A stretch of DNA of 34,903 nucleotides from a virus: the IMG/VR virus record IMGVR_UViG_3300030329_004362, positions 1 to 34,903 of that record; one strand, written 5' to 3'. Each line of letters opens with the position of its first letter. Positions within the stretch are counted from its first letter, which is position 1. This document shows, in pieces, positions 1 through 34,903 of this stretch. Both the position numbers and the translations under genes were made by a program. The notes under the pieces are model-generated. The model did not search any database. It was given only the letters and a program-made list of their open reading frames with translations, and was not told the DNA's origin.

Positions 1-77
1 TTTTATTAAGTATGATAATTCGATATAATACAAGCAAATTTTAATTAACTAAAATAAAAGAGGATTATAAAATTATG
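1..77. repeat. Left copy of exact 77-bp terminal repeat
   Basis: Bases 1-77 are identical to 34251-34327. The identity stops right after an ATG start codon; different genes follow in the two copies. The likely meaning is that the contig is circular or circularly permuted and that the two ends come from different population variants. A true duplication in one molecule is the alternative. The copy includes the end of a small membrane-protein gene and the ribosome binding site of the next gene. Confidence 0.9.
3..44 (+). CDS. 3' end of small membrane protein gene (partial)
   Basis: The window opens inside a reading frame that ends with TAA at 42-44. It is identical to the last 14 codons of the complete 51-residue gene at 34139-34294, so this is that gene cut by the contig start and not a separate broken gene. 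A perfect TATAAT lies inside it at 24-29, but no good -35 box is visible. Confidence 0.75.
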   Translation, partial: LLSMIIRYNTSKF

Positions 78-272
78 AATGATACAAATATACAAGTTAA
101 AATTATAAAAGATAGTTATAATAAAGATACTGAAATTAGAACAATAACATTTCAGTATAAAACAGATTTCAATCAATTAATAATTAAAACAATTGATATT
201 TATACAGATTTAAATGAATATGAATTAGAAAATTATTTAGTTGATTCAATACCAACTTATCATTGCAAATAG
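75..272 (+). CDS. Hypothetical early protein, 65 aa
   Basis: The gene begins at the ATG that ends the 77-bp repeat, behind a GAGGATTATAAAATT ribosome binding site. The product is lysine-, isoleucine- and aspartate-rich with alternating hydrophobic strands, and no family is recognised. At the other end of the window the same position is taken by two different genes (34325-34435 and 34438-34788), so this is one allele of a variable cassette. It probably belongs to the early, host-interaction class by position. Confidence 0.65.
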   Translation: MNDTNIQVKIIKDSYNKDTEIRTITFQYKTDFNQLIIKTIDIYTDLNEYELENYLVDSIPTYHCK

Positions 273-285
273 GAGAATTATAAAA

Positions 286-753
286 ATGAGTAAAGCTAAT
301 AATTGTACAATAGGAACATTCATTGATGGATTATATTCTATAAATTCATTATTTGAAGATAAAAATTTATATAATAAATATATAAATGATGATAGCCAAG
401 TAAAACCAATCTATGAAGAATTTAGTAAATTCTTATTATCTAAAAAAATAGTAAGTAAAAAAGAACATGCTAAAATATCTAATGTTCATTTTGATGATAT
501 TCCATTTAACAATGTTATAGAATATGATAATAATTCTTTTATTGATTATGATAAAAATAATAATGAATATCTATTAACATTATATAATGCAAGTACAACA
601 AGTACAAACTTATTTAAACTAGAAATGTTATTATTTATGGAGTTTTATTTAGAAGAAATTTTAAACTTTTTTAATGCAGATACAGATGTGAATGATGATT
701 TTGAAGTAGCTTGTAGTGAATGTTATAATAACTTATATAAGGATAATAAATAA
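286..753 (+). CDS. Hypothetical acidic early protein, 155 aa
   Basis: I chose the ATG at 286 because it is preceded by AGGAGAATTATAAAA and matches the start seen in the second copy at 34781. An upstream in-frame ATG at 241 lies inside the previous gene and lacks a binding site. The product is acidic and rich in Asn, Asp and Phe; it contains a FDDIPF stretch internally. No known domain is recognised. Its first 123 bases recur at the right end of the window with one synonymous change and one Asn-to-Ser change. Its stop overlaps the next start (TAATG). Confidence 0.75.
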   Translation: MSKANNCTIGTFIDGLYSINSLFEDKNLYNKYINDDSQVKPIYEEFSKFLLSKKIVSKKEHAKISNVHFDDIPFNNVIEYDNNSFIDYDKNNNEYLLTLYNASTTSTNLFKLEMLLFMEFYLEEILNFFNADTDVNDDFEVACSECYNNLYKDNK

Positions 754-986
754 TGAGTATACCAAATAATGAAGCCAAATATGTATGTTCTTGGAATAAT
801 GGAGAAATTGTTGAAATACATACTGAAGAATCTTTTAGAGAACAATGGGAAGAAGAATTAAAACTTAATAAACAATGGGATATTTCCTTCTTTTGTCAAT
901 TTAAAGATTTTGATGAACTTTTTGATGATGGATTATGTAATGAAGAATCTGTTAGTATTGATAATATGTTTGTAGTGAGGTTATAA
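753..986 (+). CDS. Hypothetical acidic protein, 77 aa
   Basis: The start overlaps the previous stop by one base and the stop overlaps the next start by one base, so it is translationally coupled on both sides. The product is very acidic (many Glu and Asp) with several Trp and Phe residues. A DNA-mimic role would fit the charge, but nothing in the sequence shows it. Family not recognised. Confidence 0.7.
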   Translation: MSIPNNEAKYVCSWNNGEIVEIHTEESFREQWEEELKLNKQWDISFFCQFKDFDELFDDGLCNEESVSIDNMFVVRL

Positions 987-1258
987 TGAAAAATTATAGA
1001 TATAATAATAATATATCTGATATTAATTTCAGATATGTATTTGAAACCAAAAAAGATCGTGGTGTAGTACAAAGGTCTGTTAGAGTAGATTATTATAAAA
1101 TGCTTGAAATACTAGGTTTTAAAGATAAAAAAGATGATTTAGGTATAAGTTATAATGAATGCACTACTAGACAATTGCAGCTTATTAGTCATTTAATATC
1201 TAAATCTGATGATGTTTTAAGATGCAATGTGTTTGTTGGTGGTCAAATTATATTATAA
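986..1258 (+). CDS. Hypothetical early protein, 90 aa
   Basis: It starts one base into the previous stop codon. The product is mixed-charge, with a basic N-terminal half and a C-terminal half ending in a hydrophobic strand (VFVGGQIIL). No family is recognised. It lies in the run of small coupled early genes. Confidence 0.7.
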   Translation: MKNYRYNNNISDINFRYVFETKKDRGVVQRSVRVDYYKMLEILGFKDKKDDLGISYNECTTRQLQLISHLISKSDDVLRCNVFVGGQIIL

Positions 1259-1276
1259 ATATAGGAGATTATAATA

Positions 1277-1399
1277 ATGAAGAATAAAGAAATTGCAGAA
1301 GATTTAGAGAATGTTTTACATGATTTAACTAATGGAGAAATCTATGAAGCAATGAAGTATTTAGGAGATATAATTACATATTTAAAAAAGAATGACTAA
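1277..1399 (+). CDS. Small hypothetical protein, 40 aa
   Basis: This short gene has a strong binding site (AGGAGATTATAATA before the ATG). The product is acidic and predicted helical (many Glu, Leu, Ile, Lys). No family is recognised. The atypical C-rich stretch starts directly behind its stop. Confidence 0.6.
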   Translation: MKNKEIAEDLENVLHDLTNGEIYEAMKYLGDIITYLKKND

Positions 1400-1437
1400 T
1401 ACTCTTATTATATACTATCCATTCATATCTGTATGTG

Positions 1438-1691
1438 CAGGTCTATCCCCTAGTAATTTTATAAAGATCACTAGAGTTAGACCTTCACTACTATCCACTC
1501 ATAGAGCCGAATTTAGTGCAATTATAACCGATACTAATTATAATATGGGCATTCATTTAACGAGATATTATCCTCGCCTTGCTAAGCACTATGCCTGTTT
1601 GTCCACTTATATTGTCCTGTGCAAGATTCCCCTCTTTCTAGGACACAATCTTTATAACACGAAAGAGTATTTAACCAAAAAATGTTATAAA
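1438..1691 (+). ncRNA. Candidate structured RNA locus (C-rich, four hairpins)
   Basis: Between small genes lies about 340 bases without a convincing coding region. Its base use differs from the flanks, with more C and far fewer GA-rich codons. Four clean hairpins follow one another: AGGTCTA/TAGACCT (1439-1445 with 1478-1484) with inner CTAGT/ACTAG; ATTATAA/TTATAAT (1521-1527 with 1538-1544); TGTCCT/AGGACA (1613-1618 with 1640-1645); and TTTATAACA/TGTTATAAA (1651-1659 with 1683-1691). The motif TATCCA(T/C)TCATA occurs twice, near 1417 and 1492, with a looser copy near 1600. An open frame of 105 codons covers it (1392-1709), but its composition is unlike the neighbouring proteins. The transcribed strand is not certain. 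Confidence 0.4.
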
Positions 1692-1748
1692 TACAACTAT
1701 ATATATTAAGAATTATAAATTTAAAAAACAAACAAAGGAGTTATAATA

Positions 1749-1901
1749 ATGAAAGTAAAAGAACTTATAAAAGCACTAAAACAATGTGATCCAAATAGGC
1801 ATATTATATTTTGGAATGGAGAAGATAATATAGATGTAGATTATTGTTATGAAGATGAATGTAATAATGAAGATGTTATTTTAGGACAAAAAGAGTTATA
1901 A
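1749..1901 (+). CDS. Small acidic protein, 50 aa
   Basis: It follows the structured stretch and has a good site (AAAGGAGTTATAATA). The product begins with a basic, helical 15 residues and continues with a strongly acidic, Cys- and Trp-containing tail. The start resembles small phage proteins that begin MKVKELIKAL, but no function is known to me. Confidence 0.65.
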   Translation: MKVKELIKALKQCDPNRHIIFWNGEDNIDVDYCYEDECNNEDVILGQKEL

Positions 1902-1933
1902 TTATTATAATATTTACGAGGAGAACTAAAATA

Positions 1934-1981
1934 ATGTTTGGAATTGTAAAGTATTATGTATTAAATTTGAAAAGAAAATAG
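1934..1981 (+). CDS. Possible 15-aa micro-ORF or leader peptide
   Basis: A perfect GAGGAGA site stands nine bases before an ATG, and the frame runs for 15 codons to TAG at 1979-1981. It ends 11 bases before the next gene. The peptide is hydrophobic then basic. It may be a real microprotein or only a translated leader that couples to the next gene. Confidence 0.35.
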   Translation: MFGIVKYYVLNLKRK

Positions 1982-1992
1982 AAAGGTAAAAA

Positions 1993-2202
1993 ATGAAAGA
2001 TTATTTAAATGATGGAGAATATAGCGAGTTTCAAGTTATATTAGATAAAGAATTTGAGAAGGCACAAAAGCTAGATGTAGATAAGGCTTTTGATGAAACT
2101 CTTAAAGTTATAAGAAAACTTGCTAGACAACTTAATGATGATGATTGTTATAACTACACAGAGAAGATGAAAAAATGGTTTAATAAAGAGTGGGGGATAT
2201 AA
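1993..2202 (+). CDS. Hypothetical protein, 69 aa
   Basis: Start preceded by AGAAAGGTAAAAA. The product is charged and predicted helical throughout, with a Trp-containing end. Its stop overlaps the next start (TAATG). No family recognised. Confidence 0.65.
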   Translation: MKDYLNDGEYSEFQVILDKEFEKAQKLDVDKAFDETLKVIRKLARQLNDDDCYNYTEKMKKWFNKEWGI

Positions 2203-2357
2203 TGAAAAATATAAAAATGCCGATATATTACATCATAGAAGAAAGTGGAGAAAAGTATTATGATTTTGAAGAAATGGCTAACGAACTTGAAAATCGTATA
2301 TGTAAAAAACTAGGGCGAAATGTATTAATAACTATATCTGAAGTGGAGGAAGAATAA
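2202..2357 (+). CDS. Hypothetical protein, 51 aa
   Basis: It overlaps the previous stop by one base and the next start by one base. A beta strand (MPIYYIIE), a helical charged middle and a second strand (NVLITISEVEE) suggest a small alpha/beta fold. No family recognised. Confidence 0.65.
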   Translation: MKNIKMPIYYIIEESGEKYYDFEEMANELENRICKKLGRNVLITISEVEEE

Positions 2358-2482
2358 TGACACAAGCAATGTATGATTTAGTATATCTTCTTGAGAGTTT
2401 AGTAAATATGGGATTTAAGATCACATTATTAATATTTATTTATAAATGTATAAAGAGCAGAAGGAGGCTTATAAATGAGTGA
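2357..2482 (+). CDS. Small membrane-associated protein, 41 aa
   Basis: The frame starts in the previous stop and ends inside the next gene, an 8-base overlap. A hydrophobic segment (residues about 20-29, FKITLLIFIY) is followed by a basic end with KSRRR. One membrane span with the basic end in the cytoplasm is likely. Function unknown. Confidence 0.55.
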   Translation: MTQAMYDLVYLLESLVNMGFKITLLIFIYKCIKSRRRLINE

Positions 2483-2603
2483 TTATATAAAAGGAATTTT
2501 AATGGGAATATTGATAACATTATTATTAATAACTATGATGGGTTTTGGTGGCTCTCCACTTGGGACTAAATACAACCCAATGTATGTTAAAATAGTAGGA
2601 TAA
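2475..2603 (+). CDS. Small membrane protein, 42 aa
   Basis: It has an AAGGAGGCTTATAA site within the end of the upstream gene. Residues about 6-24 form one strongly hydrophobic span (ILMGILITLLLITMMGF), followed by a short soluble tail. Together with the gene before it this makes a pair of small membrane proteins, of unknown role. Confidence 0.6.
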   Translation: MSDYIKGILMGILITLLLITMMGFGGSPLGTKYNPMYVKIVG

Positions 2604-2615
2604 AAGGAGAAAAAA

Positions 2616-2828
2616 ATGTCAAGAATGTCAGAAAAACACTATGAAGAATCACAACAACCACAACCTGATTGTCCTTCCATAGAGTATTATATGACTTATG
2701 ATTATATTGGTAAGTGGACACCAAAAATCTGGAATTGGTTTGAGAAGAAATATTGTGTTGGGCAGCTTATGGCTAATTATAAACAACCTAAACATATAAA
2801 AATAGAAAAAGAGGAGATTCCGTTTTGA
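2616..2828 (+). CDS. Small protein with SSB-like C-terminal tail, 70 aa
   Basis: A strong AAAAGGAGAAAAAA site precedes the ATG. The N-terminal part is polar (Ser, Gln, Pro), the middle is rich in Trp and Tyr, and the protein ends KEEIPF. That ending resembles the acidic tip of bacterial single-stranded DNA-binding protein (DDDIPF), which docks many host repair and replication enzymes. The rest does not look like an OB fold. Two other proteins in this block end in a similar way (ERF and the 83-residue protein). A role in contacting host replication proteins is inference. Confidence 0.65.
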   Translation: MSRMSEKHYEESQQPQPDCPSIEYYMTYDYIGKWTPKIWNWFEKKYCVGQLMANYKQPKHIKIEKEEIPF

Positions 2829-2830
2829 GA

Positions 2831-2986
2831 ATGATAGACATAGAACTAATGATCAAGTTATTAAAAAAGACTTCAAAGATTATGGGAAATTTAAATGGGG
2901 ATGCTATAACCTCATTAAATCAAATGATTCCACTAAAAATGGAAATAGATGATGTTATTAATAAAATAGAAAAGGAAGAAGAATGA
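2831..2986 (+). CDS. Small coiled-coil protein, 51 aa
   Basis: The likely start is ATG at 2831; a TTG at 2825 in the same frame, overlapping the previous stop, is possible. The product is helical with Leu/Ile/Met heptad-like spacing and ends in a run of Glu. Its TGA overlaps the ATG of the ParB-like gene (ATGA), so the two are coupled. Family unknown. Confidence 0.55.
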   Translation: MIDIELMIKLLKKTSKIMGNLNGDAITSLNQMIPLKMEIDDVINKIEKEEE

Positions 2987-3714
2987 AAAAGATAAATGAA
3001 GTATATGAAACCTACGATTATAGTTTATTTGATTTTTTGCCTACTAATAGAGATGTAGATAAAAATCATGTTAAAAGAATAAAGAAATCAATGTTAAAAA
3101 GAAGACTATTAACTCCGATTATAATTAATGAAAAGGGGCAGATAATAGATGGTCAGCACAGATATGTTGCTCAAAAAAGTTTAAATATGTCTATTCCTTA
3201 TGTGGTGGAAAAAGGATATGGAGTAGATGAAGCAAAAATACTTAATTTGATTCAGCAAAATTGGAATATAGAAGCTTGGGTAACTCATTATTGTCGGCAT
3301 AATAATGATAACTATATAGCTTATAGAAAATTTAAAAGCAAGTATGGTTTTGAATCAGCACAATGTATTTATATATTAACTCAAGGAAACCCTATTACAG
3401 CAATGTCATTTAAAGCAGGGAACTTTAAGGTTGGTTCTTTAGATGCTGCCTATGAATATGCAGATAAAATATTGTCTTTAAAGCCATATTGTGAAGAATA
3501 TAACAGAAGATATTTTGTGAGGGCTATGATAACTTGTTTTAAGAGAACTTCTAGTGAATTTTCAGCAGCTTATAGCCATGACCATTTTTTATATAAATTA
3601 TCTAAGCAGAATAATTCTTTAGAAAAATGTGTTGATAAGGAGCATTACTTAAAACTAATACAGAAAATTTATAACCATAAGACAATTAAGTCTAAAAAAA
3701 TAAGATTATATTAA
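2983..3714 (+). CDS. ParB/Srx-fold protein, 243 aa
   Basis: Residues 17-75 match the ParB/sulfiredoxin N-terminal fold: a LPTNRDVD segment, a helix that follows, 'LLTPIIINEKGQIIDGQHR' with the hallmark GQHR at 57-60, then a strand. In this family that motif binds nucleotide (CTP in true ParB) and can support nuclease or regulatory roles. The remaining 165 residues are helical, Tyr-rich and basic at the end, and carry no domain I recognise. There is no ParA beside it, so plasmid-type partitioning is unlikely. It stands directly before the ERF gene, which suggests a task in DNA processing or regulation during replication. Confidence 0.8.
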   Translation: MKKINEVYETYDYSLFDFLPTNRDVDKNHVKRIKKSMLKRRLLTPIIINEKGQIIDGQHRYVAQKSLNMSIPYVVEKGYGVDEAKILNLIQQNWNIEAWVTHYCRHNNDNYIAYRKFKSKYGFESAQCIYILTQGNPITAMSFKAGNFKVGSLDAAYEYADKILSLKPYCEEYNRRYFVRAMITCFKRTSSEFSAAYSHDHFLYKLSKQNNSLEKCVDKEHYLKLIQKIYNHKTIKSKKIRLY

Positions 3715-3734
3715 TAAAATAGAAAGGGAAGAAA

Positions 3735-4160
3735 ATGAGTAAACAAGAAACAAGCATTTATAATAAACTTTATAAGGTGCAAAAAGAGATAGGGGCAATT
3801 AGTAAGGATTCTAAAAACCCATTTTATAATTCAAAGTATTTTGATATAAACTCTTTAATCAAACAAGTCACACCAATACTAGAAAAGCATAAATTATTAT
3901 TATTGCAACCTATTAGAGATGGGAAACAATATAGTGTAATAATTGATCTTGATGGTGGTTCTTTTGAATCGTCATTAACATTACCTACTGACTTAGATGC
4001 TCAAAAAATAGGTTCTGCAATAACATATTACAGAAGATATACATTGCAATCATTATTAGCATTACAATCAGAAGATGATGATGGGAATAGTGCAATACCT
4101 AGTAAGAAAAAATCAACAAATAAAAATGCAGTAATGCACGAGGAAGGAATAGGGTTTTAA
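3735..4160 (+). CDS. erf: ERF-family single-strand annealing protein
   Basis: This 141-residue protein fits the ERF recombinase family: an N-terminal helix (SIYNKLYKVQKEIGAISKDS), the N-P-F-Y-N-S-KYF-D-I-N-SL segment (about 28-41), and the strong GSAITYYRRYTLQSLLAL block (93-110). ERF proteins bind single-stranded DNA and anneal homologous strands, which serves recombination and genome circularisation. The C-terminal tail is polar and ends EEGIGF, similar to an SSB tip. It is coupled closely to the XRE-type gene (2-base gap) and lies in the DNA-handling block. Confidence 0.85.
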   Translation: MSKQETSIYNKLYKVQKEIGAISKDSKNPFYNSKYFDINSLIKQVTPILEKHKLLLLQPIRDGKQYSVIIDLDGGSFESSLTLPTDLDAQKIGSAITYYRRYTLQSLLALQSEDDDGNSAIPSKKKSTNKNAVMHEEGIGF

Positions 4161-4162
4161 TT

Positions 4163-4381
4163 ATGGAAAATAATATAAAACAAGTAATACAAAAAGAAGG
4201 TAAGAAGCAAAAATGGATTGCTGACAAGATAGGTGTTAGCGAAACAGATATATCTTCTTATATAGCAGGTAGAAGAAAGCCTAATCATGAGAGGTTAGTT
4301 GCTATGTGTCGGTTATTAAATTGTAGAATAGTAGATTTATATCCGAATAGCAAAAGGCAAGTAACTTATAAATTAGATTAG
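4163..4381 (+). CDS. XRE/Cro-type helix-turn-helix regulator, 72 aa
   Basis: The product is almost only a five-helix XRE domain: residues about 13-40 (KKQKWIADKIGVSETDISS and the turn into GRRKP) form the helix-turn-helix, and LVAMCRLLNCRIVDLY (45-60) is the closing helix. It is short, as for Cro proteins and phage antirepressors. Dyads in the control regions at 29737-29758, 33800-33912 and 34086-34101 are candidate targets, but nothing here shows which. No opposing repressor gene is present. Confidence 0.85.
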   Translation: MENNIKQVIQKEGKKQKWIADKIGVSETDISSYIAGRRKPNHERLVAMCRLLNCRIVDLYPNSKRQVTYKLD

Positions 4382-4389
4382 GAGGGGTT

Positions 4390-4455
4390 ATGGATTTAAT
4401 ATTAGGAATGTTTTTATTAATAATAATAATAGGGTTTACTGCCTTATTTAGCTAA
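4390..4455 (+). CDS. Single-span membrane microprotein, 21 aa
   Basis: A full AGGAGGGG site lies five bases before the ATG, much better than chance. The 21 residues are almost one continuous hydrophobic helix (LILGMFLLIIIIGFTALF). It is a likely membrane microprotein of unknown role between the regulator and the SSB-tail protein. Confidence 0.5.
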   Translation: MDLILGMFLLIIIIGFTALFS

Positions 4456-4478
4456 AAAGAAAAGGAGAAATAAATCGT

Positions 4479-4730
4479 ATGCAAAAAGAATATGATAACA
4501 CAAACAAAGGGTTTCTATTCAGAAACGAAACTGCTAACGAGGAAAACAAACAGCCTTACATGACTGGTAAGCTGAATGTTGAAGGTAAAGATCTTCAAAT
4601 AGCAGGGTGGATGACGGAATCTAAAGCTGGAAAGAAATTCTTGAGTTTAAAGGTTCAAGAGCCTAAACCTCAAGAAGTTAAAGCTGCTAATAATAATAAT
4701 ACCTCAACAACGGATGATATACCCTTCTAA
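4479..4730 (+). CDS. Small protein with SSB-type C-terminal tip, 83 aa
   Basis: The protein has a compact beta-rich N-terminal half (strands at about residues 28-52, including MTGKLNV and DLQIAGWM), then a Lys/Glu/Pro and Asn/Thr-rich linker, and ends TTDDIPF, close to the bacterial SSB tip DDDIPF. This layout (binding domain, flexible linker, acidic tip) is that of single-stranded DNA-binding proteins, but the core is shorter than a standard OB fold, so the function is inferred from layout and from its place beside ERF. A large hairpin follows directly. Confidence 0.6.
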   Translation: MQKEYDNTNKGFLFRNETANEENKQPYMTGKLNVEGKDLQIAGWMTESKAGKKFLSLKVQEPKPQEVKAANNNNTSTTDDIPF

Positions 4731-4750
4731 AAGGTGAGGAAACAATAGTA

Positions 4751-4802
4751 AATATGGGTGGGAAGCCACAACTCCCTTATATCACCAATTCCTGCCCATA
4801 TT
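4751..4802 (+). promoter_or_regulatory. Long RNA hairpin between genes
   Basis: AATATGGGTGGGAA (4751-4764) pairs with TTCCTGCCCATATT (4789-4802): 14 consecutive pairs, of which two are G-U, around a 24-base loop. No T run follows; instead the ribosome binding site of the next gene (GAAAGGATTATAT) begins immediately. It is therefore unlikely to be a simple terminator. A processing, stability or translation-control element fits better. A 16-codon frame lies inside it. Confidence 0.7.
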
Positions 4803-4804
4803 GA
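4754..4804 (+). CDS. Candidate 16-codon ORF embedded in the hairpin
   Basis: The frame begins at the ATG in the left arm and ends TGA right after the right arm, so the stem-loop and the frame occupy the same bases. A GAGGA stands about 14 bases before the ATG, longer than ideal spacing. The peptide has Pro, Cys and Tyr residues (MGGKPQLPYITNSCPY). It may be a leader peptide whose translation opens the hairpin; coding by chance is possible. Confidence 0.3.
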   Translation: MGGKPQLPYITNSCPY

Positions 4805-4815
4805 AAGGATTATAT

Positions 4816-4977
4816 ATGAAATGTAAAGAATGTAATAACGAGATTACAAAAGAAAACCAAAAGGTTGTTTCAGGTGTTGGTAAATATAAAAGTAAATGTA
4901 ATGATTGTTATAAAGAGTATCACAAAAAATATGCTAGAAAAAAAGCTAAAGCATTAAAAGAAGCGAGGTGGTTTTGA
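4816..4977 (+). CDS. Zinc-ribbon microprotein, 53 aa
   Basis: Two Cys pairs, CKEC near the start (residues 3-6) and CNDC at about 29-32, form a short zinc ribbon. The rest is basic and helical (HKKYARKKAKALKEAR). A nucleic-acid-binding role is plausible. Its TGA overlaps the ATG of the replication-type gene. Confidence 0.7.
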   Translation: MKCKECNNEITKENQKVVSGVGKYKSKCNDCYKEYHKKYARKKAKALKEARWF

Positions 4978-5465
4978 TGTTTCTTGAAATCAAAATTAGA
5001 AAAGATGGAGAGGAAAAATGGGTAAATGCTCATAAGTTTTTTGATTATATGATTAAAGAATATTCTAAGGTTAAATATGAGGGTAAAAAAGTAGACCCTT
5101 ATCCAGATAGAGTTAATAAATTTTACGATAATATCCCAAAAGAATTAATAGATATGTGGGCAAAAGCCTATCCTAATGTAGATATTAAAGGGGAATGTGA
5201 AAAGGCTAGGGTTTGGCTATTATCTAATACAAATAAAGCAAAGAAAGATTTTAAAGGTTTTACAAATAGGTGGCTTGGAAAAGCTTGTCAAAATGGTGGC
5301 TCTATTCCCGTTCAAATGGAACATAAGATAGAGAAACAAATACAAGAACGCAGAGAGTATATGGAAAAATCAAAAGTAGAAGATGCTGCGACAAGAGAAG
5401 AAAAACAAGAAATTATATCAGATATATTAGCAAAATTATCTAAAAAGAAAGGAAGCAAAAAATGA
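4977..5465 (+). CDS. Putative phage replication protein, 162 aa
   Basis: I place the start at ATG 4977, which overlaps the previous stop and follows GAGGTGG; a GTG at 4968 in frame is less likely. Residues about 52-105 carry a segment typical of phage replication initiator and helicase-loader-type proteins: IPKELIDMWAKAYPNVDI, then ARVWLL and FTNRWLGKA (compare the common pattern YP.VD...E...A..WL.....K....F..RWL). The end is charged and helical. Its place after the ERF and SSB-tail genes supports a replication role. No ATPase motif is present, so it is not itself a helicase. Confidence 0.6.
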   Translation: MFLEIKIRKDGEEKWVNAHKFFDYMIKEYSKVKYEGKKVDPYPDRVNKFYDNIPKELIDMWAKAYPNVDIKGECEKARVWLLSNTNKAKKDFKGFTNRWLGKACQNGGSIPVQMEHKIEKQIQERREYMEKSKVEDAATREEKQEIISDILAKLSKKKGSKK

Positions 5466-5674
5466 GCTATGATAAAGACATAGAAATACTAAGGAGAGAA
5501 ATAGGAATCCTTGCAGAAGCAAACCATAAATTGCAAGACAAATTAAACATTGCAATAGAAGGTTTAAAAGCATTAATTTCTGATGGTATCCAATCAGGCA
5601 TCGCTAAGGATACTTTAGAAGAAATCAAAAAATTAGATTTGCCACAAGAAGATCTTAATACGGATTTAAAGTAA
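5462..5674 (+). CDS. Coiled-coil hypothetical protein, 70 aa
   Basis: Its ATG overlaps the upstream stop (ATGA). Residues 5-40 have a heptad pattern of Ile/Leu and should form a coiled coil; the end is acidic. No family is recognised. It is the last gene before the tRNA-like RNA. Confidence 0.65.
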   Translation: MSYDKDIEILRREIGILAEANHKLQDKLNIAIEGLKALISDGIQSGIAKDTLEEIKKLDLPQEDLNTDLK

Positions 5675-5710
5675 GTCGGATTACTTGTGTTAATCACACC
5701 TTGTGGTATT

Positions 5711-5786
5711 GGGGGTGCTAGGTTCGATTATAGGGTTTCCCTTTCTATTGCCTTATAATACGGAGGTTCGATTCCTCCCACCTCCA
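5711..5786 (+). ncRNA. Minimal tmRNA-like / tRNA-like RNA
   Basis: The 76 bases fold as the tRNA domain of tmRNA. Acceptor stem: GGGGGTG (5711-5717) with CACCTCC (5779-5785), seven pairs including G3-U70, then A as discriminator (5786). G3-U70 is the alanyl-tRNA synthetase identity pair, and the stem differs from typical tmRNA (GGGGCTG/CAGCTCC) at one pair only. T arm: GGAGG-TTCGATT-CCTCC (5762-5778), with a canonical T loop. There is no D stem; CTAGGTTCG (5718-5726) resembles the D-loop region of tmRNA. A nine-pair helix, 5727-5735 with 5751-5759, replaces the anticodon arm and has a 15-base loop without a tag frame. CCA is not encoded. A degenerate tRNA or an attachment-site remnant is the alternative. 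Confidence 0.65.
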
Positions 5787-5823
5787 CAAGTTTTATTTAT
5801 CAACTCATCAAGAAAGGCACACT

Positions 5824-6018
5824 ATGACAGACAGAATATATGTAAGAGGGATTCTTCGAGATATGTTGAATCACTATTACGATAATATTGGAAAACCATC
5901 AAAATATACTGGCGACACTATAACACCAAAAATGATATCAAGGGTAACAGAAAGATATTTAGAATTAGGAGGTAAACTTACTCGTGAGGAATGTGAGGCT
6001 GATAGGGAAGGATACTAA
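5824..6018 (+). CDS. Hypothetical protein, 64 aa
   Basis: The start follows AAGAAAGG with suitable spacing. The product is helical and charged and ends in an acidic segment that overlaps the next gene by 35 bases. No family is recognised. Confidence 0.6.
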   Translation: MTDRIYVRGILRDMLNHYYDNIGKPSKYTGDTITPKMISRVTERYLELGGKLTREECEADREGY

Positions 6019-6199
6019 AAGATGTGAGTGTTGTGGTAAGTATGGTTATCATACTTATTTTTTTAAATGGTATTCATCGGTAACAGATGATTATTTATGC
6101 ACAATATGTTTTAAATGTGCTAAAAGAGAAGCTTTTGGAACAAATTATAAAAACAACAAAAGGTATAAAGAATGGGTAGAAGAACTAAAGCAAAAATAA
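5984..6199 (+). CDS. Zinc-binding protein, 71 aa (GTG start)
   Basis: The GTG at 5984 has AGGAGGT about 11 bases upstream, inside the previous gene, and no better ATG lies before the first Cys cluster. CECC (residues 14-17) and CTICFKC (about 39-45) can hold one or two zinc ions. The end is basic. It could bind nucleic acid; function unknown. The next start lies inside its end (28-base overlap). Confidence 0.6.
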   Translation: MRNVRLIGKDTKRCECCGKYGYHTYFFKWYSSVTDDYLCTICFKCAKREAFGTNYKNNKRYKEWVEELKQK

Positions 6200-6318
6200 A
6201 TAGATGTAAGAAATGTGGCTCTATTTTAAATAAGAGTGCTAGGATTAATAAGATTATGTCTGATGCAGATGAATCTTTAGGCAATTTTTACAATAAATTT
6301 ATAAGGAGAAGAAAATGA
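6172..6318 (+). CDS. Basic zinc-ribbon-like microprotein, 48 aa
   Basis: The frame starts inside the upstream gene and ends with TGA overlapping the methyltransferase start (ATGA). It has a basic N-terminus (GRRTKAK), one CKKC pair at residues 12-15 and a basic end (RRRK). One Cys pair alone would need a partner to bind metal. Function unknown. Confidence 0.55.
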   Translation: MGRRTKAKINRCKKCGSILNKSARINKIMSDADESLGNFYNKFIRRRK

Positions 6319-6911
6319 GTGAAACACATAAAATAATACTTGATTTATGTGGTGGTACAGGTAGTTGGAGTAAACCTTATAAAGATAATGGCTATGATGT
6401 TAGGGTAATTACTTTACCAGACAATGATGTATTGGAATATATACCACCAAAAAATGTATATGGAATACTTGCTGCACCACCCTGTGATCAGTTTAGTTTT
6501 GCTAAAACAACAGGAAAACCAAGAGATTTAAAAAGTGCTTATAAAATAGTGAATGCTTGTTTAAATATAATAGCACAATGTCAATATGATATACCAAGTC
6601 CTTATGCTAAAACAACAACACTTAAATTTTGGGCATTAGAAAACCCAAAAGGATTATTAAAAAGATTTTTAGGTAAGCCTTGTTATGAGTTTAATCCATA
6701 TGATTTTGGTGACAATTATAAAAAAGCAACTTATTTATGGGGTTGGTTTAATTTTCCAAAAAAAAATCCAATTAAATGTAATATGCCTAAATTTGACAGA
6801 TTAAAAAGTAAAGACATACACCCTGAATATTTTGGAAAATACACTAGATTAGAAAGAAGAAGTATGACACCAAAGGGATTTGCAAAAGCATTTTATGATG
6901 TAAATAAATAA
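6315..6911 (+). CDS. DNA cytosine-C5-methyltransferase-like protein, 198 aa
   Basis: Three hallmarks of C5-cytosine methyltransferases are visible: DLCGGTG (residues 10-16, S-adenosylmethionine binding), APPC with the catalytic Cys57, and ENP (109-111, equivalent to the ENV motif). A later block, YKKATYLWGWF, fits the family. At 198 residues it lacks room for a large target recognition domain, as in other short phage enzymes of this type. It probably methylates the phage DNA and thus protects it from host restriction; no partner restriction enzyme is present. A role on modified pyrimidines cannot be excluded. Confidence 0.75.
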   Translation: MSETHKIILDLCGGTGSWSKPYKDNGYDVRVITLPDNDVLEYIPPKNVYGILAAPPCDQFSFAKTTGKPRDLKSAYKIVNACLNIIAQCQYDIPSPYAKTTTLKFWALENPKGLLKRFLGKPCYEFNPYDFGDNYKKATYLWGWFNFPKKNPIKCNMPKFDRLKSKDIHPEYFGKYTRLERRSMTPKGFAKAFYDVNK

Positions 6912-6923
6912 GAGGAGAAAAAC

Positions 6924-7256
6924 ATGGCTCATCCAAGTAAAGTAAAGGGTAATGCCTTTGAAAGAGAAGTTGTAAGATTATTTGAATCTTATGATATAGA
7001 ATGTAAAAGAGCGTGGGGTTCTAATGGTCAAGCATTAGGATTACACGAAGAAGTTGATTGTTTAGCTGAAGGTGATCTTAGAATACAGGCTAAAAGGCGT
7101 AAAAAGATAGCAGAATGGCTAAAACCTAGCGAGGTTGTAGATGCAGTAGTAGTTAGGGAAGATCGTGGCGAATCCTACATTATAATTAGGCTTGAAGAAT
7201 TCTGTGATGATTATGCTAAATTCCTTAAATGGAAAGAAGAAAATGAGCAACTTTAA
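6924..7256 (+). CDS. PD-(D/E)XK nuclease, Holliday-junction-resolvase-like, 110 aa
   Basis: The protein has the compact layout of archaeal-type Hjc and phage resolvases: KGNAFEREV with Glu13, VDCL with Asp45, and QAK (55-57) as the catalytic lysine motif, followed by a strand-rich end. It would cleave branched DNA during recombination or before packaging. It follows the methyltransferase behind GAGGAGAAAAAC and overlaps the next nuclease gene by 14 bases. Confidence 0.75.
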   Translation: MAHPSKVKGNAFEREVVRLFESYDIECKRAWGSNGQALGLHEEVDCLAEGDLRIQAKRRKKIAEWLKPSEVVDAVVVREDRGESYIIIRLEEFCDDYAKFLKWKEENEQL

Positions 7257-7677
7257 AGAAAGCTTAAAAGATGGACAGAAAAGCGAACAAGCTATCCTGT
7301 CTATAATACAAAAAAAATATCCAACTGCAGAAATGATGCAAGGTTATTATAAATACTACGATATTTTTGTATCTGAAAAAAATATAGGTGTTGAAGTTAA
7401 AAAAGATGTTAAATCTCAGGAAACTGGAAATCTGGTAGTTGAAGTTGAATTTAATGGTTATCCATCTGCATTGTCTACTACAAGAGCAGATTATTGGGTT
7501 TTTGATGATGGGGAATCTTACATTTGGATAGAAACAGACAAATTAAGGCATATTTGCAGCGAATTTAAAGAGATTAGAACATTTGTAGGTAATGGTGATA
7601 CTAAGCCAAAAAAAGCCCATTTAATACCTAAACATATTATAAAGAATTATTCCTGCCTAATTACCAAACTTCCATAA
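7243..7677 (+). CDS. PD-(D/E)XK endonuclease-like protein, 144 aa
   Basis: I place the start at ATG 7243, behind GGAAAGAAGA; an upstream frame extension runs into the previous gene. Visible active-site pattern: Glu15 in GQKSEQAI, Asp40 in YYDIFV and EVK (51-53), the PD-ExK arrangement. Its substrate is unknown; recombination, DNA repair or host DNA breakdown are possible. Its last 17 bases overlap the end of the convergent tail gene, so the early and late units meet here without a terminator between them. Confidence 0.7.
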   Translation: MSNFKESLKDGQKSEQAILSIIQKKYPTAEMMQGYYKYYDIFVSEKNIGVEVKKDVKSQETGNLVVEVEFNGYPSALSTTRADYWVFDDGESYIWIETDKLRHICSEFKEIRTFVGNGDTKPKKAHLIPKHIIKNYSCLITKLP

Positions 7678-8869
7678 TTTTCATACTTATATTATATGTC
7701 TTATATGCCTTCTGAGTTATTTTAAAACTCTTTTGATCTAAAACGCATATTGCAAAATCAGATGGATTTGATGAATCATTATTAGGTTGGAAAATAAACC
7801 TCTCACCGTTTCCTACAAAATTCAATACTTTAGCTATAAATGATGAATCATCCTCAAGAGTATATTGAAATTCACTACCATTATCTGTTAAATCATTGTT
7901 AGTATTATATTCTGTGTTTGTTGAATTATAATTAAGATGATTGTTAGACATGTAGTTAGATGCAAATAACTGATTGTCACTAATATAGCTAAATTTAAGA
8001 TCCCAAATACGCCTTCCATTTCTAGTTATACTTCCTCCAGGTTCTCCAATTTCCCAAGGATTATATTCCCCCCATTTAGGAGCACCTTTATATCTTGTTC
8101 TAGTTAATGTAGAACCACCTAAAGTTTTAATAGAGCTATATCCATCGAATTGTATTTCCATGTTTAGAGCTAAATCTGGAGATATGGGCATATCATAATA
8201 ATGTCCAAAGCAAAGAGAATTTACAGATGCATTCCCGCTAATGCTTGTTAAGAACGCTTCGTCTTTAAACCAACCCATATTAAAAGAGATTCTATCACTT
8301 TTTATATTATCGGGATCGGTAATTTCTACAACATCGCCATTTTCATCGTATTCATGGGTTGCCCCGTATGAAAAATCTGTTCCGAATATAGAAAATCCTG
8401 AATTTGGAAGTTGTGCAAAAGTTCCTTCTTCCCCTTCAGTATAAGCTCTTTCTGCATTTATAATCGAGGTAGGGCTTACTAAAGCTCCTCTCCATAGATG
8501 ACTTCCTAATTCAGCATCATCGCTTTCTCTTTTCATGAAATTAATCCTAACAGATCCAGGATCAGAACCGTCAAAGGTTTGATTTATATTATGTCCTAGT
8601 ATACCTACATAATTCATAGAGTCTAAACTTTTTCTACTTATAAATGATTCCCAAGCTAAATCTATATATAAAGCAGTTCCTCCTAGAACATTTTCTGTAT
8701 TCATAGATACTTCACATGGTAGAGATGGGTCTAATCCCACAAAGCTTCCTTTTTCTATATAAGTTCCCACTCCCTGATATCCATATATTTCTTTTATCAA
8801 TCCCAATGATTCCCAATATGATAGGTAATCTATATAAAATCTTGGGGTTGCTACATTTTGATAAGCCAT
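7661..8869 (-). CDS. Putative tail-tip protein, 402 aa
   Basis: This is the last gene of the late unit, right after the HiPIP protein and the hub gene, and its ATG overlaps the preceding stop. The sequence is rich in aromatic residues, Gly, Ser and Asn, with the beta-strand character of virion proteins, and ends with a compact strand-rich part (FAICVLDQKSFKITQK). No catalytic motif is seen. Location at the distal tail or a host-recognition role is inferred from gene order. Confidence 0.6.
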   Translation of the reverse strand: MAYQNVATPRFYIDYLSYWESLGLIKEIYGYQGVGTYIEKGSFVGLDPSLPCEVSMNTENVLGGTALYIDLAWESFISRKSLDSMNYVGILGHNINQTFDGSDPGSVRINFMKRESDDAELGSHLWRGALVSPTSIINAERAYTEGEEGTFAQLPNSGFSIFGTDFSYGATHEYDENGDVVEITDPDNIKSDRISFNMGWFKDEAFLTSISGNASVNSLCFGHYYDMPISPDLALNMEIQFDGYSSIKTLGGSTLTRTRYKGAPKWGEYNPWEIGEPGGSITRNGRRIWDLKFSYISDNQLFASNYMSNNHLNYNSTNTEYNTNNDLTDNGSEFQYTLEDDSSFIAKVLNFVGNGERFIFQPNNDSSNPSDFAICVLDQKSFKITQKAYKTYNISMKIMEVW

Positions 8870-9534
8870 TATTTAATTCCTTTCTTCTGCCAACTTTTAC
8901 ACCAACCTTTATTTTGTATAGGAGCTTGCCAAAGTTCGCAATATTTATTCTTCCAATAAGAGCATGTTTGGCAAAATTGATGCATTTCTAATTTTTCTGA
9001 ATAGTCAATATAACTTTCAGGTAAATCTTTATTAATGATTCTATTTAAATTTGTATAATTCCTTTTCTTAGCAGGGATTAATGGAGCTTCTGTTTCTAAT
9101 TCATCTGGTTCTATCAAAATAGTATCATCTTCAAAATTAGTTTTTGAATAATTCGTATATAAATCTGTCTGATCGTATTGAATAAATTTTGGGGATAGTA
9201 CCTTCCCTTTCCAATTATGTATTTTTAATGATTTTACCAATTTTAGATTACCTGTAAAGCTAAAAATTAAATCATTTTCAAATTTACAATTAGGGGGAAA
9301 ATCAATAATTACTGAATTGCGAGAAGAATAATGTCTAAATTTAGCCCCAATGATAGATTTAGATAGTGATATATTTATATATCCATCATATTTAAAAGAA
9401 ATTGATTTTGGATTTGTTTCATTAAATTCTAGATGAAATGTTCCCATTCTACGAGATTTTGAGGTATTATAAAAACCACCTGAACTAGAATTTACTTGTA
9501 TAATATTATCTAATATATTTTCATCTTTTATCAT
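8869..9534 (-). CDS. Tail-tip protein with C-terminal HiPIP-type [4Fe-4S] motif, 221 aa
   Basis: The N-terminal 180 residues are beta-rich and unassigned. The end carries four cysteines, C188-x2-C191-x7-C199-x12-C212, and the segment from C199 (C, six residues, I, three residues, G-W-C, two residues, W) matches the high-potential iron-sulfur protein signature as I remember it. It follows the hub gene with an ATGA overlap, the position where lambda encodes its tail-tip protein gpL, which also holds an iron-sulfur cluster. The cluster may stabilise the tip or act as a fold lock; electron transfer is not suggested by the context. Confidence 0.75.
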   Translation of the reverse strand: MIKDENILDNIIQVNSSSGGFYNTSKSRRMGTFHLEFNETNPKSISFKYDGYINISLSKSIIGAKFRHYSSRNSVIIDFPPNCKFENDLIFSFTGNLKLVKSLKIHNWKGKVLSPKFIQYDQTDLYTNYSKTNFEDDTILIEPDELETEAPLIPAKKRNYTNLNRIINKDLPESYIDYSEKLEMHQFCQTCSYWKNKYCELWQAPIQNKGWCKSWQKKGIK

Positions 9535-12500
9535 TGTGCACTTTGTTCTTGCTGTGTTTCTTTAGTTAATTTAGGAGCTTTTCTAAGCCTTTGGAAATAT
9601 CTTTCTGAATCACTCCAAGGATAATATGGAGGTGTTGCAGACAATCTCTCTCTATATAAAATTGAATCTTTTAGAGTAACGCTATTAGTTCCATTAATAT
9701 CCATTTGCTTTATTTGCAATCTTGTATATTCTGAATTATTATAATAATAATCTTCAATATTAATCCAGTCTTGGTCATCAAAAGGAAACCCTTGATATAT
9801 ATTAATTCCACCATCCCAATGATAGAGCCTTCTTGTATCTCCACATGGAGGCGGAAGATATTCAGGAGATAATTTATGAAGCTGTATACAATTTAATTTA
9901 ACCGCTTTGTCTGTTTTTGTTATAGATTCAATTAAAAATAAAGGATAAATAACTTGACCATTTCTAACCTGAGTTTTTGTATAATCTTCTCCAAAAGCCT
10001 TAACATTATTTATTAACTTATCAAACTTAATAATATCTCCAACTTCAAGATTTAAATATGTAATATCTAAATCTACAGATATTTTTGTATGTTGATTACA
10101 ATACCACATTGATAAAAATTCCTGTAGTTTGTATGCAGTTTCTCTATCTTTTATATATTGTGCTTCAAATATTAATTTAGTGTCTTCTTCATTTAAATTA
10201 AAATTATTTAATCTGTAGCCATATTCCCCATGTTCAGGATGAATAAATCCTAAATCACCATCTCCTAAAAAATCTTTGCAACTAAACCATCCTGTATTAT
10301 CTCTAAAATTATCTGTGGCATAATCTTTATTATACATTACCATAACTTTAGTTTTCAATTCATCAATTTTACTTCTAGTGAAATTATACTTTAATATTCT
10401 AGTATGTTCTACTATTCTAGTATAATCTACTGTTTCGTCATAATCATCTTTTATAGTAATAAGCCCTAAAGTATTCTGACCATTGATTCTTGGAAATATT
10501 TTTGTATTAGTGCATATTGCTTCTATAAGCCTTTTAGAATCAATTTTATTCGTTACCGAAAACCCTAATTTAAAGGAATTATTTTCAGAAGTTGCTGTAG
10601 AAAACTCAGAAGAATTTATGCTTTCTGCAGGCAGATTTAATTCAGTTATCACTAAATCTTTTATTACATCTGCAGGGTTTTCTATAATCTGAGATCCAAT
10701 CATTCTACCTTTTGTAGATAGGTAAAAATCAGAATCTGTTAAGTTTTCAAAATCTGCAACATGCCTTATGTAATTTTGGTATAATCCTATATTGCATACA
10801 AAATCAAGTGCAGATGAACTATCTTGTTTACTGGTATGTATTAAAACATTGAAACTATTAAAATCGCCAGGCTCTCCCCATATAAAATGTTGGTCATCTA
10901 AAGAACCATCAAAAAGGCTAACATCGTGTTTAGACTCAAGAGAATCGTATGTAGTTGTTTGCCCTTCATATAGGATAGTTGGATCTAAATTAGAAACATT
11001 ATCAAACAATAGAGGGGTTGTATTGTTATCATTTCCAGTTACAGTTACATCATTAAATGTTTCTTTAAATAGACTTGTAGTGGTTCTTAAATAATCACTC
11101 TCATTGTCAGAGTTATATTCATCTTCATTATAATCATAAGCACTTGCATACATTTCAAAATAATTACCATCGCCTGAATCTCTACCTTCCTCAGGTTCAA
11201 ATTGGGTAATTTCAACTTTTCTCATCCAGTATGCATGATGAGCTAAACTTATGTTGTCAGATATATCTACATCAGGGAGCTTAAACTTAAATCCAATTCT
11301 TTTTCCTTTAGCTGTTTCCTCATCTATTTTAGCTCTCAGGGATAGAAAATCGTTATCTGTTATAAATGTGGTTTGAGTACCTTCCCCAAACCCTATGTGC
11401 TGCAATCTATTGGATGAAGGATTATTTACTTGATCTGAACATAAACCATATAAAGGTTGTAAAAATCCTGCTTTTGTATAATTATGTAAACTTTTTATAC
11501 TTAAAGCAAACCATCTATGCTTACCTCCATCATACCACTTACTGCTATTTTTCATAGAGTCCATACAAGCATATCTTCCATTATGATTTTTAAGTAAAGA
11601 ATTTCCATTTTCTTCTATTCCGTTCCAAAAGGCTCTATATGTAGGCTTCATCCAAGTGCTGCTATCGCCATTAAAATCAAATCCTGTTCCTTGTCTTTCA
11701 TAAGGAATGTATAATGGAAAACCACGAAGATCAAATAATTCAGATAAAGCATAATGACCCTTTACGCCAGAAACCATTCCTGTTTCTAAATCTTGAAAAT
11801 TTTCTCTTTCTATAGTTTGATCAGTAAAACTACCAGTATTCATGTTAAGAGTGGCATCATAAGTTTCTGTTGCTATTCTATCTAATATATAGTCAGGTAT
11901 TGTTCCACCTCCATCAGGTGCACCGTCACCTGATTGTGGGGGCATCCATTGAAAAGAACCCCAATCCATAGCATTTGGACAAAATGTAACAGTAATATAT
12001 CTAAATATGCAATGAGATGCCTTTGAAAGTTCTATTCCAGTACCCCAATTTTCGTTATTGACATCATTCCAATCAGCATCTTTATGTTCCTTAACTCCAA
12101 ATATCCAAATAATATTTCCATACGGGCTAACACCTGTTATTGGTGGCTGAATTGTATATGCTCCTGAATTCATATGACTATAATTTGTTAGGCTGGCTGT
12201 ACTATAAGATTCTTTCCCGTTCATTTTCCAACCCTCTCCAAGAATCAAGATACTATCTTGTGCAAAAGTAAATCTATAAGTTGGGACTGCATACCTTACT
12301 TGTGCACTTCCACCATTTCCTGCATATACTGACTCACTATAAATAGTTATATAATTATCTTCTGCTGATGCACAGTTATTATATTCCCAATCATTTGATG
12401 TTAATGGAGGGTCAGTATAATGTGGGTCAGATGTACATTCTATATTTTTCCATTCTTCTTCAGAATCAATATGCCCTCCACTTATTGCATATTCTGGGTC

Positions 12501-14381
12501 AACTATAGCTTTGTCCATTTGAGGATTTGTTATTCTGCATTGATTACCATAACAACTCCAATCATCATTTGTATAAGTAAAATAATCAAAGTCAATAATT
12601 CCAAGATAAGCCATCCTTTCCATAATAGTTTTAGCATCAGGAAGTTGTATAAAGGCTAACCCAATCTCATCTGCATGTAAATATTTAATTCTGTTTAGTG
12701 GCGATTGATAATCATCTTGAAAAGAATCATATTCGCTTGGAGTTTTCCATCTTCTAACCGATCCACCACTACCAGTTGCAATATGAACACCATTATTTGT
12801 TTTTGTAACTACTCCAAGCTGCTTAGATTGCCCTGATTCACATCCATTATAATCTGGTTCGCCATCACTATCATAAAGAGGGTAATCGTGAACTTTATAA
12901 GTTAAATCACCACTTCTATACCCTGTCCAATCTATTCCTCTATCTTGACCTGCATACCAAAATTTTTCTGGATGTCCATCGTCTGGAGCTTCGGGTATTC
13001 CATAGGGAACATTCTCGCCATTAACTTCATCAAAAGGATATGCATATCGTAGCCAATTTGAGCCAGTCGCCTTACCTTTAAATCTAACAGTTTGTAAATC
13101 AATAGGATCAAAATCAAATATATCACCACCAACAGTAGTTTGTCCTCCATTAATATTAGGTCTTTGAACAGTTTGTGTATGTAGATTAGTTAAAGCATAC
13201 CATTCATTTAAATTTTCTTCTTTCCAAGTGCTCCACTTATCTCCTAAAACATCTTCTTCCCCTATATAAATATCGCTTTCTTTATCGGCATCAGGGATTT
13301 TAGAAAAAGTATTATTCGCAGATACTCCAAATACATTATCTCTTGTATCAAAAGAAGCATTAGGGTTAGATATAGTAATGTCGCCTGCTATATTATCGTA
13401 ATCACCACCATCTATATCAGATGTTGGGTTTTCATCATACCAGTCCCAATATGCACTACTTGAACCAGTGGGAAATTTACCATCCTTTCCTGTGAAATCC
13501 ATAGCAGAAGGGTATCTATAAAATTCTCCTTGAAATTCATTATTGGAAAATGGGTTTGAAGGCATCGTGCTATCAAATATTAATTGGCATTTTATATGAG
13601 TGAAATCATCTGAAATGTCATAACATTTTGTTTCATCAAACTCTCCTGGATTTAAAAAGCCAGTTTCCGTAGCATCGTCATAGATATGAACATAGCTCCC
13701 TTTATTAGCTCTTAAACTTATAATTCTGTTATCAATATTTTTTTCTTCTTTTATCTTATTTTGAATTGCTGCCCTATGTTCTAAGCCTGTTATATTGTGA
13801 ATATCATCACATATAACTTGGAAATCTAAATCATCTGGTGTTGCTTTCCATAAAACAGCAGGAGCATAATCATGGTCACCATAAGTAATAGGTATATATT
13901 TATTTATATATTTTTTACTATAGACAAATTGTGTATCAGCTAAATTTGCTACAGGGACATCTTTTTGTAGCTTTTCTTGTGTGCTATCTTCTAGTTGTAT
14001 TTTAATAGTTTTGTCATCGTGAGTAAATCGTCTAACATTAGCCCTGTAAACATGAAGACAATCTGCAAGAGTCTTAGCAGTTTGGCTTTTCCAATAAATA
14101 TCTATAGGCATATTCATTAAATCTAAAGTAGATAATTTATCACTTAAATCTTCAAGATTGGATAAGGTTATAGACACATTACTTATTTTAAACTTCCTCG
14201 ATTCAAAATCTATGGATTCTTTTATATTTGATACCTTAAGATTATGATCTTCAAAAATCTGCCCATCAAAAGATTCTTTATACTGAGATATAAACATCTC
14301 ATCGCCTATACTTATAATAGGATAAACATTTATATTTCTACCCTGTATATCTTTTTGAAAAATCTCTGGTAATGTTTTCAT
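9531..14381 (-). CDS. Large tail-tip / baseplate-hub protein, 1616 aa
   Basis: It lies directly behind the tape measure gene, as tail-tip hub genes do. The first 145 residues (including KFKISNVSITLSN and FTHDDKTIKIQLED) look like the N-terminal hub domain of phage tail proteins, and the last 400 residues contain a second hub-like part (LEVGDIIKFDKLINN and LIESITKTDKAVKLNCIQLHKLSPE). Between them are about 1000 residues rich in Asp, Asn, Gly, Tyr and Trp, with no repeat I recognise; they probably form the exposed, host-specific part. The protein is longer than lambda gpJ (1132 residues). The ATG overlaps the tape measure stop. Confidence 0.75.
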   Translation of the reverse strand: MKTLPEIFQKDIQGRNINVYPIISIGDEMFISQYKESFDGQIFEDHNLKVSNIKESIDFESRKFKISNVSITLSNLEDLSDKLSTLDLMNMPIDIYWKSQTAKTLADCLHVYRANVRRFTHDDKTIKIQLEDSTQEKLQKDVPVANLADTQFVYSKKYINKYIPITYGDHDYAPAVLWKATPDDLDFQVICDDIHNITGLEHRAAIQNKIKEEKNIDNRIISLRANKGSYVHIYDDATETGFLNPGEFDETKCYDISDDFTHIKCQLIFDSTMPSNPFSNNEFQGEFYRYPSAMDFTGKDGKFPTGSSSAYWDWYDENPTSDIDGGDYDNIAGDITISNPNASFDTRDNVFGVSANNTFSKIPDADKESDIYIGEEDVLGDKWSTWKEENLNEWYALTNLHTQTVQRPNINGGQTTVGGDIFDFDPIDLQTVRFKGKATGSNWLRYAYPFDEVNGENVPYGIPEAPDDGHPEKFWYAGQDRGIDWTGYRSGDLTYKVHDYPLYDSDGEPDYNGCESGQSKQLGVVTKTNNGVHIATGSGGSVRRWKTPSEYDSFQDDYQSPLNRIKYLHADEIGLAFIQLPDAKTIMERMAYLGIIDFDYFTYTNDDWSCYGNQCRITNPQMDKAIVDPEYAISGGHIDSEEEWKNIECTSDPHYTDPPLTSNDWEYNNCASAEDNYITIYSESVYAGNGGSAQVRYAVPTYRFTFAQDSILILGEGWKMNGKESYSTASLTNYSHMNSGAYTIQPPITGVSPYGNIIWIFGVKEHKDADWNDVNNENWGTGIELSKASHCIFRYITVTFCPNAMDWGSFQWMPPQSGDGAPDGGGTIPDYILDRIATETYDATLNMNTGSFTDQTIERENFQDLETGMVSGVKGHYALSELFDLRGFPLYIPYERQGTGFDFNGDSSTWMKPTYRAFWNGIEENGNSLLKNHNGRYACMDSMKNSSKWYDGGKHRWFALSIKSLHNYTKAGFLQPLYGLCSDQVNNPSSNRLQHIGFGEGTQTTFITDNDFLSLRAKIDEETAKGKRIGFKFKLPDVDISDNISLAHHAYWMRKVEITQFEPEEGRDSGDGNYFEMYASAYDYNEDEYNSDNESDYLRTTTSLFKETFNDVTVTGNDNNTTPLLFDNVSNLDPTILYEGQTTTYDSLESKHDVSLFDGSLDDQHFIWGEPGDFNSFNVLIHTSKQDSSSALDFVCNIGLYQNYIRHVADFENLTDSDFYLSTKGRMIGSQIIENPADVIKDLVITELNLPAESINSSEFSTATSENNSFKLGFSVTNKIDSKRLIEAICTNTKIFPRINGQNTLGLITIKDDYDETVDYTRIVEHTRILKYNFTRSKIDELKTKVMVMYNKDYATDNFRDNTGWFSCKDFLGDGDLGFIHPEHGEYGYRLNNFNLNEEDTKLIFEAQYIKDRETAYKLQEFLSMWYCNQHTKISVDLDITYLNLEVGDIIKFDKLINNVKAFGEDYTKTQVRNGQVIYPLFLIESITKTDKAVKLNCIQLHKLSPEYLPPPCGDTRRLYHWDGGINIYQGFPFDDQDWINIEDYYYNNSEYTRLQIKQMDINGTNSVTLKDSILYRERLSATPPYYPWSDSERYFQRLRKAPKLTKETQQEQSAQ

Positions 14382-16909
14382 TAATTAACTCCTAGATCTC
14401 CACCTCTACGAAGTGCTTCTTTTATCTGAGGAACAGCTTCATCTTCTATAAAATCTTTAGATAAAACATTTCCTTCAAAAACTATATTTATAGCTCCAGG
14501 AGTATTTCCTTCATTAATTCTATTCATAGTTTCAAGCCCTACTGAATTAACAGCATCTCTACTCATTACAAATTCACCTCTTTCTGCTTCTATCATAGTT
14601 CCGCCCTGAGAATGTAATTTTCCTCCAACAAGACCACCTTGAGCCATTTGAGGGGGCTTTTGACTTAAAATCATTGCAATTTCAGCAGCTCCAAGAACTC
14701 CAACAACAGCAGCTAATGCAACATTTGGCAAAGCTTTTGTTATAGCTTCAGATACATTCATAGTTGCTTGAGCTATATTTATCGCTTGTTCTACCCTGAA
14801 TTGTTTTTTCATTAAGTCGTTTGCTTTTTTTGCAGCAGCCTTTTTATCAGCTTCTCTCTTAGCTTCTATCTCAGCTTCATCTTTCGCAAGCTTGTCCATA
14901 ATTTTCTTCTCATAATCAGCCTGCTGTTTGGCAGTCATTCTTTGCCATTTTCTAGTCTTTTTCTCTTCGCTTATGGTTGCTTTAGCTGCATTTCTTATTA
15001 TTTCTAGCTCTGCATCTGCTATTTCATTGATACTATCTATATGTTCTTGAGCAGATTCTCTAGCTGCGTTAGCTAATTGGCTAAATATACTATTTAAAGA
15101 ATCTAAGCCCATCATAAAAGCATCAATCTCTTCATTATAATTTTCTAAAAATTCTTGAAGAGCATGCTCTGCTTCTTCTGTGTTTTTATTTGTGGTCTGT
15201 CCCCAATTTTTAATAGCATCTTCTAGTGTAATAACTGCACCTTCTATCTCATTATATTTTGCCTCTATATTTGCAAGGTGATCGCTAGATTCTTCCATTA
15301 GCATCTGCTCTATCATTAAAGCTTGTATTAAAGCCATTTCAGCTTGAAGGACTTTCAATTTAGCTTTTAAGGATCTTAGACCTGCATCCTCATGCATATC
15401 GGCAACATCATCTAAAATTTTCTGTAAGTCTTTTTGTCTTCTTATTTCAGCCTCTTCTTCTTCTTTTAAAAATTTCAATTCTTCTTTTCTAGCTTGTATA
15501 GAATTAAATAATTCAATCTCAGCAGCTGTTAATCCGTATGTTTCTAAAGTATGATCTCTTTTTAATCTTATTGCCATTCTCTGAAGGTCATTATCAGCAT
15601 TTAATAATAATAGTTCTTCTTCAAGAGCATCTATATTATCTTCAACAGATTTTCTATATTCTTCATTAGCTTCGTTTGTTTCGAGTACCTTTCTCTGATA
15701 GTCATCTAAAGAATCTGTAGCTTCATCTTGAGTAAAAACAAAGTTATAAAAGGCTACAGCTAACCCTGCAACTGCTGCTGCTGCAAGAAAATATGGGTTT
15801 GCAAGTAAGGTAAGAGTAAATTTAGCAGCGGCTGCTGTTGCTGCTATAAACCCTGCTGCAACAGTCTTTAAGGCTACTGCCATTGTAATTGACCCCATCA
15901 TATATGATAATGTTAGAGGAATAAGGGGAGCTAGAACAGCTGCATTAAAAATGTAAGCAGCAGATAAAGTCGCCACAGCTGCGGCTAAAGATTTTATCAT
16001 GCGAGCATTTAAAACATTTGCTACTTTTACCATAGCGGTAGCTACGACTTCTAGAACAGGAGCTAAAACTTCTCCAAAAGCCCTTGATAATCTAGCTGTA
16101 GCTACCTGTAATTGTGCAATCGAAGCATTTGTACTTAATACTTCTATACCTAATTTCTCTAAAATCTCTCCAGATTGAGATAAAGTTTCCTGATTAAAGG
16201 CTTGTTTCTTTTGAAGATCGGTGAGAGAATCTGCAGATAGATTGTTAGCCCTAGCATACTTTTCATAAGCTTCATTTGTTTTAACTATAATACCTAAGTT
16301 ATCAAGCATGAGTCTTGATTGACGACCCATACCCGTAACAAGAGATTCAATAGAGCTTACAACATCTCTGCCTAGTGCTTGTCCCATTCTCTGAGCAGCA
16401 TCAAATAGTTCAGCCATTTCTTCTTCACTCTTAACAATACCAAGCATCATAGCATTGTTTGCTTGTTGCATCAACTGCATATCATCTACTGTGTTATTTG
16501 TAGCTTTTCTTAATTTTTGCAAAAACTCTGAAGATGAGTCTATAGATCTCCCTAAATTATTAAAACCTCTTTCTAAATCTTCAAAATCAGCAAACTTTTT
16601 AACTGTTTGACCTACAGCTGTGCCAAATAAACCCATTGCAAAGGATGCAAGAAGCATTTTATTTCTGTAAACTGATATTACGGCTTGTAATCTTGTGAAT
16701 GCTGTTGAATTAGCTACAACAGCTTTAGTATTTGCGGAAACTCTTTTACTTACGAGGTCTTGTGTTTGAGCAACTCTAATATTGACTTTATTAAGCTTTC
16801 CTAATTCTCCGTTAAGTCTTCTTGTTGCTTTATCTAATTCTTTTATCGCTTTTACTAATGCGACATTACCCTTAGGTATAAATTTTATTTCAATTCTTTC
16901 TTGTGCCAT
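14381..16909 (-). CDS. Tape measure protein, 842 aa
   Basis: It is helical and follows the tail assembly chaperone genes, with 20 bases of overlap. The protein contains a basic helical N-terminus, hydrophobic segments near residues 88-105 and about 310-390 (Ala/Val-rich), long charged coiled-coil stretches (about 400-560 and 640-710), and a C-terminal part with a typical AQGGLVGGKLHSQGG motif. The tape measure sets tail length and enters the cell envelope during DNA delivery. At about 1.5 angstrom per residue, 842 residues predict a tail near 120-130 nm. Confidence 0.9.
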   Translation of the reverse strand: MAQERIEIKFIPKGNVALVKAIKELDKATRRLNGELGKLNKVNIRVAQTQDLVSKRVSANTKAVVANSTAFTRLQAVISVYRNKMLLASFAMGLFGTAVGQTVKKFADFEDLERGFNNLGRSIDSSSEFLQKLRKATNNTVDDMQLMQQANNAMMLGIVKSEEEMAELFDAAQRMGQALGRDVVSSIESLVTGMGRQSRLMLDNLGIIVKTNEAYEKYARANNLSADSLTDLQKKQAFNQETLSQSGEILEKLGIEVLSTNASIAQLQVATARLSRAFGEVLAPVLEVVATAMVKVANVLNARMIKSLAAAVATLSAAYIFNAAVLAPLIPLTLSYMMGSITMAVALKTVAAGFIAATAAAAKFTLTLLANPYFLAAAAVAGLAVAFYNFVFTQDEATDSLDDYQRKVLETNEANEEYRKSVEDNIDALEEELLLLNADNDLQRMAIRLKRDHTLETYGLTAAEIELFNSIQARKEELKFLKEEEEAEIRRQKDLQKILDDVADMHEDAGLRSLKAKLKVLQAEMALIQALMIEQMLMEESSDHLANIEAKYNEIEGAVITLEDAIKNWGQTTNKNTEEAEHALQEFLENYNEEIDAFMMGLDSLNSIFSQLANAARESAQEHIDSINEIADAELEIIRNAAKATISEEKKTRKWQRMTAKQQADYEKKIMDKLAKDEAEIEAKREADKKAAAKKANDLMKKQFRVEQAINIAQATMNVSEAITKALPNVALAAVVGVLGAAEIAMILSQKPPQMAQGGLVGGKLHSQGGTMIEAERGEFVMSRDAVNSVGLETMNRINEGNTPGAINIVFEGNVLSKDFIEDEAVPQIKEALRRGGDLGVN

Positions 16910-17611
16910 TTTGTTTTGCCTTATTAATTTCTCTTGATTCTAACTTAGCCAGGTATTTTCTGATTAAAAATGCTTTTTCAATCCAAAGGCATGGCTGTTC
17001 TCCGTAGTTTCCATTGTAGGGAGCAGTATTAAACTTTTCACAATATAAATATCTCTGTACATCTTCCTGTGCACTTCTATTTAATAATATATTCCTACAT
17101 GCAAAGAAAGGTATTTGAGAAACTACAGATTCAGATATATCAAAAGTCTTATCGTTTTTTTCGTTAAACTCTTTTGTTTCTGCTATAATCAGATCTATAA
17201 CTTTCCAAACATCTTCATCACAGGTAAATTCCCAAGTTTCCCTTTTTCCATCTATCATTACGGGAAGTTGGGCTTTATAAGGATAAGACTCGTAAGAACA
17301 GCCTCCACAACCGCCATTTAAGACATTAAAGGCTATTTGGAGGCTTTCTCTTCCCCCAAATTCATACACTCTGTTTGAATTTTAGTAAATATATCTGATT
17401 TATCTTTAAAGGTAAGAGATTTAAGAAATTTATCAGAAACATTTCCCTTTACTCCTATTCTTATAAACTTAGTCATAGTTGAGTGCATCATCTTAATTTT
17501 AAGATTTTGACCCTCACCTTCCCAAGTTACTGAATCTAAAAGTTCATCTCTTTCATCTATAGATAAATCTTTTAATTCCAATTCCTTACCTGATTCTAAT
17601 TTAACTTTCAT
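16890..17611 (-). CDS. Tail assembly chaperone, long form made by -1 frameshift (240 aa)
   Basis: The long product combines the first 86 residues of the frame at 17333-17611 with residues 6-159 of the frame at 16890-17369. The zero frame reads T-TTG-GGG (17360-17354), a canonical -1 slippery heptamer, and slippage moves ribosomes into the second frame at a Gly codon. A seven-pair stem, AGCCTCC with GGAGGCT (17345-17339 and 17306-17300), follows nine bases downstream. Lambda gpG/gpGT and most siphoviruses make their two tail chaperones this way, just before the tape measure gene. The second frame contains a CGGC cluster. A GTG at 17369 could also start it independently but has no evident binding site. 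Confidence 0.8.
17300..17360 (-). promoter_or_regulatory. -1 programmed ribosomal frameshift site with downstream stem
   Basis: The heptamer TTTGGGG (17360-17354) is in the proper frame, X XXY YYZ. The stem AGCCTCC/GGAGGCT begins nine bases later and has a 32-base loop. The zero-frame stop is 21 bases behind the heptamer, and the -1 frame stays open to 16890. Confidence 0.8.
17333..17611 (-). CDS. Tail assembly chaperone, short form, 92 aa
   Basis: This frame alone gives the short chaperone, corresponding in position to lambda gpG. It begins with basic strands (MKVKLESGKELELKDLS), has a helical core and ends 21 bases after the slippery site. It helps fold and wind the tape measure during tail assembly. 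It follows the tail tube gene, and the order tube, short chaperone, frameshift, tape measure is conserved in siphoviruses. Confidence 0.8.
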   Translation of the reverse strand: MKVKLESGKELELKDLSIDERDELLDSVTWEGEGQNLKIKMMHSTMTKFIRIGVKGNVSDKFLKSLTFKDKSDIFTKIQTECMNLGEEKASK

Positions 17612-17639
17612 ACTACTTGCCCCTTCTTAGTTTATATTA

Positions 17640-18632
17640 TTATGATGTTACATCAAATGTTATTAAAGCGTCTGTGCCATCATCAACAGATTTCATTGAT
17701 ATGTCAAGCATCATTATATCACCTTCACTATATGCTACATTCGTATATACTGCATTATCAATAGCTACACCAAAAGCATCATTATTTGTTATAACAAATG
17801 AATTTGTACCATTATGTGCTGTCTGAGTATCGAATCCATTAACTAAAGTTTTAGTTTCTGCATCATACTTAACTTGACAGTCTACAGTAACTGCACATTC
17901 TGCACCTCTACTGACAACTTCATACCCTGTTGATGTTACTCCTGAGAATACTGCAGGATGGTCTATAGTTGCTGTAAATGAATTTAATACTACATCACTA
18001 TTCATAACTTTAAATCCACTCCCACTTGAAAGTAAACAATCTGTTGTATTAGAATAAGCATTACTTCCTGCTGCTGCAGTAGAATTTAAATCAGGTTTCA
18101 CTCCTGTTTGTAGAGTAGCTGAAAATTTATATCTTCCACCCTCAGTTCCTGCATCTGCAGAAATTGACATGTTAGTAACAACACATCCTGCAAATTCTAA
18201 ACCTCTTTGATCTGAAACATCAGATGGTTGAATAACTATAGTTAATGATGAAGCTGCATTTGTTACTGCTGCACCATATTTTTGAGAAGTTCCTGTAAAG
18301 CCTGTTGCTACAGCAATGTCACCCGATACATCATTACATATATTCTGTAATAACAATTTGTGACCTGTATCATTATGTAAGGTTCCTGATAGTGAAAGTT
18401 CGACCACTCTCAATGTATTGTCTTGAAAAAAATCTTCATCCTTCAGAGTATGCCCTGCACCACTTCTAACATCTAATGCTTGTGTAACATTTAAACTTGG
18501 GTATCCTACAGAATCTACATCTAATTGATGCATATTACTAGAATGTATTCCTGAAGTTCCTGCATTAGTTGCATCAGATATTACATAACATCTAAACTCT
18601 TTAGGAGAAAATGCTTTAGCTGATGTTGCCAT
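17640..18632 (-). CDS. Major tail (tube) protein, 330 aa
   Basis: Located immediately before the tail chaperones and rich in Ser, Thr, Asn, Asp and Val with alternating strands, as in tail tube proteins. The N-terminus (about 20-110) has the pattern of a tube domain that begins with a structured loop and strand set; the C-terminal half may contain an Ig-like addition (about 215-330, GYEVVSRGAECAVTVDCQV). A strong AAGGAGATAAATA site precedes the ATG. High expression would fit a tube protein. Confidence 0.8.
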   Translation of the reverse strand: MATSAKAFSPKEFRCYVISDATNAGTSGIHSSNMHQLDVDSVGYPSLNVTQALDVRSGAGHTLKDEDFFQDNTLRVVELSLSGTLHNDTGHKLLLQNICNDVSGDIAVATGFTGTSQKYGAAVTNAASSLTIVIQPSDVSDQRGLEFAGCVVTNMSISADAGTEGGRYKFSATLQTGVKPDLNSTAAAGSNAYSNTTDCLLSSGSGFKVMNSDVVLNSFTATIDHPAVFSGVTSTGYEVVSRGAECAVTVDCQVKYDAETKTLVNGFDTQTAHNGTNSFVITNNDAFGVAIDNAVYTNVAYSEGDIMMLDISMKSVDDGTDALITFDVTS

Positions 18633-18823
18633 TATTTATCTCCTTTTTTCTCTTTTGGTTTTGATGCTGAACTCTCAACATCCACATTATCTTTTATTAA
18701 GCTAGGAACAGAATTAACCTCTATTGATTTACCTGCATTTAAATCTGCCCAATCATCAGCAGTACATCCACAAGCTTTCCAATTATTTGGTAAAACAGCT
18801 CCCCTTTTAAGTTTTATTTTCAT
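18632..18823 (-). CDS. Small hypothetical protein of the tail module, 63 aa
   Basis: Its stop overlaps the tail tube start. It has a basic strand at the N-terminus, two Cys (ACGC), a short helix (ADDWADLNAGKSIEV) and a charged, disordered end. This arrangement is seen in small proteins between completion and tube genes in many phages, but their role is unclear. Confidence 0.6.
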   Translation of the reverse strand: MKIKLKRGAVLPNNWKACGCTADDWADLNAGKSIEVNSVPSLIKDNVDVESSASKPKEKKGDK

Positions 18824-18833
18824 TTAATCTCCT

Positions 18834-19271
18834 TTATCCTACATTACCTAAATGTTGGCATTTATAATCCCATACAACCACATAAATGCCTGATTCTTCA
18901 TCTGCATTTAGTTCTGTAGATTCAAACCTACAATTAAATGCGTTTGAACTATCTGCTAATGTCATAGCAGTATTATCATGTATTAATGCCTCTATTCTTG
19001 AAACTTGCCTCAAGATATGATCTAATGCAGTTTCATTAATATTTGCTTCATTAAATACAAAGCTTATCTCTATACTAAATTCTCTTATTTCGGCAGATAC
19101 ATTATACTCACTTAATTCAGTACCCATAGGCATAAGCTGAAGAGCTTGATTCACACCTTTAGGTATAGTATTTCCCTTATAGACAGGAAGAGCTCCCTTA
19201 AATTCTGCTTCAAGAATTGACTCTATCTTGTCTAAAATTAGTTTCCAGTTATTGCTAAAACTTACTGCCAT
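18834..19271 (-). CDS. Putative tail terminator / completion protein, 145 aa
   Basis: The product is an alpha/beta protein: N-terminal helix (NWKLILDKIESILEAEF), a central strand set (SAEIREFSIEISFVF), a helix (ALDHILRQVSRIEALI) and terminal strands. This matches the size and layout of phage tail terminators such as lambda gpU and HK97 gp10-type neighbours. Position before the tube gene supports it. No motif proves the family. Confidence 0.6.
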   Translation of the reverse strand: MAVSFSNNWKLILDKIESILEAEFKGALPVYKGNTIPKGVNQALQLMPMGTELSEYNVSAEIREFSIEISFVFNEANINETALDHILRQVSRIEALIHDNTAMTLADSSNAFNCRFESTELNADEESGIYVVVWDYKCQHLGNVG

Positions 19272-19293
19272 TTTTTAAAATTTCCAAATTTGA

Positions 19294-20283
19294 TTAAGCA
19301 TTATAACCTAGCTTCTTTTTTCCTCTACCAACTGCTGTTCCACCTCTAGTCATTTTAATAGAGTTTATAGCAGAATTATCAACTTCTTCTTGCCATCCTG
19401 CTACTTCAATTTCCCACTCATCATTAGCCGCAGCCTGAGTGGAGTCAGCAGAACCGCTAAATCTTATTTCAAGACCTCCTGCTAAATGCTGATAATCTCC
19501 TGTAATTTTTTGCTCATCTACAACTTTTGTATTCTTTAAACCATCTCCGTCTTTAGCCCACACAGAATATGTAGCAGTTCCTAAAACGCCACCTGTTATA
19601 ACTTTTACTTTAAGCAAATCCCAAGTACCGCCCCATCTACCTCTAGTATCTACAGGTCTTATTTTTCCTGATGTATATGTAACATCTCTTATAATTCCTT
19701 TTGATGAGTCGCCTGTTGTCTGCCATGATAGTGCTGCTCCTCCTTTGTTTAAAGCATCTATATTACCCATTGCATCTTCCATCATTGCTGATGCGACTTC
19801 TGATGTTGGGTCATGGCTTCTAATAAGAAAAACTGCAGCTATTAAAGCAGTTGTTCTAACTATTATATAATCGTAATTACCTTCTTTATCTTTTAATTGT
19901 TCTTTAGGCAAGTTTGGATCAAGTTTAGCATCTAAATATCTACTTGCATTTTCTGTAATTCTTGTAATCAATGAAGAAAATTCTTCCCCTGATTCCATTA
20001 GTTTATCATTTGGGTCGCTTGCTGAATAATAATAAGTTATATCTTCAGCCGAATTATAAAACCACTCTCCTTCAACATTTAAATCAGTATGTGCAGATTG
20101 AGCTGCTCCCAAATCTTCTCCATCAGCAAATAATTGAGTTGTTAAGCCACTATTATGTGCAGCATATTTATTTGTTGTTACTTCTTTCCATCCATATAAA
20201 GCTCTTTTATTGTCAAATGAATCTACTTGAGGGAATACATCTTTTAGTTGTCTATGTGTACAATATGTTGGGGCTGTTGCCAT
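19294..20283 (-). CDS. Putative head-tail connector (adaptor) protein, 329 aa
   Basis: The first part (CTHRQLKDVFPQVDSF) and a helical block at about 103-180 (ITRITENASRYLDAKL, then TTALIAAVFLIRSHDP) resemble gp6/gp15-type adaptor proteins that sit under the portal. The second half is beta-rich with Gly and Trp and looks like an added virion domain. The ATG overlaps the stop of the 37-residue gene (TAATG). The combined length exceeds that of simple adaptors, so a fused decoration domain is inferred. Confidence 0.6.
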   Translation of the reverse strand: MATAPTYCTHRQLKDVFPQVDSFDNKRALYGWKEVTTNKYAAHNSGLTTQLFADGEDLGAAQSAHTDLNVEGEWFYNSAEDITYYYSASDPNDKLMESGEEFSSLITRITENASRYLDAKLDPNLPKEQLKDKEGNYDYIIVRTTALIAAVFLIRSHDPTSEVASAMMEDAMGNIDALNKGGAALSWQTTGDSSKGIIRDVTYTSGKIRPVDTRGRWGGTWDLLKVKVITGGVLGTATYSVWAKDGDGLKNTKVVDEQKITGDYQHLAGGLEIRFSGSADSTQAAANDEWEIEVAGWQEEVDNSAINSIKMTRGGTAVGRGKKKLGYNA

Positions 20284-20396
20284 TATCTACCTCTTTTCTT
20301 TCTAGCTACTTGTTTAGAAGTTCGCCCATTTTTTTTCAAATAAGAGTTTTTCTTTCTTCTTTCTTGTTTTCTTGATTTTGCTTTTTTATTTGGCAT
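20283..20396 (-). CDS. Very basic microprotein, 37 aa
   Basis: The frame is coupled on both sides by TAATG overlaps, which strongly supports translation. Roughly half of the residues are Lys or Arg (for example KKAKSRKQERRKK), with no hydrophobic core. It could bind nucleic acid or the acidic surface of a capsid or tail protein. Family unknown. Confidence 0.65.
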   Translation of the reverse strand: MPNKKAKSRKQERRKKNSYLKKNGRTSKQVARKKRGR

Positions 20397-21955
20397 TATT
20401 CTACTTTCATTCCTATTAATGCTTCTACTTTAGCATTTGCACTTCTAGCATATACTTTTTCAATAATATTAGATGCAGATGAACCTGCTCTACCTGCTAA
20501 TCCAGAACTATGGGCAACACTAACAACAAATTCTGCATCAGGGTATGCTGTAAAATTAACCTCTCCCGTATCGTAATTAATGGTTCCACTACCAACACCT
20601 GTCAAGTTTCCATCGCCATCATCCCACATAAATTCTGATGTATTTGGAACAGAATCATAACTCTTACTATCATAAATAACATCATCAGGTAACTTCGCAG
20701 CCACAGCACTTTCTATATCTGCTATTGCAGGCAATCTACCAACCCCAAAAGGAGTTGTTCCTGAACCTGGAGCAGCTAAAAGAATTGCTGAACTTGATAA
20801 TCTTGAACCTGATGTGAATCTAATATCTCCATTTATAAGAGAAACATAAACTCTTTTTTCAAATAAATTTCCTGCTGTGTAATATTGAGTATCTAAAGCA
20901 TTTTGTATTTTGCTTATAATTCCATTAGTTCCGCCAAAATTAACATTGCTTGAGTCTGTCGTAAATGAAAGGTTAGCAAAAGTAGAACCTCCATCTACAG
21001 TTATATTAAAAGCATAAGCTGTTGAAGCAGCAAGTCCGCTATTTGTATTATAACTTATTCCTGACATTCCAAATTCTTGATAACCAGGTTTATAAAACTT
21101 TATATTTATAGAGCCAGGTAATATCCCTGAACCTTCTACAGTTAAAGCCCTTCCATATCCAAAGAAGTTCATAGCTTTAAATTTACCATTATGGTCTGTT
21201 CTTGCTGTTGAGAATTTATCAAAATCTGCATAAGCATTGAAAAACGCAAGTCTAACAGGATCTTCATCATCAGTATTTGTTGTAGCTGTAGAACCATGAA
21301 CTCCTCTAATTACAGTTAAAGTATTATTTGCTAAGTCAGATTTATCTCCAATAGCAGTTACTTCCATAATTTCATCTCTAATCCTAATTAAATCTCCGAC
21401 TCTAAATAGATTTGCAGTACAATTCGCTGCACTTGTGTATGGTTCTAGGTAAACAGTAGTGTTGGTTGCACTATTATCAACATTATCTGTAGCTGTAGTA
21501 TCATCTGTGTCTGCAGTTGAATCTACATACATATTCGAATTAGGAGCAGTATTTGAAACAACCGTTCCATCCATAAAATTTGCATCTGCTGAATCTATAA
21601 TTCTTGTAGTTGGAAGACTTATAGTTTTTCCTCTAGGTAATAATATTTGTAAATAATTAGATCCTGATTGAGTGGTATCATCAGTCCAAATAGGAACTTG
21701 TAATGTTAATCCTATTGCTGCATCTCCTTGATTTTCTAATACAATGTTTTCTGGAGAAGACATTGCAGATTTACCTTTTGTTTCTGTTGCTTCAAATATT
21801 TCTATAGCATTAGTAGAATCTAATTTTTGAACTATATCAAAAGTTTCTCTTGATTTTCTTCTGTTAGGAGTTGCCTGTCTTCTCATAGTAGGCGAAGCTC
21901 CACCACTTGCATATCTTTGCTCTAGTGGATATTTTTCTTTTAAATTTATACTCAT
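20396..21955 (-). CDS. Virion structural protein, 519 aa
   Basis: The first 40 residues are basic and disordered. The rest is Asp/Asn/Thr/Ser-rich and beta-strand-rich, with a segment FRVGDLIRIRDEIMEVTAIG (about 186-206) that resembles the small barrel of phage virion proteins. It lacks catalytic motifs. The position between decoration-type and connector genes suggests a capsid-surface, neck or tail-fibre component. Stop and following start overlap. Confidence 0.65.
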   Translation of the reverse strand: MSINLKEKYPLEQRYASGGASPTMRRQATPNRRKSRETFDIVQKLDSTNAIEIFEATETKGKSAMSSPENIVLENQGDAAIGLTLQVPIWTDDTTQSGSNYLQILLPRGKTISLPTTRIIDSADANFMDGTVVSNTAPNSNMYVDSTADTDDTTATDNVDNSATNTTVYLEPYTSAANCTANLFRVGDLIRIRDEIMEVTAIGDKSDLANNTLTVIRGVHGSTATTNTDDEDPVRLAFFNAYADFDKFSTARTDHNGKFKAMNFFGYGRALTVEGSGILPGSINIKFYKPGYQEFGMSGISYNTNSGLAASTAYAFNITVDGGSTFANLSFTTDSSNVNFGGTNGIISKIQNALDTQYYTAGNLFEKRVYVSLINGDIRFTSGSRLSSSAILLAAPGSGTTPFGVGRLPAIADIESAVAAKLPDDVIYDSKSYDSVPNTSEFMWDDGDGNLTGVGSGTINYDTGEVNFTAYPDAEFVVSVAHSSGLAGRAGSSASNIIEKVYARSANAKVEALIGMKVE

Positions 21956-21967
21956 TTTAAACTCCTT

Positions 21968-22783
21968 TTACCTTAAATGATATTTTACGCTTATTTGGAC
22001 AGAAATATCATCATTTCCTCCAACATTTTCTACAAATGCAACAATAACTTTTCCGCTATCAACATTTGCTGTGTTAATTGTTAATGTCCCATTAGAAGCT
22101 CTATCATCACCAATAGTTATAGGACTTAAACTATCGTCTGCTGAACCTGTTTGAGCTAAGACAGCTCCACTAGACAAATCTCCTGCAGTAGAGCCTGAGC
22201 CTGTAACAACAGAATAAGACATTAAATGTAGATTTGCTGTAGTTGAGCCATCTGCTGTCATAACATAATTTATTTGCTCTAGCGTTATATTTGATTGCAA
22301 AACCCAAACAACAGGTGAATATGTTTTAGCTCCTGATGAAACAGTTAAACTTGTAGTAGGGTTTGTTCCGTTTGCACCCCAATTAGCACTATTCATACCA
22401 CCTTGAGCCCATACAGCACTATCATACATAATAGGTGCTGCCAAAAGGGGATGATGATATCCTGCATTACAACTTAAATCAAATTGACCAAATAATTTAA
22501 ACTGAGTATTTATATTATGCTGACCTATACCTGCTTTAACTAAATCATTGGTAGAATCTACAGTAAGTAAAGCATTTCCACTTGCATCATAAATTACTGA
22601 ATTTGTAGTGCTATCTGCTGAAGGTTGAACCTTTAAATTTCTTTGGGATAAATATAAAGATGTTCCATCTCCATCTCCACAAGTTATTTGTTTTATAGTT
22701 GTAGATAATCCACTATTTGAATTATTTGTATGTAGAATATCCTTGTATACATCTTTTAAAGGTTTACCTGTAAATGAACTCAT
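21968..22783 (-). CDS. Virion beta-structure protein, 271 aa
   Basis: Small residues (Ser, Thr, Gly, Asn) and alternating hydrophobic strands dominate, and the end has a regular strand pair (KVIVAFVENVGGNDDISVQISVKYHL). Such proteins are common as decoration or fibre components in environmental siphoviruses. No domain recognised. Start overlaps the stop of the 47-residue gene. Confidence 0.6.
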   Translation of the reverse strand: MSSFTGKPLKDVYKDILHTNNSNSGLSTTIKQITCGDGDGTSLYLSQRNLKVQPSADSTTNSVIYDASGNALLTVDSTNDLVKAGIGQHNINTQFKLFGQFDLSCNAGYHHPLLAAPIMYDSAVWAQGGMNSANWGANGTNPTTSLTVSSGAKTYSPVVWVLQSNITLEQINYVMTADGSTTANLHLMSYSVVTGSGSTAGDLSSGAVLAQTGSADDSLSPITIGDDRASNGTLTINTANVDSGKVIVAFVENVGGNDDISVQISVKYHLR

Positions 22784-22926
22784 TATTTATCTTTCTTTTT
22801 ATCTTCCTCTGGTTTTTCTAATTTACTCTTTAAGAATTTAATAGCACCCATACATTCTATATATGCTTGCTTATAAGCTTCTGCTTTTTTTTCTAATTCT
22901 TGTATGTCATTTTCAACATTTTCCAT
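22783..22926 (-). CDS. Small coiled-coil protein, 47 aa
   Basis: Helical and charged (ENDIQELEKKAEAYKQAYIE) with a Lys/Asp/Glu-rich end. A GGGGCAAAAACATGG context gives a usable binding site and its stop is coupled to the next start. Function unknown. Confidence 0.6.
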   Translation of the reverse strand: MENVENDIQELEKKAEAYKQAYIECMGAIKFLKSKLEKPEEDKKKDK

Positions 22927-22951
22927 GTTTTTGCCCCTTTTTCTTTGTTAT

Positions 22952-22980
22952 AATATACTAAAACTAATTTTTTACTACAA
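22952..22980 (-). promoter_or_regulatory. Possible internal late promoter
   Basis: On the minus strand, TTGTAG (22980-22975), a 17-base spacer and TATATT (22957-22952) stand in a 57-base gap before the 47-residue gene. The -10 box is good (5 of 6), the -35 box is weak (3 of 6). The gap is the longest within the tail and decoration part. Confidence 0.35.
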
Positions 22981-22983
22981 ATC

Positions 22984-23523
22984 TCAAAAATTCGTTCCAA
23001 AAAATATTGCATTATCTGTTGCTACAGGCTCTGTATATGTTACAATAACATAAGCTTGTGTAAAAGCAAATGTTCCTCCAGTATGTGCATCCAATTTAAC
23101 ATAAATTCTTAAACCATCTACCAATGTATTATTCCAAGCAGTAGAACCATCTGTTGTTGTTCTATTTGTAAATGTGTGTGTTAAATAGAATCTATTAGAA
23201 TTTTCTGTTCCTGTGGATTCAGTATAATAAGCAGAACCTAGTCCTGCAGGTAATAATTTTGTTTCTATATCATAAGTTTGACTTCTAGCACCATTACCTG
23301 CTCTTAAAACAAGCTGAACCCCATCTATAGAGCTATGGTCTTCAGTAAAATCATCTAAAGTAAGATAACATAGCTTACCTGAAGTAGTAGCACTTAAATA
23401 ATTACTATCTCCTGCAGGAGTAGTTGAATCATCTTGCACTAAAGTATGAGCATCAGTTGCAACACCATTTAATGTAAAAGTATTTGAATTTGTTCCATTA
23501 GGGTATAAATTAACAGTAGCCAT
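22984..23523 (-). CDS. Virion decoration-type beta protein, 179 aa
   Basis: The protein is a single beta-rich domain of about 165 residues that starts ATVNLYPNGTNSNTF and ends with a strand (AFTQAYVIVTYTEP), then a short hydrophobic tail ending GTNF. Such domains decorate capsids or fibres in marine-type phages; the exact role is not shown by the sequence. Its start overlaps the preceding stop. Confidence 0.6.
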   Translation of the reverse strand: MATVNLYPNGTNSNTFTLNGVATDAHTLVQDDSTTPAGDSNYLSATTSGKLCYLTLDDFTEDHSSIDGVQLVLRAGNGARSQTYDIETKLLPAGLGSAYYTESTGTENSNRFYLTHTFTNRTTTDGSTAWNNTLVDGLRIYVKLDAHTGGTFAFTQAYVIVTYTEPVATDNAIFFGTNF

Positions 23524-24635
23524 TAAAACTGAAAATCTAGTGTTGCTACACCATAAGCTATTTCATTATCAGCATCCCAATAAAAACTTATTATATCAAC
23601 GTGATTAGCATCTGTTGTTAATGTTGGGTTACTTCCTCCTGCAAATTTAATTGTTGAAGAACCATCTGCTGCCGATTCATCAAATTCTGCTGCTTTCCAA
23701 TTAGTTACAGTCCTACTGCCTGTTCCATCTTGTTTTAATAGTAAAACAAAATTACCTGATACTAAAGGAAATATACAATTTATACTAGTTATATTTCCAC
23801 TTCCAAATGTCAAAAATTGTTTATTAGAATGTCTAAAATCAACATTAGTTGTACTTGAATTATAAGTTGGCTCTAATTGAGAAAATCCTACACAAGTTTC
23901 ACCAAAACTTATTTCGTTTCCATCATCACCTTTTTCTGAAAATTGCATTAAGATATCAGCACCTACAACAACCCTTAAAACATCATCACCAGATTCATAT
24001 AGATATGTATGAGTTCCTCCATCAAAATATAATCCATCAGTTGCATTTATAATTGTCTTATTACTATCAGGGTCTAATATTAAATCTCCATTAGGCTGTA
24101 AGGTTAAATGCCCTACAGTTCCATCACCATCAGCAGTTGATAATGAGGTTACCCCACTATCAGCAACTGTTAATAAAGCGTAATTACTTAAATCATAATT
24201 AAAAAAATAGTCAATAGGGTTACTACCATCCCCTCGAAAATGAAAATCATCTCCCTTAGCCGTCATATCTATGTCGCCTTGTGCAGAAATGTTATAATCT
24301 GCAGCGGAAGTCCAAAGAAGATTTCCCGTAGATGTAACATTTAATGTGGATTCATTTCCTGAAGTAGTGTCCTGTGTGTAAAATCTAAAATAATACCCTG
24401 ATTTAAAATCTAAATAATCGTTATCTGTTTGAATTATATGTGATTTTAATTTACCCTCAAGAAACAAATCTCCATTTATTTTTAATTCTGAGTTAGAAAT
24501 CTCTAAAGGACTATTATACTCTCCAATTTTTAATACCTTTGGAGTTTCATCTAAAGATTCATCGTCTCTCAGGGAAATATCATTCCGCTTGCGGAGTTCA
24601 TACTTCCCTGATGATCCTTTTCTACCTCTAGGCAT
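23523..24635 (-). CDS. Fibre-like virion protein, 370 aa
   Basis: After a basic start (PRGRKGSSGKY) come repeated short strand-turn units with Gly/Asn/Asp (for example LKINGDLFLEGKL, LTLQPNGDLILDP, LYFDGGTHTYLYESG), the look of a beta-helix or beta-prism fibre. The C-terminal 100 residues form a separate domain (FPLVSGNFVLLLKQDGTGSRT). It is a probable head or tail fibre. Coupled to the neighbours on both sides by one-base overlaps. Confidence 0.65.
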   Translation of the reverse strand: MPRGRKGSSGKYELRKRNDISLRDDESLDETPKVLKIGEYNSPLEISNSELKINGDLFLEGKLKSHIIQTDNDYLDFKSGYYFRFYTQDTTSGNESTLNVTSTGNLLWTSAADYNISAQGDIDMTAKGDDFHFRGDGSNPIDYFFNYDLSNYALLTVADSGVTSLSTADGDGTVGHLTLQPNGDLILDPDSNKTIINATDGLYFDGGTHTYLYESGDDVLRVVVGADILMQFSEKGDDGNEISFGETCVGFSQLEPTYNSSTTNVDFRHSNKQFLTFGSGNITSINCIFPLVSGNFVLLLKQDGTGSRTVTNWKAAEFDESAADGSSTIKFAGGSNPTLTTDANHVDIISFYWDADNEIAYGVATLDFQF

Positions 24636-24913
24636 TATTTATCGCTTCTAAGCCCTTTTATAAATCCTTCGACAGCAGCTCCCACAGTATTATCTACTAA
24701 GTCTATAAACCAAGGTTCTACAGTAGAGTTCCATATCTTCTTAGTAAGCTTCCACTTTCCTAAACCTAATGTCATAAAAGATCCTGCCCAATAAGCACCT
24801 GTTTCTACCCAACTATATAAATCTTCATTAGGTATTTTTTTTAATAGCCATAAAGCTATACCTGCTGATGTTCCACCTGCGAATAATCCTAAATTGTTTG
24901 TTAAAAAATCCAT
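24635..24913 (-). CDS. Small membrane-associated protein, 92 aa
   Basis: Two hydrophobic segments, about residues 8-24 (LGLFAGGTSAGIALWLL) and 38-52 (GAYWAGSFMTLGLG), alternate with basic parts. An AGGAGGTTATT site precedes the ATG. It could be a holin-like protein or a minor virion protein; its place after the DUF2589 pair gives no decision. Confidence 0.55.
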   Translation of the reverse strand: MDFLTNNLGLFAGGTSAGIALWLLKKIPNEDLYSWVETGAYWAGSFMTLGLGKWKLTKKIWNSTVEPWFIDLVDNTVGAAVEGFIKGLRSDK

Positions 24914-24922
24914 AATAACCTC

Positions 24923-25393
24923 CTACGGTATTTGTTTTATTAAATTGTTATTTAAACGCACTAACCCTTCTGGTGGGTCAGTTCCTTCAAAAGTAATCTT
25001 CAAGGTAGCATATTGATTTCTCTTAGGCAAGATAGATGCACCTAGATCAGCATTTATTGCTCCTGCATCTTCTTTGCAAAATATTCCACCACCTAATCTT
25101 GATTTCCTTTTTCCAAATGAACCCATTTTAACTTTTAGTTCCATTGATAGTTCTTTTATTTTTATAGAACTTTGTGGAGCTAAAGTTGCAAGAGGTACAT
25201 TGACAACCTTTTCATTACCTTCATTATCTGGAATCTTAATATCCAAACATAAAGGCTTACCATCTTTATCAAAAAACTTATTTAAAGCCTCAATATGCTG
25301 GTTTTCTGCCAAGCTTTGAGCTTGAACCACAGCATCAAACAAACCTTTTGTTAAATGGTCTAAAAACGACCCTTTTTTATAATTATTGTCCAT
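24923..25393 (-). CDS. DUF2589 family protein (B member), 156 aa
   Basis: The pattern of an N-terminal helix (HLTKGLFDAVVQAQSLAENQ), a strand, then VPLATLAPQSSIKIKELSMELKVKM matches DUF2589, whose members have VPLL.L.P...L.I....I.F. The later part is Gly- and Lys-rich and ends with the usual 'PPEGLVRLNNNLIK' segment (compare PEGL/PAGL in the family). In bacteria such genes also occur as adjacent pairs; their role is unknown. It overlaps the upstream paralogue by 11 bases, so the two should be made together. Confidence 0.75.
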   Translation of the reverse strand: MDNNYKKGSFLDHLTKGLFDAVVQAQSLAENQHIEALNKFFDKDGKPLCLDIKIPDNEGNEKVVNVPLATLAPQSSIKIKELSMELKVKMGSFGKRKSRLGGGIFCKEDAGAINADLGASILPKRNQYATLKITFEGTDPPEGLVRLNNNLIKQIP

Positions 25394-25919
25394 CAGCAGG
25401 GGCAGACTTCTGTTTGCCTATTGAATTATTAAGCATATCTAATACTTTCATTAATCCTTCAGGCTTTTCCTGTTTACCCTTAACTGATACTGTATATTTA
25501 GCAGATGTATCTGATTTTCTGCTATTCTCGCTATGATGAGATACTTTACCTTCAAATTTAGCACTCCAACAGCCCCAACCTACCGATGCACTTGCAGTAG
25601 CACTTGAATCTGTAGATGATTTACTTGCTGTTTGAGTAGATACCTCCATATCAAAATTAATACCTATTTCATCTACGCATAAACTTGGTATATTTATAAT
25701 AGATAATAAAGGCACATCTAAAGCAACACTTTCAGATCCATCTTCATATTTAAATGCAACTGATTTAGTATTTCCATCTTTATCCATACCTACTTCCTGT
25801 ATGAATGAAGCAGTTGTTGCTGCTAATGTTTTTTGCCCTTCTGCTGCCGCCAATAATGGTGCTGCAATCAAATTTTCTATTGGTAGTCCTGTGAACTGGT
25901 TTGCTATTGAATCTGCCAT
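25383..25919 (-). CDS. DUF2589 family protein (A member), 178 aa
   Basis: The layout fits DUF2589: GLPIENLIAAPLLAAAEGQ helix (11-29), a second helix ending in FIQEVGM, the strand SVAFKYEDG, then VALDVPLLSIINIPSLCVDEIGINFDMEV (about 65-92), a Ser/Thr/Ala-rich middle with GWGCW, and the closing PEGLMKVLDMLNNSI. The binding site AAAGGAGAAGTAA is strong. DUF2589 proteins are widespread and unexplained; here the pair lies in a phage late operon between lysis and virion genes, so a virion, assembly or release role is likely. Confidence 0.8.
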   Translation of the reverse strand: MADSIANQFTGLPIENLIAAPLLAAAEGQKTLAATTASFIQEVGMDKDGNTKSVAFKYEDGSESVALDVPLLSIINIPSLCVDEIGINFDMEVSTQTASKSSTDSSATASASVGWGCWSAKFEGKVSHHSENSRKSDTSAKYTVSVKGKQEKPEGLMKVLDMLNNSIGKQKSAPADGQ

Positions 25920-26078
25920 TTACTTCTCCTTTAGTTTACATTTACAATTTTCGCATACTACGAAATCTCTTTTAGGATGAGAATTTGCCTTTAATATAGC
26001 AACATCTTTTTCTAAATCTTCTATATACCTTCCATACTTACTTAAAGTTTTTTTCATTTGATTTATAATTTCATCCAC
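25920..26078 (-). CDS. Small coiled-coil / zinc-knuckle protein, 52 aa (GTG start)
   Basis: The GTG overlaps the previous TAG (TAGTG), which supports this start. The first 32 residues form a helix, and CENCKCK near the end could bind zinc with a partner. The stop is joined to the next start (TAAATG). Function unknown. Confidence 0.55.
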   Translation of the reverse strand: MDEIINQMKKTLSKYGRYIEDLEKDVAILKANSHPKRDFVVCENCKCKLKEK

Positions 26079-26311
26079 TATTTAAAATCTCCAAATCTAA
26101 ACCAACTCAATAAAGCTAAAACGAGAGCAGATACAGTTCCGCCCACTCCTTTAATCCTAGAAATATCTTTTTCATTCTGTCTAACTCTACCATTAAGTCT
26201 AATTAGATGTTTATTATTATCATCAACTTTTTCTTTAATGTGCTCTATATCACTTGATATTCTAGTTAAATGTAAAGTAATGTTATTCCTATATTCGTTT
26301 ACTTTACTCAT
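26078..26311 (-). CDS. XhlA-type coiled-coil membrane protein (lysis), 77 aa
   Basis: A charged coiled coil (residues about 10-50, with RISSDIEHIKEKVDDNNKHL) is followed by one C-terminal membrane span (GGTVSALVLALLSWF, 57-71). This is the layout of hemolysin XhlA-like phage proteins that act with holins. It overlaps the gene before it by eight bases. The family is assigned by layout, not by a diagnostic motif. Confidence 0.6.
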   Translation of the reverse strand: MSKVNEYRNNITLHLTRISSDIEHIKEKVDDNNKHLIRLNGRVRQNEKDISRIKGVGGTVSALVLALLSWFRFGDFK

Positions 26312-26600
26312 CTTTGTTTAACATATTCATAAATTTATGCTTTAATCCATTTCCACTTAACTTAGCTATAATTTCTACCAATGTTTTATAACTTCTCTCT
26401 AAACCTTTTTGTTCAATCTGCATTTTCTTTTGCTGATCTATAAGTTTAACTAAGATGCCTTCTAATCTATTAAACTTCTGATGTATATCTTTAGATAGGT
26501 CATCTTGTATATACTTATTTTGTTTCCATATAAAAAACCCAAATGCTATTGCTACTGCTATTGGAACTCCGTATTGCTCTAGTATCTGTAACCAATCCAT
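26304..26600 (-). CDS. BhlA/UviB-like holin candidate, 98 aa
   Basis: One N-terminal span (YGVPIAVAIAFGFFIW, about 10-25) and a long charged helix after it (KYIQDDLSKDIHQKFNRLEGIL) resemble BhlA/UviB-type holin-like proteins. Its neighbours are the XhlA-like gene and, two genes upstream, the lysozyme. The lysozyme has no export signal, so a holin is needed; this protein, its partner, or the 92-residue protein may provide it. Confidence 0.6.
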   Translation of the reverse strand: MDWLQILEQYGVPIAVAIAFGFFIWKQNKYIQDDLSKDIHQKFNRLEGILVKLIDQQKKMQIEQKGLERSYKTLVEIIAKLSGNGLKHKFMNMLNKDE

Positions 26601-27383
26601 TTAACCCTCTATATAGTTGCCCCAAACAGTAGTTCTTCCATTTATAATTTCTACTACTTCTACCTTAAAATCTCCATTATCAAAAAAATCAACTATAGCA
26701 AAAGCATGATTCCAATTATGAAGGTTGCCTCTTAGCCATCTATTCTTAGATGATTTCATATTCTTTAAACAACCCATACTCCAAGCACTTTGAGTGCCAC
26801 CTAAACCTGTTTCTGTAAATCTTTGTAAATCGTGAGTATGTCCATACATAACATTTTCTTTATATGCCGCTAAATGTTTTTTAGCATGATGTATTGGAAC
26901 ATAATCTCCATGCGTAAAATTTAACTTACCTATTTTTAACTTTTCATCAGATATGTATTCCCAATATTCATATCCTCTTTCTTTAAGCTTTAAAGCATTT
27001 TCAGTCATATACTCAGGCAAGTAAGGATGTTTACTAACAAATTCATCTAACCAAACTTCATGGTTGCCCTGTATAAAATATCTCTCCTTGCAACCAACAT
27101 TATCTAAAGCTTCATCTATAATATCCATTCCATCATTAACAGCTTTAACTTCTTTATCTAACATTGGAATTAAAACTTCTAACGGAGGTTTTTCTTTATT
27201 TTTCCAATGATGCCTGCTAAAGAGTTGCCATTCTCCCGTATCCCCTAAATCAATATAACCATCAGGCTTTATTAATTCAATGGACTTACATACAACATTG
27301 ATAGCTTTTTTATCATGTAAGGGAAAATGTTTATCAGGCGTTACAACGACTCTTTTTGTTATACCGTAATCGTTTTTACGCAT
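26601..27383 (-). CDS. Calcineurin-like metallophosphoesterase, 260 aa
   Basis: All five motifs are present: D17-x-H19, GD (47-48, GDTGEW), GNHE (106-109), H158-G-D and GHTH (181-184). They hold two metal ions in phosphoesterases that cut phosphomonoesters, phosphodiesters or nucleic acids. The substrate is unknown. It sits between lysozyme and holin candidates in the late unit, so it is made late; it may process nucleic acid or nucleotides, or act in the envelope. No signal peptide is visible. Confidence 0.85.
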   Translation of the reverse strand: MRKNDYGITKRVVVTPDKHFPLHDKKAINVVCKSIELIKPDGYIDLGDTGEWQLFSRHHWKNKEKPPLEVLIPMLDKEVKAVNDGMDIIDEALDNVGCKERYFIQGNHEVWLDEFVSKHPYLPEYMTENALKLKERGYEYWEYISDEKLKIGKLNFTHGDYVPIHHAKKHLAAYKENVMYGHTHDLQRFTETGLGGTQSAWSMGCLKNMKSSKNRWLRGNLHNWNHAFAIVDFFDNGDFKVEVVEIINGRTTVWGNYIEG

Positions 27384-27434
27384 ATATTTCCTTGAAAATT
27401 ATTAAGATAATTTAATTTAAAAAGTTGGAATTTC

Positions 27435-27860
27435 CTAATTAGCCAAAGAAGCTATTTCTTCACTAAGTTCTTTCGCACGATTTGGTGTTTGTTTTGCCCA
27501 AAGGGAATCGAGCATTTCTATAGAAGCTTCTTCATATTGTTCTGTTTCTAGGTAATAGATTGTCTTTTTAAATTTAGAAAATCCTCTTATACCTAGCTGA
27601 TAACACATATTTATAACAACTTTTTTAGCTGTTTCGTCTACATCTTTAAACCAAGGGAAAGCAACTATAATTCTTTGCAATAAAGTATGCAACTTTTTCA
27701 TTAATATTAAAGTAGCAACATCTTCATCTATAGTTAAATCTTTTATAGCAAATCCGTAACCTATAGTATCATAACCTTCTGTGCACTCGTATACTTTAGG
27801 TCTAAAACCCTCATGCTTTTTTATATCTTCTACAATGTCTTGTAATTCTTTTGGAATCAT
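27435..27860 (-). CDS. GH24 (T4-type) lysozyme, 141 aa
   Basis: The catalytic triad spacing of T4 lysozyme is kept: Glu17 in KKHEGFR, then position 26, then Thr32 in YDTIGYG. Position 26 is Cys (VYECTEG) where T4 has Asp20; Cys is a known natural and functional variant at this site. The enzyme cleaves the glycan of peptidoglycan. There is no signal peptide or signal-anchor, so it needs a holin. It follows the 63-residue gene with an ATGA overlap. A 51-base gap to the phosphoesterase shows no clear signal. Confidence 0.85.
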   Translation of the reverse strand: MIPKELQDIVEDIKKHEGFRPKVYECTEGYDTIGYGFAIKDLTIDEDVATLILMKKLHTLLQRIIVAFPWFKDVDETAKKVVINMCYQLGIRGFSKFKKTIYYLETEQYEEASIEMLDSLWAKQTPNRAKELSEEIASLAN

Positions 27861-28048
27861 TTACCGTCTGCTATAACTTTATTTTCAACAGCTATATTCC
27901 TTTTACCAAATATTTTATCGTAATTTTTTTTATATTTTTCATCGCAAATATCAATTCTAAGCCAATCACCTTTACCTGCCCCAGTTAAATCACCTTTTTT
28001 ACGAATAACTCTATTTTGACCTGTTACTGTATTAGGATTTTCAGCCAT
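27857..28048 (-). CDS. Small hypothetical protein, 63 aa
   Basis: Basic, with GDLTGAGKGDWLRIDICDEKY in the middle of the protein. It is coupled on both sides (TAATG before, ATGA after). I know no function. It is in the lysis segment. Confidence 0.65.
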   Translation of the reverse strand: MAENPNTVTGQNRVIRKKGDLTGAGKGDWLRIDICDEKYKKNYDKIFGKRNIAVENKVIADGK

Positions 28049-28215
28049 TATTTTTTAGAGCTTTTTTTAGCAGGAGCTTTATAAGGAGTAGCGTCATTAT
28101 AATCTTGACATCTATACCATCCTTGTGTTTCTAGCTGCTTAATAACATCAGGAGATTCTTCTTTTACTCCTTTTATAAATCCTTGAGTTGGGTGTTTCAT
28201 ATAATTATAAGCCAT
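28048..28215 (-). CDS. Small hypothetical protein, 55 aa
   Basis: First gene after the capsid terminator, with GGAGAAAAT before the ATG. A short domain (GFIKGVKEESPDVIKQLETQ, then GWYRCQDY) is followed by a Lys/Ala/Ser tail. Function unknown. Confidence 0.65.
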   Translation of the reverse strand: MAYNYMKHPTQGFIKGVKEESPDVIKQLETQGWYRCQDYNDATPYKAPAKKSSKK

Positions 28216-28230
28216 ATTTTCTCCACTTTA

Positions 28231-28258
28231 ATAAAGGGGGCGGTTAAACCCCCTTTAT
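28231..28258 (-). terminator. Rho-independent terminator after the capsid gene
   Basis: ATAAAGGGGG (28231-28240) and CCCCCTTTAT (28249-28258) form a perfect ten-pair stem with an eight-base loop. On the minus strand the stem ends CCCCCTTTATT, a short T-rich tract. It lies 20 bases behind the major capsid stop. It is probably leaky, because the lysis and tail genes have no strong promoter of their own here. In that way capsid mRNA would exceed downstream mRNA. Confidence 0.75.
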
Positions 28259-28277
28259 ATTATTAATTAACTACTTA

Positions 28278-29141
28278 TTACGGATTAACTAAGTTTAATC
28301 CCATTAAGTGTCCTGATTCATCTATTAGTTTAGCACCATAAATCATATCAGCAACTACTTTAGTTCCTAAGTATTCTACATCATATTGAGCTTGCACTCT
28401 AACATCTTGTTGTGCAGCAAATACACAAGCATCAGAACGATAAACAGCACCTACTTTAGTACCATCTGTTCCTGATGAAGATATAGAACGAGAATAGAAC
28501 ACATCCATGCCATAAATTAAACCAACAGCACCTGTTCTAAGACCGCTTCCTTCTCCAACAGCATCTTGTCTGATGAAGTATTGTGCAATACCACCACTTG
28601 GATTAAGCATATCAGATAATATGTTATTATTAACAGCCATTGAGCAATCATTAGGGTCTATATCCATAGAATATAAATTATTTAATATTGCCTCTAAGTC
28701 ATCTGCTTGAACTCTATTATCTGCAGCCAAATCTTGACCTGTTTGAAATCCATCAAGCTCTGCCCATAAATCATCTTCAACTGTTCTTGCTAAAGATTCA
28801 CCAAACATTCTTGTATATTTTGAAATTAATTCAGAATTTGATTGAACTAAAGCCATATCTTCAAAAATATTAGCAAGATATTTATGTTTATCAATAGATA
28901 AAGAAACTTTACCTTCAGTTCCTGAAGCAGAAAAAGTTACTGCTGTTGAAACTGATTTAGTTTCTGTTCCATCCATTGCAATTTTAGGAATGTGTACAGT
29001 ATCGCCTGCACCTTTTACTAATGCTGAATAATCATCTACAGAACCTCTTAGCTTTAATTTAGCTTCAAAGTATTTGTAAATAGGTTCAGCCCATAACTCA
29101 GGTATAAAAGCAGCACCTGTAGTTGTATCTAAATAAGCCAT
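28278..29141 (-). CDS. Major capsid protein, 287 aa
   Basis: The protein follows the scaffold gene behind a strong AAGGAGAAATAAG site and ends just before a terminator, as highly expressed capsid genes do. Features of HK97-fold coats are an N-terminal arm (FIPELWAEPIYKYFEAKLKLRG), a long helix-rich middle (LARTVEDDLWAEL), and a beta-rich end with SRSISSS and YGAKLIDESGHLMGL. It has no long N-terminal delta domain, in accord with a separate scaffold protein. No prohead protease gene is seen nearby. Confidence 0.85.
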   Translation of the reverse strand: MAYLDTTTGAAFIPELWAEPIYKYFEAKLKLRGSVDDYSALVKGAGDTVHIPKIAMDGTETKSVSTAVTFSASGTEGKVSLSIDKHKYLANIFEDMALVQSNSELISKYTRMFGESLARTVEDDLWAELDGFQTGQDLAADNRVQADDLEAILNNLYSMDIDPNDCSMAVNNNILSDMLNPSGGIAQYFIRQDAVGEGSGLRTGAVGLIYGMDVFYSRSISSSGTDGTKVGAVYRSDACVFAAQQDVRVQAQYDVEYLGTKVVADMIYGAKLIDESGHLMGLNLVNP

Positions 29142-29154
29142 TTCTTATTTCTCC

Positions 29155-29706
29155 TTATTGAGTTTTAACATCGGCTTTACTTCTTTCAACTGCATCTCTA
29201 ACTATACTATCCCAATTTTCTCTAAGTTCAGATTGAGATAATTTAGTCCAATCCTTTATAGGTTTTTTATAATCCTTTCTAGGATTCCCTGCAACTTCAG
29301 GAGCATTAGCCTTTGTATTATTAATTTTATTAGTAACATATTCGAGAGTATCTAGATCTAACTTAGATAATCTCTCTCTATCATCTTCAGCATGCTTCTC
29401 TAAAAGAGATGCTCGTCTTGTTTCTTCATACTTAGCCCACTTTTCAGCGTTAGAAGTTAAACTAGAATTTTCGGAAGACACCTTTTCATACAAGGCTTTA
29501 AAATCTTCTTTTTCTTTTAGTTTACTTTCCTCTTGCTGTGCGAACTTTTTTTCTAATTCAGCTAAACGAGTTTCAGCATCCTGAGCTCTTTTTCTATACT
29601 TTTTGCTTTCTGCAATATACTGCTCATTAGAGCTATCTTGAGTAGTTTCTTTAGCAGGAGTTTCACTAACTGTTTCTTCTACTGCTGTTGTTTTGTCTTC
29701 GGACAT
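29155..29706 (-). CDS. Scaffold protein, 183 aa
   Basis: I start at ATG 29706, behind AAGGAGGGCAGT; an in-frame ATG 39 bases upstream has no site. The protein is acidic at the N-terminus (Glu, Thr, Ser), coiled-coil in the middle (about 38-125, with KKYRKRAQDAETRLAELEKK) and basic at the end (RKDYKKPIKDWTKLSQ). This is the standard scaffold layout. It would guide capsid assembly and then leave. Confidence 0.8.
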   Translation of the reverse strand: MSEDKTTAVEETVSETPAKETTQDSSNEQYIAESKKYRKRAQDAETRLAELEKKFAQQEESKLKEKEDFKALYEKVSSENSSLTSNAEKWAKYEETRRASLLEKHAEDDRERLSKLDLDTLEYVTNKINNTKANAPEVAGNPRKDYKKPIKDWTKLSQSELRENWDSIVRDAVERSKADVKTQ

Positions 29707-29801
29707 ACTGCCCTCCTTTTTGTTATAAAAAGCTTTAATATGCAAATTTTTGCATATTTTAAGTATATAACTTAAATTAAAGTTAGAAATTTTGCAAATT
29801 T
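29707..29801. promoter_or_regulatory. Divergent control region between late and terminase units
   Basis: This AT-rich region separates scaffold (minus) from large terminase (plus). It holds a perfect 22-bp dyad, AATATGCAAA-TT-TTTGCATATT (29737-29758), a second dyad TTAAGT-ATATA-ACTTAA (29759-29775), and TGCAAATTTTTG at 29741-29752 and again at 29793-29804, 52 bp apart. TATAAC-like -10 boxes are present on both strands but no convincing -35 box, so activator-dependent promoters are likely. No phage sigma factor or activator gene has been recognised except the XRE protein. Confidence 0.55.
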
Positions 29802-31115
29802 TTGAATAACTCGCAATTAGATTATAAGAAAAAATGGTTTGAATATATGGGCTATGAGCCTCATTATGGACAAACCAAATTGCATTACCCTAATAAGGAT
29901 ACTGCAAGGTTTTTTGTCATGGTATGTGGTAGAAGATTTGGAAAGACTACAGCATCAGCAATGGAAGCAACTTATTATGCTTCTCAGCCTGATAAAAAGA
30001 TTTGGCTTGTAGGCTTATCCTACGATAAGGCAGATTTAATGTTTCGTGAGGTATGGAAAAATATGGTTATAGGTCATCCTAACGACATAATAAGAGCTTC
30101 AGAAAAAGAAAGAATTATAAAATTTAAATGGGGCACTACAGTAGAAGCTAAGTCTGCAGATAATCCAGATTCACTTGTTGGTGAAGGTTTGGATCTACTT
30201 GTTATAGATGAGGCTGCTAAAGTTAAAAGGCGAATATGGGATATGTATTTATCGCCAACTCTTTCCGACAGAAAAGGGAAGGCGATATTCATCACGACTC
30301 CTGAAGGTTTCAACTTTGTTTACGATTTATTTCTCCTAGGCAAAGAGGATGATTTATGGGAATCTCATCAAGCCCCTTCGTGGGATAACCATTTTGCCTT
30401 CCCTGACGGAAAAAAAGACCCTTTTATCCTCGAAAGAAAGAGGAATATGAGTAAAGAAGTGTTTGATCAAGAATATGGAGCTAAATTTACTTCTTTTGCA
30501 GGTCGTGTTTACCCATTCGAGAGGGATTTAGATGTAGGGCGTTTCCCTTATAACCCGAATTTCCCTACTTTTTGCTCCATAGACTTTGGTTATCGTATGC
30601 CTGCTGTTGGATGGTTTCAGGTTTATAAAGTTGGAGGAATACATCATATAAATATGATAGATGAAATATTACACAAGACTAATATAAAAACAGACGAGTT
30701 AGCCTTAAAAATTAAGGCAAAACCCTATAATGTCATTAAATATTATGGTGACCCCGCAGGTATGCAAGCTCAAGGGCAATCGGGTATGGGAGATATAGAG
30801 ATTTTTAGAAGAAAGGGTATTATAATTAACACTAAAAGAGATAGAGTATCAAGAAGCATATCTTCAGGAGTTTCACATGTTCGAAGCTTTATAGAAAACG
30901 CAGAAAACCAAAGATTTCTACATATAGATAAAAAATGCACAGGAATGATGGAAGATTTAGAGAATTACCGTTATCCTGAAGCAAAAGAAGGACAAGATTT
31001 AAAACCTGAGCCTCTAAAGGATGGCTATCATGATCATGGCTGCGATATGCTCAGATATTTTTTTATAAACAGATTTCCAATTAAAAACCGACAATTTAAA
31101 GTGAGGACAAGATGA
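29802..31115 (+). CDS. terL: Terminase large subunit, 437 aa
   Basis: The ATPase has a Walker A, CGRRFGKTT (42-50), and a Walker B, LLVIDE (132-137). The nuclease part shows Asp261 (SIDFGYR), Asp317 (YYGDPAG) and Asp415 (HDHGCDMLRY). It cuts concatemers and drives DNA into proheads. The start is uncertain: TTG at 29802 has no Shine-Dalgarno sequence and lies in the second copy of TGCAAATTTTTG; the next candidate, ATG 29847, would cut into the conserved N-terminus (KKWFEYMGYEPH). It overlaps portal by four bases (ATGA). It lies divergent from the capsid operon, which is unusual. Confidence 0.9.
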   Translation: MNNSQLDYKKKWFEYMGYEPHYGQTKLHYPNKDTARFFVMVCGRRFGKTTASAMEATYYASQPDKKIWLVGLSYDKADLMFREVWKNMVIGHPNDIIRASEKERIIKFKWGTTVEAKSADNPDSLVGEGLDLLVIDEAAKVKRRIWDMYLSPTLSDRKGKAIFITTPEGFNFVYDLFLLGKEDDLWESHQAPSWDNHFAFPDGKKDPFILERKRNMSKEVFDQEYGAKFTSFAGRVYPFERDLDVGRFPYNPNFPTFCSIDFGYRMPAVGWFQVYKVGGIHHINMIDEILHKTNIKTDELALKIKAKPYNVIKYYGDPAGMQAQGQSGMGDIEIFRRKGIIINTKRDRVSRSISSGVSHVRSFIENAENQRFLHIDKKCTGMMEDLENYRYPEAKEGQDLKPEPLKDGYHDHGCDMLRYFFINRFPIKNRQFKVRTR

Positions 31116-32470
31116 TAAGTACAACATTTATGCAAAAATCAACAGTAGAAGACATTATAGCTGATTCAGTTAAAGAAACTAAGCTAGAAAACCAAAGAAA
31201 GCGTAGAGATTGGGTAAGAAAGATGCTCGATTACTATGGAGGTAACCATACTAATCAATATATTGAAGATTATTTTAGTTCTTCAGCTTTTCAGGAAATT
31301 CCTTGCTATAATGCTAACTTTACACGAAGATTTGTGAATAAAATGAGCAGAATTTACACAGTCGGAGCAAATAGGAATGTAAATAAGCAATATGAACTCT
31401 TAACTATCAAAAAAGATGCTAGAATGAAGCATGTTGAAAGAATGACAAGGCTTATGGGCACAGTTGCCACTCAAGTTATCTATAAAGAGTTTAATGGGAT
31501 GCCTTATTTTGATTATAGACCCGTTTATTACTTTAATGTACACTTAAAAGACCCATTTACACCTTCTGCTATCATGTATCCTCTATTAATGCAACCTGAA
31601 GACATATCTATTTCTCAAAAAATGGAATGGGCTTACTGGGATGAATCAATTTACGCACATTATGACTCAGATGGCAATATAATTGATGAATATGAGCATG
31701 GATATGGCATTTTACCATTTTTATTCACTCATAGAGAGGAACAAGTTGATGAATTTTTTGTAGACGGGGCGAATGACATTGTTGATTGTAATGAGCAGGT
31801 AAATATAGCAATGACAGAGATGCAACTTGGTTTAAGATTCCAAATGTTCGGACAGCCTTATATGACAGGGGTTGATAGTGATAAAAGGATAGAAAGAGCA
31901 GGCTCTGACCAGATTTTAGACCTTCCAGAGGGTGCAACTTACAATATTGCTTCTCCATCAGGCGACATTAACGCTGTAATTGAGAATATTAAGTTTCAAT
32001 TAGACCTAGTTGCTCAAAATAATCACTTATATGTACAATTTGCACAAGATGGAGGCGAAACTCCTAGTGGAATAGCACTAAAAATCAAAGATTTAGAGAG
32101 ATTTGAAGATTATCAAGACGATTTAGACCTTTGGAGGATGTATGAGCATGAATTATACTATATTGAGAGAGAAATCGCTGCATACAACAACATAAATCTT
32201 CCCGATAAGCTGAAATTAGACTTTAATGAGCCTGAATATCCAAAAACTATACAAGACCAAGTATTATTAGATGAACATCGTCTAAAACATCATATGATTG
32301 ACGAACCTGATCTATTAATGGAATATAATCAGGATTTAAGTCGTAAAGAAGCTGAAAAAATCGTTGAAAAGAACAAAGAAGTGCGTGATGAACAAATAAA
32401 CAACATGTTTGGTGGAGAAAATCAAAAAAATGACTTAGAAGAAATAGAAAATACAGAAGATAATGAGTAA
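31112..32470 (+). CDS. Portal protein, 452 aa
   Basis: This follows terminase with an ATGA overlap. Features typical of portals are the N-terminal helix and YYGGNHTNQY, the conserved NFTRRFVNKMSRIY segment, a central beta-rich part, the tunnel-loop helical region (about 290-360) and an acidic C-terminus (LEEIENTEDNE). The dodecameric portal is the DNA channel and the dock for terminase and neck. The assignment rests on order and pattern and is strong. Confidence 0.85.
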   Translation: MISTTFMQKSTVEDIIADSVKETKLENQRKRRDWVRKMLDYYGGNHTNQYIEDYFSSSAFQEIPCYNANFTRRFVNKMSRIYTVGANRNVNKQYELLTIKKDARMKHVERMTRLMGTVATQVIYKEFNGMPYFDYRPVYYFNVHLKDPFTPSAIMYPLLMQPEDISISQKMEWAYWDESIYAHYDSDGNIIDEYEHGYGILPFLFTHREEQVDEFFVDGANDIVDCNEQVNIAMTEMQLGLRFQMFGQPYMTGVDSDKRIERAGSDQILDLPEGATYNIASPSGDINAVIENIKFQLDLVAQNNHLYVQFAQDGGETPSGIALKIKDLERFEDYQDDLDLWRMYEHELYYIEREIAAYNNINLPDKLKLDFNEPEYPKTIQDQVLLDEHRLKHHMIDEPDLLMEYNQDLSRKEAEKIVEKNKEVRDEQINNMFGGENQKNDLEEIENTEDNE

Positions 32471-32918
32471 ACGCCAAATTATAGCAAAAACTACATACGA
32501 TGCAGGTAAACTAGCTAGGCATATGCCTAAAATAATAAAAGGCTTGATGAAAAGGTATGCTATCAAGACATCAAAAGACGCAAAAGATAATATAGATTCT
32601 ATTTTAAGCCCCCCTCTAAAAGAAACAACATTGAAAATAAGGGAAAAAAGAGGTATAACAGGGAATAAACCTTTATATGCTACAGGAAAATTATATAATA
32701 GCATAAAAGTTAAAGAACATAAAACTACAGCCTCTGTTAGCATGTTTAAATATGGAGCTCTACATCATAAAGGCTTTAATACTGCTCCAAATTCTATGAT
32801 TCCAAGAAAAAAAGTTCCAAAAAGACCTTTTATACACGCCAAAAAGGGAACTTTTGATAAGTTAATGAAAGATTTTAGTTCTAATATAAAAAAAAGCTTT
32901 AGGAAATATAAAAAATGA
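32463..32918 (+). CDS. HK97 gp10-like neck/completion protein, 151 aa
   Basis: A basic alpha/beta protein with a helical N-terminus, the LSPPLKETTLKIREKRG segment, LYATGKLYNSIKVKE and a final basic helix. This order (helix, strand, 'L..TG.L..SI', strand, 'RPF') is typical of phage virion morphogenesis/HK97 gp10-like proteins that work at the head-tail joint. It overlaps portal by eight bases. It is separated from the other completion genes, which lie on the opposite strand. Confidence 0.65.
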   Translation: MSKRQIIAKTTYDAGKLARHMPKIIKGLMKRYAIKTSKDAKDNIDSILSPPLKETTLKIREKRGITGNKPLYATGKLYNSIKVKEHKTTASVSMFKYGALHHKGFNTAPNSMIPRKKVPKRPFIHAKKGTFDKLMKDFSSNIKKSFRKYKK

Positions 32919-33013
32919 TTAATTATGAAGATATTATTATCCCAGAAGACATCTATTGGGCTATTTGCGATGAATTAGAATGTGAGTATATAGAATTTAT
33001 GGGGATTAGCTAA
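32915..33013 (+). CDS. Acidic microprotein, 32 aa
   Basis: The ATG overlaps the previous stop (ATGA). The product has 10 acidic and no basic residues, with Trp and two Cys. Its last four bases overlap the end of the convergent small terminase gene. It could neutralise a basic partner such as the preceding protein, but nothing proves this. Confidence 0.5.
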   Translation: MINYEDIIIPEDIYWAICDELECEYIEFMGIS

Positions 33014-33666
33014 TCTTGTGAAGATTCTGCTTGAACTATTGAACGCTGCCATTCTTTTCTTTGTGCAGGTGTTGGTCTTCTGCTTTTCAATGGGGCTATT
33101 CCTACTTTCTTGGCTCTTTTACGCCATCTATACCACTCTTTTTGCTTGGCGTTATATTTTGATCTTTGCTCTTCTTTCTTTATCTCTTTAATTGTAATCT
33201 TTTTCTCCCTAGCTGCTCTTTTACCTTGATCTTCAGTATTTCTTTCTGGTAAGCTATCATCATCAACCACCTCAGCCGCCACATCAATAATCTCCTCATC
33301 GCTAACAACCTCTGCAACCTGTGCACCTTTTAAAAACTTCTCAAAAGGACTATCAATAGTAACATTAACATTCTTAACCAATTTACCACTATGTTCTAAT
33401 ACCAATCGCCCCGCTTGTACATTGCCCTCCTTAGCCTCCCTGACCATCGCATTTAACACAGCAGGTATTTCAGAACCGAACTCTAACATATATCTATCAT
33501 AGATTGCTTCAACGAAATTTGGATCTTGTTTCCATAAATGAACAGTTCTCTCAGTAACTCCAACCTTAGATGCCACTTTTTCGATTGTGAGGTGCGGATT
33601 TAGAGCCAAAAGCTCCGCAGCAAGGGTCTTGGCAGGGTTCTTCTTAATATCGGCTAATTCTGACAT
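33010..33666 (-). CDS. terS: Terminase small subunit, 218 aa
   Basis: An N-terminal helix-turn-helix (about 27-46, TIEKVASKVGVTERTVHLWK) typical of terminase small subunits is followed by a helical oligomerisation part (LEFGSEIPAVLNAMVREAKEG and AGRLVLEHSGK), an acidic linker and a Lys/Arg-rich end with the YRWRKRAKK segment. It would recognise the packaging site and start cutting. It converges with the terminase/portal module instead of preceding it. A consensus promoter places the transcription start at its ATG, and there is no ribosome binding site. Confidence 0.75.
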   Translation of the reverse strand: MSELADIKKNPAKTLAAELLALNPHLTIEKVASKVGVTERTVHLWKQDPNFVEAIYDRYMLEFGSEIPAVLNAMVREAKEGNVQAGRLVLEHSGKLVKNVNVTIDSPFEKFLKGAQVAEVVSDEEIIDVAAEVVDDDSLPERNTEDQGKRAAREKKITIKEIKKEEQRSKYNAKQKEWYRWRKRAKKVGIAPLKSRRPTPAQRKEWQRSIVQAESSQD

Positions 33667-33671
33667 ATTGT

Positions 33672-33700
33672 AATATACACATTTTAAAAGATATTGTCAA
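33672..33700 (-). promoter_or_regulatory. Consensus sigma70 promoter of the small terminase gene
   Basis: On the minus strand TTGACA (33700-33695), a 17-base spacer and TATATT (33677-33672). The start of transcription is expected at about 33666-33665, so at the A of the ATG (33666) or within one base: a leaderless mRNA. The dyad ATATT-AC-AATAT covers the -10 box and the start region, a good place for autoregulation. Confidence 0.75.
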
Positions 33701-33799
33701 AGTTCTTATGAATTATTTTTTTGAAAGTTAATTTTGATATTTTTTGAGGAATGGTATAGTACGCCAATCTCTCGTCGCTATCCTCCCATACCCCCTAAT

Positions 33800-33814
33800 T
33801 GAGAATGAATCTCA
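33800..33814. repeat. Dyad TGAGAATGAATCTCA (copy 1 of 3)
   Basis: 15-bp inverted repeat TGAGA-N5-TCTCA, followed by a half-site ATCTCA (33815-33820). Same form as the two copies at 33874 and 33898. Likely bound by a dimeric protein. Confidence 0.7.
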
Positions 33815-33873
33815 ATCTCACTACCATAAAAAACACTTGCATTTATTAAATATTTGTTGTATGGATACCTAAA

Positions 33874-33888
33874 TGAGACCGAGTCTCA
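33874..33888. repeat. Dyad TGAGACCGAGTCTCA (copy 2 of 3)
   Basis: The most symmetric copy: TGAGAC-CGA-GTCTCA. Its centre is 74 bp from copy 1 and 24 bp from copy 3. Confidence 0.75.
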
Positions 33889-33897
33889 ATAAGCTAA

Positions 33898-33912
33898 TGA
33901 GAATGAGTCTCA
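33898..33912. repeat. Dyad TGAGAATGAGTCTCA (copy 3 of 3)
   Basis: TGAGA-ATGAG-TCTCA, sharing the first ten bases with copy 1 except one and the right half with copy 2. Confidence 0.7.
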
Positions 33913-33945
33913 AAGTAAATAAAAATAGTAAGTGGTATAAGACAC

Positions 33946-33981
33946 CCATATTTAAACCCTATATTTAAAACCATATTTAGC
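33946..33981. repeat. AT-rich iteron-like repeats
   Basis: Three units, CCATATTTAAAC, CTATATTTAAAAC and CCATATTTAGC, with starts 13 and 12 bases apart. Such short AT-rich direct repeats are found in DNA-unwinding elements. Only composition and spacing support this. Confidence 0.4.
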
Positions 33982-34074
33982 CCAGATTACATGAAATAAC
34001 ATCACATTAAAACAAACCTAAATTAAATATCTCGAAGAGAAAAAAATTTTTTTTAAAATAAATAAAGATTTTAC

Positions 34075-34103
34075 TTGCATATAACTTTACATGTATGTAA
34101 ATT
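34075..34103 (+). promoter_or_regulatory. Candidate early promoter with operator dyad
   Basis: TTGCAT (34075-34080), a 17-base spacer and TAAATT (34098-34103) make a moderate sigma70 promoter upstream of the early genes. Within it lies TTTACAT-GT-ATGTAAA (34086-34101), a perfect 7-bp dyad with a two-base centre, which would let a dimeric repressor block the promoter. Confidence 0.5.
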
Positions 34104-34138
34104 AAATTAGTAAATAAATAAGAAAGGGAAATAAAAAC

Positions 34139-34294
34139 ATGAATATATTAATTTACTTAATTCAGGGCTGTATTACTTTAATTTTAGCTAATCACTTGTA
34201 TTTAGGCTATAATATACTAGTAATACTTTTAATACATATTATTAGCACTTTTTTATTAAGTATGATAATTCGATATAATACAAGCAAATTTTAA
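34139..34294 (+). CDS. Small membrane protein, 51 aa
   Basis: The first early gene, behind AGAAAGGGAAATA. Two hydrophobic segments (NILIYLIQGCITLILA and YNILVILLIHIISTFLLSMII) span the membrane twice or once, with a basic/polar end. Its 3' part is also present at the window start. Role unknown; early host-takeover proteins of this type often act at the membrane. Confidence 0.6.
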   Translation: MNILIYLIQGCITLILANHLYLGYNILVILLIHIISTFLLSMIIRYNTSKF

Positions 34295-34327
34295 TTAACT
34301 AAAATAAAAGAGGATTATAAAATTATG
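34251..34327. repeat. Right copy of exact 77-bp terminal repeat
   Basis: Identical to bases 1-77. Identity ends exactly at the ATG at 34325-34327. See also the near repeat 34781-34903, which matches 286-408. Confidence 0.9.
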
Positions 34328-34435
34328 GATAAAAAATTAGCAGATGAAATATATAAAGAACAAAAAATATATAAATTCTTTACAAAAAAAGAATGGTATA
34401 AAATGCTTAAAGATGATAAAAAGAGAGGATTATAA
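34325..34435 (+). CDS. Hypothetical basic protein, 36 aa
   Basis: This begins at the ATG of the 77-bp repeat, so the promoter and binding site are the same as those of the 65-residue gene at 75 but the gene is different. Lys-rich and helical with aromatic residues. Its last codons (AGA GGA TTA TAA) also make up the binding site of the next gene. Confidence 0.6.
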   Translation: MDKKLADEIYKEQKIYKFFTKKEWYKMLKDDKKRGL

Positions 34436-34437
34436 AA

Positions 34438-34788
34438 ATGAATAGAAATGAAATTATAAAAAATGCAGAATTATTATTATCTGATTTAGGATTTAGTGAT
34501 TGTTCTGATTCTGATGAAAAGAATTATAAATTAAAATTAAATACATATTCTGATAGTTATATAAATTTATTATTTGGTGGAGATTATGATGGTTGGAGTG
34601 TTGGAGAATTTTTATTTGAAATTATTATAATTGATGATAAAGATTATGAATTTGATGGACTTGCTGAAATGATGTATTTTGATACAATAGAAGAAGTTAT
34701 TGGAGTTATATTTAGTAATTTTGATTGCTTTGATAGATTTGAAGAAAAATATAATATTAATATAAATGAGGATTATAAAAATGAGTAA
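34438..34788 (+). CDS. Hypothetical acidic early protein, 116 aa
   Basis: An acidic, Asp/Glu/Tyr/Phe-rich alpha/beta protein. Its last codons (GAG GAT TAT AAA AAT GAG TAA) hold the binding site and start of the next gene, an eight-base overlap. Together with the 36-residue gene it replaces the 65-residue gene of the left end. No family recognised. A DNA-mimic type is conceivable from the charge. Confidence 0.65.
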   Translation: MNRNEIIKNAELLLSDLGFSDCSDSDEKNYKLKLNTYSDSYINLLFGGDYDGWSVGEFLFEIIIIDDKDYEFDGLAEMMYFDTIEEVIGVIFSNFDCFDRFEEKYNININEDYKNE

Positions 34789-34903
34789 AGCTAATAGTTG
34801 TACAATAGGAACATTCATTGATGGATTGTATTCTATAAATTCATTATTTGAAGATAAAAATTTATATAATAAATATATAAATGATGATAGCCAAGTAAAA
34901 CCA
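34781..34903 (+). CDS. 5' part of the 155-aa early protein (partial, second copy)
   Basis: The 41 codons before the window end match 286-408 with two differences: one changes Asn6 to Ser, one is silent (TTA to TTG in a Leu codon). The gene is therefore cut by the contig end, not by a biological event. The differences show that the two contig ends derive from non-identical sequences. Confidence 0.8.
   Translation, partial: MSKANSCTIGTFIDGLYSINSLFEDKNLYNKYINDDSQVKP

What the first reader, a model, noticed from the sequence alone, without database searches (positions are those of the whole stretch)
5711..5786. Minimal tmRNA-like RNA without tag frame or pseudoknots
The 76-base element has the tmRNA acceptor stem (GGGGGTG/CACCTCC with G3-U70 and A73), a canonical T arm, no D stem, and a nine-pair helix in the position of tmRNA helix P2, closed by a 15-base loop instead of the long tag-coding part. 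Known tmRNAs that lack the mRNA-like domain are described from some mitochondria; I know of no phage example. If charged with alanine and bound by SmpB it could compete with host tmRNA, rescue stalled ribosomes without tagging, or act as decoy for alanyl-tRNA synthetase.
Basis: partly seen in the sequence, partly recalled or inferred. Interest (0 to 1): 0.9.

Follow-up and report, generated by a model that had tools for sequence, protein, structure and literature searches.

The report
Phage tmRNA without a tag
This phage carries a 76-base RNA gene that is the tRNA-like half of the bacterial ribosome-rescue RNA (tmRNA) with the protein-tagging half missing; such stripped-down copies turn out to be widespread in phages and practically absent from bacterial genomes, which suggests that phages use them to interfere with or bypass the host's ribosome-rescue and protein-tagging system.

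Summary
Window 5711-5786 is a tRNA-like-domain-only tmRNA: acceptor stem with G3-U70 and A73, canonical T arm, stem-less D loop (GGUUCGA) and a 9-bp P2 helix with a 13-nt loop. Rfam tmRNA matches end to end across a ~300-nt deletion (39.7 bits, E 1e-12; below the 47-bit cut-off). It is one of a large, phage-specific family. Two pattern scans of viral contigs gave, with a syntenic relative, 117 distinct 56-85 nt sequences. Position 70, left free, is U in all 155 occurrences. Covariation is strong (0.71 against 0.15 shuffled). The stricter pattern found one match in 257 Gb of bacterial genomes. Six cultured Streptomyces phages carry it, not annotated as a tmRNA. It is not wholly new: one phage case, Mycobacterium phage DS6A, was reported before, and such a molecule strongly inhibits tmRNA in E. 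coli (Mao et al. 2009, cited by PMC4131195 and PMC11915505). What appears new is the breadth, the invariant alanine identity pair, the head-gene contexts and the cultured-phage cases. Most likely mechanism, untested: alanylated, bound to host SmpB, it enters stalled ribosomes in place of host tmRNA, so nascent chains are not tagged.

The parts
5711..5717 (+). acceptor stem, 5' strand (GGGGGTG)
   Evidence: CM R1 61.7 bits; 7 of 7 pairs in all 155 occurrences
5718..5727 (+). stem-less D loop with tmRNA motif GGUUCGA
   Evidence: aligned to RF00023 consensus GGaUUCGA
5728..5736 (+). helix P2, 5' strand
   Evidence: 9 pairs with 5750-5758; anchored pairing in relatives 98-79% over 7 pairs against about 42% shuffled (first pair 98% against 81%)
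5737..5749 (+). P2 loop UUCCCUUUCUAUU (takes the place of tag frame and pseudoknots); complementary over 13 nt to the ribosome-binding site at 3718-3730
   Evidence: complementarity only suggestive
5750..5758 (+). helix P2, 3' strand
5762..5778 (+). T arm (GGAGG-UUCGAUU-CCUCC)
5779..5786 (+). acceptor stem, 3' strand CACCUCC with U70, and discriminator A73
   Evidence: U70 in 155 of 155 occurrences with the position left free
5462..5674 (+). upstream 70-aa ORF, conserved next to the RNA locus in L158 and L163/L164
5824..6018 (+). downstream 64-aa ORF; the RNA fills the 149-nt gap between the two ORFs

Best explanation
It is a phage-encoded tmRNA reduced to its tRNA-like domain (TLD) plus a closed P2 hairpin. 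Shown here: the family, its secondary structure by covariation, the invariant alanine identity pair G3-U70 with A73, and no SmpB gene in any of 50 contigs carrying it. Inferred: RNase P and 3' processing mature it; host AlaRS charges it with alanine; host SmpB binds its D/T elbow; the Ala-RNA-SmpB-EF-Tu complex enters stalled ribosomes as the TLD of tmRNA does and accepts the nascent chain; with no tag frame nothing is added beyond alanine. The net effect is competition with host tmRNA for SmpB and stalled ribosomes, so nascent chains escape tagging, and stalled complexes are either left to other rescue factors or released untagged.
For: Rfam tmRNA matches model 1-374 with the MLD and pseudoknots deleted; 16 of 20 loci tested with relatives exceed the Rfam cut-off. 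U70 in 155/155 occurrences (117 distinct sequences, 87 below 85% similarity) although the pattern left it free; G-U at 3-70 in 84/84 rows of A3 while neighbouring acceptor pairs covary. Covariation 0.706 against 0.149 shuffled and 0.05-0.09 for slid partners. SmpB absent from 50/50 contigs, with the control ringing in 10 genomes. Phage-specific: 44 matching stretches in viral contigs and 1 in bacterial genomes with the same pattern. Linked to translation genes in cultured phages: tRNA arrays plus RNA ligase. Literature: G3-U70 and A73 direct alanylation, D/T loop contacts are needed for SmpB, and a charged TLD with SmpB and EF-Tu was crystallised on a stalled ribosome (PMC3968760); TLD-only RNA strongly inhibits tmRNA in E. 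coli (PMC4131195, PMC11915505).
Against: No transcript, charging or SmpB-binding data. The cited inhibition occurs whether or not the molecule can be charged (PMC4131195), yet the phage RNAs always keep G3-U70, so simple SmpB titration does not explain the conservation. Growth of the hybrid phage lambda immP22 needs tmRNA function (PMC2862035), so blocking rescue would harm that phage. In the window's own lineage the gene is rare: one clear match in 50 terminase-relative records and none in 23 records reached through neighbouring genes, many of them fragments, so it is an accessory gene.
Confidence: 0.6

Rival explanations
1. Tag-less rescue factor that helps the phage: the charged RNA with host SmpB clears ribosomes stalled on mRNAs cut by host defence nucleases or phage enzymes, and the chain leaves with only alanine added. 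The same entry step as the best explanation, but the benefit is recycling of ribosomes, not inhibition of tagging.
For: Invariant G3-U70. lambda immP22 growth needs alanine charging of tmRNA, and a later study cited there found dependence only on ribosome recycling, not on proteolysis (PMC2862035). Organellar tag-less tmRNAs persist together with SmpB (PMC11915505). In Streptomyces phages the gene lies among tRNA genes, mostly near an RNA ligase gene.
Against: Without a resume codon and a stop codon no release step is known; TLD-only RNA inhibited tmRNA in E. coli (PMC4131195).
Confidence: 0.22
2. Attachment site (attP) or integration scar: a copied piece of a host ssrA gene left or used by an integrase.
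For: ssrA is a common integration site; the 3' end of bacterial ssrA occurs in many temperate phages. 7 of 50 contigs carry a tyrosine integrase.
Against: Both ends and P2 are conserved by compensatory change, which an attP does not need. No tyrosine integrase in the window or in 43/50 contigs. DS6A, which carries the known TLD-only RNA, integrates at tRNA-Lys-CTT (PMC10865867).
Confidence: 0.03
3. Processing punctuation: a tRNA-like fold that lets RNase P and 3' nucleases cut polycistronic phage transcripts; charging is incidental.
For: In the clustered groups it is on the strand of its neighbours, in gaps such as terminase/portal and protease/major capsid.
Against: RNase P does not need G3-U70 or the tmRNA D-loop motif, and an ordinary tRNA-like hairpin would serve; several copies stand in tRNA arrays or early regions.
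Confidence: 0.06
4. Decoy for alanyl-tRNA synthetase, or alanine carrier for a reaction outside the ribosome.
For: G3-U70 and A73 invariant.
Against: Would not need the tmRNA-type D loop or a P2 helix of fixed register (7 pairs, 3-nt linker).
Confidence: 0.04
5. Ordinary or degenerate tRNA-Gly, as ARAGORN calls it.
For: only.
Against: No D stem and no 5-bp/7-nt anticodon arm; tmRNA motif; ARAGORN calls only 2 of 117 family members at all.
Confidence: 0.01

Closest known systems
TLD-only tmRNA of Mycobacterium phage DS6A (PMC4131195 Table 2; Mao et al. 2009, cited there and in PMC11915505)
   Different: DS6A is the only phage case that I found described; the present family has 117 distinct sequences in phages with unrelated neighbourhoods. 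The DS6A sequence was not held under two accessions tried, so no direct alignment was made.
Tag-less mitochondrial tmRNAs (jakobids, oomycetes; Rfam RF02544) and ~65-bp plastid tmRNAs of Mallomonadaceae
   Same: TLD with little else, no tag frame
   Different: organellar, the mitochondrial ones found with a nuclear-encoded SmpB; here encoded by phages that lack SmpB
Full-length phage tmRNAs (Streptomyces phage Faust, Mycobacterium phage Bxz1, methylophage Melnitz)
   Same: phage-encoded tmRNA with TLD
   Different: those carry a tag peptide or are two-piece permuted genes; here both acceptor strands are contiguous and the loop is too short for a tag
Canonical bacterial tmRNA (RF00023)
   Same: acceptor stem with G3-U70, A73, D-loop motif, T arm, position of P2
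   Different: no mRNA-like domain, no resume or stop codon, no pseudoknots

Membership tests
tmRNA (RF00023) | acceptor stem with G3-U70 and A73 (alanine identity) | tested here: met
   155/155
tmRNA (RF00023) | stem-less D loop with GG(N)UUCGAC | tested here: met
   the window has GGUUCGAU
tmRNA (RF00023) | T arm of 5 bp with UUCRANU loop | tested here: met
tmRNA (RF00023) | P2 helix between D loop and T arm | tested here: met
   covariation
tmRNA (RF00023) | tag reading frame with resume and stop codon | tested here: not met
   13-nt loop; whole molecule 76 nt
tmRNA (RF00023) | pseudoknots PK1-PK4 | tested here: not met
   no room; ~300-nt deletion against the model
tmRNA (RF00023) | Rfam gathering score 47 bits | tested here: inconclusive
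   window 39.7, not reached; 16 of 20 loci with relatives pass
tmRNA (RF00023) | CCA end | tested here: inconclusive
   A73 is followed by CAA in the window; CCA encoded in 35 of 87 representatives
tmRNA (RF00023) | alanylation, SmpB binding, action on stalled ribosomes | not testable with these tools
   needs biochemistry
TLD-only tmRNA (DS6A type) | phage-encoded RNA consisting of little more than the TLD | tested here: met
TLD-only tmRNA (DS6A type) | sequence relation to DS6A itself | not tested
   record not held under the accessions tried
TLD-only tmRNA (DS6A type) | inhibits host tmRNA | not testable with these tools
   reported for a similar molecule (PMC4131195)
tRNA | D stem and anticodon arm with 7-nt loop | tested here: not met
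attP in ssrA | integrase gene in the phage with the site beside it | tested here: not met
   no tyrosine integrase in the window record; serine integrases not searched, record possibly incomplete

The most novel reading that the evidence does not exclude
Phages of many kinds use a dedicated class of alanylated, tag-less tmRNAs to take over host ribosome rescue; and in the window's lineage the P2 loop is in addition an antisense element that pairs with the ribosome-binding sites of phage genes (13 nt with the gene at 3735, one mismatch in 13 with those at 1993 and 2983), so that one RNA joins ribosome rescue and translational control.
Probability: 0.07. Interest if true: 0.92.

Novelty: new member of a known kind. 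Interest (0 to 1): 0.68.

Why it matters
A phage RNA known from one described case (DS6A) turns out to be common, phage-specific and under strict selection for alanine charging. That points to trans-translation as a battleground between phages and bacteria, and makes the question testable in cultured phages (LuckySocke, Alone3, GiJojo, BRock, Shaeky, pSt2308) in which the gene is not annotated as a tmRNA. ARAGORN, a common annotation tool, finds none of the 117 as tmRNA, so many more may be missed.

Tried and rejected
Direct DNA search with the window region in annotated phages gave only chance and T-arm matches. Microbacterium phages HerculesXL, Mercedes and Juicer have a tRNA-like or T-arm element before DNA polymerase I; CM R1 gives only 23-26 bits there, so they are not counted. 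Pseudomonas phage PaMx31 carries a permuted tmRNA and Synechococcus phage S-CRM01 looks the same from its sequence order, so neither is a minimal one. A control scan with GACTT in place of TTCGA was badly chosen, because GACTT occurs inside TTCGACTT: several of its 12 stretches are ordinary members, the rest look like members with a changed D motif, and all have U70; it is therefore no measure of background. Sigma-70 promoter and intrinsic terminator scans found nothing at 5400-6000. The host was not identified: the terminase is at best about 31-33% identical to cultured phages. Protein structure prediction was not used because the object is an RNA.

Full report
What is there. Window 5711-5786 lies in the 149-nt gap between two small ORFs (5462-5674 and 5824-6018) of a 34.9-kb virus record with tape-measure, terminase and capsid genes. 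The sequence folds as acceptor stem, P2 hairpin and T arm. cmscan aligns it to the tmRNA family RF00023 from the first to the last model position with about 300 positions deleted, 39.7 bits, E 1.1e-12, under the family's cut-off of 47. ARAGORN calls it tRNA-Gly, which the anatomy does not support.

A family. A pattern of acceptor, D motif and T arm found 44 stretches in viral contigs and a single one in 257 Gb of bacterial genomes, a 50-kb contig of a Mycobacterium MAG with one protein near the RNA matching a phage protein family. Together with the window and its syntenic relative they give 155 occurrences and 117 distinct sequences, 56-85 nt long; a few occurrences are the same place held as two loci. 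All have seven acceptor pairs and five T-stem pairs. Position 70 was free in both patterns and is U in every one, which gives the G3-U70 pair that directs alanylation (PMC3968760). A CM built from 24 of them gives 43-82 bits to 87 matches in 88 sources.

Covariation. With fixed anchors and no structural alignment, the seven positions after TTCGA pair with those before a 3-nt linker in 98-79% of 87 representatives. For pairs two to seven the shuffled mean is 40-47%; for the first pair it is 81%. Other registers mostly pair at 30-50%. On the CM alignment 98.3% of cells pair (70.0% shuffled), 432 cells change on both sides (124 shuffled) and the covariation score is 0.706 (0.149 shuffled; 0.05-0.09 with slid partners). 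That alignment is fitted to the model, but the anchored count is not.

The window's own relatives. A relative with 84% terminase identity and 42% identity in the 198-aa gene (G017, L158) has a minimal tmRNA at the same place, with acceptor pair 6-67 C-G instead of U-A and a wholly different 9-bp P2. L163/L164, about 70% identical over 1.75 kb, have at that place an 11-bp hairpin without T arm. Other relatives lack a clear match; many are fragments. The gene is accessory.

Contexts. Recurrent same-strand neighbourhoods are terminase/RNA/portal, protease/RNA/major capsid, helicase/RNA and exonuclease/RNA. Terminase, portal, major capsid and exonuclease were named by PHROG matches; protease and helicase are my reading of the sequences. 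16 of 117 lie within 500 nt of a tRNA gene, 15 of them on the same strand (random positions 6.75). In cultured Streptomyces phages it sits among tRNA genes, in five of the six within a few kb of an RNA ligase gene, unannotated or, in GiJojo, under a hypothetical protein; CM scores are 62-69 bits, Alone3 47. Several of those members change acceptor pairs 4-6 but keep G3-U70. None of 50 contigs has SmpB and 43 of 50 have no tyrosine integrase.

How it most likely works. From established tmRNA biology, a charged TLD with SmpB and EF-Tu can enter a stalled ribosome (crystal structure cited in PMC3968760). The phage RNA keeps the parts needed for charging and for the D/T contacts that SmpB requires, and lacks what is needed for tagging. 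So it should take the place of host tmRNA and leave chains untagged. Whether the benefit is inhibition or tag-less rescue cannot be told from sequence. Inhibition by a TLD-only RNA is reported (PMC4131195, PMC11915505). The strict G3-U70 conservation speaks for a role of the charged form. All steps after the sequence and structure evidence are inference.

What is known. The DS6A phage RNA is the direct precedent; its attB is tRNA-Lys-CTT (PMC10865867), so that RNA is not its attP. Organellar tag-less tmRNAs are the other precedent. I could not read Mao et al. 2009 or align DS6A. The 2025 tmRNA database paper (PMC11915505) names, in the passages read, only DS6A among phages for this form, and rejected some sequences with large internal deletions, which may have hidden others.

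An extra lead. The P2 loop of the window is complementary over 13 nt to the ribosome-binding site of the gene at 3735, and with one mismatch in 13 to those of 1993 and 2983. Shuffled loops reach a run of 13 in 0.4% of cases; the test is not significant in L164 and weak in G017. This is a suggestion only, since purine-rich ribosome-binding sites match many pyrimidine-rich loops, and I looked at several comparisons before this one.

Noticed in passing
window 5737-5749 against 3718-3730, 1977-1989, 2965-2977: P2 loop complementary to three ribosome-binding sites of the phage; CCUUUCU also occurs in the loops of L158 and of the T-arm-less hairpin in L163/L164.
   Followed up: partly
L163 about 1897-1951, L164 about 3238-3292: At the syntenic place an 11-bp hairpin GAGATGGGGAG...CTCTCCATCTC without T arm (z -4.2), perhaps a remnant or another small RNA.
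   Followed up: partly
L126:1462-1524 (HerculesXL), L130:1474-1526, L131:1474-1526: Microbacterium phages (Neferthenavirus) have an unannotated tRNA-like or T-arm element just upstream of DNA polymerase I.
   Followed up: no
L170, L183, L206, L213, L240, L250, L269: The minimal tmRNA lies about 120 nt upstream of the major capsid gene, so it may be made from the head operon.
   Followed up: partly
L281, L286, L289, L290, L291: Members with a changed D motif (TTAGACTT, ATAGACTT or TTTGACTT instead of TTCGA), so the patterns used here undercount the family.
   Followed up: no
L277:2994-3236 (GiJojo gene 44): The RNA gene is covered by an annotated hypothetical protein, probably a misannotation.
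   Followed up: no

Follow-up and report, generated by a model that had tools for sequence, protein, structure and literature searches.

Does the four-cysteine motif at the end of a small phage tail protein mark a true relative of the high-potential iron-sulfur proteins (HiPIPs), and what would such a module do at the tip of a tail? The question is raised by P0001, a 221-aa protein encoded beside the tail hub gene of an uncultured virus contig; we use "the window" for the whole stretch of 34,903 nucleotides that was analysed. The features of the window that bear on this question are the following.

8869..9534 (-): P0001, 221 aa, with a cohesin-like N-domain, a linker and a C-terminal four-Cys HiPIP-like module
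9148..9489 (-): predicted cohesin-like beta-sandwich of P0001, residues 16-129 (AF2, Foldseek, VIA)
9004..9147 (-): linker of P0001, residues 130-177, low confidence (pLDDT <60)
8887..9003 (-): HiPIP-like module of P0001, residues 178-216 (Tyr178, Cys188, Cys191, Cys199, Gly210-Trp211-Cys212, Trp215)
9531..14381 (-): tail hub homologue, 1616 aa
9642..9773 (-): degenerate dockerin-like repeat near the hub C-terminus, hub residues ~1537-1580
7661..8869 (-): conserved 402-aa 'MAYQNVG..PRFYID' protein, directly downstream of the P0001 ORF
14381..16909 (-): tail tape measure protein, upstream of the hub (PHROG 3779, E 1.6e-13)

The gene order (tape measure, hub, P0001), together with the dockerins found on the hubs of relatives, gives good support to the placement of this protein beside the hub, at the tail tip, in the initial annotation. 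The P0001 stop codon and the ATG of the following gene overlap, and the same arrangement is found in several relatives. A fifth cysteine of the protein, Cys83, lies within the N-domain. Elsewhere in the window, the phage record contains a tRNA-Gly (tcc) gene at 5711-5787 (+) and, at 5984-6199 (+), a 71-aa ORF with several Cys at CxxC spacing, perhaps a zinc ribbon.

The cysteines originally pointed out, Cys188, Cys191, Cys199 and Cys212, are all present in the 221-aa ORF, in the arrangement C-x2-C-x7-C-x6-I-x3-GWC-x2-W. Residues 199-215 (C-ELWQAP-I-QNK-GWC-KS-W) match C-x(6,9)-[LIVM]-x3-G-[YW]-C-x2-[FYW], which we take to be the PROSITE HiPIP pattern, and the upstream C-x2-C (Cys188, Cys191) completes four potential cluster ligands of the HiPIP type. 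Proteins of this class carry a [4Fe-4S] cluster with a potential of +50 to +500 mV. The DNA pattern of the motif has one match in the window and none in 100 shuffles. HIPIP was the sole Pfam suggestion for the protein; its score of 11.4 bits falls under the gathering cut-off of 22, and we therefore class the protein as HiPIP-like and not as a Pfam HiPIP. In a PDB search with the single protein the two best matches were HiPIPs, both weak (1hlq, E 0.11; PioC, E 0.72). HiPIPs conserve a Trp before the last Cys and an aromatic residue two to three positions after it (PMC7462912), and both features are found in P0001, as Trp211 and Trp215. Tyr178, which goes beyond the motif first described, lines up with a Tyr present both in PioC and in the phage modules discussed below.

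PioC has the spacing C-x2-C-x8-C-x12-C (Cys22, 25, 34 and 47; PMC7462912). With PioC and other HiPIPs (PF01355), the window module shares C-x2-C, C-x12-C with GWC-x2/3-aromatic, and the upstream Tyr; it differs from PioC in having seven rather than eight residues between the second and third Cys, and so is one residue shorter. It differs from HiPIPs in general in its fusion to a cohesin-like phage domain and its score under the Pfam cut-off, and in that we saw no export signal on the 221-aa protein.

Single-sequence searches with P0001 in viral contigs and cultured phages returned no close relatives, nor did a search of viral contigs with the hub return any relatives. Viral contigs were also searched for a DNA pattern of fixed spacing, C-x2-C-x-[FY]-x5-C-x10-GWC-x2-aromatic (the x7 form). 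This matched 46 stretches, 35 of them in frame, and 32 of those 35 have a Tyr some 10 residues upstream of the first Cys, a residue that the pattern does not require. The x8 (PioC-like) form matched 104 stretches; 80 were fetched, of which 70 were in frame, 68 with the Tyr (100/105 for the in-frame x7 and x8 matches together). Of 16 stretches matched by the x9 form, 8 were in frame; the x6 form matched 25, none in frame, and can be used as a further negative control. When the x7 pattern was run on 257 Gb of cellular genomes, 36 stretches matched, five of them in frame, and none had the Tyr. The in-frame rate and the Tyr, compared between phage and cellular scans, show that the module represents a real phage protein family and not a pattern artefact.

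From 30 of these phage modules, the window protein being left out, we built a profile. Among 12,286 ORFs of the window and related loci it retrieved only the P0001 ORF (E 1.2e-10, 39.6 bits; next match E 0.5). Against the PDB it matched PioC (E 3.7e-14), 3h31 (E 1.8e-7) and 1hlq (E 2.9e-6), with 1isu and other HiPIPs at weaker E-values; its non-HiPIP matches were three L3MBTL3 entries (E ~0.005) with only 20 residues aligned. Because the modules had been picked by pattern, two controls for selection bias were run. None of the 36 chance pattern matches from cellular genomes scored above 16.0 bits, where the window ORF reaches 39.6, and the window remains favoured in those columns that the search pattern did not cover (p ~0.002; 0.011 without the Tyr). 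At the level of sequence, the match of this ORF to phage modules and HiPIPs is not due to chance; with the phage relatives as a bridge, the HiPIP resemblance first proposed proves real and statistically strong.

Structure prediction was confident for the N-domain, which it renders as cohesin-like, and too low in confidence for the module to place its four Cys. AF2 on the module alone reached a pLDDT of 50; the Foldseek search with this model gave no matches, a result that, given the poor model, says nothing against a HiPIP fold.

Iron-sulfur clusters have been described in other phage tails. Lambda gpL bears a [4Fe-4S] cluster on the outside of the tail tip, the function of which is still open, and its ligands (Cys173, 182, 205 and 212; C-x8-C-x22-C-x6-C) belong to the hub-ring protein (PMC10721106). 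An iron-sulfur cluster has likewise been reported for the hub of roseophage R4C (PMC10276861). The domains of gpL, RcGTA gp13 and the R4C hub resemble the window in that a four-Cys module is part of the tail hub or adjacent to it. However, the gpL module is part of the hub-ring protein, whereas the C-x2-C-x7-C-x12-C of the window is carried by a separate adaptor ORF, and the Cys spacing rules out a gpL-type cluster.

The "180-residue phage domain" to which the module was said to be fused is present, and on the basis of Foldseek and VIA comparisons we now read it as a cohesin-like fold. The AF2 model has pLDDT values of ~82-96 over most of residues 31-120. Its first three Foldseek matches are cohesins (2xdh, E 9.4e-4; 2vo8; 5n5p), as are all of the first 23 VIA matches (Z 8.6-9.5, rmsd 2.7-5.2), and in this predicted model the N-domain has the cohesin jelly-roll fold. 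Neither P0001 nor five relatives gave a sequence match to Pfam cohesin, and for this reason the domain is named cohesin-like.

The hubs of relatives end in Dockerin_1 (Pfam E up to 2.2e-19). By regular expression, a dockerin is found at the hub end, directly before the cohesin-like gene, in 27 of 35 related loci, and in one relative (G042) the hub dockerin and the cohesin-like protein are fused. The canonical dockerin of the relatives is absent from the window hub, which has a degenerate first repeat only. The combination of fold and adjacency is circumstantial, and suggests that cohesin and dockerin may pair in these tails. The system has in common with cellulosomal and non-cellulosomal cohesins and their type I dockerins the predicted fold of the N-domain and, in the relatives' hubs, genuine Dockerin_1. 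Unlike known cohesins, the window domain has no Pfam cohesin match, occurs in a phage tail and adjoins a hub without a recognisable dockerin. In loci L163-L176, the hubs terminate in type I dockerin repeats and the cohesin-like protein comes immediately after, a possible cohesin-dockerin coupling in the tail tip.

Related loci were found via the terminase and via the downstream 402-aa gene only. Of 48 related records, 17 contain homologues of the hub (9531-14381), for the most part at both ends, and relatives carry a domain homologous to the N-domain at the same position in the locus. A PROSITE-type HiPIP pattern has no match in the ~3.2 million residues of the six-frame translation of related loci; the Cys module, found in no related tail locus, is thus specific to the window lineage. 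It sits where the relatives have their C-terminal tails, which are basic or low-complexity, often end in GGKY or GGSY, and in many relatives include an HxH...MTG...H-like conserved stretch. The version 'YHxH....MTGxxHxxxS' (L174, L202, L204, L206, L211, L226), perhaps metal-binding, is absent from the window protein.

In other phages, HiPIP-like modules are found at the N-terminus of a portal-like protein (L313), the C-terminus of a portal protein (L293), the N-terminus of an XkdF-type head protease (L334), the N-terminus of a LamG tail protein (L296), and as short proteins near terminase genes (L034, L294, L041, L336, L342), where the stand-alone modules are miniproteins of 50-60 aa, those of L034 and L294 being 54 aa long. 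Modules such as those of L034, L294, L313, L334, L296 and L293 share the Tyr, the four Cys, the GWC and the aromatic pattern with the window, but they are either joined to a portal, an XkdF protease or a LamG tail protein or free-standing beside terminase genes, whereas that of the window is carried by a cohesin-like tail adaptor, a combination not seen among the other phage modules found. Four other module queries of the phage record collection returned a hypothetical protein of cyanophage S-SRM01, an uncultured phage record lacking annotation, and nothing else. The weak head-protein match, to PHROG 5955, was rejected: none of 17 records with phage modules matched it. The module recurs in many other uncultured phages, in genes for capsid and tail, and has apparently gone undescribed there. 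The open-access literature, to which our search was confined, yielded nothing relevant on HiPIPs in phage virions, on a HiPIP-like form of iron-sulfur tail tip, or on cohesins or dockerins in phage tails.

The best explanation, to which we give a probability of roughly 0.55, is that a cohesin-like tail-tip adaptor carries a HiPIP-like structural cap, one that probably holds a [4Fe-4S] cluster. The N-terminal domain would pack against the hub's end, gripping in most relatives a calcium-binding dockerin at the C-terminus of the hub; in the window its partner would be the degenerate dockerin remnant. The C-terminal 40-45 residues would constitute a minimal HiPIP-like module, close to PioC in spacing and most likely folded around a single [4Fe-4S] cluster, with Cys188, 191, 199 and 212 as ligands and with Trp211, Trp215 and Tyr178 as a shield. 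Built in the host cytoplasm, it would probably form a compact structural cap that replaces the flexible tail of the relatives.

Homology among phage modules cannot tell iron from zinc, and a cohesin fold alone is no proof of binding. Zinc is the main rival: the four Cys could bind Zn2+ in a structural zinc knuckle, the HiPIP likeness being convergent or the metal having drifted. Four Cys in a short module are also typical of zinc knuckles, and the phage modules lie in structural and packaging genes, where electron transfer is unneeded. However, the likeness exceeds Cys spacing, extending to GWC-x2-aromatic, an aromatic residue following the second Cys and a Tyr some 10 residues ahead of the first, and the PDB matches of the profile are HiPIPs and not zinc proteins, save the short L3MBTL3 alignments. 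We consider zinc unlikely, though a serious contender. A module without metal, its Cys forming disulfides or the whole being a decaying remnant of an acquisition, would fit its single occurrence in the tail-adaptor family and its poor modelling. This is improbable, as the Tyr, the four Cys, the GW and the two aromatics are all intact, in an open frame that overlaps the next gene as in relatives; with its key residues preserved, a decaying module is not expected.

The redox-sensitive tip suggested in the initial annotation would have the cluster switch at the cell surface and trigger or gate infection, or draw on iron-uptake systems. HiPIPs are indeed electron carriers (PMC7462912), but related tail loci do without the module, so that this tail machine does not depend on it, and the majority of the other phage copies adjoin head and packaging genes or are fused to them, a setting in which surface redox sensing is implausible. 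An electron-transfer role is for these reasons possible but unsupported, and we judge a redox-active tip to have little chance of being correct. The oxidation-resistant fold lock raised in the same annotation is likewise speculative.

The module may be one case of a wider phenomenon, which we put forward tentatively: phages could hold a widespread, undescribed family of minimal HiPIP-like [4Fe-4S] modules as virion building blocks, in portal, head protease and tail proteins and in terminase-side miniproteins, one of which this phage would have placed on its cohesin-like tail-tip adaptor. Cluster-bearing virion parts would then have originated repeatedly, the gpL form being just one of them. 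Most of what is known of virion iron-sulfur clusters comes from a single tail-tip domain, that of gpL and its kin (PMC10721106); if the modules hold clusters, HiPIP-like domains would be a second, independent and far more portable phage form. The cohesin-like adaptor beside hub dockerins would, for its part, exemplify cellulosome coupling in a phage tail. At ~50 aa, the modules are small enough for direct expression and testing. In L294 (6428-7374), the 54-aa HiPIP-like miniprotein overlaps a PAPS reductase gene and adjoins a terminase, and the small hypothetical protein of S-SRM01, a cultured Synechococcus phage, matches the phage HiPIP-like modules with E 1e-3 (L397, 4959-5162).
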